Below are positions 1 to 64,000 of a stretch of DNA of 64,000 nucleotides, piece by piece. The first letter of the stretch is position 1, and each line of letters starts with the position of its first letter. Where the stretch lies: the NCBI GenBank assembly GCA_947561715.1, contig OX387197.1, positions 6,817,001-6,881,000 on the forward strand, read 5' to 3'. A program made the position numbers and the translations under genes. This DNA comes from Ascidia mentula (lineage: Eukaryota > Chordata > Ascidiacea > Phlebobranchia > Ascidiidae). Below the pieces are notes generated by a model, which was not told the DNA's origin, searched no databases, and saw only the letters and a program-made list of their open reading frames with translations.

Positions 1-318
1 GCCGAAACACAAACACGTGCTCGTTACAGAAATCCCATGCAAATCACTTGTACGAATCGGCAGGTGAACTGATTCTCACCTCGTTATTGAAAACAAGGGA
101 AAGATATGAGACTTTAATATTCTTACATATTGGGAATCTCTCGCGAAAGACAAAGTTTACGTAACGGACAATCGATCTCTTCTTAAAACCACGCGCGATC
201 AGGCGGGAGTCGGCGGTAATAAGGACAAAAGTGGAGTGGGCAGTTACGTTAATCCATCAGCGCTGGAGAGTAAAGCGGTTGTAGGCACGCGATGGGACCC
301 GGAAAGACCAGACGCCGG

Positions 319-748
319 CGATGAACTCGCCGTTTCAACGGTGACCCCATAAATAAACAAGCACCGAACCCCTTACCGTCCGACTTTTTGCGCTATTGCA
401 GTCGGTCTCACATCGCCGCGGGGCGGGATTACCGTTTCATACAGGTCAGACATTCGCGGCCGTCGCAGTTCGCTTGGCTGTTGCTGCTGCTGCACCTTAA
501 TCCCGTAAGTGTGACATAGGGCCAAGGCTTTATTGTCGTTTGACTGAAACCGCATCGCTCCAAGCGAGCCTGGTTATCATACCGAGCTAAGGGAGGTTTT
601 TGTTTCCATGCTCCGTTCGAACATTTTGCAGGAAAGAAAGAAATTCGACGAAGGCGACGAGCAAAATGTTAGGCGAACTCGAGGGCGCGGGTCGCCGGTG
701 CGACGATCAAACACGATTAGGGGACCATGAAATCGTTGCAGAGATCGC
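319..748. promoter_or_regulatory. Mirror-conserved intron-2 block, left copy
   Basis: Reverse complement of 11451-11940. The two best sub-blocks are about 530-748 (near 93% identity over some 220 nt) and about 319-350; the middle has diverged. In the left gene this lies downstream of exon 2, that is, in intron 2. Read on the minus strand it holds a short open frame ending at 577-579 that is also open in the partner copy. A core TCGCGTG lies on the minus strand near 284-290, just outside the block. Confidence 0.65.
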
Positions 749-1096
749 TCTAGCATCGACAAAAGTGGACACAAAGAGGCGAGTATCTTGCGGTTAAAAT
801 AGCACACTGGCGAAGGTTGCATAATTTTGTCAAGAGCCTTTAAATTTTACCTGACCCATCACAAATACGAAAGGAATCCTCGAAGATATCAGTCCGCCAT
901 GTGGCATATAACCAAGGTTGGCAATAATCGCCCCAAGGCGACAAAATGAGTGAGTTTATTCTCAATTATTTGAGTGGGCCATTTATCTTTTGGTTCCTGA
1001 CCACTTTGACACTTGTTCATTGTCTAAAATTTAACTTACAACCTATTTTCCATTTTCTGAGCTACACGTCAAGTTTTATACTGGAAAGTAACCCAC

Positions 1097-2189
1097 CTTA
1101 TTAGAGTATTCGTAACGGTGTCCGAACATCATCGCACACATAAGATTGGCGATCCCAACCTGGATAACGCCTTCCGCACTCTTCTTTTTCGTTCCGACGG
1201 CGACTTGGTCTTCGCGCTCGCAAAGTTGCTTCACCAGGTGCATGGTCTCAGTACGGACGTGACGACACAATAAACCTCGCGTTTCCGGCGACGCCGTGAA
1301 TCGATGGAGGAGTTTGATGATGATTCGCTTCATGTCGGACCATTTGCGACCCAAGGTTTTCTCGTCGTTGAAGACAATCCCTTTCCCTTGCGAGATCTTC
1401 CGGAAGGAATTGAACGCTGGACGACCGGAGAAAATCTGCCCCTGTCGCTGAAGTGCGTCCCGGATCACTTTGTAACTGTTAAGAACGACCACGTCGACGC
1501 CGCCAAGTTTCATCAGGTAGACACTGCCATACCTGAGAATTGTAAATTGCATTAAAATTTCTTTACAAACATGCGTCACTGTGAACAACTCTGATATGCT
1601 GAAGTCTGACGAATCAATAAGCAACCAACAATACAGCAATTAAATAAAAACTTTACTTTTCTTGAACTAAGAATGGTCTTTTTATGCTGACGTTAAGTTG
1701 CTGTGCGCAAGTTAAAAGTGCACTAGTACATTAGCCTAAACATGGTTTCCAAACTTTTCGTATGCGAAACGCATTTGCTGGAAGGTACAAACCCAGAATT
1801 TTCCCTTCAAACAAGAAATAATTCTTTCATGTTCACAATTTTTAGCTGCGAAACGTCACACAGACACACAGACACACCGCGTCATTTGTACACACTTGGG
1901 AAACCACTGCAGTGGACAACTAATTTACCAACATTTTATCCAACCTGCCAACCTAAAAATGTAACTTAACGTGCACTCACCTTCTCGCCATTTCTTGCAT
2001 AGAGAGCTGTGGAGCAGATCCAAGTGAAATAGCATTTCCAATCAAAGGCCAGGGAAAGGGTCCCGGTATGTTTGGGCGGGAGCGAAAGTATGCGAGTATC
2101 CCGCGAAGAATGATGAAGACCAAAATTACAATGAGAACTTCGGTCTTAAAACGAATAGCAGCGGCCACCAAGCTCTCTGTCGTAAACAT
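1097..2189 (-). CDS. CYP1-like cytochrome P450, left copy, exons 1-2 only (partial at window edge)
   Basis: Exon 1 is 2189-1981 and exon 2 is 1532-1097, both on the minus strand and bounded by an ATG, GT donors and an AG acceptor. Exon lengths (209 and 436 nt) and phases (2, then 0) equal those of the right-hand copy. Exon 1 encodes a hydrophobic N-terminal anchor followed by the proline-rich hinge PGPFPWPLIGN, typical of microsomal P450s. Exon 2 carries the B-C region and differs from the right copy at about 20 of 145 residues. The I-helix, ExxR and haem-binding exons are not in the window; if gene structure is conserved they lie beyond base 1, because the matching intron 2 of the right copy is 10.2 kb. 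CYP1 enzymes are haem monooxygenases of the endoplasmic reticulum acting on planar aromatic substrates; the substrate here is unknown. Assignment to CYP1 rests mainly on the full right-hand copy. Confidence 0.85.
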
Positions 2190-4230
2190 TGTTCATCAAG
2201 ATTTCATGCGAAAGCCCGAAGAAATTCAGTTGGTTTGCTGTAAAGATGCAAATATCCCAACAAGCTGTAAACTGCCCGCCTTAAATGTTCGGCACAGCTT
2301 TATAATCAACCTACGCCGCTGTGAAAAAAGGCATAATTAAAGGGATGTTGCGTTTTTCGCACTTTTGCTCGACTTAATTTTGCAGTTTAAAATAGATATG
2401 CTGCATATTCCTGCTACGTTTTTCGATGTGTACGAAACATGGTGTGGCATAATATCTTAAACCCATATTATGCAAAGTAATTTTTGCGGTATACGAGATG
2501 GTAGTGGTACATAAACACCGCGTTTAAACATGCACGGACACTAATGTGAATGCCATAGGAGTATTGGGCAGTTCATGTCTATCACAATGTGTCTTCGTTA
2601 AACGTGATTTGCTCGCCTGTCACATAAAACGCCGACTATAAAAATAAGCACACAAAGTATACAAACTGATAAAACCGAGTTAACATTGCACAAAACGGAC
2701 GCCACTGACGTTGTTGTTACTAGATCGATATTGTTGCTGAAGCGAGCCGACTGACAAGTAATAAAGGACTTGTTCGAGTGGACAATACAGCGCCTATGAC
2801 GCAACAATACTCGAAAATGAATGGGTGAAAAAATTTCATTGGATTGTAGGGTTTATTGATGCAGATAGAAAATATGTAGCGGGTCAAATGATGCGCCCAC
2901 TGCGAAGGTTGGTTGAATAGCGATCTGGCCACGTGGTCTGTTGAAATGCGGTGGCTTTGTGGTTTCAGTCATTTAAGTATGCGTAAGCGTGCAGCGATAC
3001 TTGAGCAAATAGCCTCACTTGGGTGGAGTTGGCATCGCTGACCCGCTGTGGGGGAGAGACGTGGGTTCAATAGGCGGAAATATTAAACCAACAGGCGCGT
3101 GATGGGGGAATATTTGTCCGAGCAAAGCAAACCGATTACCACTTACCTGCCCCCGTGAGTAGCAGCAAAAATACAACCATAATCGATTTCAACTCAGGTT
3201 CTCAATTTCTACCTAACGACGTTAGTTCGTAGCAAACTTCTGCATCGCCCACAAACGGTTCATTGTTTCTAAACACAGTCCACCAGGCCGACGATGTTAG
3301 AGAGTTCCTTATCTTTGGCTTTATGCAGCTACAGAAATCTTTGCGAATCGACTTTGGTGCCGTATCAAAAGCTTTTCATGCTCTTTCACAAACTGAACAT
3401 TCAGCCACCTTTGCGTAATAGTTGTGTTTTTTTGTACCGAGACATATAGCTTTCTGTAATATGTTTAACTTGGGTGTCTGCTGTCGACTTTCATTGGCTT
3501 CTAGTGTTTATTTGTACTAGGGATATACGACGTGCGATCTGCAACCAAGTGGCACGCGATACTTCACAGCATCAGAATATACTGACTGACTGATAGCGCA
3601 GACAAATCCCAGCTACGCTTCGGTGCATTGTAAAATAAACTTTAAAATAAGTGGATTTTAAGGTTGAAATTGACGTCTACAAGTCGTGAAACAACTCTGC
3701 TAAGGCATTATTAGCACTTCGTCCAGGCAGCTAAATCATATCGAAGATCTGTAAATATTTACTTTCGTCGTATAGGTAGCAGCATTGCGCTACGTTTCCA
3801 TTGGTTCTTACCCACACATCGCCAAGCACAGAGGTCGTTAAGCCAACAATGCTGTAAAATTAAACGTACTTTATCTAGAGAAATTTACAATGCACATTTT
3901 GTGGTAAACTCTGTAGAGGCAAAACCTAACCTGTGGATCCATTATAATAACCTGGTTTACCTGTGCAAACACAGGTAGCAAGGGTTCTTTTTAACTAAAC
4001 ACATGATCATCAAATGTAACATTTGCTTGTAACATTCTGCTATGTTGGCTTGGCTTCAAAACTGTCTAACTTTTTTTACTTTCCCGTACAAGATAACCGC
4101 CCTTTTGTAATTAGTTTGATCCTCACAAGTGCACCTTACAAAAATCAACAGTACAGTTGCAAACTGGCTGCCTAGAAACGTTAAATTGAAAAGCATCCTT
4201 ATCCACCCGCCACCCGGAACCTTCGCACAG
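2190..4230. other. Non-coding DNA upstream of left CYP1 gene
   Basis: No credible coding frame was found. The GC-rich patch near 3030-3075 contains a TGGGTTCAATAGG string resembling a tRNA B box, but no cloverleaf could be drawn. It would hold the left CYP1 promoter; no clear TATA box was seen. Confidence 0.4.
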
Positions 4231-4590
4231 GCTTTCCGAATGCGGCAATAATCACCAACGCCCGTTCGCACGCGAACGAAGCCGCCGGGGCCGAAAAAAA
4301 GGCGCCTCCGACCCTTCTCTCTTTCTCCTCTCAACCAGGCCGGCAAAAATCGACAGAGCAGAAAAGGTGCTTAGTACTTGCCGACCGCACCGACTTAACA
4401 GCAGTCTCAGCGGTTGCTGACCGCCTATAAACGCGTCACAGAACAAATTTCATCACCAAACCAGATTTTTTCGGATGACTTATGATAGAACGCGAATATC
4501 GCCAACGCTCATACCTTTACACGCCGACAAAACAAACATGATTACTCTGGATCTGTCAACTCTAACCCCCGCCAGGATACGATTACCTTG
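4231..4590. promoter_or_regulatory. Mirror-conserved non-coding block, left copy (upstream of left CYP1)
   Basis: This stretch is the reverse complement of 7395-7745 at roughly 85-90% identity by eye, whereas DNA on either side has diverged. It lies about 2.0-2.4 kb upstream of the left CYP1 ATG, and its partner is about 1.9-2.25 kb upstream of the right ATG. Short open frames here are not kept in frame between the copies, so a coding role is unlikely. I infer a shared distal enhancer or promoter module retained after inverted duplication. A dioxin-response-element match lies at 4266-4275. Confidence 0.7.
4266..4275 (-). promoter_or_regulatory. Dioxin/xenobiotic response element match (AhR-ARNT type)
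   Basis: On the minus strand TCGCGTGCGA fits the consensus KNGCGTGMSA at every position. It lies inside the mirror-conserved block upstream of the left CYP1 gene. AhR-ARNT control of CYP1 genes is established in vertebrates; applying it to this organism is inference. Confidence 0.4.
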
Positions 4591-6461
4591 TCGATATACG
4601 TAGGTTCGCACTCGCATATGGCGTTTGTAAATAACACACGTTAACATAACGGTCGGTATACAGTAAATGATTGCTGGTATGAGTACTGGAGTATAAAAAT
4701 GTACATTTTCATTTACACTTCCCATTATCAAATTTACTAACTACTCATACGTTTTCCCACAAATACGCATTCTAAAACGTAGAAATAGTCTCAATTTACA
4801 CACTTGCATTCAATGTAAAACCGTGGCATTAACCTGCAGATGAAAGTATTTTATACCGTTCGACAGGCACATTCTATACAGCCGAGAAAATGTCCGCGCC
4901 GTTTTCGAGGTAATGTCCTTCTTGCACAATTTAGTAGCGGAACTTTTTGCTGTAATGTGCCTGCATACAAACTTGACGAGCAAAAATAAACACACGGTAA
5001 CTTCATAATCCGCTCGGTTGAGTCACGTGTAAGATTCGAAATCCGCCAAATCATTCCGACCTGGGTCAATGAGTTCATTTGCCTGGCTCAGTTTTATCTA
5101 AAAAAAAAACAGCCAAAGCAGCGGGTTTAATCTGAAAAGATACGTAAAATTAGTTACATGCGTCTTACGAAAATGGTTGTTCTTTGGAAAGTGTCATAAA
5201 TACTCAACGTAATTCAACTCCCGCATTACTGAAAAGATTTCATTTCATCAAACATGTCTGGAGAGCAAGGGTAGAATATTCACGCCGCCGCTGCAAGTAA
5301 TTTAGGATTCCTTATTTGCATTTTGTAGCTGTCCGATACAAACGTGTCCGGCGGCAGGGCCACACCCGCAATCAGACAAGAAATTCGCGTTGTCCAAGCC
5401 AATAAATAATGCAAAAACAAACAGTTAATTACAGTTGTTTCCCATCAAACTTACTGGAAAATTGAAACAAACTGCATTGCACGCACGGTATTTTAAATTT
5501 CTCTTTTTTGCTCTCGCATTTATGTAATTAGCCTGGCTTACATTTTGTTGAAAACCAAATTACTTTCCCCAAGAATTTAAATTGTATTATAATTACATAT
5601 TTACAATTATCAAATTGAATAAAATGTTTTTGTTTTTTCCATACTCCGTTTTTTTTTTAATTTTCCTAAACCCTATAGCAATTACTCGTCACCTAGGTGT
5701 TAACAAATTGTGATACAAGGCAGAGGTGATTTTCATTTTGGAACAAGGCAGTGGATGGAGCTACCAAACAACAATTATCAGACATTACAAATCAAAAAAG
5801 TTCTAAAGACTTCACCATCAAAATCATACTTTTTATTCCAGTCACTCGTCACATGAAGCTTTGTTGCACAATTTTACTGTAAGGCCGCGGTGCAATTAGA
5901 ATAATGCGGAATTCCTATATTTCAAACAGCAATACGAAGTGAGTGACTTGTGGGAAAATTGAGATTCGCAATCGTCAGAATTACCACGTGACCGCGGTGG
6001 CATCAAATCCGACAAATCGTGACGAGGCACGACCTCGAAGTCTTGGCGATGAGAAATTGTTGCCGACGAGTTGTTTGAAGTCGATGGACGTGACTTCTCC
6101 AATGCTACGAGGCTTAGCACGGCGTGGGGAAAGACATTTTGGTGGGATTCACATTTAAGTGGGGCCGACAAACTAGGGTGGGAATAACCACACAGATTGT
6201 GTGTGCCGCTGTATGGGGTATACGTTATAGCTTTGGACTTCACGCGTTTCTCACATACATAATGTTGGATCCTAAAGTGGTATTTCTGCCAACACTCAAA
6301 GCATCTATTTTCTCAAATTTCGGTCCCTTTAAAATCATATTTATTCTGCCCAAAATGAAACAACTACGCAGCAGATGAACAATATACAAATAAATAAAAT
6401 GGCATGGGCACCGATAAAACCATAAAGGCGTCAGGCACCCTTTTAGTGGAATGTGTTCAGT
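4591..6461. other. Centre of the CYP1 palindrome, non-coding
   Basis: The mirror axis falls near 5.95 kb. Sequence from 5.0 to 5.9 kb is AT-rich. A more GC-rich segment at about 5980-6180 includes an E-box (CACGTG) near 5985. No part of this centre is recognisably mirrored, so it may be the spacer left by the duplication. Confidence 0.4.
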
Positions 6462-6510
6462 TTTATTCGTTGTTGTTTGCTGTAAACGCAGGGTTGAATA
6501 CCACCAAGCA

Positions 6511-6894
6511 CTAACCACCAATGGCGTCTATAAAAAACGCCTTTCCTCCGGAGTTAGGTTTGTCAACCGGAGCAAGAAAAGAGTCTTTGTGTTTATTTAT
6601 AAATGACAAGCTGGCCGCGCAAGCTAGAGTTTCTGGATCATCCAGTCCGTTCTTTGCAGCAACGTAAACTTCGGTTTGGTCGGTCGGGCATGCGGCTACA
6701 AAACGGCAGCTTCTGTTGTGTTTGCCATTAGACGGATGAGCAGTGCAGCAAAAACAGGCTTTACGCTCTGTCGGATAATCCGAATTACGCTCACCGAGTA
6801 TTATTTTTTTGACACCACCGGTATGTGATTTACTGTTTTTCTCCGTTGTAGGTTTGCACGTGTAGTTCGATAATTTGAAATTAAAAAAACCCGC
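6511..6894 (-). CDS. Cysteine-rich open frame, probable 3' terminal exon (no ATG)
   Basis: The minus strand is open for 127 codons from 6894 to a TAG at 6513-6511, with no methionine codon suited as a start, so it would be an internal-to-terminal exon. Residue make-up looks protein-like: a CFCC cluster, then cysteines 12 and 5 residues further on (C-x-C-C-x12-C-x5-C), charged residues and a hydrophobic C-terminal stretch ending FFIDAIGG. An AATAAA poly(A) signal lies on the same strand at 6467-6462, about 45 nt after the stop. Possible AG acceptors occur near 6891 and 6790, but pyrimidine tracts are weak. No upstream exon with a signal peptide was found within 600 bp. I do not recognise the family. 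The frame lies between the two divergent CYP1 genes and has no mirrored partner on the left side. Confidence 0.45.
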   Translation of the reverse strand, partial: AGFFNFKLSNYTCKPTTEKNSKSHTGGVKKIILGERNSDYPTERKACFCCTAHPSNGKHNRSCRFVAACPTDQTEVYVAAKNGLDDPETLACAASLSFINKHKDSFLAPVDKPNSGGKAFFIDAIGG

Positions 6895-7394
6895 TTATGC
6901 TTTGACGGAAATAATGCCGCGGATCACGTTTGGTGCAAATTCGCAGAGAACTTCATACATTCGACAATTTGTTTCGCGTGCGAATTAAACCAAAGTTTCA
7001 TACTTTCGAAAATATCAATAACGCAGATATCAAACCAAATGGATGCCCTCCTGGTCGGAAATCACCATCAAGTTTTTTTTATATCGCAGGTAGCGGGAAC
7101 CAACGAGACACAGCCATCTACTGATCCGATTGGATCGGATATGTTAAGTAGACTACCTGATCTGGATTCTGTCCAATATAACATATCGTATAGATAGAGA
7201 ATAGTAGATAAAATTCACAATACTGTGAGACCGACTGGATGACAAACACTGTTGAGGCAAGTTATTTATAATTGCCTGCTCATGTTTAATATTTGAGAGT
7301 ATGCATTAGGGCATACTGGAATGTATCGCAATATTTACCCACGATATGTATGAATACAACCTGCGTGTCATAACCGCCCAGTCTCGGTCACGTA
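6895..7394. other. Non-coding stretch between cysteine-rich frame and CYP1 block
   Basis: Short broken frames only. It would contain the upstream part of the minus-strand gene if the cysteine-rich exon is real; I could not identify it. Confidence 0.3.
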
Positions 7395-7745
7395 ATCCTT
7401 TCTTGGCGGGGGTTGGCGTTAAAAGATCCGGCGTAATCGTGTTTGTTTTGTCGGCGTGTAAAGGTATGAGCGTTGGCGATATTCGCGTGCTATCATAAGT
7501 CGCTCGAAAACCTCTGGTTTGGTGATGAAATTTGTTCTGTGACGCGTTTAGAGGCGGTCAGCAACCGTTGAGACTGCTGTAAGTCGGTGCGGTCGGCAAG
7601 TACTAAGCACCTTTTCTGCTCTGTCGATTTTTGCCGGCCTGGTTGAGAGGAGAAAGAGAGAAGGGTCGGAGGCGCCTTTTTCGGCCCCGGCGGCTCGGTT
7701 CGCGTTTGCGAAAGGGCGCTGGTGATTATTGCCGCATTCAGAAAA
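7395..7745. promoter_or_regulatory. Mirror-conserved non-coding block, right copy (upstream of right CYP1)
   Basis: Inverted partner of 4231-4590. The base run equivalent to the left DRE is interrupted here (a GCGTTT replaces the GCGTGC core), but a different TCGCGTG core appears at about 7485-7491 where the left copy has GCGTT. Each copy therefore keeps one AhR/ARNT-type core, at different places. Confidence 0.7.
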
Positions 7746-8423
7746 TATAACTGTTGCGTCACTTAGGCTTAGAATGAGATTAATTTAAGGTCGCAAAAAT
7801 AGTGATCTGTGTCGTCAAACGCCGCGTAATATATTGAGCAATTACATGTAACAGGTATAGTCACTGATCCATAGTAAGTCAGTTTATGTCATCTTTGAGC
7901 AGTGCAAATATAAGCAGCGATAAAGTGATAATTCTTTGCAAACGCAGAAATATAGTTCGGAAAAATGTTGGTTGCGTCGCCAGTTTAGGCTCAGGCACGA
8001 TGAAAAAGTCTCAATGGAGAATCCCAAGCATATCGGCATAAGAGAGATACCTTGTTCTATCCTCGGTCCACGGGCTATCTTACTTGGTCAGCCACGTAAA
8101 ATATTTTTAGACGACTGTCGCATAATTTTTTGATGAGACTGTGCCACTGTTTTGGAAATTGGGAATTGCTGTTTAGTTTTAGTAACACGTTTACGAAAAC
8201 GGTTTTAGAAATTCCGATTGTCTGTTACTAGCCTTGGTCGCTTGGTCATGGGTCTTTTACCGTCTTCTTATGCCAAATATATGGTGCGGAATTCCCACAA
8301 AACAACAAAATGCATCATTGTAGTATGCCTGGCATCAAAAGTTGCACAAAAAGTGTATCACGCATACGGCCAAGTATAATGCTATTCTCTAAACAAATTA
8401 GCATGGATTTATATTCCAAAGAA

Positions 8424-8439
8424 GGGGGGGGGGGGGGGG
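8424..8439 (+). repeat. Poly-G run of 16
   Basis: An unbroken run of 16 G in otherwise AT-rich DNA. It may form a quadruplex or be length-variable; assembly error is also common at such runs. Confidence 0.9.
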
Positions 8440-9535
8440 CTATTCCTGTCTTCCCATTGTGATATTTGCCCAAGTGTACAGGCGTATTTTCATATGTAAC
8501 TTACAGAAGATTTTGGTTGTTTAAATGTCAGACAGCAGTACAAATAAACACAGGTTCGAAAGGTGACGATGCACAGACTGTTAATATCAGTTGATCTCAG
8601 AACAGTTTTTATAAACCATTAAAGCGCTTTCCAATAAAACTAGTATTGAACATAAACTGTCAAGTTTTCCTTTTTAACCGAAATGGAAGCAGAGATGAAG
8701 TTGAACTGTTTTGATTGCCTTTGCAAGCATACAACTTGAGTAATTTGGCTCATTCAGATTTTTTTATTTTTGTGTTTCTATTTCACATATATTTCTACCT
8801 TAGTAAGAGGTTTGGAGAGTTTTTGCTTTGCTGGCTACGTCACCAACTCAAATAAAGCGTCAAGCAAATAAAATTATTTGTATTTGAAAAAACAAAAACA
8901 ATATTAATGTATTACAAAGCTAAATTCAATGTTACTAACTTATTGTTCAACATGCATCTGCTCAGGATTATAGTACCGTCGTTTTAGGGTTATTAGCACC
9001 AAACTGGAACATGGCTCAGTGCGACAGGAATGACAAAAAGTGTAGTCATAGACCTTTACAAGAGCCGAATGCCGATTAACATGCTTCATGCTTCTGTGAT
9101 AATGTCAAAAAGTGTAGACATGTTCTGTGACTTTTAAAACTGTAACTCGGGGAGGATACCAGTAGCGAATCGTTTTAAAGTGTTCGGTGATGTATTTGCG
9201 TTCCCAAAGCTTGTCGACCGTGCAAATGGCTCGTTGCTGTTACTGCCAATCCTACGTTTGTTTAAACTAAACGGTAAAATACTAGAAAACCAGAAAAGAG
9301 CACAAATTGCAATAAAAATATTGGAAATATAGTAGGGAGGCTTTGAAACCTCCGATTATCTACAAGACCGTGACATTTAGCCCTTGACAATAGCTGTTTC
9401 GTGGGACACAAAAACTATATAGGCAAATAATAACACATTTATGTTATAATCAGTGGTGATCTCCGTAAACGTTGCATGGTTCATTGTGCTCACTGAAATA
9501 TTTTGTAGCATGCTTTACAAGGCGGATAAATAAAA

Positions 9536-9543
9536 TATATAAA
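9536..9543 (+). promoter_or_regulatory. Possible TATA box of the right CYP1-like gene
   Basis: TATATAAA stands about 100 bp upstream of the ATG at 9646, a reasonable TATA distance if the 5' leader is about 75 nt. The surroundings are AT-rich, so a chance match is possible. The left copy has no clear equivalent. Confidence 0.35.
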
Positions 9544-9645
9544 CTCAGTTCTGTTTTATAGGGATGATAACTTTGCTGGAAAGACTATATGTGTGATACC
9601 AAGTCGTATAGCAGCCAATTCTTACATGACAATTGGTTATAGGTC

Positions 9646-12600
9646 ATGTTTTGGAGTGAGAGTTTGTTGGAGAGCTTAGTTGGGGTAAAAACCGAAATTC
9701 TGATCGCTCTTCTGGTGTTGGTCGCCGTTCGCGGAATAATATCATACTTCCTGTCGCGTCCGGCAATACCTGGCCCATTTCCATGGCCCATTGTGGGAAA
9801 TGCGATTTCACTCGGAGACGCGCCCCAGATTGTCATGCAAGATATGGCCAAAAGGTTTGTCGATATTCGATCACTTTGTAAAACTAACCAACATGTACGT
9901 AAACATTTTGATGATGTTTTTAGTCCATGTAGCGTCACCAACTTTTTTTTCTGAATATTTATTTGTTATTGTTCCAATTGGTGATAGCTAATGATGCCAG
10001 GGTCCCTTCCATTTATGCAAGTTATATAATCTCAAGGTTTTTTGAAAAACTCATTCAATATTTGATCCCTACCTAAATTTGGCGTAATATTTCATACAAT
10101 GGCATGATTGGCATGGAACGTATCGATCCAGCTAGGCTGCAATGCCTGGGCTGCCAAGCCTGCTAAACCTACCTAAATTTGGGTTGACAAAGTCTCTGAT
10201 CTTTCCCCTTTTCCGGTGTTGTGAGCAGTGGAGTTTCTTGGCTAGTCTTGGAGTGATGTTACTCCCACACTCACCCTGTGTTACGATGTTATAACGGAAA
10301 AATAATTACACTTTCCGCTCAGGTATGGCAGTATCTACCTCATGAAGCTTGGAAGCAAGGACATAGTTGTTCTTAACAATTACAAAGTGATCCGGGACGC
10401 ACTTCAGCGACAAGGACAGGTTTTCGCTGGTCGTCCGGCGTTCAACTCCTATCGAAACATCTCACAGGGAAAAGGCGTCGTATTTAACGACGGAACAACA
10501 CTAGGACCCAAGTGGTCCAACATGAAGCGAATCATCATCAAACTCCTCCATCGATTCACGGCGTCGCCGGAAACGCGAGGTTTATTGTGTCGTCACGTCC
10601 GTACTGAAACCATGCACCTTGTGAAGCAACTTTGCGAGCGCGAAGAGCAAGTCGCTTTCGGAATGAAAAAGAAGAGGGCGGAAAACGTTATCCAGGTTGG
10701 GGTCGCCAATCTTATGTGCGCGATGATGTTCGGACACCGCTACGAATACTCTAATAAGGTGGGTGACTGTATTAATATTTTAGAAATTGTAGATACCACA
10801 AGGTCAACGGAAAAAGCAGTCTGTTGACTAAATATGTAACCTCCTTTATACCCTGAACGTTTATGCGATAAATTGTATTACAAAATGGTCAGAAAGAGCT
10901 CTCATGCCTTGCCTGCGAGCTGTTTTTTTTTATCCAACGGTAGATTCATGAGATACCAAGACATTAGCGTTGGCCAGGGAGGAGCCAAGGGGTTCATGCT
11001 CCAAATATTTAAACTAAAGATTCTTAAGTTGGAAATTTTCAAAAATTTTAATTTCAAAAAATTTGTGACCTAGTATGTTTTACTTAGTCTTGCACGTCCC
11101 TGCTTTGTAACGCGAAGTTTCAAACCAACATTTGACGTCTGAACCCAGAAAATATTTGGCCAGCAAAATTTTGGGCTGGATACGCCACTACCTAATACTG
11201 TTCATTTGTTCTAAAGCACTACTGTGTAGTGTGGTCAAGTTGACAGCACGCATTCCTTATAAGTTGCAATTCTCACACGATTGACAGTCTGTTAGTAAAT
11301 CTGGATAACTGAATTTTCTTTGAATTACACTTCTCGCATCCTCAAAAGCTACAAACACACAGAAACGATTATTTCCTGTATTAACCTATGGGTAAAAAGA
11401 ATGGGGATTGGACCTTTGTTGCAGCGCACATGTTATCCTTGTTACCAAAAGCGATCTCTGCAACGATTTCATGGTCCCCTAATCGTGTTTGATCGCTGCA
11501 CCGGCGACCCGCGTCCGCGAGTTCGTCTGACATTTCGCTCGTCGCCTTCGTCGAATTTCTTTCCTTCCTGCAAAATGTTCGAACGGAGCATGGAAACAAA
11601 AACCTCCCTAAGCTCGGTATGATAACAAGGCTCGCTCGGAGCGATGCGGTTTCAGGCAAACGACAATAAAGCTTTGGCCCTTACACCTATGTTACACTTA
11701 CGGGATTAAGATGCAGCAACAACAGCAGCCACGTGAGCGTTAACATGAGACCAAATACGCTTACATAGCGCCGCTGGGTAGGTTTAAAACCCAAGGCGCT
11801 GATCGGTTGACTGCTGCAATGGTGCCAAAAGCGGCGACAAAATTTAGGGTTTTTTGCGTCGGTATTTGTTTATGGGGTCACCGTCTTAAGAGGCGAGTTC
11901 ATCGCCAATGTCTGGTTTATTTCTGTCCGCCTTACGTGCCTTTAGCTGTGTGATTCCAGTGGATAGGAGTTTTAATGCAAAAATAATTCATCTTTCGTCT
12001 GTTGTAAGCGAAATGAAAAAGTTGTACATAAGACCAAATATTCTACTGTAGATTTGAAGAGTCCCAGAATGGTAGCGCAGATAAGAGTATGGGACTTTAT
12101 TGTGTTGCAAATAAAATATACCCGACTAATAAACTGCACCAATTTTAAGTAGAGGAACCCATTCGACCTGGTACAAAGCCCACAAGAGTGTTAATAAGCC
12201 TCAGGGTGAAAACCGACGATCAGTTTATTGTCATACGTTCTACCCACAATTCATCTACATGGGATATACGGTTGCACTTAATTCTCGGCACCTGTTGAGC
12301 AAAGTAATCCTAAACTCTTGTGAGCCCTAAAACCCCGTTCTTCTTAGAAGCTTGTGGTGTCGCTGGTTTAAACATATAACAGGGATTGGCGATTGATTTT
12401 AGGTTTACATGCTTTTAATTTACGCGTTAGTATATGCTGCTAAGCCATTCTAAGGTTACAACGGTTCATTGGTGTGGAATGTACACTTCTTTTACTACCA
12501 AGGCAAACATGTTGCATTCAGTACACAACCGAGTAAATACAAGCACCCCAATGCAAATTTTAGCCAATTTTCAAACTAAAAACTCTTTTCTTCATAAAAT

Positions 12601-15600
12601 AAGTCAAAAACATCAACTGATGCCGAGTCTATCAAAAAAAATTCTTATGGCACGAGCACAATGGAAACATTTTTGCTGGAGTTTGGTATGGAATGCCATT
12701 TGAAAGTAGTGTGCAGTTAACACTGTAGGCTACCATCGAATAAAACAGCAATATTTTGCCTCAAAGCTTTACAGCATTAGAAAAGCCCCAGTTCCACTTG
12801 GCATTTCGCTGTTCCGTTTCTGCCTCGCATCAGTTAATCAGAAAACCAGTCCAGCCTCGGCAAGAATTGTTACCAAAACCCTATTGTTAGGATCAAGCTC
12901 TCGCGATGTGATTTCGCAAACGTCGCAAGTTGTAATAAGTTTATGTACAGCAATGTTGAATACTTGACTTTCAACAAAAGATTACCAGCATTGTTAAATT
13001 AACAAACGTCCATGCAACGGCGGCATACAAACTTTCCTGTGGACTGGACCGATATTGATGGCTGTGCTAGATTCGCGTTTTCCAAATTGATAAAATTTAA
13101 AAAAAAGTTAGTGCCGTTTTTAGGGAAACGATTGTTATGTACAAAGCCACGGTTGGCGTTTTCTATGGATGAAACAAATATACAGCTTCCATTACGATTC
13201 CTCGTCAACACAACTTTGACAGAGTGTCTCGAGTACCTGAAAATGGAAGGACGAGATACAAATAAAACACCCTCACAGGCAAATGTCCCGAAAAAGCTAA
13301 ATTGTGGAGTGTCAAATTGAGCTGGTGTGGGTGTACGTACAGAACCCCCAATCAGCCCTGTATTTGCGTTTACAATCCAACAATAGGGCTAACCTACGGT
13401 TCCATTCATCTGAATAAAACGTGGAGGAAAATGCGTCTCATGCGCGCCTTGCCGCTTTGTCGGTTAATATTATGCGAAGTTGGTTTCCACGTACGATCTG
13501 TCCACGGTTTCACCATCGATTTATCCAGATTCTACTTGACGTATTAGTCAACGTTATAATCTCGCGGTAGCAATACTGAAACTAAACATTTGCTCAGAAA
13601 TTCCTAAAGCGCTATTCATAACTGCAATAGAAAGGACTTAACTGTCGATACACACAGGCGATAAGAGTGTTGCGGACCTGAAATTTATGCGTCATGGATT
13701 ATGGTGTTCATAATGTAGAAGTGTTTTTACTCTCGTTGTAACTCGTCATTATTATCCACCAAAGAATGTCTCAGTACGATAACTCAACCTGAATCAGTGT
13801 TGCAATGTTTTTTTACGAAAACCGAACGGATCTGGATTCGTTCCGTGAAATGTGAAAAATATCCCACCTCAGGCCATCGCTTTGTTGCAAGTGTGCGTAA
13901 CTACGTGGAATTGTGCAATGCTTGGCGCCATAGTTGGTTGCAAGTCATGTCGTTTCCAACTTGAACTTCTTCGACCAATCCTAGGTTTTTGTTCTCCTTC
14001 ACCCTGCCTCCGTATCTGCAATAAATGTGCGTTGAGCAGGGTTCCAGTTGCTTGCGGAAATATTGCAAAATGCTTTACTGTGCGAGATTTTCCGCAAAAA
14101 GCGGCGTACGTGTCTTGTATTGCAGTGACGGTCACGTCGTCGAAGCACCCAAGTTCGTTGCTCCAGGCAAAATGTTCTGCGAGACAACTTGGCCTTTGTG
14201 TTTATTTATCGTTGCAAAGAAAGCTTGGCTGCACAACGCGAACAGACCGCAGAATACGCAAGAATGCCCTCGGCCAAGTTGTATCGAGAAACAGCGTCAT
14301 TCTTGGTTCAGCGAAGGTTGCGCTTCATGCTATAGTTTTGTGTGCTTTTCTTTTCAAAACATTGTGCCAAAACTTGCCTTTGTTTATTCTTTAAACCTGC
14401 TCCAAAACTATTCTTTCACTACACTTGCATTGATTTATTCCAATGATATCACGCTTCTTTTACGTGGTCAATTGACCAGTTTTATCCACAAATAGGACAT
14501 AAATATCACCAGGATGAAACTGTTGATATGTTTGCCACTTTTTGACTTAGCAAAAAGTTCGTTGAAAATCGAGTTTAAATCCCATACGCCTTAGATAAAT
14601 CCTTGCGGAATTTCTCCCGAGTGGAATTTAAGATAATCGCTTTGCTTGTACAAATAGGGGCGGGAGGCTGGCCCTGGTCTTAGGCCAGATTTCATGGCGG
14701 AATCGAGTGCTTGTAAAGGGTCGAGAAGACTGGTGTCGGCGGCGCGCGCGTTTTCGCTATCAGCTGCGCTTCTCATGTGGTCTCACCGGTTGCGTGCCAA
14801 GGCGCCCCGCTCGTTCGATCCAGTTACGGGATCAGAATGCGACCCCGCGCCGGTGCGCTTGTCACGTGACTTATGGTGAAAAGAAGGCAAGAGCCCTAGA
14901 AAAAGTCGCACCGAAAAACGACGGCCTGAAGGCGATCGTCGGTTTAACGAACGGTGTGCATTAAAACAAATCACGCAGAGCTTGTATTTCTTATTGCCGT
15001 GACAACTTCAGTCGAATCTTCGTCCAGTCTGCGATACGCATACAGATAACGTACCTACGCATTGGTCAAAAACGCATTCTCTTTCGACGCATACCTACAG
15101 CTACGCACACTGCAACCAATCCGCGCACATTCCTACCTATGTTTACGGAGGCTCTTTGGCACCAAAGTGAGTCCTAATATTGTTATCGTCTCATGTCATG
15201 ATGAAAATAACTCGTTGTGTGCGTAGGGTCGGAACCATGCCCGTGTGTATTGGTAACCAACCTGGAATACAATAATTCAGAGGTTATGGGAGTGTCTATA
15301 TGCGTCTGTCTCGGACTTCGTGATCAGACGTTTTTAACATAGAACGTGCCAAAAAGCAGGTGGCACAGTGTCAGTCAGCTTAGGTTCTAAATCGCATTCC
15401 AGTTCGTTTTTGTCAATTTAACTTCGATATATTTTCGTATACTCATCTTCACGATGGCTTGGGTGCATATTTATGGACGCTAATAATGATCGCGTGCAGA
15501 TAACGGCAGTGTACCTCGGACCGTATAATTACCACCTCCTCAATCTGTGTTTTCAACGTCCAGGCCAATCTGCACGCTCAGGCATTGATGATCGGCTTTG

Positions 15601-18600
15601 CTTATACGCGGCACCTCCAATACACATTTTAGTTATCCGTTCATTGCTTGACAAACAACACACATTCGTCACCCCATCGTCATTCCAACCAGATAGACGT
15701 TAAAATTTACCACATGTGGTCGGTGAGTCGAACTGTTTGCCTTGTGAGCGACCGGCTTTGCAGCCAACACGCCAGAAACAACAGATTCGCGTGCGAGGCC
15801 GTCTAAGTAGGGGAAGCAAACGGGCTCAGTCAAGTGGTGCCGTCATCGGCGTAACTGTTTACCGAGGAAGTGGTCAAGTTCATTGCGTGCGAGACGATCT
15901 TGCTGACAATCGTTTGCGGGCTTCTTACATTTAGATGTGAAGTGTTTCAAACTGTATTTCTTTTCGTTTTCATCCCACACTCTCCGTATTTGGCCAGAAT
16001 TGGAATAATTTGGTTTAGATTTGCCCCATTGGCGGAAGTGAATTGTCGAAAGGTTTTGTGGCACAGCAAAAATCATGCTTATCTTCGTGTGCCAATGCAG
16101 GATCATCCAACAGCGAAAGTCGTTTCTTGGCGTTCTTTGCGAAATCATTGATCATAAGTGTATGTCATGTCATTGTAACCTTACAGTTGTACTTTTCAAA
16201 ACAAAATTGTTTCCAATTATGTAATTCATCCTTGCAGTAAAAATATCATCGTTACTGATTCAAATTACATGCAACAAGAAGTCAATCGCGGCGGATTGCA
16301 ACAAGGGTAATGCCCAACTCTCAATGGTGCCAAGCATTCACTTACGTGAAGGGGAATAAGCCCCCGTGCATTACACGGTGCTGTAAACATCAAGAAAAGA
16401 TGTACACACAGGCTATAAAAATATCGATCCGGAAAAAACGTGTTTTTGCGGTGCCAAAATATCTGGCCGTGTTATTTTGGGATTTCCTTTTCCATTGGAA
16501 ATAAATGCTTTCTCAAAATAGATGCGCGCGTTCGTTTTTATGTTGACGTTCGGATATTTTTGCTTGTAGAAAATAGTGCGGTGTCGCCAATATGGACCAA
16601 AGCCATCTTCATATACTTTCTGTGTTTCGTTTTTTGTTGCCAGCAAGTAGTGTTGTTTCCTCCTGAATGAGAAATGTTGTTTGTAATGAGATTTGTCTTC
16701 AGAAACTGGGCAACGACGTTCTGTGGTTTGGATTTATGTCTAGCTGTAAAGTTCCTCGGGAAATTTCTATCGGAGAAATATAGAAAGATGCCTTTCATCT
16801 TTATTTAATTACAGCATACACAAGAATATGGGCGTTACTTTGAAGGAGTTGGTTTGTGTATGGTCTACTGGACGGCACATGCTAAATCGTGCGATTGTAC
16901 CACAGATACACTCATCAACATTAGAAAACTAATACATTTTCCACATTGTGTAATGGTGATAAAGGTAGTCTATAGAGTAACCTTCAGTGTTACAACCGCG
17001 CCTTGGAACTTTTCGGCCATTCTGTCATTTCATAAATATTACCCTTCGTTCTAATTCTACATCGGAGTGTCATTAATTTTTATCGTTTTGATGTGCGTGA
17101 GAACGAACCGATGGGTCGCACGCGATCTTTCGTGAGAATTTCGACTTTACCTTGCTCGTTAATTATTGATGACGAGGGGCCCGCGCCCGGGGCACGGATC
17201 GCTTCTTATTGCCAAACGCCAAGGGGGGGATGGGGCGGTTAACGATTCTCACAAATCGTTTTTGTCGGTTAGCAAACCCCAATGCGTGCGAGGCCTTTTT
17301 CATTAGAATGAACAATCAATCTGGTGGCACAGTTTAGCTCAGATGGTTAATATGTGACATAAACCTACTCCGAGTGCTCCCCACACGTAATCATATTTTG
17401 GTTTCGGATCACTTGTTGCGGCTGTGCTTATAACAACTTGATTCTGTTAGAATCCCAATTTTTGTGTAGTGAACGCTTACCAATTCAAAGTAGCATTGGT
17501 TCTTCTGCAAATGCACCACGTGGTTTCTGTTGTGGCATTAGATTCGTTTTATTAATGGGATATAGTACATGCATCGTTTCTCGTTGCATTTTTCACTCTT
17601 CTGATACCGCTATTTAATTTATTGCGCTACCTGCACCGTCTCAATCGTTGCAGCAGCGAAATGTTTCAAGGTTATCGCGACCTCTCACCAAATACAATTA
17701 AGTTTGAAGCACTTTGAGGTCAGGCTAAGAGGGTCTTGCCACAGAGTAACCTTGAGGCACGTAAAGTACATTGGCAAACTACTGGTGGTATTACATCCAA
17801 TATTTGATCTGATGTTGATCTCACCAGTGTGGTGTGTTGATTGAAGCGAATGTAAAGTTTACCGGGTCGTCGCCCCGCTGGGTTTTGACCTTTTCTTGGA
17901 ACCGAAAAGCGTTCGTTAAGTTGTCAATTTATAACCTTTATTTGCCACGAGATTCTTCCTGCAGGTTTAGTGAGAAAGATGAATGATCCGATTCCCAATC
18001 TCTTGTTGCGTTTCAGGACCCTGAAGGGACAAAAAAAGAGGCATTGCGAGACCTTTTGCACGTCAGATTATAGGGGAGCCAAAGCCTTTGCGGGTAAAAT
18101 TCCTCACCTTTAAAGCAACAATGATATTCATCTCCTAAACTCGTTTACGCTCTCTCTTGTGGGGGCTTGTAGCATGGAAGATTTATTATAAGGTTATGAA
18201 ATTGTTTTCTTGGTTTAGTAATCTAGGGATTTGTTGTCAACTTGCGAACTTTACTCCACATTTCGCTTTATCACATAGATATTCCTTACAAAAGTGCAGA
18301 TTTTCATGTTATCCCAATCTCAACGCTTCCAGCGTAAACCAACTTCTGCGAATCTCACCTACTTGAACCGTCCACTCTCAAGTGGCAGAAATACACACTC
18401 GGCCAGGCCTCCAGACACGTCCAACCAGCGGCTTGGAAACAAGACCTCGCCAACCGCAAGCCGATTATTTACGCAAGCATAGCGGTTGTTTACATTGCAT
18501 CGACACGCTCGCAGCTGATGTTGACACGTGCGCAGGGCGGTTTGGTTTATGGGGAATTCCCTTCGATGGCTTTCGCTTGCCAGTTTGTTGGGCGGAAAGC

Positions 18601-21600
18601 TTTAATTTTGTTTCACACGTGGCCGAATAAAATGTATAGTGATTGTCAAAAAAAAAACATTCACTCCTTGAAATGTCTCATCTGTAATATACTTTCATAT
18701 CACTGAAAGAACCTTTTTAAATTAGCTAAGGAAAAGTTTACAACACATATCCAACAGCAGGGATACATAAATGCGGGGTGGGTTAACTGTTTCAAAACAC
18801 TTAAACACAACGTTAAGTCGAAAACGATATAGGGTGTTTAGTGCAATGACAGTTATTTAAATCTTTACCCCCAGTAGAAAATGCAAGTTTATCCACCTTC
18901 AGCATCCAGAAGTTTCGAAAATCTGACGATGTATGCAGACGTCTAGACCCAGGCTCCGCGAGACGGCACAGGGACTCATGCTAGCCTAGAGTGCCTACGA
19001 ATAGCCAAAGAGGCCCTTAAACGCCAATGTTTGCTTTGAAGCTAAGGGATTTCTATCATAAAGCTTGGGTACCACTTTTAATTTTATTTCCATAAAATGT
19101 CCTCGAACATTTACTCTCTCAAGGGTTGTGCACATGGGGACCAGGTCGAAAATTCCCGCATGTAACACGTGTCCGTCTGAGTGGCGCCTGCATACTGACC
19201 GCGTTTTAGATTTCAAAATTCCCTTTACTGCAATGGGATCTGACCCTGGGGAATTCTCTTTATTCTCTTTAAGTCTCTTCAACTTGATTGACGGCAAAGA
19301 GGCCAAGTCGATTTGGTAACCGCCATTCGTAAAAAAGTTTACCATAAGTTAAAATTTCTTTGTTATATTTCTTGCAAAGTGGCAGGGGCCTCCTACGTAT
19401 ATGTGAAAGTTTCCTGGCGAGATGTGCGCTTGCGCACCAGTGTACCTTGACCACAATATACCTGTAAAACCATTGAGCGCCTGTAGCTCAGTTGGTAGAG
19501 CGTTGGGCCTGGTTAGCCCAGGGTCGTGAGGTAAAACCTCACCAAGAGTTTGATTTTGCAGATCTTGCTCCGGCTTGTCAGGAAAAAGTGGCAGATCCAA
19601 CTAGGCTGTAATGTCTGGGCTGCCAAGTCTGCACACCTGATGATTGAAATTTTGTTGGTTTTGTTGTTTTTAATTACAAATTTGTGGCCTAATGCATACC
19701 AAAAAAAGTTATCTTCTTACGCAATTTTTTAAATCAAAAACCATATCATCTCAAAATTTTATTCTAATAAATTTGGCAACCCCGCACAATCTTCACAGGG
19801 TAATAACTTTCTGGGACTGTTTCCAAGAAAGTCATGCGTAATAGGGTGATTAAGTAATGTCGTAATGTTTCGTAACCAAATCAGTGATAAAGTGACTTCA
19901 ACAAATTCCATGCGATTTTCCCCGCTCTGTTTATGCTGTTTTCGGCAAATCCATGCTGGTTTACGCCTTTATCGCGCCATGCGGAGTTCTAATCGCAGAC
20001 GCAAGCGGCACGTTTATTAAAACTGCAAGATTGATCCACGCCCAAAGCTAGATTCGTGACTCAATACCAGGTTAAATGCAGTTTTCCTGCCACACCGCCA
20101 CAGCGAAGCTTCCGTACGCGGTTTACGACAGCACGGAACAAGTCAACCGTTCGACATCTTCGTGATGTAGAGTCGTGAAACGGCGGTTTTCCGCTACGCA
20201 GCTCGCTTTTATTGGTGCTTCCCGAAAGAACACTTACGTCATGATTTTTTTTTGGAATTCCAGCTTTTCAAGAAGGAACTGTCTGATTTGTTACAATATG
20301 TTCACATAGTAATTCTACTGGTCTTTTCGCGAAGCCGTTGAGTGTGTAAACAACACATGTGTTAACAATAGCGACAAAACTTTATTGGTGCAAAGTGATT
20401 ACAATCTTGCTGAACGTCTGGTAAGATATTTTCAACCAGATATCGACTAGCAACAGACGTTTGCCATTTTTAAAATTATATATTGTCTGTATAATGAGCA
20501 GAAAAAAAGAAAACTGGATATGCCTTCTTAACCCTTGAAATGTTTGGACCCTGTACACATTTCAACAACCCCTACAGCCCTTTGCAACCGCCTTGTGACA
20601 TCACAAAGCCCCGGCGTGATTTCCGGCCGTATTCATTCCTACTCATACGGATCGCACCAGGCACAGCAAAACACTTCCGATTCCAATACATTTTGCTTGT
20701 AAATATTCATTTAATCTGCTTTTTAGTTGCCGCATTCCCGGTGTCGTAACTGATATTTGAAATGATTTTGGTGGCGCCTTAAACAAAAAGGGCGAGGCCG
20801 TCCCGCACCGTGGGACTTCATTTATCTCCTGGTGTAAAACCCACATTGCCCCCTAGGAAAAATACTACCTGCGCCTCGCGCTCTCTCTGACTCATATTTT
20901 AAGGTTAAACCCGTTGCACTTGGTATTTGACACGACGAACCGACCGCATTTTATGTTGCAGGAATTTCAGGATCTTGTCAGTCTGAATCGGGAGTTCGGT
21001 CAAGTTATCGGCCCGGGAAGTGAAATTGACGTCATGTCCACCTGGATCAGGGTGAGTTTTGATTTAGGTGTTCTAAAAACCCTCTCTTTATTTTGTTGTT
21101 TTTGCAAAATTTTCTTTGAAAAAAAATATTTCAAAATAGGGTTCTCATACACGTGTCCAAGCGCGATCCTTGGCCAATTTAAGTGACAAACATTTGGGTC
21201 CCTACGGCGCCTCGGCGATGAACCGTTGTTGGCCATGTATCGCTTATTGCCTTTTTGGGGGGATCCCCGGCATCGCAACAATGGGGTATAACGCTATTCA
21301 TCGGCAATAGGAGGTGTCATGTTCAAAATTGCGGAAAGTTAGGTACATTTGCCATTTCTCCGTCATATATAGAGTGTATGGAGTTACACGTGAATTTTAC
21401 ATTGAGGAATTGACGTCGATACGAAACCTGGGCGGAGTTGAATTCGCAACTGTTGGTGTTATGTAAAAGAAAGTTGCAAATATCGTCATACATGCCTAAA
21501 AGCTATATCACATGCTGTGAAAATACCTCAAGTACTCGACATTGAAATAAATGTGGCTTCAAATTCGGTGTCGCTGAATTTAAACCAAAATGGCGTCTGC

Positions 21601-24600
21601 CTGGTTTTTCAAAACTGCTATTCAGTGGGCTACGTAATGCCAAAAACCATCAAATAAAGAAATAAACAAGAAGGAAGGGGACAATTTCATTCCGCAAAAG
21701 TTTCGCGGGCGCCGAAACAAGCTAAAGCGCCACTTAAACCCCGAGCTGACAGGTGCCGCGAACTGGTAATCTCCAAAAATGCCCTGTTTTCACCAGCGCC
21801 TTGCCGCAGAGGAGTAAGTGCAAAATTACTCAGACAATCTATGGCATTGACCACTCGCCTTCTGAGGACAGGCGAACGGACCATGCAGTTGCACTCGATG
21901 GTCATGCCGGAATGTGTGACGTGAAAGCGAACTCACTGGAAGGTCGCGGTGGTTCCTCCCGTTGCCCGGAGCAACACTTACCGTCGCGCACCGTTTTTGC
22001 TCAAATATCTTGCATAGTTTTTTCTTCGCTAGAAAGGAGCCGTCGGCCCCCTCTCTCTTTTCCTTTGGTCTCTTTCGGGGTTGCGCTTTTCTCTTTTCTC
22101 AAACCTCTTGTCGCGTTGGGCCGCAATGAGCGACAGAGGCGACAGGAAAAACCGACCCAGCCTCGCTTCTTAAACAGTCAGTGAAGCGAGGCCGGCAACC
22201 TCTCCTTCAGTTGTAACGAAATAAAGGAGCAATAATTTACGACATCTTTGAAAAAGAGTGGACACATTCGTTGCTGAAGAATATTCTCCTGTGTGAGGAC
22301 TTCTCTGGCTGCTTCGACCACGTGACCGCAATTTGGTGGCTTGAACCGCTCGGTGAAGCGTGACGGCGAACTCGCGCGAGTTCAGCGGACGATTGCGTGA
22401 CAAGGTATACTCTGCCGCTTCCTATCATTAACTGTGACGACCGCCGACCGCTTGGCTGCTTGGTTAGCCTCTCTACCAAATCGAGGTCCATCGCGGCGGG
22501 GTTCACAGCGTCACTTCCCGCAGATAGATTTGCCGAACCCAGGCATAATACACATTTGTAGTTGATCATGTTATGCCCGAGTTATAGACGAATTATAATA
22601 ATAGCAAACGTTCTGCGTTTCGATAAGCCGCTAAAATCATGTGGAAATCTTTCAAGGCTTTGGCGAAGTTGCTCTGGGTCAAAAACCTAAAATAACTTCA
22701 GTGATATGAAGATGTCTTATCATTAAAAATATATTTGTTTGATGATCGCGTCAAGTTGGTTCACAAGTCACTGTAGATTAATACGAGCATTTCGGAGCTG
22801 GTAAAGATTTTAGATTCCCAATTTCTGTGAACAGATGACACACTCATCCCAAACAAAACGTTACGACGACGCACCCGAAAAAGTTTGACCTTTTTTAGAG
22901 AAATTTTAGTTGCGATCGCATGTTGGGAAAAAAGTTCGTTCAAATAATACAATAATTTTATTACTACTGCAACAACTCAAAAGAAACACGCAGTGTGTTA
23001 TGGAAATAAATTTCGCCTAAAACCTCCAAGCAAGCTTGCTACGCACTATTTGGGATCTCCTGGTCTATGCTATTACCAGCAACAGGCATGACAAGTCACT
23101 CAAGAAACCACCCCGGCGCCCGAACAAATGAAATGAACGACTTTTATATCTTTTGTTATGACAATATTTACCCGATCCCTGCCGTGGTGGTGAAGAGTGG
23201 TCGTATGTTGTTACAAGGCGCGTGGCGAACGCCGATTCGAGCCCGATAATCGTATGGTCGATTATATTTGGTTACAAACGTTTTCTCTCTGCGCTGTACG
23301 CTGTGGTCTATATGATGTTTTTCTTCCACCTCCCGTTGTGTTCATGAACTCATGGGCATTGTTGGCTTTTCATTGCGTGCCTTTTCATGGCAATTTAAAG
23401 TTTACCCGCATAAGTGATTGAACCTGCTGCGTTGTTTATTAACGTATAAACCACCCTATTTATTTTAACCACATTGATAAGATAGTCTTATATCTATCTA
23501 TGTATATACGTACAGTGCATGGTTTTGAAGAAAAAACACGACTGGGTATTTTGAGCTGCATTGATTGTTTGTGTCGAAAATATAAGGAGGATTGTATAAA
23601 ACACAAAGCAATTTTCAAAGAATATCTAAATGTGAAAATCTCACAACGTTTTTCGTTTTGTCAACGAGTGCCACCTAGCGGAGACGTGTTTGCATTGAAA
23701 AGGCAATTATATATTTGAAAACCGCGAACTATTTTTAAGTTGTCACATAAGTTGTCCTTTTCCTATTTCATCAAAAGTAAATTACGACGTTCATTTTACT
23801 CGTGAGTTTCTCTTATTTAAATTTGTCCATTTACGGTCTTTGGTCAGCAAGGTGGAAAAATGATAAACCGGCTGCTTGTACGGAAACAAAATTCATTTTT
23901 TTCAACCACCGCAATCAAACGTCACCGATGCATTACACATTATTGGCTCTATTGAGTGTGTTCGCCCTTGCAGAACATCAACAAATTTGGGGTTGGTTCG
24001 GTTCGTTGGCGAAATGCGTTTGAATAGCTCGTTTCCTCTGAAGCGGTGCGTTTCAAACCCCATGCCATTCAGTAGTTGCCATTATTGCGTTTACTTATTT
24101 TTTTTTTCACGTATGCTTCAAAACTGAACGCAAATGTTAATGGTTTGAACGCAGTGATATGTGGACCCGAAACTCTTCCTCTAGACATTCTCTTGTTTTC
24201 AATATTCTTTATGTCTTGACCGTCTCGATGGATTTTTTCAACCTGTTTAGCTTTATCCGTTTGTTTATTGCGCACCAATTACTTTCAACCATAATCAGTC
24301 ATTAATTTTCCTAAAGCAGTACAACTTATTTTATCATCGCTTAAGCTCCGTCCGATGGGCTTGCGCACTAAAATTCACTCTGTGCAAATTTGAGGCAAAC
24401 GTGCGTTGCTGCTGAAGCACCGAGGCACGCGACACGTAACCCAGATTATTTATCCCAAAATACCGCACACATTAAAAACGAAACGGAACCCATCACCCCA
24501 AAGGTCAGACATTTTTATCTTCTTTGCATTGGAGCTCTCTTTTCACCGCACCCTGTCACGTGACAAACGAACTCGCCCGCCGGACGCATGAACTTTTCAT

Positions 24601-26734
24601 CGGCATGCCACCGCGTCATGGGAGAATTCTTACGTCATAAAGAGCGACCTTGTGTCTGAGGCCACATGTCCGGGCGTGTGATCTCAGGGCCGCTGACACC
24701 ATTACATCCCCACTGGGCGCATATTTCAGTGCTACCGCATTTACTTTGCTACGCAAAGCAGCTGCCTTTCCGCCGTTGAAATATTTTTCTGTTGTAAACG
24801 ATGGGAATGTGGGGTCCGTGGGATTTCAATAGTAAACGCTTCACTATCGCGGCGGGGAAATTGCGACACGGCACTGAAATATTACGCAAACTACAAACGC
24901 TGATGTGCTGCAAGAGTTACGCAATGTTAATGTGACGAAGTTACTACCAAAGGCCTGAAGATTTCGGATTAGGAGTTTCGTAAAAGCTTAAGATGACGTT
25001 TTGTGTCGATCCAGCGCAGTATATTATTTTCCACTTAATCTAATTTTATACCAATCTACTTACTCCAAGGATCGAAAATCAGTACAGCATTTTGTTAAAC
25101 TTGCTGCATTGCATTATTTTTCAGTACATTCCTAAATTTGCGAAGATCCTCAAGACGTTTGATTTTCTCAACAATCGAACGAACAACTGGATGATCGCAA
25201 GGTATATCATGTGGATTACTGATAAATAATTTATCTTACGCAAACAATTTCGCCATAGTCACAATAATTAACAAATATTTTTATGAATCGAAATTCGAAA
25301 TTTTAAGGTTGCGTTTGAAAAACACAGCTTGTTTTTAATGCTGCCTCACGCAACCCAGCGACTTTTATGATACCCAGGAGCAAAGAGCATCGGGAAACCT
25401 ACATACATGGAGTCGTTAGGGACATTGTCGATACTTACATCGCCGAAAGCATAGATGATCCGACACATACCATTGATGAAGAAGACGTCGTTTCCTTGAC
25501 GACGGACTTGTTTGGCGCCGGCCAGGACACGCTCTCTACTGTCATGCTGTGGATTTTTGTGTACTTGGTCTATTTTCCAGATTACCAACAACGGGTAAGA
25601 GAAACCAACGCAGATAAGTTATCAACATAAGCTTTAGGTTGCTCATTGGTTTAGTGAGAACATATCGATTTGACTTCTTCGCCAAAAATCCCATCGCCGT
25701 TATCAAACAAACCTTGTGGAGTTCCTTTTAAATGTTATCAAACAATTTTCCTGCTATATTTCTGTTATCGTACAACAACTTGTAATGTACGCAGAGAGAA
25801 TGTCATTAAGACCACAGAATTCAGAGTTTGGGGTCATACAAGGCAACTTGCAGCTAAATGTCTTGTTATTAGAATGTTATTGACCTAATGATCTTTTTCA
25901 AGCATTACTTTCACCACCCTATGCCACCTTCTCGACTTTTTACAACAGTTGTTGCTTTAGATAAAAGACGAGTTGGATGAACATCTCAAGGGTCAAAGGT
26001 TGCCGACCATCGACGACCGCAAGCACTTTCCATTCACGGAGGCAGTTCTGCACGAGATCTTCCGCCATTCGTCCTTCACTCCCTCCACTATCCCGCACGA
26101 GACGACTGAGCCGACAACATTAGGTCAGTACCACATCCCGAAGAGCACCATCGTGTTCGTGAATCAATACGCGGCGAATCGTGACGAACACGAGTGGTCG
26201 GATCCGGATACATTCGACCCGTACCGGTTCCTCAAAGCAGACGGGACGTTGATCCACAAGCCCCACGAACGTTATCTTTCATTTTCGACCGGCATTCGAA
26301 AATGCCCTGGAGGCGATATCTCGCGACTATTGCTCATACACTTTATCGCCACGTTTTTCAGCGTGGCAGAAATTGTGCCAGAGAGCGGACACACTCCGAC
26401 GCTAGAGGGCGTCTACAACCTCTCTATGAGGCCCAAAGAACTCAAATTCAAAGCTCGGCTTCGACATAGGCGAGTTTTTGAAACTGCCTTCGTGCATCTC
26501 GAAAAGGTGGCCGTACCAGTGCACAAGGACAAGGTCGACATCCTTGAAAGCGAAAACATCAAACCCGATCCCGTGCACGTAAACGGATGGAAGAAGACTC
26601 TCGAGACTGAATTTTCCGATAACGACTTTGAGACGATGGAGAAAGTTAGCCGAGTAATGCGGAAGCGGAAATCGAGAAAGTTGCCTTTTGATGATATAAA
26701 CGGCAACCAGATTTACGGCCTTTATCCTGAATGA
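9646..26734 (+). CDS. CYP1-like cytochrome P450, right copy, complete, six exons, 600 aa
   Basis: Exons: 9646-9854, 10323-10758, 20962-21051, 25125-25201, 25378-25594, 25961-26734; all GT-AG with consistent phase. Residues 1-30 are a membrane anchor, followed by the PGPFPWP hinge. The I-helix oxygen-activation motif AGQDT lies at about 318-322, the ExxR motif (EIFR) at 375-378, a DPYRF segment near 429-433, and the haem loop FSTGIRKCPG has its thiolate cysteine at about 458. These mark a working-looking microsomal P450, and the FGAGQDT and haem-loop wording fits the CYP1 family. It is longer than usual: about 87 residues follow the normal P450 end near residue 513, a basic and acidic tail without cysteines. 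Intron 2 (10.2 kb) and intron 3 (4.1 kb) are very large, while intron 4 is 176 bp. The gene is head to head with its paralogue at 1097-2189. The reaction would be NADPH-dependent oxidation of aromatic or lipid substrates; the actual substrate cannot be read from sequence. Confidence 0.93.
10125..10163 (+). repeat. Fragment matching the tail of the tRNA-like repeat at 19.6 kb
   Basis: These 39 bases match 19594-19632 with about five differences (shared string CTGGGCTGCCAAG). It lies in CYP1 intron 1 and lacks the tRNA-like head, as expected for a truncated SINE copy. Confidence 0.5.
11451..11940. promoter_or_regulatory. Mirror-conserved intron-2 block, right copy
   Basis: Inverted partner of 319-748, about 700 bp into intron 2 of the right CYP1 gene. 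A frame of about 58 codons ends at the same stop in both copies (TGA at 11620-11622 here). I count nine substitutions in that frame, six of them synonymous. Both copies have AG just before the start of conservation, which could be a splice acceptor. It is either a conserved enhancer or a small unannotated exon; I favour the enhancer. Confidence 0.6.
14790..14799 (+). promoter_or_regulatory. DRE match in CYP1 intron 2
   Basis: TTGCGTGCCA fits KNGCGTGMSA fully. It lies in a GC-rich island (about 14.6-14.95 kb) within the long intron 2 of the right CYP1 gene. Confidence 0.4.
15787..15796 (+). promoter_or_regulatory. DRE match in CYP1 intron 2
   Basis: TCGCGTGCGA is a full consensus match, 86 bp from another full match at 15883-15892 and about 300 bp from a core-only TCGCGTG near 15490. 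Confidence 0.45.
15883..15892 (+). promoter_or_regulatory. DRE match in CYP1 intron 2, second of a close pair
   Basis: TTGCGTGCGA is a full match to KNGCGTGMSA. With the site at 15787-15796 it forms the tightest pair found in the window. Confidence 0.45.
17093..17102 (+). promoter_or_regulatory. DRE match in CYP1 intron 2
   Basis: GTGCGTGAGA is a full match to KNGCGTGMSA in the same intron. A related but imperfect site (ATGCGTGCGA) lies near 17284. Confidence 0.35.
19477..19640 (+). repeat. tRNA-derived SINE candidate
   Basis: The first 66 bases fold like a tRNA from the D arm onward: an A box TAGCTCAGTTGG, an anticodon stem of six pairs with the 7-base loop CTGGTTA (anticodon GGT), and a T stem GTGAG/CTCAC closing the loop GTAAAAC. 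The acceptor strand does not close, so it is not a working tRNA gene. It is followed by a unique tail whose 39-bp part recurs at 10125-10163. This head-plus-tail layout is that of a tRNA-derived SINE. Confidence 0.6.
21052..25124. other. Intron 3 of the right CYP1 gene (4.1 kb)
   Basis: A GC-rich island spans about 21.7-22.55 kb, with open but unrecognised frames on both strands. A near B-box string (GATTCGAGCCC) near 23236 has no foldable tRNA around it. A CTCF-like motif lies at 23668-23681. No exon is supported. Confidence 0.5.
23668..23681 (-). promoter_or_regulatory. CTCF-like motif
   Basis: On the minus strand CCGCTAGGTGGCAC fits the core CCGCNNGGNGGCA known from bilaterian CTCF. A single match in intron 3 of CYP1; whether the organism keeps CTCF is unknown to me. 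Confidence 0.3.
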
Positions 26735-29300
26735 TAATTCGGAAATCAATCAACAGTTTGGTATTTGCAATGGTCTAATATCCTGTTAAATCCATACACA
26801 AATCTATTACCACGTATGTTTTCTATGATAACCCTTTGCCTTAAAACAGGCTTTTTGCCTGCATTGAAGGTGACTTTACATCGTTTAGATATAAGACGGA
26901 ACGAAGGTAATGGACAGTTTGACGACGTGGTAAATAAGGTGTTTTGGATCCGATTAATGACGTTTTTCTATTTGTTGAAAAAGTGTTCTTTTATGTTGTG
27001 GTTATGCTTACGGTATTTTTCTTTTTTTCTTTTTACGTTTCAAAAGAGAGAAGTGTTTTCTGCCCCAGCTTTCCTGTTTTTATCTTTTAGTTCGTGCCTT
27101 TGTAAAGGCGTTTATACATTTATATATTATACATATATTTATACATATATCGTTGTTTGTCCCTTTGGGTCCTGCACTCTTTGTGTCGAGTAAATGTTCA
27201 TGCAAGGGAGTGCCTCGCATTAATTCGTATTTAAATTTTCCCTTTTGAAATCATTTTTAATTTTTCCTTTGAAACCTATGCGTTCTTCAAAGCTCCGCAT
27301 CGTTGTTTCTTTGCCTAATGTTTCGTTTAATTTGAAGCAACATCAGTGTTACGTAAGCTCTATCGCCTAAGATGCTGGAAATAGGTTTGAGTTGAAAGGG
27401 TCCACAATTTGCTCAAGAATATTTTATCATGCTTTGCATGCAACAACACTCATCAACCACGTAAACATGCTGAAATTTTTCCATTCTATATTCATCGAGA
27501 TAAAGCAGTACACGGCTTTGTTCTTGTCGATCGATTATTAACTTACTTCTTTATTTGTTCCAAGCGCAGTTTTCAAAAATTTTCGACCGGATTCACCTAA
27601 AGAATCGCTGAGGAACCCACACAAATTTATCTCTTTCGTCATCACAAGATCTTAAATTTTTAAAAAAATGTGTAATATTTTTATGGAAGCGATATGCCAC
27701 TGCGCTTGCCCCTGCGTAACCAAAACGGACTATTTCCCAAAACTGGGTGACTTGAAAATTAAAACATGAATACACGAGTTCTTGAACGAATTGTCATAAA
27801 TTTTATCGGTAAACTTTGCGTCAGATCGGTTTCAATCACATCTATAGGTCTTCTTAAACTGATGCCTGCAAACGTAGCACAATCTTTCCTCTAGGACATT
27901 TTATTTTTAGGCATATTATATACCGAGACCACGTAATACATGCACCTATCTTTTGTTGCCATTTCTTGCTCGTCTTCTGAAAGTGAGCGTATACGCGCGG
28001 AGGTTCAAAGATATTTGTTATGTTTCAATTCGTACGTTTTGTGAAATAAATTAATTGGAAAAAAACTCAAACTTACGCTGTTTTTATAAAATGCGACAAT
28101 GACTACAAATTGCTTCAACCAAAAGCTGTTTCGCCGCAACCCTTGGAGCGCGGTATTGTATGGCTGGCAAGGTTTTGAAAAAAAGTGAAAGTCAACAAAA
28201 TGATGCGTACATTCGGAACCGTGGCGACATCTTGCGGTAGAAAACACAAACAACATCCCTTCCTTTGTTAAACCAATCAAGTATAGAGCATGGTGCAGAT
28301 GCACAGGATCGCGACGATACAACTCACCATTAGATTCAATAACATACGGTCGTGACCACACGCTACAGCATATCTCGATCAACAGTGGTTTTCCATTTCT
28401 ATTGTGTTACAATATGCGCTCTGTTTGGAATTATCTGATGAAAATTGATGGCGTTATCTCCAACAACTTTGAGGCTACAGGTAGTTACTTTACTATCTGT
28501 TTCTTGTCAACAACTGCATGCGGTAATTTTTTAAATTCCAATCCTGTTTCGATGAACCAGATCAAAAAAGCCATTGTTTAGTAGCAATGACATACAAATC
28601 CGCACTAATCCGCAATAATCCGCAGAAATTGATATATCTTGGTAATTTCTTTCAGTTGTTCGTTTCTATAGATGTAACGAATATAATAAGATAAGATTAA
28701 GTTAGGTAACTTTTTGGTAACCACTTTTGTAGCGCCACAGCTCCACCTTATGGTAAATAATATCGCTGTAAATCAATGAACAATGTTGATTAAAAAATAC
28801 TAGCCTGTACACATACCCATATCACAGAAACAAGTTATATCTGGCGATATTTTGTCCTCAAGTGAACCCGGACGCCCACTGCACAAAATAAACGTTCGGT
28901 CGGTGTGTTTTTAATCACAATGAAGAAATACAACATGTTTTTTACAGGAAAATGTACGAATACGCTAAACAATACAACAATACGGGGGCGTTATGATAGT
29001 TGTCAAACGCATTAGTTAAAAAATGTTGCAAACAACTCGGTAGGCTACGACTTTTCACACAATACTGTTCATGGTAAATCTTTCCAACGGCATCAAAATT
29101 ACTCATATACATTATGTGTTATGCTGGTCAATGAAATATACAAAAAAACCTAAATTACATCATCATTACCTGAAAATCTCATATCCGAGTCACCAAAATT
29201 TCATAGAAACGCCAACAAACAGAAATGTTTCAAACGATAGCAAATCCGCAGATTGTACAAATTCAGATTCATTCAAGAGGGGAGAAAATGAAAGAGGAAT
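26735..29300. other. 3' region of CYP1 and intergenic DNA
   Basis: The first few hundred bases are presumably CYP1 3' UTR; the open frame at 26765-27193 is low-complexity and Phe/Leu/Tyr-rich, not a convincing protein. A TATACA-type simple stretch lies near 27115-27150. The 125-codon minus frame at 28005-28382 opens with TTG rather than ATG and is unrecognised. Confidence 0.5.
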
Positions 29301-31222
<1,922 letters not shown>

Positions 31223-33875
31223 ATTATACAGCAACCTCAATCTCTAAATTCCTAAACTAAAGATGCATTAAATGGTTTCAACAAACCCTTTTATATAAAC
31301 TTGTGCATTCCTAGTATATCTTTAAAAAAAACGTTTTGACCCGCATTTAACTTTCTTGATATAAAAGTGGCTCATCGCAACACTTAAAAGTTTGAGCGGG
31401 CGTGTTTTAGGAAAACAATTCTTCAACACTCGGTTTTGCAGCGAGGTTGTTTTTCAAGTGCATCTTTTTGGAGGAAGTACTTGTAGGTTTTCGAATGAAC
31501 CCAATTATCCGGCAATTTGCATGCGACACCTTTTTTTCCCAAACAACACATCAGCTATTCGCAGGAAACACTTGTGCATTCCTTATTTGTGGCATGTCAG
31601 CGTGTTTTTCAGAAACTTGACATTTCCATTTAAGGCAAAAGAATTCAAACCTTTAGTACATCACATGCAAATGAGTCGATCAGATCTTGATGCAAAGGTT
31701 TTGGTGTGCGTTTGTTTTGGAAACTTTATGTGGTGAATTTTTTCACTTTTAGGCCTGTGAAGCGCAATTATTACGAATGATATGTATGTTATACTCTTTC
31801 CCATTTTGCTTGCTTCCTGTACATTCATTTTTCTGGTTTTTGTAATACAGTTTACAACCGCAGTTTAGTTTTTCATATTAGCGTCCACACAAACAGTTTG
31901 CAGCATGTCCTGAGCAAATGTTCTGCAAAACCAATTACATTTTAATGTATAAATTTCCAATATCCCCAGGCGAACCACTGTCCGCTTGAGAAATATTTCA
32001 GGACATGGTAATATAGTTCAATTCAGTTTTTCCCCAAAACAAAACGTGAAATAAAATCGAACAAATTATTTAGTTTGTGTAGTTTTTGCGGGTGATGCTG
32101 ATGTGGCGAAAATGACACATGGCACTAACGCTTTTCTTTATGCTTTCTTAGATTGTCTGTGTTGTTTATTTAAAGGTGTCTTTACTACATAGGCGCACAA
32201 CACATCGCACTATTCCTTTAGTTTTTCATCGGTTTCCTGCAGTCGCGTTTTGTCAAATTTCACTTTGTGTTTATTTCCGCACTATAGTCGTTTTCTATGT
32301 TTGCCACATTCCGTAACGTTCCATTGGTTCACGTGCAAGTCGTTGATTGGTTGATTGGCCGGTGCAAGTAATCCTGTGTGTATGACACGTTACAGTCTTA
32401 AGATGGGCGTCGCGCTGTGCAGTGGTTTTCATTGTTATTGCCAAGCGATGTTTTCGTACCGAAGGATTTATTTGTGTTCATTGGAATTCTGTGTGTTTTT
32501 ATCGTAGCTTTTAATAGCAGTACGTTTTTTAAAGTCAGACGCCCATTTAGTGAAACCATTGAGGTATTTTAGCTTTTATGGTGAGCCGCTATTGCAGAGT
32601 CCGGGCCTTTTCTGAGTGAGGGAGGCAGCGTTGGGGTGCCGAAATGATTCGGTAACACTGACTATAAAGTCTTTTGTATAGTTGCTACCACCACGATCAG
32701 ACATAGAATAAATTGTGATTGTGAGGGAATAGTCTAAAAAAATAATTTAAAATAAGGATAGATTGAAACGTCACTGACGAGGAAAAAGCGACATGTAACT
32801 AATGTGAGGGACAATAGTGGAGGTATAGGAGGTTGATTGAAGGTAAGGTGTTGCAAAGGGCAACCAAATTCCACAATCAAGACAAAAAGAACATGTACAC
32901 AGTTGATGCGAAAACTAATCTGCCAGCAATATACAAACTGTATGTTTATTTGTTCTGCTAGGTGCAGCTTGCGTGACCATATGAACGATCTTGTCGGTCA
33001 AAAACTTCCAGTTTGTGGTGACTATTGTAAACGCCATCATCCGTTGGGCATCAAACTGGGCTTGATGAGACCTTATAGCTCGAATTAAACCATCTGTATG
33101 CAGCCCACAAAATTCATATTATTGGCTCCATGCTTATTTACATGATTCCATAGGATGATCGTGCAGTATAGTTTTATAATTTTAGGCATGTGGCTGTGCG
33201 AACATTCGGTGGGTGCAACGGTAAAAGTAAGACACAGAACGCCGTTCCAAAAAAAAATTCTTGTCGATACGTCGCTCCGGAAAAAAATTAACGGGTGTCC
33301 CAAATAGTTGAAAATAAGCAAGTTTTTATGACAAAAATTAAGCACGCTAGTCAAAAAAGAGAACGTTTCTAACGAGTAAGCACATATGCACTGGGTAAAA
33401 ATGCGAGCCTTTACTCTATATATTCTCATACATTTTGGGACAAGCTTTATTTTTACAGTATTCTTCCCCCTTTCGACCAATATTGTTCCGCACCAGTTGC
33501 GCGATTCAATGTTGACTTTATAGGCTGTAGCGAAATAGCCTACCAACTTTTTATTTCCAAAATGAACGACACTGTAACACTTTAAAGATTTCAGTTTGAG
33601 GCAAACGTTGAAATTAACGTTTATTTGCATAAAACTTTCGCTTTATCTGGATATAACAGCTCAACAAATAATCGCATTCCCTAAATTCTTAAAAACATAG
33701 ATATCATACATTACATGCGTGCTGAGTTGACTAAAAACTATAGTTGGCCTGAAACTAATTAAATTTTTTTTAAATATTTTAAGCATATTTCACTGATTTT
33801 AAAAAAAATTCGGCAATACAAAACGGTTGTATTTCGTCAAGAAATAAATACTAAAATCAGCAGAAAAAAGTCTTC
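31223..33875. other. Intergenic DNA between ficolin-like gene and P-type transposon
   Basis: AT-rich, with no gene I can support. An ATG-started 181-codon frame on the minus strand (33085-33630) is the longest; it is Phe/Ile/Lys-rich and matches no family I know. Upstream control of the ficolin-like gene would lie just right of 31222. Confidence 0.45.
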
Positions 33876-33963
33876 CATGCACATGAAGGTCGTTGTGCAC
33901 AGAGTCATAGAAATCACGAGTACTCCAACTGCCACATTTGGCCGCCATTTTGTGTCCAGAAGC
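33876..33963 (+). repeat. Left terminal inverted repeat of the P-type element
   Basis: Pairs with 37574-37675. The innermost 18 bases are identical in both ends; the outer part agrees at roughly two bases in three with small gaps. Confidence 0.7.
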
Positions 33964-34209
33964 CTGGAACGCGTGTAGCCTGTTCAGTAGATGCCATCGT
34001 GGTTTAACGGTTTCAAACTTTATTGCTGTCCACAAGATGGTCTAAAATTTCTTGCCGGTGTGTTTTTTTAATGTAGAAGGTAAGTATCACGCACAAGATG
34101 TTTAACTGATAAGTTTTGTGCGTAAAATACGACATGTATTAAATGAATTATATCAGCATCAGCCATAACACACAACAAAAGTTACTGATTAGCATAAAAA
34201 TCTTTATAA

Positions 34210-37200
34210 TTATTTTATTGCAGAACATCTTGCTGCACTTTTGCTTCCAAATTGTGTTTTTTGGGAAGCCTGTTTAGTCACAGTCTTGCCATGAATGTGG
34301 AGTCGTAACTTAATGTACTTTTTTACAATTTTTGGAACAACCTCGTGGCAGTTGGGAAACTTGACATTTTCTGGCAGGGCTTCAGTAAGTAAATATTGAA
34401 GTACATCTTTTCGTCTTGCCACACCAACAACAATTTGGCGAAACTTGCTCTCTGCATATTTCAAAACTTCCAATAATTGACTGGAAGGATGACAGAGGTG
34501 AGTTGTTGTTTCATTATGCATTAAATTATTGCTGGGGGTAAATGATCTGAAAAGGGTTAGAAATCCTTCCTGACTGGGCATTGCATCCTCACTTTGGCAA
34601 TATAATGTGCATGTTGCACAATCAACTTTTTTAAGGACCTCATGGATTGCCCAACCACAAACATAATAAAACCCCTGTTCTTCAGAACTTGACAGCAAAG
34701 ATGAAGCTGTATCTGCCAGGATTGTCAAGTTGCTTCTGTCGTCATCTACAAGGCCTTCAGATGGGTCACAGCTATTTCCCTGGGATTTTAAAAAACTGAC
34801 TAAATGTGGAGTGTCATCTGGCTCATAGTTTCCTTTGCTAGTTGTTTGCATCATTTGTGACAGGCAAATCATTCGTAGACTGAGCCTAAATTGTGTTGGC
34901 TTTGGGTGTGACGATCCCTTGTTGCGAACTTGTGAAAATAAGTTTTCAAGGGCATCTTGGGTTAGCCGCCCGGACATTAAAAATTTGTAGTTGCCATGAA
35001 CGACAAGCTCCTGGTGCAAAGCTAACAAACTAGTAGTGGCCAATTTGATTCCTGATTGTACAGGCTTCCATGAACTGGAAATATGTATTTTTTGAAATGT
35101 GTCCAACATCTGAAAATAATTTTATGTTAATTTAAATGCGGATATGCAATATTTTTGGTAAGTTTTTTGTAACAATTATAGTATTATTGATATTGTTTTA
35201 CTAAAATAATATTTTACCTCTGTTAGCTGGTCTAACTTTTCTGCCGAATTTGGAAAAAGGGCATCCTGCATGCATCGACAGTTCATGATGTCGAACCAAT
35301 TATTTATGTACTGACAAAAAAATCCAGTTGTCAGTGCTTCAGGATAAAGTTTGTTTATTGCAACCATCGTGCGAATGGCTGAAGCAGTTGAATGACTCAA
35401 TACCTAATTGGAATTTGAAGGTGAGGACAGATAGAAAAATTGAATATTATTTACTGAGTTACATATATACCTGAGCTGCCATATTCACCCTCATTTTTTG
35501 ATATTGTGTTGGATGAATATGGCTTTTTGTCAGCTTCGGGGCTAGCTTAAACTCACCTTCCTCTTGATAATTAATAAGTTTTTCCACCCAACTTTTTGAA
35601 ACCTTAATAAAAACATTTATTACTTTTAGAACTTGAATTAAGTTACTGAATGTTTGTGCTAGCTGGGTTAAGTTAGTTTTGTGCAAACCTGATTTGTGGG
35701 AAGGTTGTATTTGGTCACAACACTGTCACTTAAATACATATCATGCTTTAAAAAAGCACTCCTTAAGTTTTTTAAAAGGTGAGGCACATCTGGCATGAAG
35801 TAAAGAAGTTGATCAGGCAGTGCAGGATGGTGAATGCAACATCTAACTTCATCTCTGACCATTTGTAATGCAGAAAAAGGTAAAGATGAGTTTTTTGCTA
35901 CTGTTTCTTTATCAAAAAATGAAACAGGACATCACCTGTTGCTAACAACTCCAGCAGACTTCCACATTGCTTGGTTGCAAGCCCCCATGTCACTAATCAC
36001 CACTTTGACTGTGAAACCTCTTATGGCGAGCTGTTTAATAATTTCCTTTGTTGTTTTCCATAAAATTTCACCACTAATTGAAGTGCCAGTGTAAAAATAT
36101 GCTGTTAAAAAACACAACATTACGAATATTACACATTTAAATTTTTTACCGAAATAACCAACCAACTACTTGTTTCCAGTGTGTTGTGATGCCTTTTGCC
36201 ATAAAACACAACACATGTGATGCCATTAAATTTCCTGACTTTGGCATCATTTCAGGGCTAACGTATCCCACAAATTGCTTGATGCCGGGATCGTACTCAA
36301 CGGCTGTTGCAATTTGAACCTCGTCGAGCAGTAAACTACAAACACGCTCGTGCTCTTCGGTCGCCTCCAACTTGGATTTCATCCAGTCCAAGACTACATT
36401 TTGTATTCCCGGACTCATCCCAAGAGGCACAATTCTATTGCAGAGCGTTGAGTACGAGGGCAGTGGGTACGTAAGCGATCTTAGAAACTCGTATCTGCGT
36501 GAGATCAATACGCGGTTTCAGTTAAAGCTCAGTACAACAAACTTGACATTGTTAGATACCCTTGCTTGCCAACTGCGCATCTAATTTTTAGTGCAACTTT
36601 GATAGTCTCGTCTGACCACTCAGATCTCGAACTGTTCACTGTTTCGCCTTGCAAAGCCTTCATTTGGTCATCATGCAAAAATTTCGGCAAATTAGAAGCC
36701 ATGTTTTGCAGTTTTGCATTCAAAAGTGTGATCTAATTTTGAAACAATAAATACAGAGCAAACAAATATTTATGTTTGTACCTGTCGCTTCAATTGCCTA
36801 TTTTCTGTTTCGTATTTTGAGCAATTTGTACAAGTCACTTGTACTGCTTCTGTTGGTTCTGTTCTTTCTGCACTTTCAGCTTCTGATTTGCTGTATTTGT
36901 GGTCGTGACTGCATGCTAAATTAATAAATACGTTTACTATCTGGGCCTAATGTTTAGCTTAGTTCCCTACTGGAAAAATCTCCTTGATTGCTGATATTCC
37001 TGTGCCGTTTCAAAAGGCGCCTTTGACTAGAAAGTTTAGCTGGGCAGTTTGGAACATTAAATAATGTTGGCACGGCTCCCAACTTCAATTTTTTCAGGCC
37101 GTCTTTTCTATTTTGTTCCAACTGGTTCGGTTCAAAATGTTTCTAAACTCACTAGGGTTAATAATAACTGATCTGTGCACGGAGTATCTTTCAGTCAAAC

Positions 37201-37353
37201 CTCGCAAAGTCGACTGTTCTTTGTTGGTACCCACTTATCCCGGCGACAATTTTGCAGCCAGCGTCTGCGAATGGATACAGCGGTAGGAAAGCGGAACATT
37301 TTAAAACCATTCTCGCTTCTGTTAACACAGTTTGGGGCTGAGCATCCTCCCAT
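34210..37353 (-). CDS. THAP-domain P-element transposase (THAP9-like), ten exons, about 837 aa
   Basis: Exons (minus): 37353-37201, 37142-36971, 36915-36782, 36732-36560, 36494-about 36163, 36101-35936, 35854-35689, 35602-35471, 35403-35218, 35109-34210. All joins keep frame; the exon 5 donor is the least certain. The N-terminal THAP zinc finger has C4, C9, C50 and H53 with the AVPTLF box near 74-79; it binds the element ends. A coiled-coil-like linker and the segment ending WSDETIKVAL follow, then the RNase H-like core with acidic LLLDEVQI and VISDMGACN motifs. The PDVPHLLKNLR region leads into the GTP-binding insertion, and the SGRLTQDALENLF region supplies the last catalytic acid. Length compares with 751 residues in Drosophila P and about 900 in human THAP9. 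The start at 37353 is the ATG directly before the THAP domain. It could be domesticated, but the flanking inverted repeats favour a mobile copy. Confidence 0.88.
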
Positions 37354-37573
37354 AATGTAATAATCTTTTGAAAGCTGCACTAGCTAACCTTAAACCTGGT
37401 GCGTATTCAAGTAAATTGTCATCAAAATCGCTACCGTTTCACTGAATTCTCATATCTAATTAAACTAAACTAAAATTTTTATTAATCACGACAAAAGAAA
37501 ATTTTTCTTGAGCTCGACACTTTCTGCAAAAAGAAAATTTCTATAGTTTGGCCTATGTCCATTGTATTATTTT

Positions 37574-37675
37574 GGACACAAAATGGCGGCCATGAGCTTC
37601 TATCGCGTAACAATGGGTTGGACAACTTGTGTTTTCTATGGACTTTGGTTGTGCATCACCAGATCCACGTGTGTG
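37574..37675 (-). repeat. Right terminal inverted repeat of the P-type element
   Basis: Inverted partner of 33876-33963. It lies about 220 bp upstream of the transposase ATG, so it may also act as the transposase promoter, as in Drosophila P. Confidence 0.7.
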
Positions 37676-38291
37676 TAACGCACGTAATTAGACTTGATTC
37701 GGAATTCGTGCTAAGATTTTATTTAGGGTATGGTGAGGAAAATGATCAGGATGAAAACACCAGGACTGTAGATTTGTTATCCCCGCAGTGTTCTTCATAC
37801 GCAGCCTATACAAGAAATGGGCATGTGACAATGCTTCCATCTTCCATGTTAAAAATATTTTTGCAACAAAATTGTTTTTTTCAAGTTGCAAAGACACAAA
37901 AAAATTGCTAATCGGTGGTTTTGCTCATCTTTTTGTGTTATAATTTCTTGTAATATTGACTGACCTCAAATTTGTAATAAGACACATAAAAGAGTTAAAA
38001 ACTAGGCTACTAAACCGAAAGAATGCAGCAAACTTTAGCAAGCGCTCGGAAAATCTATAAAAAACATACACAATCAATTGTCAATTGATAAAATCTTTCA
38101 TGCAAATTACAAACTTTCCAGTCTGGCTCTGGTGTATGTGCAATGTAAAATAAGCAATACACGTGACATATGTCAGTTTGAAAAGTTTAATTTCATTTTC
38201 TTAGGCCAGTAACAGTGTGTTCGAGGTTGAGAACCTTATGATGAGTACTGGTTTCATACTTTTTTCCAGCCTAAACTTTGTTAATTTCATA
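37676..38291. other. Upstream region of TOMM6
   Basis: AT-rich promoter region. Two pyrimidine-rich AG acceptors (ending near 38202 and 38269) precede the TOMM6 ATG and could serve a leader intron or spliced-leader addition. Confidence 0.45.
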
Positions 38292-38550
38292 ATGTTTGGT
38301 GGATTAAAACCGCCTTCTAGTGCACCACCACCAAAAGGATTCAAGAACAAGGTGAAAGACTGGTTCACCAGTGACACCAAAAGGCAAGATATTAGGTTTT
38401 AAAAACTTTTATTTTTTAAAATTAAATGTTTTTGCCCACAGGAAGCTTCTCATCAACATTGCACTTTTCGGGGCTGGCGTCTTCCTTACTGCTGCATTCA
38501 AAGACCTTACTTTTGACGCCCCATCACTACCACAACCTGGAAGTGCATAA
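38292..38550 (+). CDS. TOMM6: TOMM6-like subunit of the mitochondrial outer-membrane import complex
   Basis: Two exons, 38292-38395 and 38442-38550, with a 46-bp intron; product 70 residues (human TOMM6 has 74). The N-terminus is short and basic. The second half, KLLINIALFGAGVFL followed by a Leu-Phe-Asp-Ala-Pro tail ending PQPG, aligns with the human TOMM6 tail-anchor RRNLILNLGLFAAGVWL and PQPG end. TOMM6 is a small tail-anchored subunit that stabilises the TOM pore. A GC donor a few bases upstream (AG|GCAAGA) also keeps frame, but the GT donor after TTAG preserves the RQDIRK match to human RNDFRR. The next gene starts 6 nt after the stop. Confidence 0.82.
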
Positions 38551-38556
38551 ACTATA

Positions 38557-39244
38557 ATGCTTTTGCAAAAACTGTGTCTCACTTCTGGCTGGCTCATGAC
38601 AAGATCTTTATTGACTTCCATACAATGCCTTGGGAAAAATTCAACAGATTTACATAACATGTTACTTGCGGTAAATGCAGTGACCTTCGGAGTTCATGCA
38701 ATTGATGCGTTTTTAGAGTTTCCAGCAGAATCGCTTGATCTTTATTTGTATGGGTATGTGAAAACCATTGTTTTAGAATGTAGTTTTTTAATTTGTTGAT
38801 GTGGTTAATGACCAGCCTTGCAAAATATTGTTGATTTTACTTGAAAAGTTCAAAACATCACAAACAATTGTAATAATGTAGAATATAAAATTTTGTTGAT
38901 CTTTGTTATGTTGACAAATACATATATTTTCCAGACTTACAATACTGGGAGGGTCACCAGCTTCTGCTGTAGCAATGTTTTTGTTTCAACATAAAAGCAA
39001 AACTCCTCGGTTTGAATTGAAGTTTTTGGCCATTTGCGGCATCCAGTGCTTGCTGCTTATGTCGTTTGTGCAGTTTAGAGATCCTGGCTACAGCATGTCA
39101 CTTCAACTTCATCATGCGCAAGATGAACTGAGTTTTGCTGTCAGGAGTTTTTTTGAAGCATTGTTTGGTCGACTGCGAGACAATACCAGAATGTTTTTCT
39201 TTGAAAAATCAACACTGCTAGATGTGTTTTATCCTCGATGGTAG
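38557..39244 (+). CDS. DUF1294-family small membrane protein, second cistron after TOMM6
   Basis: Exons 38557-38753 and 38935-39244, 168 residues. The middle carries the DUF1294 signature: LLAVNAVTFGVHAIDA, then LTILGGSPASAVAMFLFQHKS-x-x-x-RF, then a hydrophobic helix (LKFLAICGIQCLLLMSF), giving probably three to four membrane segments. DUF1294 proteins are best known from bacteria, often beside a cold-shock domain; their function is unknown. A C-terminal tail of about 55 residues has no match that I recognise. The ATG lies 6 nt after the TOMM6 stop, so both are most likely on one transcript. AATAAA follows the stop directly (39247). Co-transcription with TOMM6 hints at a mitochondrial role, which is inference. 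Confidence 0.75.
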
Positions 39245-39937
39245 AAAATAAAAGTTGCTTTGTATGAACCATGTTTATTTGTATAGAGAAAATATGTAAA
39301 ATGTGTGATGTATCATTCCAAACGGAGTATAACAAAATGTGGGTTGATAATATTTACAGACCCAATACCCAAACACATATTTTGATCCTTTAAAACACCA
39401 TTAAGTAAGTCATACCTTACTTTTAAACTGTAAACACTGCCAGAGTTACATGCTTTATTTTACCAAGTTGAGACTGCAAATAGTTGTTTGTAGTTTTACA
39501 TTTTCAAAACAATCGATTATCTTGAAGTGACCTGCACTGTGTGCTAACCTTGCCCTCACTACATTTTTACCCTCTGCTAATCCACCATGGAGATAACAAG
39601 CTCTTTTAACAAAAAACACATTCAGGACTTTTTTGGTACATTTGGCTGTAGCTGTAGGTTTGCAAGTTCATTACTTTGCTTCGTATGGACTTGGGGCATC
39701 ATAGAGTCCGGTACATAAAATGATTTCTCAGATCAGGTTGCATGGAAACACATTGCAATGTTCTGGCATTATTTTGTGTAAAAATTTGTACTAGAATTGC
39801 TGGATTAAAAGTTCTAAAATCGCATGCATTTCATCACAAACCAGTAAAAGAGGGTTTTTATTAATTCTTTTGTCTTCGCATGGAAAAGTGTAGTAATGCC
39901 ACCAAGCACACTGAGCGAGATTTTCATCCAAAAGTAG
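39245..39937. other. Convergent 3' regions of the TOMM6 and RNF146 units
   Basis: No coding frame. AATAAA for the plus unit is at 39247; an AATAAA for RNF146 lies on the minus strand at 39862-39857, about 75 nt after its stop. Confidence 0.6.
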
Positions 39938-41061
39938 TCACTCCATAGGTTCACCGTCCAGGCTGCGAGTGTACATGCTCTGGTGCCTCATCATCTGGTT
40001 TGAACCATTATCTTGTTGTAAACGTTGAGGAGGTTCTGTAAGGCTGCGTTGCATGGCAACGACTGGAGTCGAGTCACCACTTTGTCCAACAGGAACATGC
40101 CTTTGACCGTCACATGGAACATCCAATGCTGAGGCTTGGGGTTCATTTTGTTCCATGTCTGTTTCTGCTTCCTCAGTGTTGAGAATTTGATCATTTGACG
40201 ATGTTGCCACATTTACATCTGCAGTATGCAATCCTGCAACACCCTTTTTGGGCACACTCACTAGATCCCGTTTGATTTTTCTTTTCCGCGACAACCGGTT
40301 CCGCTGATACTGAACCTCATTTTCGAAGTCAATCACATAGACAGATCCAGCAATAAGAACATCAACAGACTTTTCCTTCTTTGCAAACGCTGCTTCAATT
40401 TCTGTGCATGTGCGGTCATCATACTGCCACCACCCGTTGTAGCCTTGGTAATACCAAACATACCTAAAAGTTTTAGGTTGAAATACTCCACACCATTTCA
40501 ATTGTACATACATTATAGCCAAGTATGGGTATCTTTGGCAACTTTATTAATGTTCAATGCACAGAAGGCAAGTTCAGATAAACGTAAGTTTTAACAAAGT
40601 AAATAAAAACGTCTATGTCAGTTCTTATTAATGTGTGTTCATGCACAAAAGCAAAAATGTTTCTGAATGGTTCTGGCAGATTTACAGCTATATAATGCAA
40701 GGTTGACAGCCAACTTGAACACCTTGGATGAATTAGTTCCAGTTTTGCTTTTTCTACACTTTTTATAGCTTAAGAGTAATAATTGTAAACACAAATATGT
40801 TATCATACATACATACCTCACTTCATCAGCAATTCCTGCAAGAGCAGTACCATCTTTCTTAAAAAGGAAGGGTTTGGAAATAAAGTCGTCAGGGATAGGA
40901 CCGCGACACAAAGCACATTTTCTGCTTTGCAGGGCAGTTCCTTTTGCACACAAGAAGCAGAATATGTGAGAACAAGGCAATTCAACAGGCTGCATGCATG
41001 GTTGGAGGCAAATAGCACACTCCAGCGATTGTTCTTTGACAAGTTTTGGGTTGGTCGTCAT
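39938..41061 (-). CDS. RNF146: RNF146 (Iduna): RING and WWE poly-ADP-ribose-directed ubiquitin ligase
   Basis: Exons 41061-40817 and 40463-39938 (minus), 256 residues. The RING finger has C15, C18, C30, H32, C35, C38, C49 and C52. The WWE domain begins near residue 83 ([18 protein letters not shown]) and continues through [21 protein letters not shown] to [16 protein letters not shown], which closely follows human RNF146. The C-terminal part is low-complexity. RNF146 binds iso-ADP-ribose through WWE and ubiquitinates tankyrase targets such as axin, linking it to Wnt signalling. It is the downstream member of a unit with MRPS33, 79 nt apart, with no AATAAA between. Confidence 0.93.
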
Positions 41062-41119
41062 GGCGAAGTTCAAAATATAATACAACAGAATACACACCAC
41101 AAACTAATTGTTTTTAAAA

Positions 41120-41140
41120 CTGAGCGAAAGTGAGAAAAAA
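41120..41140 (-). promoter_or_regulatory. Pyrimidine tract and AG between MRPS33 and RNF146 (candidate trans-splice acceptor)
   Basis: Directly after the MRPS33 stop the minus strand reads a T/C-rich run ending in CTCAG. There is no intron donor for it in between, so it fits a spliced-leader acceptor that would give RNF146 a 58-nt leader. Tunicate operons process downstream cistrons this way; here it is inferred from sequence alone. Confidence 0.6.
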
Positions 41141-41676
41141 CTAATTTTTTTCTCTTCCTTTTATGCGCAGATTTCTCTGGCGTTGCATTTCCTCACTGAA
41201 GTCAAGGTGTTCATTGCTGTAACAAATAAATCAGAAGGTCAATAACAATCCTAGATAATTAAAAAAGCTAAAGCATCCTTCATTATACAATGCTACATTA
41301 AATAAACTAGCTTGAAGCTAGTTTTAGCCTACATGGTAAAACAAGTAAGGCCCACTGTATCTTCATTTTTCGTGCAACAAAATGTTTCAAATGTAAAGGA
41401 TGATGATTAAATTCTGCAAAACATATATAAAGCAGTAAATTTGTGAGGTGTCACTTACACATACAATCCAAGCTTTCGAGTGAATAACATCAACTGGTCA
41501 ATGTCTTTCATAGGAGGGTAGTAATTGCAAAATTCCTTGTTTTTGGAGCGAGGTCTGCCTGCAAGCGCTCGTGCAATTTCTTTCGATGACCGTTTGTAGA
41601 CAGGGTCAAATTCGTGAAAAATTCTGGCACTGAGTCGGGCTATATTCAATGCATACTTCGGTGAAACACCTTTCAT
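41141..41676 (-). CDS. MRPS33: Mitochondrial ribosomal protein S33 (mS33)
   Basis: Exons 41676-41459 and 41216-41141 (minus), 97 residues (human 106). YALNIARLSARIF, the YYPP motif (human YPNH region), LMLFTRKLGLYVNEHLDF and the basic tail ending KGREKN align along the length of human MRPS33. It is a small-subunit protein of the mitochondrial ribosome. An upstream in-frame ATG at 41835 would add 53 residues; I prefer 41676 because a T-rich AG acceptor (near 41708) lies between the two and because it gives the family length. Confidence 0.9.
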
Positions 41677-43835
41677 TCTAACACCACCATTTAACTTCCT
41701 AACACCCCTGCTAAAAAGAGGTTTGGAACTCGTCAAACACCGTTTCTTAAAATATAGGCCAACGTGAAAAGGGTTAAACAGATAGCAGTGTTTAAGGTCA
41801 ACGCGCGTTGCTCGACAAACAACGGAATTATGCATAAACAATAAAACTTAAGCCACACCTTAGTCACGTCGCTAGAGAGCAGGTCACACATTTATTTGCT
41901 TTTTTTTTAACAAACCGGAATTTTAAAACCTGGGTTATCCTGGGCACGAATCCAGACCAGGTTTTCATTTGATAAACAAAAATCGCAAAAAATAAAAAGT
42001 GATAGGAGTTTATACCGCTCGACAAATTACGAACAAAAGTCACTGAGCTTCAGACAGTAACAGTGGTGGGAGTCAAATATTTTCACAACCAGTTCTCTCA
42101 CTAGCAGCGTGTCTTAATGACCCAGGATCGATATATATAGACCAAAATAAGACACACAAACATAGACAAATTTTTAATGTTTTTTTTGCAGACACCGACG
42201 GCCATTTGTTCATACGAGGATATTTATGCATTGTAAATGCCCGTGCTTGTAAGTTGCAACTTTACTATAATTATTGGGGCTATTAATAGCATATTATTAA
42301 CTCGGAAATGCAGTAAAATAACCACAGCCGTCTTGCGAAGGTCAATAAAATTCCAAGAACCGATTCGCACATATGTTCGTCTGACTCTCACCGCTTGTTA
42401 TGCACAGTGTATCGAGCAGTAACGTGTCACCAAATCACATGCAGCTGGTAATTGTAGTACTGATCTCTAGAGTTTGGCACAAAGGAGAATACATAGAAAT
42501 AACATTGCATAGGGAGACTGGTAAAAAAATATTCAACGCGGATTACCGGTTCCGTGTGGTGGATCAAGAGGATTATATTAATAACATCCGTGTGGCAGAG
42601 CTAGACGACTATTTAAAATAACATCAACGTGGTGGAGCTAGAGTACTATACTAAATAATATCCACGTGGTAGAGCTAGAGGACTATTAAAAATAATATCC
42701 GCGTGGTGGAACTAGAGGACTATACTAAATAACATCCACGTGGTAGAGCTAGAGGACTATTTAAAATAACATACACGTGGTGGAGCTAGAGGACTATACT
42801 AAATAACATCCACGTGGTAGAGCTAGAGGACTATTTTAAATAGTATCCGCGTGGTGGAACTAGAGGACTATTTTAAATAACATCCGCGTGGTGGAACTAG
42901 AGGACTATACTAAATAACATCCGAGTGGTGGAGCTAGAGGACTATTTTAAATACCTGTAAGCTCTGCGTGAAGGACTATATTGAAATTTAATTATGTGGC
43001 TTCGTTCTTATCATATTATGGCACAAACACGTATGCACAATCCCCATGTATTTTCACTGCGTCTTCGTGGTTGTCCAAAACTTGACCACTGCATGACCTC
43101 TGAATACATGGATGGGTAACTTCATCAAATTTAAATGTGTTTCGATCCCCGACAGAAACATTTGCTTCGCAGTCACCGATAACTTCAAATGAAATGTGGT
43201 GTCGTTTAGCCTGCATGTTTTCAAACCTATACGTACTTGCTGACAAAAATCTTTCAAGTCGAATCACTTCGATGATTGGTAATCATTATAATTATTACTA
43301 GGTATACCCAATTAGTGCTGCAACCGGAAGTTTATCAGTTGAAACAATTTGCCTGAAGTAGATCTTCCAGTTATACGAGCCGCATTAATTTTGTACAAAT
43401 CTTGTCTGCTATTCCAACATGCAACAGCAACGCAACCTTCCTATCAGCAAGTCGATTGTATCGTCACGCTTGCATGATTATGCTACAGCTGTAAGCAGCA
43501 TGCGTTGCTGTTCCTGTGGTGTTGCTGCATTCCGGAGTCAGAGATGGACTTTGGCTGCATTCTACCCTAATGAAAGTACATGCAGCATTTTGAAAGGAAC
43601 AGTAACGTGCCTTCATCAAAACAGGTTGCTTAGTTTTGAGGTTAGATAAATGAAACGTGATGTCTTACAGTAAGTAAACAACTGACTTGCTGCACAATAG
43701 ACTACTAGATATTTAACGAAATGGAACATATTACATCACTGGTTTTCTAGAGCAAATAAAGAAGCTTTGTTGTATTTCAGAAATATTCTAGTTAGATGCT
43801 GCTATTGTGCAATGTAACAAATTAAAATAGGTACA
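41677..43835. other. Region between MRPS33 and the beta-galactosidase gene, with a minisatellite
   Basis: Contains the promoter of the MRPS33 unit, the tandem repeat at 42551-42950 and the upstream region of the GLB1L-like gene. The minus frame at 43016-43267 opens with GTG and is unrecognised. A T-rich AG acceptor at about 43780 precedes the next ATG by 55 nt. Confidence 0.5.
42551..42950 (+). repeat. Minisatellite, about 37-bp unit, about 10 copies
   Basis: Unit: ATAACATCC, then ACGTGGTAGAGCTAGAGGAC, then TATACTAA or TATTTTAA. Copies alternate loosely between the two endings, suggesting growth by duplicating a dimer. Several copies carry CCACGTGG, an E-box palindrome. The first copies are the most diverged. 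Confidence 0.9.
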
Positions 43836-45803
43836 ATGAGAAGAATGTTAAGTTTAAGGAATCGGAAATATGTCTTGATTTTTTGCATTGGTGCTTTGTT
43901 AGTTTGGATGACGTTTGTATGGCACAGACAAATTTCTACATATTTTGATGCCACCAATCACGATGTAGCAATAAGCAGAAGAAAAGGAGTCCGTATTGAC
44001 CAGAGGGGCCTCAAAGCTGTAGGAAAAACATTTAAGCTAGATGGGGAGCCTCTCACAATAATCAGTGGGGCAATACATTATTTTCGGGTCCCAGAAGAAT
44101 ATTGGGAGGACAGACTGCTAAAGATGAAAGCTTGTGGATTAAATACAATTGAGACCTATGTTCCTTGGAACCTTCACGAGCCAACACCAAACAAGTTTGA
44201 CTTCAGTGGTAACTTGGACCTGGTTAGGTTTTTAAAGTTGGCCCAGAAGCATGACTTTTACGTTCTTTTACGCCCTGGACCTTACATCTGTTCAGAGTGG
44301 GAGTTTGGCGGATTACCCTCCTGGTTGCTCCGTGATCCTGCAATGAAGGTAAGAACAGTGTACCACCCATTCTTTGCAGCTGTTATAACATACTTTGAAA
44401 AACTCTTGCCCCTTGTGGTGCCATTACAATATTCAAAAGGTGGCCCAATTATTGCCGTCCAGGTTGACAATGAGTATGGCTCATACTACAAAGATAAAAA
44501 TTACTTGACAGCAATTAAGGTGGCCATGGTGAAATATGGGATACAGGAATTGTTATTTACTTCAGACAACGGAGACGGCATCACAAAACCCAGTTTACCT
44601 GGAGTTCTTAAAACTGTCAACTTTAAGGAAGTTAAGTCACACTTTTCAGACCTCCTTAAAGTACAGCCTGATGCACCACTGATGGTGATGGAATTCTGGA
44701 CAGGGTGGTTTGATTGGTGGGGTGATGAGCATCACACCTTGTCATTGCAAGCCTATGCTGAAACCCTGAATGAGATTTTCAGTGTTGGCTCCTCTGTAAA
44801 TTTTTACATGTTCCACGGTGGCACTAACTTTGGATTTATGAATGGCGGCTTCAGGGACCAAGGAGTTCATAAGGCAGATATTACCAGCTATGACTATGAT
44901 GCAATAATAGCTGAAAATGGAGACCTCACACTGAAGTACCATAAGACCAAGGAAATTATTGAACATTACTTTCCAAAAACCAAAAAGGAAAATGTAAACA
45001 TACCAGCACCTAGAATTCGGAAAGCCTATGCAAGTATACCAACAGACCAGTGCCTGTCTCTCTGGAGCACTCTTGAATTTGTTGAAGAACTTTCCTTAGA
45101 GTATCCCAAAGCAATGGAGATGTTGGATATAAATGATAATGCAGGACAATCATATGGTTACACTTTGTATCGTTCTGAAATACAAAGTACTAGCAGTAAA
45201 AAGATAAAAGTTGAAGGCCTTGATAATATTCATGACAGGGGCACATTGTTTATTAATCAGTTAAAAAAGGCCTTCTTATGTCCAGAAAAGGAATTTTTAA
45301 ATGTTGTTGAGCTTGCTCTGACAGATGATAACGCTTTTAAATTTGATGTCTTTGTTGAAAATGCTGGAAGAATTAATTGGGAAAACTTTGATGATCAACG
45401 TAAGGGCTTGACTGGAAAACTAAGCCTGGAAGGACAGGACATACAAAATTGGAAGGTTTTTCCTCTTGAAATGAAGCAGAAGTTTATCGAACAAATTGGA
45501 GTTGCAAAATGGTCAACATGTAAAGAACCTGAGGAGCTCAGTTCCCCACAATTTTTCTTGTTTACTTTGGAATTAGAGGATGCTCCTTATGACACATACA
45601 TTGACATGACAAGCTGGGGAAAGGGGGTTGTTTTTGTCAACGGAAAAAATCTAGGTAGATATTGGTCGATTGGCCCACAACTAGCTTTGTACCTCCCTGC
45701 ACCTTGGTTGGTTAAAGGGTTAAACCAAATCATTTTGTTTGAAGAAATAAAGTTTGCTTCTGCTCTAAAGTTTTCTACCAATCCAAAACTGACCACTGGT
45801 TAA
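43836..45803 (+). CDS. GLB1L2/3-like beta-galactosidase (GH35), single exon, 655 aa
   Basis: An uninterrupted ATG-to-stop frame with a membrane anchor at about residues 12-29 (signal-anchor). The GH35 TIM barrel follows: ISGAIHYFRVP near 70, then RPGPYICSEWEFGG. The acid/base glutamate is in VDNEYGS (about E213) and the nucleophile in VMEFWTGWFDWWG (about E286). FMFHGGTNFGF-type wording (YMFHGGTNFGFMNG) and TSYDYDA place it with GLB1L2/GLB1L3 rather than lysosomal GLB1. The C-terminal beta domains end with GRYWSIGPQ and LYLPAPWL. It would cleave terminal beta-galactose; its real substrate is unknown. Human homologues have many introns, so the intron-free frame may reflect retroposition or intron loss. 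SMYD5 starts 553 bp downstream on the same strand. Confidence 0.93.
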   Translation: MRRMLSLRNRKYVLIFCIGALLVWMTFVWHRQISTYFDATNHDVAISRRKGVRIDQRGLKAVGKTFKLDGEPLTIISGAIHYFRVPEEYWEDRLLKMKACGLNTIETYVPWNLHEPTPNKFDFSGNLDLVRFLKLAQKHDFYVLLRPGPYICSEWEFGGLPSWLLRDPAMKVRTVYHPFFAAVITYFEKLLPLVVPLQYSKGGPIIAVQVDNEYGSYYKDKNYLTAIKVAMVKYGIQELLFTSDNGDGITKPSLPGVLKTVNFKEVKSHFSDLLKVQPDAPLMVMEFWTGWFDWWGDEHHTLSLQAYAETLNEIFSVGSSVNFYMFHGGTNFGFMNGGFRDQGVHKADITSYDYDAIIAENGDLTLKYHKTKEIIEHYFPKTKKENVNIPAPRIRKAYASIPTDQCLSLWSTLEFVEELSLEYPKAMEMLDINDNAGQSYGYTLYRSEIQSTSSKKIKVEGLDNIHDRGTLFINQLKKAFLCPEKEFLNVVELALTDDNAFKFDVFVENAGRINWENFDDQRKGLTGKLSLEGQDIQNWKVFPLEMKQKFIEQIGVAKWSTCKEPEELSSPQFFLFTLELEDAPYDTYIDMTSWGKGVVFVNGKNLGRYWSIGPQLALYLPAPWLVKGLNQIILFEEIKFASALKFSTNPKLTTG

Positions 45804-46356
45804 ACTAAGTTACATTCTAAAATGGAAAGCATTTTACACAACAACTTCATGGAATATAAGTTTGTTCTGTCAATGCATTGTGTTTGGTAAACCAGCAAGC
45901 TAAACATATGCTGTACTGAGCCCCTTCCAGCAAGTAGAATGTTTAATTTTTTATCACTTTTGCCCCACTGTTTCTGAATGCAAGTCTACTTTTTGTGCCT
46001 TGCTGTTTTTTGAATGTTTTTTGTTTTTATTTTTATGTTTTTTTGTGAACTTGTCTTCAACTCTTTGTTGTATTGGTACTTGTTTTGTCAGTGTTGTAAA
46101 ATGTTATAGTTCATGGCAATGTGATATTGAAATATTTTTCTGTTAAAGTGAGCTGTGAAGTTGGTGTGATCAAATATGTAAATGTCAATGTTCTCTTTGC
46201 GATAAAATTGAATGTAAAAATGTGACTCATTGTGAAAATCTTCATGCAACATATTTAAGAATGTATTTTGACTTTTTTTTGTTTATTGTAAAAAATATGC
46301 AGCTTTGTCGTTAGTTAAATGACTTCCATCCTAAAAGGGCGAAAATTACCAGCAAA
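45804..46356. other. Spacer between GLB1L-like gene and SMYD5
   Basis: T-rich 3' UTR-like DNA. A T-rich tract ending in ATGCAG at about 46303 lies 53 nt before the SMYD5 ATG and could be a leader-splice acceptor. No coding frame. Confidence 0.5.
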
Positions 46357-49300
46357 ATGGCCTTCGACATAAGAAAAACTGAAGACAAGGTTCGTTCAAC
46401 AGAAATTTTTTTATAAATTGTAACATAACATAATAACAAAGGACTGTATTCCACATTAGTAGGTAAACAAAAGAGTGCTAAAAGTAAGTCTGGTTGTTTC
46501 TTTAAGGGTTTGGGGATGTTTGCAAATAGTGACTTGAAAAGTGGGGATGTGATTTTGGAGGAAGAACCCTTGACAAGTTGCCAGTTTTCGTGGAACAAAC
46601 TCTACAAATATTTGGTAAAATTTAACAATGTTTATCAACTGGATTCTGAATTTCTGACTGGTGTATGTTATCCTAAAAGTATGTGTTTTGGTTAGGCATG
46701 CAACTATTGCCTTAAATCACTCGAATCAGCAGAAGAAATGTCACGACGCTTGCTTCAAAATCCCTCTATTTCCTTGCCACATGCAGAATGTTGTGACAGC
46801 GGATTGATCAACAGAGTCCATTGTCCACAGTGCGAAGTAACTACATATAACTTAAAAGCTTAGTTTCATTGAAATAAGTGTTGAATTAGATAATTTTAAA
46901 CCATTATTAACATGTAAAAAAATAATTAAATACACGGTTGCTTTGATAGCTGTACCCTCCACACTTTTTTATCAGCAATTATTTTCCCCTGTGAAGGTGT
47001 CAATTATGCTATTAGCACGATTAGGTAATGTTTGTGTGTAGGCCCTGTTTATAACACACTAGAATAACAGTGCACAAGAGGTAATTTTAATATGTGTTCC
47101 TAATTTTGCTCCTGTCTGGCCTACCCTGGCATCTCACCATTCAGGTTAAAGTCCAAACCTTTGGAACAAACATATGAGTTAAATGTGAGAAAGGGTTCTT
47201 CACTTACTATTTTTTCCTAACATGAGTTTTAATGAAATAATCATTGTTTGGTCGTTTGGTGTTACATTTGGGTTCCAATTAGTTAAGATTTTCAATTTTA
47301 TATGCAGGTTGTTTATTGCAGCCAGACTTGCAAAGAGAAAGCATTCGTTGAATATCATCAGGTAAGTTGTGTTTAAACTAAAAATACAACTAAATAGAAA
47401 CCATTTTTGGGATTTAAATTGTCCTGTATTAATCTCTTGTTGACTGTTCTTTGTAATGTCTGCAAACTTGTTGATTGTTTTATTGTGTCATTAAACATTA
47501 AATCATTGAGACACTATAAAAGAGCATCTTTATTTGGATTTAAGATTAAATTTTTTAGCCATTTTATGATTTCGACAGTATGCCCAGGTGTAACATGTTC
47601 ACATTAAAAGCCCTTCCTAAAACTCATGAAGATGTACTTTATTTAAACAAACATCGATTTAAAAGGATTGGTTAACTCTGTTCAGTAATGTGTTGTTTCA
47701 AAGATATTGTGCCCGCATTCGCAAACCTGTAATGCAGATGCGCTTCAACAACTCGACGAGCTTTGGAGGTCTCTCCATTATCCACCCGAAACCGCAACAA
47801 TATGGTTACTTGCACGGATTATGGCGAGGGTGAAACTGGTAAGTATTACATACCAAGTTCGGTCAAACGACCTTGTCCCTGATTCGTAATTCTGCCATCC
47901 TATATTATTATTTACTGGACCAGTGTTAGCAATACCGATTTTTTCTCGGCCACCTCGGTCAATTTCTGAGATCCAAACGCTTATATTACGGTACATTTTC
48001 CAGACACATATACCCAAAAGAATGTGGACCTTCTCTCATCTTATTCGGGATCTTCCTTGCATAATCATCAGGAATTACTAATATAAAAGATGTAACACTT
48101 AATGTAATATTAAAATAATACCCCGTCATTCGGGCGTCTTTTTAACACTTCTCTGTGAACACTAAAACTACAGACATACCAGGGGCATCTTTGAAGCATG
48201 GCAATACCACAGTCGCCATGTGGATAAGCGCAGTATATGATAAGAATTTCGATTAACTTTAGGAGGTGTATTTCAGGAAAAGAACAAGTCCGAGTTTATT
48301 GCTTCCGTGGAGGATTTTCGTCATCAATCCTCCAACGATTCCGAAGAGATCGCCCATAAATTGCTCGGCGACCGTTTTAAAGGTTCAGTACGAGTTAACA
48401 ACCCAAAGTCCCTCAATCATCGAAGTTGTGTTAAAAACGCGAAAAGCGAATTAAAATTTGTTGTTAGTTTTCACATAACTTAACCAAGGACGTTTACGCT
48501 TCTTCACGCTGTCCACATTCTGTGGTCAAAATAATACTTGGGCATCGATCAACGAATAAGATAGTGGAGATGTGTTTTATGTGATTCATGCTGTAACGTA
48601 TAGGTTCGTAAATAAAGTATGCCTTAAAAAACTGATTTCTGCTTCAGAAGTGCTAATTTTCCCAAAATTACATAATAACTATGACAAATTCTCACACGAG
48701 TCATTGTACGTACACTCATCACAATTGTAACTGGCTAAATATTTTTCTTTGAATGCAGACCAGCTAACGAACCTCCGCGAAAGCCTGCGTAACATTCTCT
48801 TCAGCGATGAAATAGCGCACTGGTTTACTGTTGAGGGCTTCCAAAACCTCTTCGCGTTACTTGGCACCAACCAACAGGGCATTGGAAGCAGCTCTCTAAG
48901 TGTGTGGGTTCATAATTGCGACGCCCTGGACTTGCCTGATGATCAGCGCCAAACGCTTGATGCTTTTATCGACGGCATGTACGAAGACTTGGACGAAGGT
49001 ATTTTTTTTTTATAAAACCCTGTTCCACTGAAACAGGGGTCGACGACCTTTCTCTAGCTGCGGGCCAAACCCAAACATCGCAAGGTCTCAGCGGGATTTA
49101 CTATTTCCCTGCTAACAATATCACATCACTGTTGAGAATGTGCAAGCAATGGAGCCTTTCAACGATGTTGTCAGCTAAATAGCCGGCAAGACTGATAAGA
49201 ATGTTGTTAAATCCGATAAATTTGGGGCTTTTTTAATAAAATCTACACATTTTAACTATATGATATATAGTCACTACAATTTGTGAAGCCTAGAGTCTGG

Positions 49301-50925
49301 GGGCCGGACGCTGGCCCGTAGGTTGTCGATCCCTGCCTTAAAACATAGGAAAAGTGTCGAAAAAAACGTGTATTTGAAACGCCAGTCAAAACAATGTGGT
49401 ATTGTTGCGATGAGATTCGGTCTCACGCCAGGATTTTTATCCCGCTTCATCTACCGATATTTTGCATGGTCGTTTGCTGGTGCAGCCATCGGGCTTATTC
49501 GTAAAAAAAAAAGGTAATATAAAAGTTGTTTTGGCATTTCACCTATCGCGGAATAATTAATCAAGGTTAATCTGACCTACCTATTGCGCTTTACCACCGA
49601 ACCTGGCCAAAAAGCAATGTAAAACACTTCACTTTCCACACATTCAATAGCCGTTACTTTATTGTTACGCAGTTGCAGGCAGTTTTCTAAATTGCGAAGG
49701 CGCCGGTCTGTACCGTGTACAGAGCAAGTGCAACCACAGCTGTACACCAAACGCTGAAGCTTGTTTTCTCCATAACAGCCACAGGTTAGTGGATGGTTTA
49801 TCGTTGCTCCGAGTGATTTTTTGTGCTGAAAACACCTTCTGCCGCAATGTTTCAACTTTCTATTGCCGAGTATTGGTCGATGCACACTAGGATAACTCGA
49901 TAATACTAATTCCACATTAAGATCAATTTCAGCAACTTGTCGGTAATTTTAACACTAATCTATAAATTGGGAAAAATTGTAAAATCCAAACATAATTTTG
50001 TGTTGTGCCAAAAGCGGTATTTTTCATTCCGGACGAAATTTCGGACACATAGGGGAAACAGCACAAAATGTGCCTCTTTCCTTCGAAAATAGTGATGACC
50101 TCTTTAGATGAAGTGCGGGAATCTATAGCGGGCTAGAATTCCTATAGGACGACCGTACCTGGTCCAGTACACATCGGTGTCTCTTTTCTGCACGTAGGCC
50201 TACCACCGAAAAAATGATACATTGTTCTTCTGCAGTCTGACGCTACGCGCTACAAAGGACATCGCACCAGGTGAAGAAATCACGATTTCATATCTGAGTG
50301 AATGCGAATTAGAACGCAGTCGACATTCGCGACAGAAGCATTTAAGGTTAGTCGACGTTTTTTGCAATGTAAGTCTACAGCAGTGTTTCCTAAACGTTTT
50401 CGTACGCGGACCCTGTGGAAGGAACACTAAATCGACAAGGAAATATCAGAAGTAAACCTAAACGTATTTCACCAAAATTGTCGTGTTTTTTGGCTATGTC
50501 AGCTTTAACGAAAAAATTCAACGAAATGTGACTAAAACCGGATTGCAGGCCATTCAACACTCTATATTTGAATGTGCAGAATATACCTTTCATTACGCTT
50601 CTCGAAGCATTTTTGCAAACCTACGCGATAGTGATGTCATGTTAAGTGCTTCAACAAACAATGATGAAAAAAAGTTAATAATAAATGCCAGAAAGTAAAA
50701 TGTCAACTCGCGGATCGCATGTTGGTTTGCGGTACTTATTGGCAAAAAATGCCGTGTTTAGTGATATCCGCAACTACTAAAACCGCGTGTTGATTTCTAT
50801 TGCACAGGGAAAACTATCTTTTCACTTGCAAATGCGAAAAATGTTTGTTGCAAAACGGCGACCCGGACTTAACGTCGGAATCGGAAACAGAAGATGAAGA
50901 CGATAATATTATGGATGACACGTGA
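46357..50925 (+). CDS. SMYD5: SMYD5: SET and MYND domain lysine methyltransferase, ten exons
   Basis: Exons: 46357-46389, 46507-46614, 46696-46836, 47308-47361, 47704-47838, 48277-48382, 48759-48998, 49679-49784, 50236-50346, 50808-50925; all phases agree, 383 residues (human 418). The MYND zinc finger splits the SET domain as in all SMYDs: CNYC near 49, CPQC, CSQTC and HQILC near 112-116. The family-specific helical part ([33 protein letters not shown]) is near identical to human SMYD5. The SET core has [12 protein letters not shown] (290-298) and GEEITISYL (320-328), then ERSRHSRQK. The post-SET cysteines are C352, C354 and C357, and the tail is acidic as in vertebrates. SMYD5 methylates histone H4K20 and ribosomal protein L40 in vertebrates. 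The N-terminus is shorter than human and is the least certain part. hAT-type repeats lie in introns 7 and 9. Confidence 0.94.
49034..49335. mobile_element. hAT-type MITE in SMYD5 intron 7
   Basis: A 302-bp element with inverted ends: left CAGGGGTCGACGACCT, right (reverse complement) CAGGGATCGACAACCT, both running on into a CGGGCC motif. Flanking 8-mers CACTGAAA and CCTTAAAA agree at five of eight positions, so the target duplication has decayed. There is no coding content; it would depend on a hAT transposase elsewhere. Confidence 0.78.
50381..50745. mobile_element. Possible hAT-type MITE in SMYD5 intron 9
   Basis: The left end CAGTGTTTCCTAAAC followed by GCGGACCC is a familiar hAT terminus. 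The right end is weak: near 50705-50735 the reverse complement gives CCGCAAACCAAC and then ATCCGCGAG. No target duplication could be matched. Confidence 0.4.
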
Positions 50926-52662
50926 AACAATATAACGCGTACAATCATAGAAGCTGTGTGATTTGTTTGTAAGGCTGGAACTGTGTTATTTATGAGGTAT
51001 CATTAGACTGGAAAAAGTATTTTTAGCTAGTTTCAATAGCAATTTTGTAGTCATAAAATGTGTGTTAGGGACATAGAATTTACAATTGTGTGGCCAGGCT
51101 TTTGCTTAAAGTAACATCGTTCGATCACCTAAAAACGTTTCATGAAACTACTCTTGATCAACTGCAATTTTAGATGCAAATATTCAAAAATATTATGTTT
51201 GTTACGAGGTAAGATACACCTCTGTGCAACCCTAATATACTACAGTTAACGAGAGCATATCATAAGTATTCATAGCCTTTCATTTGCGTATACGGGAGAA
51301 ATTCTCACCATTGTGCACAGCAACGCAATACCCTTGGACCAGTATGGCTTGCAGTTCAGGCCTCCTGAACCTTTAATTTACCCAATTAAAAGGAAAAAGC
51401 AGAGTCCAAGCGTCCGGTCTCCAAATATAAAATAAATGACCCGCAAGCAGTTAAATGTATATGTGAGGTAATACTAACAAAGAATATTGTTTCCCGTCTT
51501 AAAAGTAACATGTGAGCCAAAACCTGGAGAGGATACTGTAAGGGATCATTCAAAGTGTGCACTCATGTTTACTTGTGTGGAAATGTTTTTGATTGTTGAA
51601 AAAACATAAAAAAGTTTTGTATAAGTTTGATGTTGGCTGTTATAATGTTGTTAGTGCCGAAATAAACAATATTCCTAGCATTTTGCAGTGTTAGTTACGA
51701 GCTATGTAAAAAACAAACTGAAACGGAATCGGTTTTTAGCATTTTTTGCGGTGGTAATCTAATGTAAATAATCCTTGATCTGAGTTCTGCCTATAACTTG
51801 GGGTCCAACTTTTTCTTACCAAAAATATGGAAATAGCTCTGTGAACAAGCAAAAGTATTGTACAGATTTTTGTCAGAGACTGTTGGTTAGTTTTGTGTCA
51901 TTTCGTGCTACAGTCGTCATCAAAATAGTAGTGTATGAAGTGCTTATGTTTGAGAACACTGGAATGACTAACTAACCTGCACTCATCATTTTGATATGAC
52001 CATGTTCTAATTTATTAGAACAAGATAATTATTAGAAAAAATGAATGTAACTGAATTGTCTCGAGACTGAAATCCCAAACAGAAAATGCTTTCTTTCACC
52101 ACTACGTCATCAGCTGCTGTTTTATTTTGAGAAAGTCACCTCTCATAAGAAAGTCACCATATTCAAGGTATGTGTGATCCAAATGCTTTTTTGTGTGCTG
52201 TGCGGTATTTAGGTTATAAAAAAAAGCATCATATTATTAAACCAAGAGTCTAGGGTGTTTTATACTTTGGCAACCCCTGGTATGCATGCCAAAACTTCAT
52301 TAAAAGGACATGTTTTGATGCATGATATATATAACCATTGCCACATAAAATCATTGCCATTTTCAGGTAAGTTGTGAATTTGCATGTGCAAAAGGTTTCT
52401 GATGTGTATTCTCTAATGTATATTTTGTAAATGTGAAAAATCTTGGTTAAGCAAAGCACATTTTAATTTGCACAAAAAATCAGCATCATTTGGCAACAAA
52501 ATTTGTTGTGGTATGATCCTGTAATGATGAAGGGTGTGATAGAGTTTGGAGAAGTTGTTTTTTCTGTAACTAATTGCTATCAAACTAAGCTGATTATAGT
52601 ATGACATCACAAGATGTCTTATGTTGATGTGTTGTTCCAACTGCGTTATGAATAGTGCCAAT
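50926..52662. other. SMYD5 3' region and intergenic DNA
   Basis: AT-rich. AATAAA near 51660 could end a long SMYD5 transcript. No coding frame of note. Confidence 0.4.
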
Positions 52663-53201
52663 TAGGGTTCCTTCCCGGGAATGTCTCGACGGGATATTCC
52701 CGGGATTTCTCGACAATATTCCGTTCCCGAATCCCGGGAATTTTGATTTCACTTCCCGGGAATATGGCAACAAAGCAAAATAGATTAAGAAGTGAATAAA
52801 TTTTCCTTTTTTTGCTTTTTTGGATCCTATGAATCAAAATGATGACCCTGTTTTGTGTTTTTCAATCAGTTTTATGGCGGAAACTTACACTATAAACGAC
52901 GTTGGTACGCATTTGTAAGCACAACGTAAAAAATTTTTAGGGCGCAACCTAGCGGTACAAAAATTCTGTTTATTTTTTTTACGTTTTATAGCTTAACCTT
53001 GGCGAATGTGATATTACTTGACAGGAACTTGCTAAATTAAATGTTTGCGGGTGTAATAGACAAATTTTAGTCGTTTAAATAATGCAATTACGCACGAAAA
53101 AAATGACAATTTTTTTGTCGGGATCCCGGGAATCCCGGGAATTTTTTTTTTCATTTCCCGAATCCCGGGAAGTAAAAAATCCGGGAAATAGAGGAACCCT
53201 A
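52663..53201. mobile_element. hAT-type MITE, 539 bp, with CCCGGGAA palindrome clusters at both ends
   Basis: The perfect 8-bp target duplication GTGCCAAT lies at 52655-52662 and 53202-53209. Both ends begin TAGGGTTCCT. Just inside each end are several copies of the palindrome TTCCCGGGAA or its half (52672-52767 and about 53119-53185). The centre is AT-rich with no coding frame. The perfect duplication suggests a fairly young insertion. Confidence 0.88.
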
Positions 53202-53209
53202 GTGCCAAT

Positions 53210-56200
53210 GACAATAATTTTAATGAATATAAAATCACCGAAATGTTTTTCAAGAAAATCTACAAAAATGTTGGGAATTGTTTTGAGAATTAAGCTTTAT
53301 TGACTGGTATCTTTCTTGCTTCAGAATGTTGTGTGAACATAATGCTACTTATTTTTTAAGTAGATAAATAGCAGTTCTAAGCACCTTCAAAACTGTTTGT
53401 GCAGTAGCACACATGCTTGGGTCCCGCTATACTAGTCAGACAGACCAAGCAGGTTTAAAAGTGTTAGGTACAAATTGGGAACACTCCCCAGATTGCCCAG
53501 AACCGAAAATAGCTTACACCACTATGGCTTGGCCGACACATGGCGCTGTGCCACCCCTTCGGCAGCGATTAAACACCTTCGGTTGCCAAAAGCCTTTATA
53601 GCACCCTTAAACGGTTAGTTGCTGCGAGACAAAGACTTGTCGTGTGTGAACTCGAGGCCGCCAAATTGTGTCTGGTTGTTCATTTTCTGCCCAACCTTTG
53701 GTTCAAGAGTTCCTCTCCGGTCAAATTCGCGCCTCCGCCTGCTGATTTCCAAAAATACCTCACTTTGATTTGAGCGCTTGCACGCCATTCCTGGCGAACG
53801 CGTAGTTCCCGCTTTTCTCCTTGGTCGCTGTGCAGCGGTAGTAAACTCGCCACCATTTTCCGCTTTGTAAATTACTGTTAATATCGCGTGTATTCGTCTC
53901 CTGAACTTTCGGTTTTGTTCGGCCAATGTGAATGACTTTATAGAAGGCTATTATGTTGCACTTATTTGAGTAATACTGTTCGAAGGCCTGTGAATAAATT
54001 CCAATAGATTGCACGCCATTGTAATTGTATGCCGTTTTTTTTTCTTTCCCTTTGTTTGGTAGTACTCATGTCATTCTGCTACAACTCGACACGTGCAGTT
54101 AATTGCAGCATGACACGAGCATTTCCTAGCTCACTCTTAGAGTTCATTCGCGTTTTTGTGACAACGACCGCGCAAACAGAGCACGATCAACGTTAAGTCA
54201 TGCGGGTTAGCTATTTCCTTTAAACAAACCACAAACCCTTACATGACCCGAGCGTGCTTCTGGGAATGTCACATCTCTGGTTTAAGGTTAACGAATTAAA
54301 AATGCATTGTCTATTGATCTGGTTTAAACCGGTATGCGCTTGTCAGAAGCAGTTTTGGAAATCACAACAGCCCCTGACGCGAAACATTTTTTTTGAATGG
54401 GGGTGTGGCGCACCTTTCATGCCACGCCCTCCCAGCGTTTCCAAAAATTCTGGTTTCCGAACAGCCCCACTCCCCCGTTGCAGCCACACGACAATTCCTG
54501 AGCGCACACCGCATTTCCCGAATTACAACGCGCGGCGATGACCTTCCACACTAACCTCCGCGTGACTCTTTACGTCACAATGAGCCGCGCGCTTTTCCGC
54601 TCGTTCGAAATATAGTCGACTGACGGTAGGGATAGGAAGGGGGCGTTGGTGCCGACACATTTGACTGTTTAATTGAGCCAAACACCTTTTAATTAGGGTG
54701 CGATTTGGAAGGAGTCCAACGTTTTCACCAGTAACTTTTGTAAAGTACAATGCAAGTAACGTGGTTAATGTTGTATTTATATACATTTTATTTGGATTTG
54801 CCCCGCAACCGCCAGTCAGACACCCCTGCTGTAATCTAACTCGTGAAAGAAAAATGTCGAAAATGCCCGCTGCCTATAATCATTGAATCAAAAATAACAT
54901 TATAAATACTTAATAAGCTAAATTTTGGTTTTGGTGTGTTTTTGTGGTATTGAAAGTATTCAAGCTCAAAGTGATATTAAAATACTTGGTGTACAATTTA
55001 TAAATTAAATTGCACAGAGATTTTAATGTTATTAGTAAACGTTATCACAACAAAATAGAGTTAGCTACCTGTGGAAAAAAATGCGTTTTATTACATTAGA
55101 AGGTCCTAATAATATATGTAAAATCAAATAGTTTAAAGATTTACTCCTCGTGGAGCGGAAGAAATCTGCAAATGGTATGATGTAGTCTAGTTGTGAGTGA
55201 ATCAGTGTTGCACCATGACACCTGAAAAACGATCAGATTAATATTAATTTTTGTGTTTTTCAAAATCTGCCTTCATAATCCTTGTTCACTTGCCCTTTCT
55301 GGTGAATTTGCACACTGAGCGTCTTTTTCTCAATCCAGCAATTTTATCACAAACAAAACTTACCACAGAAAGTTAAAGTAAAACTACACGCACAATTTTG
55401 TCGTTTTTTCTCATTATATCGGCTTAAAAAATATTTCAAATTAATTCCTTTTTCTACCATACACAAATAACACAACGTAAACTTTAAAAATATTTGCAAT
55501 TACAGTTCGTAATAAATATATAATTAAAAAACCTCAAACAAAAAAAAAACGCCTTTGTCATTACCAACTCAACGTTTGTGGTCATCTCACGGAGTCGGTC
55601 ATTTTGTTTGTTGTTTGGCTTCACAGATGGCCTTGCTCAGCGTCGCGTGCGCGACAAAATGGAATTACTGAAACAAAAAGTGCAGGCAAAAAGGCAAATA
55701 GCATTTCAATAATGGACCCGGAGGGACGTAACTCAGACATACGTGACACGGACTTAAAAAACCTTGCCCCTGACCAAATTCGACGCCAGAACCAGCAATC
55801 ACTTTGACTTGGTATCGATTTGCCATTTAGTTGTGTCAAAGCGGTGTTCGCATCACATAGGTCGCAGTCTTCAGCACACAAACAGCCAGTTTGACCTTTT
55901 TGTACTAAACTAAAACATACTGGGAGCCGCAAGTTAGCGGAGTCCGCATGTGTCAACAGCATCGACATCATTAAAACTCGCCAAACTTTCAGGTTCGTCA
56001 AAGCGCACCGTGAATGTTAAACCACGATATTATTTATTGTTTTGTCTTTAAATAATCTTCCGTGCCTGTGGAGTCCGAACAGAGGAATGAATGAGTCGCT
56101 CTCGGCTTTATTCAAGAGTGTGTAGCCGGCCATGGTGGTACACGCGTAAGCCAACCAGCGCCTTAAAAATACCGGCCATCGATCACCGAAGCACGTATGG

Positions 56201-56345
56201 TGCACCAATTTGTGGCACGAAAAGCAAGCCCGGTGAGAAGTCCAGACGTCTTGTAAACATCGAACCCAGCACCCGAAGCAGGTACACTGTATTTGTCTGT
56301 GCCATGAAAAGCAACCCCCAATTACAGCTTGTATATAATGAAGAT
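53210..56345. other. Intergenic DNA
   Basis: Mixed AT-rich sequence and GC-rich islands at about 53.6-53.9 and 54.4-54.7 kb. Open frames in the islands (for example 53615-53926 minus) lack an ATG and have no recognisable family. A small island at 55.6-55.95 kb is similar. Confidence 0.4.
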
Positions 56346-56553
56346 CAGCATCTCAACTCGTTTGGGTCCGCGGACCCCCTGGCAATTAATTAACTCTGTG
56401 GGCCCCCACATTACCAATGAAAATTTGGAAGACCCTGTTTTGGTGATGTCCTCACCTCCCAAACTAACTTTATCGCTGAACGTATTGTTGTTATAAAAAG
56501 GACTGTCGGCCCACCTACATAGGTCGCTGTGGACCCTTAGTTGGGAAACCTTG
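56346..56553. mobile_element. hAT-type MITE, 208 bp
   Basis: Flanked by ATGAAGAT (56338-56345) and ATAAAGAT (56554-56561), seven of eight identical. Left end CAGCATCTCAACTCGTTTGG then GTCCGCGGACC; right end (reverse complement) CAAGGTTTCCCAACTAAGGG then TCCACAG. The two ends align along about 28 bp with substitutions. No coding content. Confidence 0.75.
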
Positions 56554-56561
56554 ATAAAGAT

Positions 56562-59500
56562 AAACCTGATGCAATCATGTCATCTAGTTGCATTCAATTT
56601 AAACAACTTTTAGCGTTTCTGTGAAGTTCTACTAACAAGTTAAATCAGCTTGACCAGTTTTGTGATATCAGCGAGAGTCATTCCGAGCAATTCTGACGAA
56701 ACACGTCTATCAGCTGAGATGTGCTTTGAACATGAGCATAAAATACACTTGGTCTTCTGCAGAATAATCCAATTTTGCCCGCAGGGATTTTCAGTTTTCA
56801 AAATTATTCAAAGGGTTTAGTTTACCTGCTGCGCTTTGAATAACGTGTGTTTCGGGTTGATTTCAGCGATGGGTCTACCTCACAAGCATGTAAGTTTCCA
56901 AACGCTCAATCGATGTCTTTCGGCTATTTGTTATATCACCCGATCCAACGACAACCTTTGACCCCGTGGCAACCCGCGTGCTCGACGCGTGAATCCGAAT
57001 TTATTCGTGCCCAATACATGCTTCAGTCGTGAACGCGACCTTCTGTCAACATTCCACGGCCTCGTTTGCCCTCCCAGCATATAACCTGTCTTTGGTCCAT
57101 GGAGTTCAACAGACGCAGCTTTTCAGCAATTCGTTGTCGCCTTTTCTGCAATGCGAGCGCGCGGAAATGGATTTTTTTTACTGTCTTGCAAATAGGCGCC
57201 ATGGCGAAATTGACCTGTTAAGCTTTGGGATTACGTTTTTAGAGTGTTTTTGTGTGTTAGAATGTGTGTAACGTAACCATTGTCAGCGGTGAGTGTGTTC
57301 TGTAATTTTGTAACGTTGGCTCGGCGCTGGTTGATTCGTATAGACATCTTGGTCGTTTTTTGTGTCAGATCAGTCCAAAGCTACGTCGGCGTAATCGTGT
57401 CAATGTTTGATGTATGTGCGTTCTTGAAGATATGAACGCTTGATGAATCCCGAAAATCTACAGGTTCTATGTGGTCGTTTTATACTTTTCAGAAAAGTCC
57501 AATTACCTTCCCTAAAAGGGTCATTAACCTTTTTTAGCAAACCGCCTTTCGCTGATTGGCCGCAGGCGTTGTCCTGGTGACGACACTTGTTACTTTGCCC
57601 TTTGCCCGAGTATAGAGGTGATCTTGTCGAGACCGGCACGGTGGTTCGATCGTGTGGTTTGGATGTTGTAAAGGTTCTGTGTACACTTATACAAATCTCC
57701 GCGAGTTGTCGACCCCGGTTCCATCAACACCGAATAGCGGTAATACCTCGCTCTTACAGTTTTGTATCCCGTTATGCACTGGTCGTCACTGAGAACAAAT
57801 CGACGGGATTCGCAACAGAGGATTCGCTTGCATATCCAGCTAAAGAAATCAGGAATATGTTTTATTAAACTACAGGTATGCGTGCGTATGCTTACTTGTA
57901 AAAATCACGCGATCGCAAGTTGTTAGCATACACAACTTACTGCATACGCGGTTACGACCACGTTATGTACTTGTTTCTCGACACGAAAGTTTTCAGTTTT
58001 CTTGTTTTTGATAATGTACTGTGACGATTGATTGAAAACAGTAATGCCAAAAGAATCGCAGTAATGCCGAACGCACAATTCCGTGTATGATTGCATACGT
58101 ATTTGATTTGTCGCTTGGCATCAGGTCAACGCGGTTTAAGTACATGTCTGGGGCTCACGTCACCGATGTTATAGTGAGTCAAAGTGATTGTTACACTTCC
58201 TAATGGACGCCAACGGCATTACCAACAAAGTTGTAGATTGCAGATAAATATTCGTTTACTTTAAATATAGTTTTAAATGGATTTAAATGCATACCACTGT
58301 ATTGTCTGGGCACTGACAGATGTTAATTTTCAAAGAAACAGCTCATTAAAATCAAAATGGTTGTCAGACCGCAAAAACTTCGATAATACTCAAGTAAAGT
58401 AAAATATGAAGTTTCCACCTGTGTCACGCACAACAAGTGGCGTTGGAAAAAGGTCGATTTTGGAACGAAAATATTGAATGTCAAGTAAAGAGTTTCCCCG
58501 GTGGTCAAGGTCGATTGTTTTCCGATTGTTTTTTTAACTTAAAAAAACTGGCAATTCAAGGATGAAAAATTGTACCCGGTTATTTTTATCGCAAATGTTT
58601 ATAAACGACAAACACGCCATCTGCCCGACGAACGCACCCCAAGCAAACTTGACACTCAACTTCCGTGCCGCGCACTATCTTTATGTCGTCATCGACCTCG
58701 AGTGACGTCATTAGCGACCGCGCTCCCTGTTTTGTATACCGGAGGCTGGTGCGGCGTCAGTAAATTGGCCGCTTCCCTCCTGTGTCCTTAGAAAGGGGAG
58801 AAATTGACCTTGAAAGTTCACTGTCTGAGATCATTCGGGTCAAGGGCGACCGCAACCCGTTGTTTAGTCCCACAAGTTGCGAAAGTTGGTGTCAAACTAC
58901 TGGAACGCTGACATTACTGAAGCTGAAATGTGCCTTTTAGTTAAGCCTGCTTTGTTAAGAATGCCGTTATGTCTGTATTTGAATCATTCTCAAGTGATAT
59001 AAACCCGTTTTCACGAAATCACGTCATTTCGAGTTATCTATTCAAATTTACTTCACATCAACACTTACCCCAAACCACACTAAATAAAATCATTTTAAAT
59101 ATTTAAAAAATTAATATTCGATTTATCGGAAATTCATTTCACCGTATTTGTGTAAAAGTTACTTTACATTGATGTTAAGATGGTCAGCTAAATGGCGACT
59201 GTAATGTGGATCAAAATAAATATCCACAATGAGTGACAAAAGCGTGCTTTTAGATTTCCACATCCTGAAGCTTTTGTCCCAATCTGCCTGAACCTTAAAG
59301 TAGTTTACGAGTGACTGCAATACGTAAACAATAGTGTTATTTCTGGCGTGCCTAAAGCTGACCAACATGCTAGAGTCACTGTAATGTGGCAAAGATTCTT
59401 CGGAAAACTTCGCTTAAACGCAAAACGACGCCCAAAGTGCCGCTAAAAGCGACGTGGTACAACCATTACAGGATTACACCGGGTTCGTGATCAATTTCTT

Positions 59501-61995
59501 CGTACACCGCGCGAGGAAGCATGCAAATTGGCAGGGCGAACGGTTAGGAGTCTACAGTCGTCACCGCAGTCGCGCTCTGCCATTGCGCATTTCAAAAATA
59601 TCGCGCCTGACATGTTTGTGGGGTCATTCGTACGCGACCTGGTGTCACTTGGAGGATGACACACGCTACGCCCTGCTGGCTTGCGCGTGTACGCCTCATG
59701 AAATATATCGGCTTCTACTGCAGTTTTGTAACTTCAATTTGTTTGAGAAGAGTTTTGCAGTGGTGAGTTGAAATTTTATGATTTCATTTTGCGTCTTTCT
59801 CCTCAGTTCATTTGTTTCCTGTCGTGAATGATTTTGCTTGCAAAATTCAAATCATGTTTATTTTGCCCAGAAAAAAACAACAACGCAGATGAACAATGCA
59901 AAAAAGAAACAGAATTAGTCAAAAGTCCTTACACCAAAGTTAATCCTAGTCCACAGTATCTAAAAAAGTACGGGAACGGAGAATCCACTAATAAAAGTAC
60001 AGTATGTCAGAAAAAAACATCAACCTAAATTGTGACGCCGTCTCAAGCCATTCCTCCGATTTATCATCATACAGGAAAGTTGCGTAACTAGTCTCGCTCA
60101 TGCGTTTCCTTCATACAAGAGAGTTACGTAATATCGTAATGGGCAAAGTACCGCAATTTATTCTAATATGTGATCAGGACTAAGGTTTCATATTATTTCA
60201 AATAATCTCGCTGTGACATTTGTTACAAATGTACGGAGAAGTTCCCGGAAGTGGTTTAATTACGCAACGTGAGGTAGAAACAACAGTAACTTCACGTTGT
60301 CAGCGTTTTCTTGTAGCAATTAACTCATCTATCTGGACATACGCGCCCAACAAGCACAAACATTTCAATATTAAAAAAGTTTTTTTTGAGCTCCTTTCAA
60401 TTTTTGCAAGACCGAGCCTGAAAGGAAGTTTCCCCTACACGTTTCCGAATGTTTTTTCAGCTCCCTTCTAACAAGCACCGCCTGCGCCGACGTCGAAAAT
60501 TGCCTTTTGCCCTCGTCTTCCGCCGTCTACACGCCATCAAATCGATATGACCCTACGACGCCCTTTGCTTAGCCGAGCAGTCGAAAGGTCGACGCTCCGT
60601 GCTTTCGTTGCTCGCGTATTAATGACATGAGTTCGGTTGAGGTCCAGCAAAGGTTAGACACGCGCTTGGGTATTGATCTACTTCGGGTTAAACACACAGG
60701 CGCGGGCCCCACTGAGAAGGTCACGGATTCTGCTTTGCTTTGCTCGCGAGGCAGGCAAACGAGATGCTATCTTCCCCTTTCTTGCTCGCGACCTGACATG
60801 GTACGGGAAGTTATGTCAACATGAGGATGTTTTTGTGATGGTCCGCAACTTGTGGTAGTGATGGGGTAATGTCGTTTGCACGGTTCGGACAGTGTGGCAA
60901 AGTTCATTAAATGTTCAACGTATAGGAGTGGCGTAACTGGGCGAATGTAATGAATTTATGAGAGAACGGTGGTGTAGAAGTGCCTCACTTTTCATAGCGA
61001 TGCTGTTCGAGTGTCGTGTGGCATATTTGTGTAGGTGTGTATGAATGCAAGGAGACAAGTGAACTGATTCAATTGACGACGTTTTGTTTTGTGACTTACG
61101 GGCCTGGTGTAAGAAGTTGAGAAAGTTTTCTTGGCAAAACAATTTGACGAAGTGACGATATTATGCCAGATTACTGTGTTTAGGTTTTATAATCTGGTAG
61201 AGTCTGTCATAAAGTAAGTTAGTACCAGTGTTTGCTTGATTTGCTATCTGCATGTCGAATGCTTACCAGCTGGATTTTTCCCATATTATGCCTGGAGTAC
61301 TTTTCAAGTGGAGGAAGCTTTTGGAACTAGAGCAAAAAATGTCCAGCGAAAAGAGGTTCAAAAATGAATGCCTTTCATTGCTTCCTTTTTACCACTAATA
61401 ATTTGCATTTTTAAAGTGTAAGATTTAGGAAACTGTATTATCTGTTGATAAATGGCAAAAGGTTGCATGATTGCCTGTGTAGAAATAAATACATCTAAAA
61501 AACGCTTTTGTTTGTGAAATATTTGATGATTGTTGGTAAGAAGGTTTTATTTTGAGAAAAAAAGAAATGCTTATAAAAGGACCATGTTCCACGTTCATGT
61601 TTACTCGTCACTAATATGATTAAAATAATAGAATAAACGTCGATAAATCTTCAATCTGCAGTTTTAAAAAGGGGAAGGTGGCCTCAAACCTCGTTCATTT
61701 GCTAAAATATGCTAGTTGTACCAACAGTATGTTTATTTTGTACATATATTTGCGAAAATCATTTTCTTGTTCTTTTTCTTCAGACAGAAAGAGATTTGTT
61801 TGAAACAAATGTTCACATGATGTTTAAACACTTTAATATGATTACTTTAGTTGCTTTGTGTAGTGTCTAACCTTAGGAACTTTTTGTTTTTGACAGTCAT
61901 TTTTGGTAAATCTGTTAATAACACACTAAGGGTCTATGATGATGAACATCCATAGCACTAGTGCTTTTCAAACCTACTATCAAATGTTTCACAGA
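56562..61995. other. Gene-poor DNA upstream of the right-edge gene
   Basis: Alternating AT-rich and GC-rich islands (57.5-57.8, 58.6-58.9, 59.45-59.7, 60.45-60.85 kb). The longest frame (59454-59771) looks Arg-rich and random. The promoter and any leader exon of the gene starting at 61996 probably lie here. Confidence 0.4.
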
Positions 61996-63971
61996 ATGTC
62001 GAAAATGCTCAGCGCCAATCTTCAGCCAGTTTCAGAATCTGAAAACAACTCGGAGGATGATGGACATGTTGCTATGGCTACCGAGGTATAGTATAAACGT
62101 AATTTGTGGAGAAAAATTTTAAATTTGGAAGCCATTTTGTTTGACTCCATATTGACACCTTCCGTTGTTTTATGTATTTGTTCCACACGTTCAATCCAAA
62201 TGTACTTTGGGTTGTATAGCGGCATGTTTGCAATCAAAACCATGGACAGTAAGGTATACTAAACGAATCGTACCGCTAATTCCAAACACAAGTAGTAGAA
62301 AAACTGATTTTTACTGTCGACTAGTGCGGCGGTAACTTATTTCAATACAACATGTTGCACGGAATTCGCGACAGAATTCCAATGACATCGTCGTAAGGCT
62401 CTGCCTTTCTCATAATGCTCCTGTGCGTTACAAAGATGCCCTCCATTATGAACTCACCTTGTATTTAGGGCGAAATCCAGTGCGAAGAGAAATTGTATTT
62501 GCTGCAAAGCGATTCCGACGGAAACGGGTCTGACGGCAACGTCTTGTCGTCGGTGAAAATGCAGACAACGAGACCTCGTAAGTTGTTTTCATTCGTTGGA
62601 TAACTGCCGACAGTATTTATACGCACATGTTGTAAGTATCCAATGTCCCAGGAATATGCTCAAAATTCTGCACGAAGGCCGTCAGATCGTGATTCATAGT
62701 CGCTTTTTTACGTTTAACTTTGACGGCTGGAAACCTGTTCCCTCGTTTAACCGTGCCAGGATAATGAACGACATGGGCCTCTTGTTTCTTAATTTAATTA
62801 TTGTTCACTTCCTGTTGCCCTGTCGCTATAATGTGGCCGATGAAAAAAGAGGAACTCATTCCGATAAAACCCGCTAATGCCGATTTTTGCGATCAACGTA
62901 CATGTTTCACAAACATTCTTTGCAGTAATGTTGTGTATGTTAAGAAATAAGGCATCGCAGCAATAATTTTGCGACCGAAGACAACGTGTTAGAAAGGTTT
63001 ACAAGCGTATCCAATGTGAAGGTGTAAGTGCACATTGCACAGTCCTGTTTTAGTTCGAATTACTTCAGTACCTACTTTGGATACGCTTGCAACCCTTTCT
63101 AGCATGTTGCCTATGGACGCAAAAATTATGCTGTGTTGTTACTTCAGTACTTTTGAAATATTTCAGTTCCAATCTTTTCCGAAAAGCCCACTTCATCCGT
63201 GCTTTTAAGGCATGTCTTTAATTCGTTTATTTTGTTTATCGCCATTGCATAAATTTTACGCATAAACACTGCAATCTTATGACGTTGCGCAGCCCCAATA
63301 AAACGCAGTGATCATCTCGAGCCCAAAATCATGTCGTCATCCCCGACAACCCAACGTACGATCTCTTCCCTGATGGGCGGCCATCTTGTTGGAGGCAACC
63401 ACACGTCACCCGGTGCACAGGTTAGTAATGATGACAATTGCAGCACGTTTTTTACGGAAAATATATGACGGTTGCTAACGCTGATGGTTGCTAAAAGGTA
63501 TTACTTATAAATGTAATTTCTGACAAAATCCCAACCTTTTACCACAAATGTTTTTTTATTTTATGTGAATAACATTTTGTCATTCCATGCAAAATTGCAA
63601 ACTGTCAAAAACAAAACTGATCGCAGAACTCATAAGCTGCACAGGTACTGGCACGCATTTAGTACTTTGGTCACAACAAAGCTTATCAGTTTACCCAACC
63701 AACTCAAGGGAATGCCCTACTTCGGGCAAGGCAAACCGATACTTTGTAAAACCTCCATTTTTTCGTTGAAACGCTGATTTGTTGTTTGTGACTCCAATAT
63801 CTCGGAACAGTTTGTAGTGTCGAGTTTAAGGTTGTCAATCTTTGTACACTTTGTAGGCTTTTCGAAATGGTGATTTGGACGACGACAAAATGTACCTTAT
63901 TCATACGGACGGGGACACGGGAGGGGACGACTCTATGCTTGCTGCTGTTAAAATGCACAACAACGATTCTG
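61996..63971 (+). CDS. Unrecognised acidic, Ser-rich protein, first four coding exons (partial at window edge)
   Basis: Exons 61996-62085, 62469-62577, 63293-63420 and 63857-63971, each with AG acceptor and GT donor and all four in one frame (phases 0, 1, 0, 1). They give 147 residues without a stop. The ATG follows an acceptor at 61994, so a non-coding leader exon upstream, or a trans-spliced leader, is likely. The protein starts MSKMLSANLQPVSESE and has acidic patches (NNSEDDGH, DSDGNGSDG, DLDDDK, DGDTGGDD), a Ser/Thr stretch and a Gly-rich GGHLVGGNH segment. No zinc finger, helix repeat or signal peptide is seen so far. The style is that of the disordered N-terminus of a nuclear regulator, but the family cannot be named from this part. 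Confidence 0.7.
62988..63103. repeat. Fold-back inverted repeat, 27-bp arms
   Basis: Arms 62988-63014 and 63077-63103 pair at 24 of 27 positions (GTTAGAAAGG...AAGCGTATCCAA). The 62-bp loop is unremarkable. It lies in intron 3 of the right-edge gene; a small MITE or a stable RNA hairpin are both possible. Confidence 0.75.
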
Positions 63972-64000
63972 GTGAGTTTGAAACCGGACATTCCTTTAAA

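Follow-up and report, generated by a model that had tools for sequence, protein, structure and literature searches.

A closely packed TOMM6–DUF1294 gene pair in a tunicate genome and candidate routes to its second protein

The TOMM6–DUF1294 locus

The stretch of DNA analysed here (64,000 nt, hereafter the window; C1:6817001-6881000 in a genome of 196 Mb in 79 contigs) carries on its plus strand a TOMM6 gene followed by a gene encoding a DUF1294 protein. TOMM6 ends at 38550 and the second ATG lies at 38557, in agreement with the spacing of 6 nt that had originally been predicted, and the two open reading frames (ORFs) are in the same frame. In a genome-wide search, the DNA of the pair was found at a single place. 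The gene structures were read by homology, and splice sites were scored with generic acceptor and donor matrices, with ranking of the 6393 AG sites of the window. The features, in window positions, are as follows.

38268-38269, plus strand: strong acceptor AG (tttcatacttttttccag), located 22 nt upstream of the start codon of TOMM6 and, by position weight matrix (PWM), among the best 1.0% of AG sites
38292-38395 (GT donor) or 38292-38383 (GC donor), plus strand: TOMM6 exon 1
38384-38385, plus strand: alternative GC donor of the TOMM6 intron, aag/GCAAGA, in the top 0.25% of GC sites
38396-38397, plus strand: weak GT donor of the TOMM6 intron, tag/GTTTTA, equalled or outscored by 71.6% of the window's GT sites
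38440-38441, plus strand: TOMM6 intron acceptor, ranking among the best 0.6% of AG sites; a role in spliced leader (SL) trans-splicing is proposed for it below
38442-38550, plus strand: TOMM6 exon 2, with the stop codon TAA at 38548-38550
38546-38551, plus strand: CATAAA, a variant poly(A) hexamer that shares bases with the stop codon of TOMM6
38551-38556, plus strand: intercistronic gap, ACTATA, 6 nt, containing no AG
38557-38753, plus strand: exon 1 of the DUF1294 gene, with ATG at 38557 and an alternative in-frame ATG at 38659
38754-38934, plus strand: DUF1294 intron, GT-AG, phase 2, inside the domain; donor in the top 4.4% of GT sites, acceptor in the top 2.5% of AG sites
38935-39244, plus strand: exon 2 of the DUF1294 gene, with the stop codon TAG
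39247-39252, plus strand: AATAAA, the only one in 38280-39300, where ATTAAA and other variants are also present
41835-39938, minus strand: an MRPS33-like gene and then a RING+WWE (RNF146-like) gene with 79 nt between them, adjoining the TOMM6–DUF1294 pair

TOMM6 comprises two exons and one AT-rich intron ending at 38441, and would encode 70 aa with the GT donor or 66 aa with the GC donor. Compared to the Pfam family TOM6p (PF15184), the 70-aa form scored 24.2 bits (E 2.9e-5), which is under the cut-off of 27, and the 66-aa form scored 22.5 bits. The identity was accepted despite the sub-cut-off score because the TOM6 chain in PDB entry 7ck6 aligns collinearly with the protein (E 0.0011, residues 19-67 of the 70-aa form), and the original prediction most probably named this gene correctly. 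When the whole genome was searched with PF15184 at E<=10, the single match was the second exon of this gene, a weak hit of 18.1 bits (E 0.39), while an NCBIfam search with TOMM6 gave nothing relevant and one unrelated match at E 0.17. TOM6 proteins are tail-anchored in the outer membrane as part of the TOM complex; the role of this TOMM6 in mitochondrial import, like the functions of all proteins discussed here, is putative.

The two possible donors of the TOMM6 intron are of very different quality. The four other donors that were read are equalled or exceeded by only 0.1-6.9% of the GT sites, the GT donor of TOMM6 by 71.6%. The GC donor lies in an otherwise ideal context and, the C aside, outscores nearly all GT sites; GC-AG introns account for 556 of 113,879 introns in the Ciona KH models (PMC2760879). 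The strong acceptor preceding the gene may be an SL trans-splice site or the acceptor of an intron in the 5'-UTR, and SL use at 38269 is something we only infer, since candidate cis donors exist upstream at 37733 and 37399.

The short gap had been described as too small to accommodate either a promoter or a poly(A) site. Its six nucleotides indeed have no room for a promoter, nor for an SL acceptor, since they contain no AG. For the poly(A) site the statement is true of the gap itself but not of its surroundings, as the CATAAA hexamer overlaps the TOMM6 stop; this hexamer is not rare here, with a frequency of 0.59 per kb per strand.

The surrounding DNA also contains a TNP-like RNase H N-terminal domain upstream of TOMM6 (36149-36517, minus strand, Pfam E 3.2e-20), which probably belongs to a DNA transposon. 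In addition, a cytochrome P450 exon is found at 25961-26731 (plus strand), and a 661-aa open frame of glycosyl hydrolase family 35, of the beta-galactosidase type, at 43818-45800 (plus strand).

The DUF1294 protein and its relatives

The product of the second gene comprises 168 aa. Its match to Pfam DUF1294 (PF06961), at residues 64-92, lies under the cut-off of 25 (23.4 bits, E 7.3e-5). Comparison against a profile of 27 bacterial DUF1294 proteins, the kind of search that had been named as a check of the family assignment, matched residues 33-121 with a probability of 96.5% and E 8.5e-10, and in this comparison the homology to the bacterial proteins continues across the 38753/38935 exon junction. 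The protein had also been called a membrane protein, with which its three TM-like segments (residues 35-53, 64-83 and 92-114) are consistent; they correspond to the family's three long helices. An AlphaFold2 model of a Rhizobium member contains helices at residues 3-32, 40-62, 71-91 and 93-102 (mean pLDDT 89.8). Of the 15 PDB structures that matched this model, the best had an E of 2.7 and none reached E<=0.001, and the fold therefore suggests no function for DUF1294. Searches with the window protein found no relative among PDB sequences (best E 0.56) and no match in NCBIfam; among viral contigs it had no relative, and a bacterial member had one. The window protein is most likely a small three-helix membrane protein, and gene order is the one feature that would link it to mitochondria.

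Several parts of the family pattern are kept in the window protein, including N..TF....D, GG.P, A....HK..K..F and the hydrophobic segments. Of the D-K and R-[IV]-[PS]-E motif it keeps the D but has neither the K nor R.PE, and it further departs from the family in a C-terminal tail of about 55 residues. Judged by its sequence, it is a divergent member of DUF1294. Translation would start at ATG 38557 or at a later in-frame ATG, e.g. the one at 38659, which encodes Met35 and is where the family domain begins. Codon statistics are powerless to separate Met1 from Met35: the N-terminal 34 codons resemble random open stretches, with values as high in 68% of the null, yet codons 35-65 and exon 2 also look random against the same null (50% and 25% as high, respectively). 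With three K/R and no D/E in 30 residues and a modest moment, the N-terminus is weakly presequence-like.

DUF1294 is represented elsewhere in the genome, where a search with PF06961 at E<=10 gave 16 matches. Of these, 11 pass the cut-off, and the five that fall short include exon 2 of the window gene. Nine matches are clustered on contig C2 at 3.669-3.688 Mb, and eight of these exceed the cut-off (L019-L021, C2:3665001-3692000). In several members of this cluster the domain exon is preceded by an acceptor, TTTTTTAG or TTTTTCAG, and the C2 genes therefore probably have further upstream exons. The copy at C72:478418-478546 (L022) is very divergent, with a longer hydrophobic N-terminal part and loss of the histidine-lysine motif. 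Another candidate relative, L026, which had been considered for a shared intron, was dropped (genome search E 2.56, Pfam 17.7 bits).

A phylogeny of DUF1294, which had been put forward together with a possible past transfer from bacteria, gave a divided answer. The tree, built on 23 rows, places the window protein with eight copies from the same genome at a support of 93/84, short of the programme's star, yet the nearest single row by path is bacterial, a Sphingosinicella protein (L107; 32% over 79 columns). The long-branched C72 copy was placed elsewhere, and one clade of all ten copies was not rejected (p 0.335). The grouping of the window protein with the resident copies thus appears moderately supported, in a tree that is weakened by its long branches.

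The suggested transfer is weakened by these observations, and a recent event is not supported. Although the bacterial nearest row would agree with a bacterial gene having recently landed behind TOMM6, as would a Dictyostelium DUF1294 that is listed as a candidate transfer in PMC3188802, this is very unlikely given the spliceosomal intron within the domain, the resident family with which the protein groups, the location on a contig of 27.9 Mb and the occurrence of DUF1294 in Hydra and some other cnidarians (PMC7642931). An ancient transfer into some ancestor may have occurred. DUF1294 counts of 5, 1, 1, 1, 2, 0 and 0 are given for seven cnidarian genomes in PMC7642931, and the Dictyostelium paper describes its candidate transfer genes as unrecognised in characterised animal genomes. 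The sequence collections compared here hold few eukaryotes, and the spread of DUF1294 in animals is not readable from them. A fusion of DUF1294 to a cold-shock protein is noted for Stenotrophomonas rhizophila in PMC7404187.

Spliced leader, splice acceptors and start codons

Exact copies of the 16-nt Ciona SL number 2,157 in the genome (1091 forward and 1066 reverse), compared to none for the reversed control. A tandem array on C1, at approximately 15.24-15.30 Mb, holds many copies spaced 719-720 bp apart, and all three array copies that were read (L027, C1:15250001-15252000) are directly followed by a gtaag donor (gtaagc). The array unit of ~720 bp presumably differs in length from those of C. 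intestinalis and C. savignyi. Among the dispersed copies, none of the eight that were read (L001-L008) has gtaag after the SL; the exact copies L001-L006 have GTGGAG or GTGCGG in place of GTAAG and are possibly SL pseudogenes or repeats. An identical 16-nt SL is given for Ciona intestinalis in PMC7986045. On the strength of these sequences, the genome is taken as that of a tunicate with Ciona-type SL trans-splicing.

Two gene pairs served as controls. In the adjoining pair, the MRPS33-like gene (Pfam MRP-S33, 24.7 bits, just under the cut-off of 25) has a second exon ending at 41141, and an acceptor in the top 3.5% of AG sites ends 21 nt past the first stop. A genome search at E<=1e-6 with the RNF146-like query gave no matches other than the two exons of this gene, and the pair has the look of a usual tunicate operon. 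The second pair begins with URM1 (Pfam E 2.9e-36) and continues with a gene that, read by eye, we take to be CHERP-like, preceded by an acceptor in the top 2.4%. A URM1-CHERP pair has been reported within a Ciona operon (PMC2760879). The distance from CATAAA to the end of the acceptor is 46 nt in the MRPS33-RNF146-like pair and 65 nt in the URM1-CHERP-like pair. The acceptor of each of these two pairs was chosen as the highest-scoring AG of its stretch, and chance alone yields a score of >=2.8 in 17% of random stretches of 107 nt and in 32% of those of 212 nt; the control acceptors therefore fit operons without being proof of them.

A firmer point than the controls is that the TOMM6–DUF1294 stretch is itself poor in acceptors. 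Four AGs occur in 38446-38657, ending at 38503, 38543, 38603 and 38647 and ranking at 27%, 65%, 52% and 60% of AG sites, respectively. The first two fall within the coding sequence of TOMM6, and the two located between the TOMM6 stop and Met35 both score poorly. The best of the four is below the best AG in 94% of random 212-nt stretches, and the best AG after the TOMM6 stop is below the best in 95% of random 107-nt stretches. Going by these scores, there is no credible trans-splice acceptor between TOMM6 and DUF1294, and within the unit only the TOMM6 intron supplies a strong acceptor.

No AUG is found in the 216 nt between the TOMM6 and DUF1294 starts. Such a stretch is AUG-free in 4.7% of 2000 dinucleotide shuffles and in 4.2% of 946 coding stretches, or 9.4% when only out-of-frame AUGs are counted. 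As 52% of the synonymous recodings of TOMM6 (n=20000) are also AUG-free, the absence is permissive and not diagnostic. The part following the TOMM6 intron acceptor (38442-38556) is an AUG-free stretch of 115 nt, which is not rare (13.5%), and the first AUG after it in any frame is the DUF1294 start at 38557.

Possible routes to the second protein

Co-transcription of TOMM6 and DUF1294, as the original prediction had it, is the likely reading of the locus. Since no convincing splice entry was found between the genes, the second protein is probably made either via the splice site of TOMM6 itself or from a shared two-protein message. We tentatively favour the first of these routes, SL trans-splicing at the TOMM6 intron acceptor 38441, and hold it at somewhat less than an even chance, because no credible acceptor lies between the cistrons, the acceptor at 38441 is strong and the resulting leader would be AUG-free. 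TOMM6 and DUF1294 would form one transcription unit with a shared poly(A) site slightly past 39247. Cis-splicing of the TOMM6 intron would give the TOMM6 message, with the DUF1294 ORF aboard. If the SL RNA were instead joined in vivo to the same acceptor, the TOMM6 start would be lost and the product would be a normal-looking DUF1294 message, because the first AUG to be met, whatever the frame, is that of DUF1294, from which it would presumably be translated. TOMM6 exon 2 would then be coding in one message and 5' leader in the other.

In Ciona, trans-splicing often takes place at the first cis acceptor, and the donors paired with such acceptors are weaker, according to a study whose TSS-seq set holds 56,126 acceptor sites (PMC11155486). 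The TOMM6 intron, with its strong acceptor and weak or non-canonical donor, has the configuration of these TS-1stAS genes, from which it differs in that trans-splicing would yield a product encoding another protein and that a further acceptor is present upstream at 38269. To carry those observations over to the present pair is an extrapolation, because operon genes were left out of that study. Two counterpoints to trans-splicing at 38441 are that the GC donor at 38384 may be efficient and that the strong upstream acceptor at 38269 could draw the SL instead. More doubtful is the further-reaching proposal that the single acceptor acts as a splicing switch picking one of two unrelated proteins, TOMM6 by cis-splicing and DUF1294 by SL trans-splicing, and to our knowledge there is no precedent for it.

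The second route, a bicistronic mRNA in which DUF1294 is translated by leaky scanning or by reinitiation 6 nt past the TOMM6 stop, is a serious contender although we consider it rather unlikely. It would account for the in-frame 6-nt gap, the lack of AUGs between the starts, the lack of a credible intercistronic acceptor and the position of the sole AATAAA of 38280-39300 after DUF1294. Precedents appear in reports on green algae, including a TOM22 locus, with AUGs reduced before ORF 2 (PMC11892635), on human transcripts encoding two conserved proteins (n=14; PMC13303939) and on reinitiation on bicistrons in selected yeast (PMC11952965). The pair resembles the leaky-scanning bicistrons of green algae in its small first ORF, short gap and absence of AUGs before ORF 2, but differs from them in that the AUG context of TOMM6 is not weak and that the genome has an SL. 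The contexts of the two starts, CATAATGT versus TATAATGC, both read ATAATG with A at -3, which is favourable, and as they share this context little leakage would be expected. The absence of AUGs, moreover, is explained by the protein composition of TOMM6, as seen in the recodings, and, at 66-70 codons, the first ORF is longer than is favourable for reinitiation. PMC11892635 describes reinitiation as working best with uORFs of few codons.

We consider an ordinary SL operon improbable. TOMM6 would then be cleaved after CATAAA and DUF1294 trans-spliced at one of the weak AGs at 38503, 38543, 38603 or 38647, the latter two requiring a start at Met35 or another downstream AUG. The beginning of the family domain at Met35 would suit such a start, the 58 nt from CATAAA (38546) to the end of the AG at 38603 lie between the 46 and 65 nt of the control pairs, and Ciona operon genes have been described as directly abutting (PMC2760879). 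However, these AGs rank far behind the acceptors taken as real (0.6-3.5%), the first two would cut into the TOMM6 coding sequence, and CATAAA is not a rare hexamer. Compared to the Ciona SL operons (Satou et al. 2008, PMC2760879), the pair is alike in its shared strand, tight packing and identical SL sequence, and its 6 nt from stop to ATG falls within the intergenic distance of <100 bp, whereas no credible SL acceptor separates the cistrons and the strong acceptor is that of the upstream gene's own intron. The Botryllus fuhc gene pair (PMC3691228), also from a tunicate, has linked transcripts with no SL detected on the second gene, but differs in its 227-bp intergenic region, its many exons and the rarity of the linked transcripts.

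Still less probable is independent transcription of DUF1294 from a promoter within TOMM6 (in the intron or exon 2), which the AT-rich intron might accommodate, but for which only 288 nt are available from the 5' acceptor at 38269 to the DUF1294 ATG. Readthrough of the TAA from TOMM6 into DUF1294, which share a frame, has no supporting signal that we know of.

In its organisation the TOMM6–DUF1294 pair represents a variant of the tunicate operon already known. No earlier report of the pair was found in the open-licence PMC literature, a scope in which absence weighs little. In the accepted view, an SL acceptor between abutting genes resolves tunicate operons, and this pair, which is without one, poses the question of how the second protein is made. 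It would be a compact system in which to ask whether the SL, when trans-spliced to internal cis acceptors, leads to new messages or to by-products, and also of whether such chordates translate bicistronic mRNAs, while it brings to notice DUF1294, of unknown function, as a multi-copy family in a tunicate.
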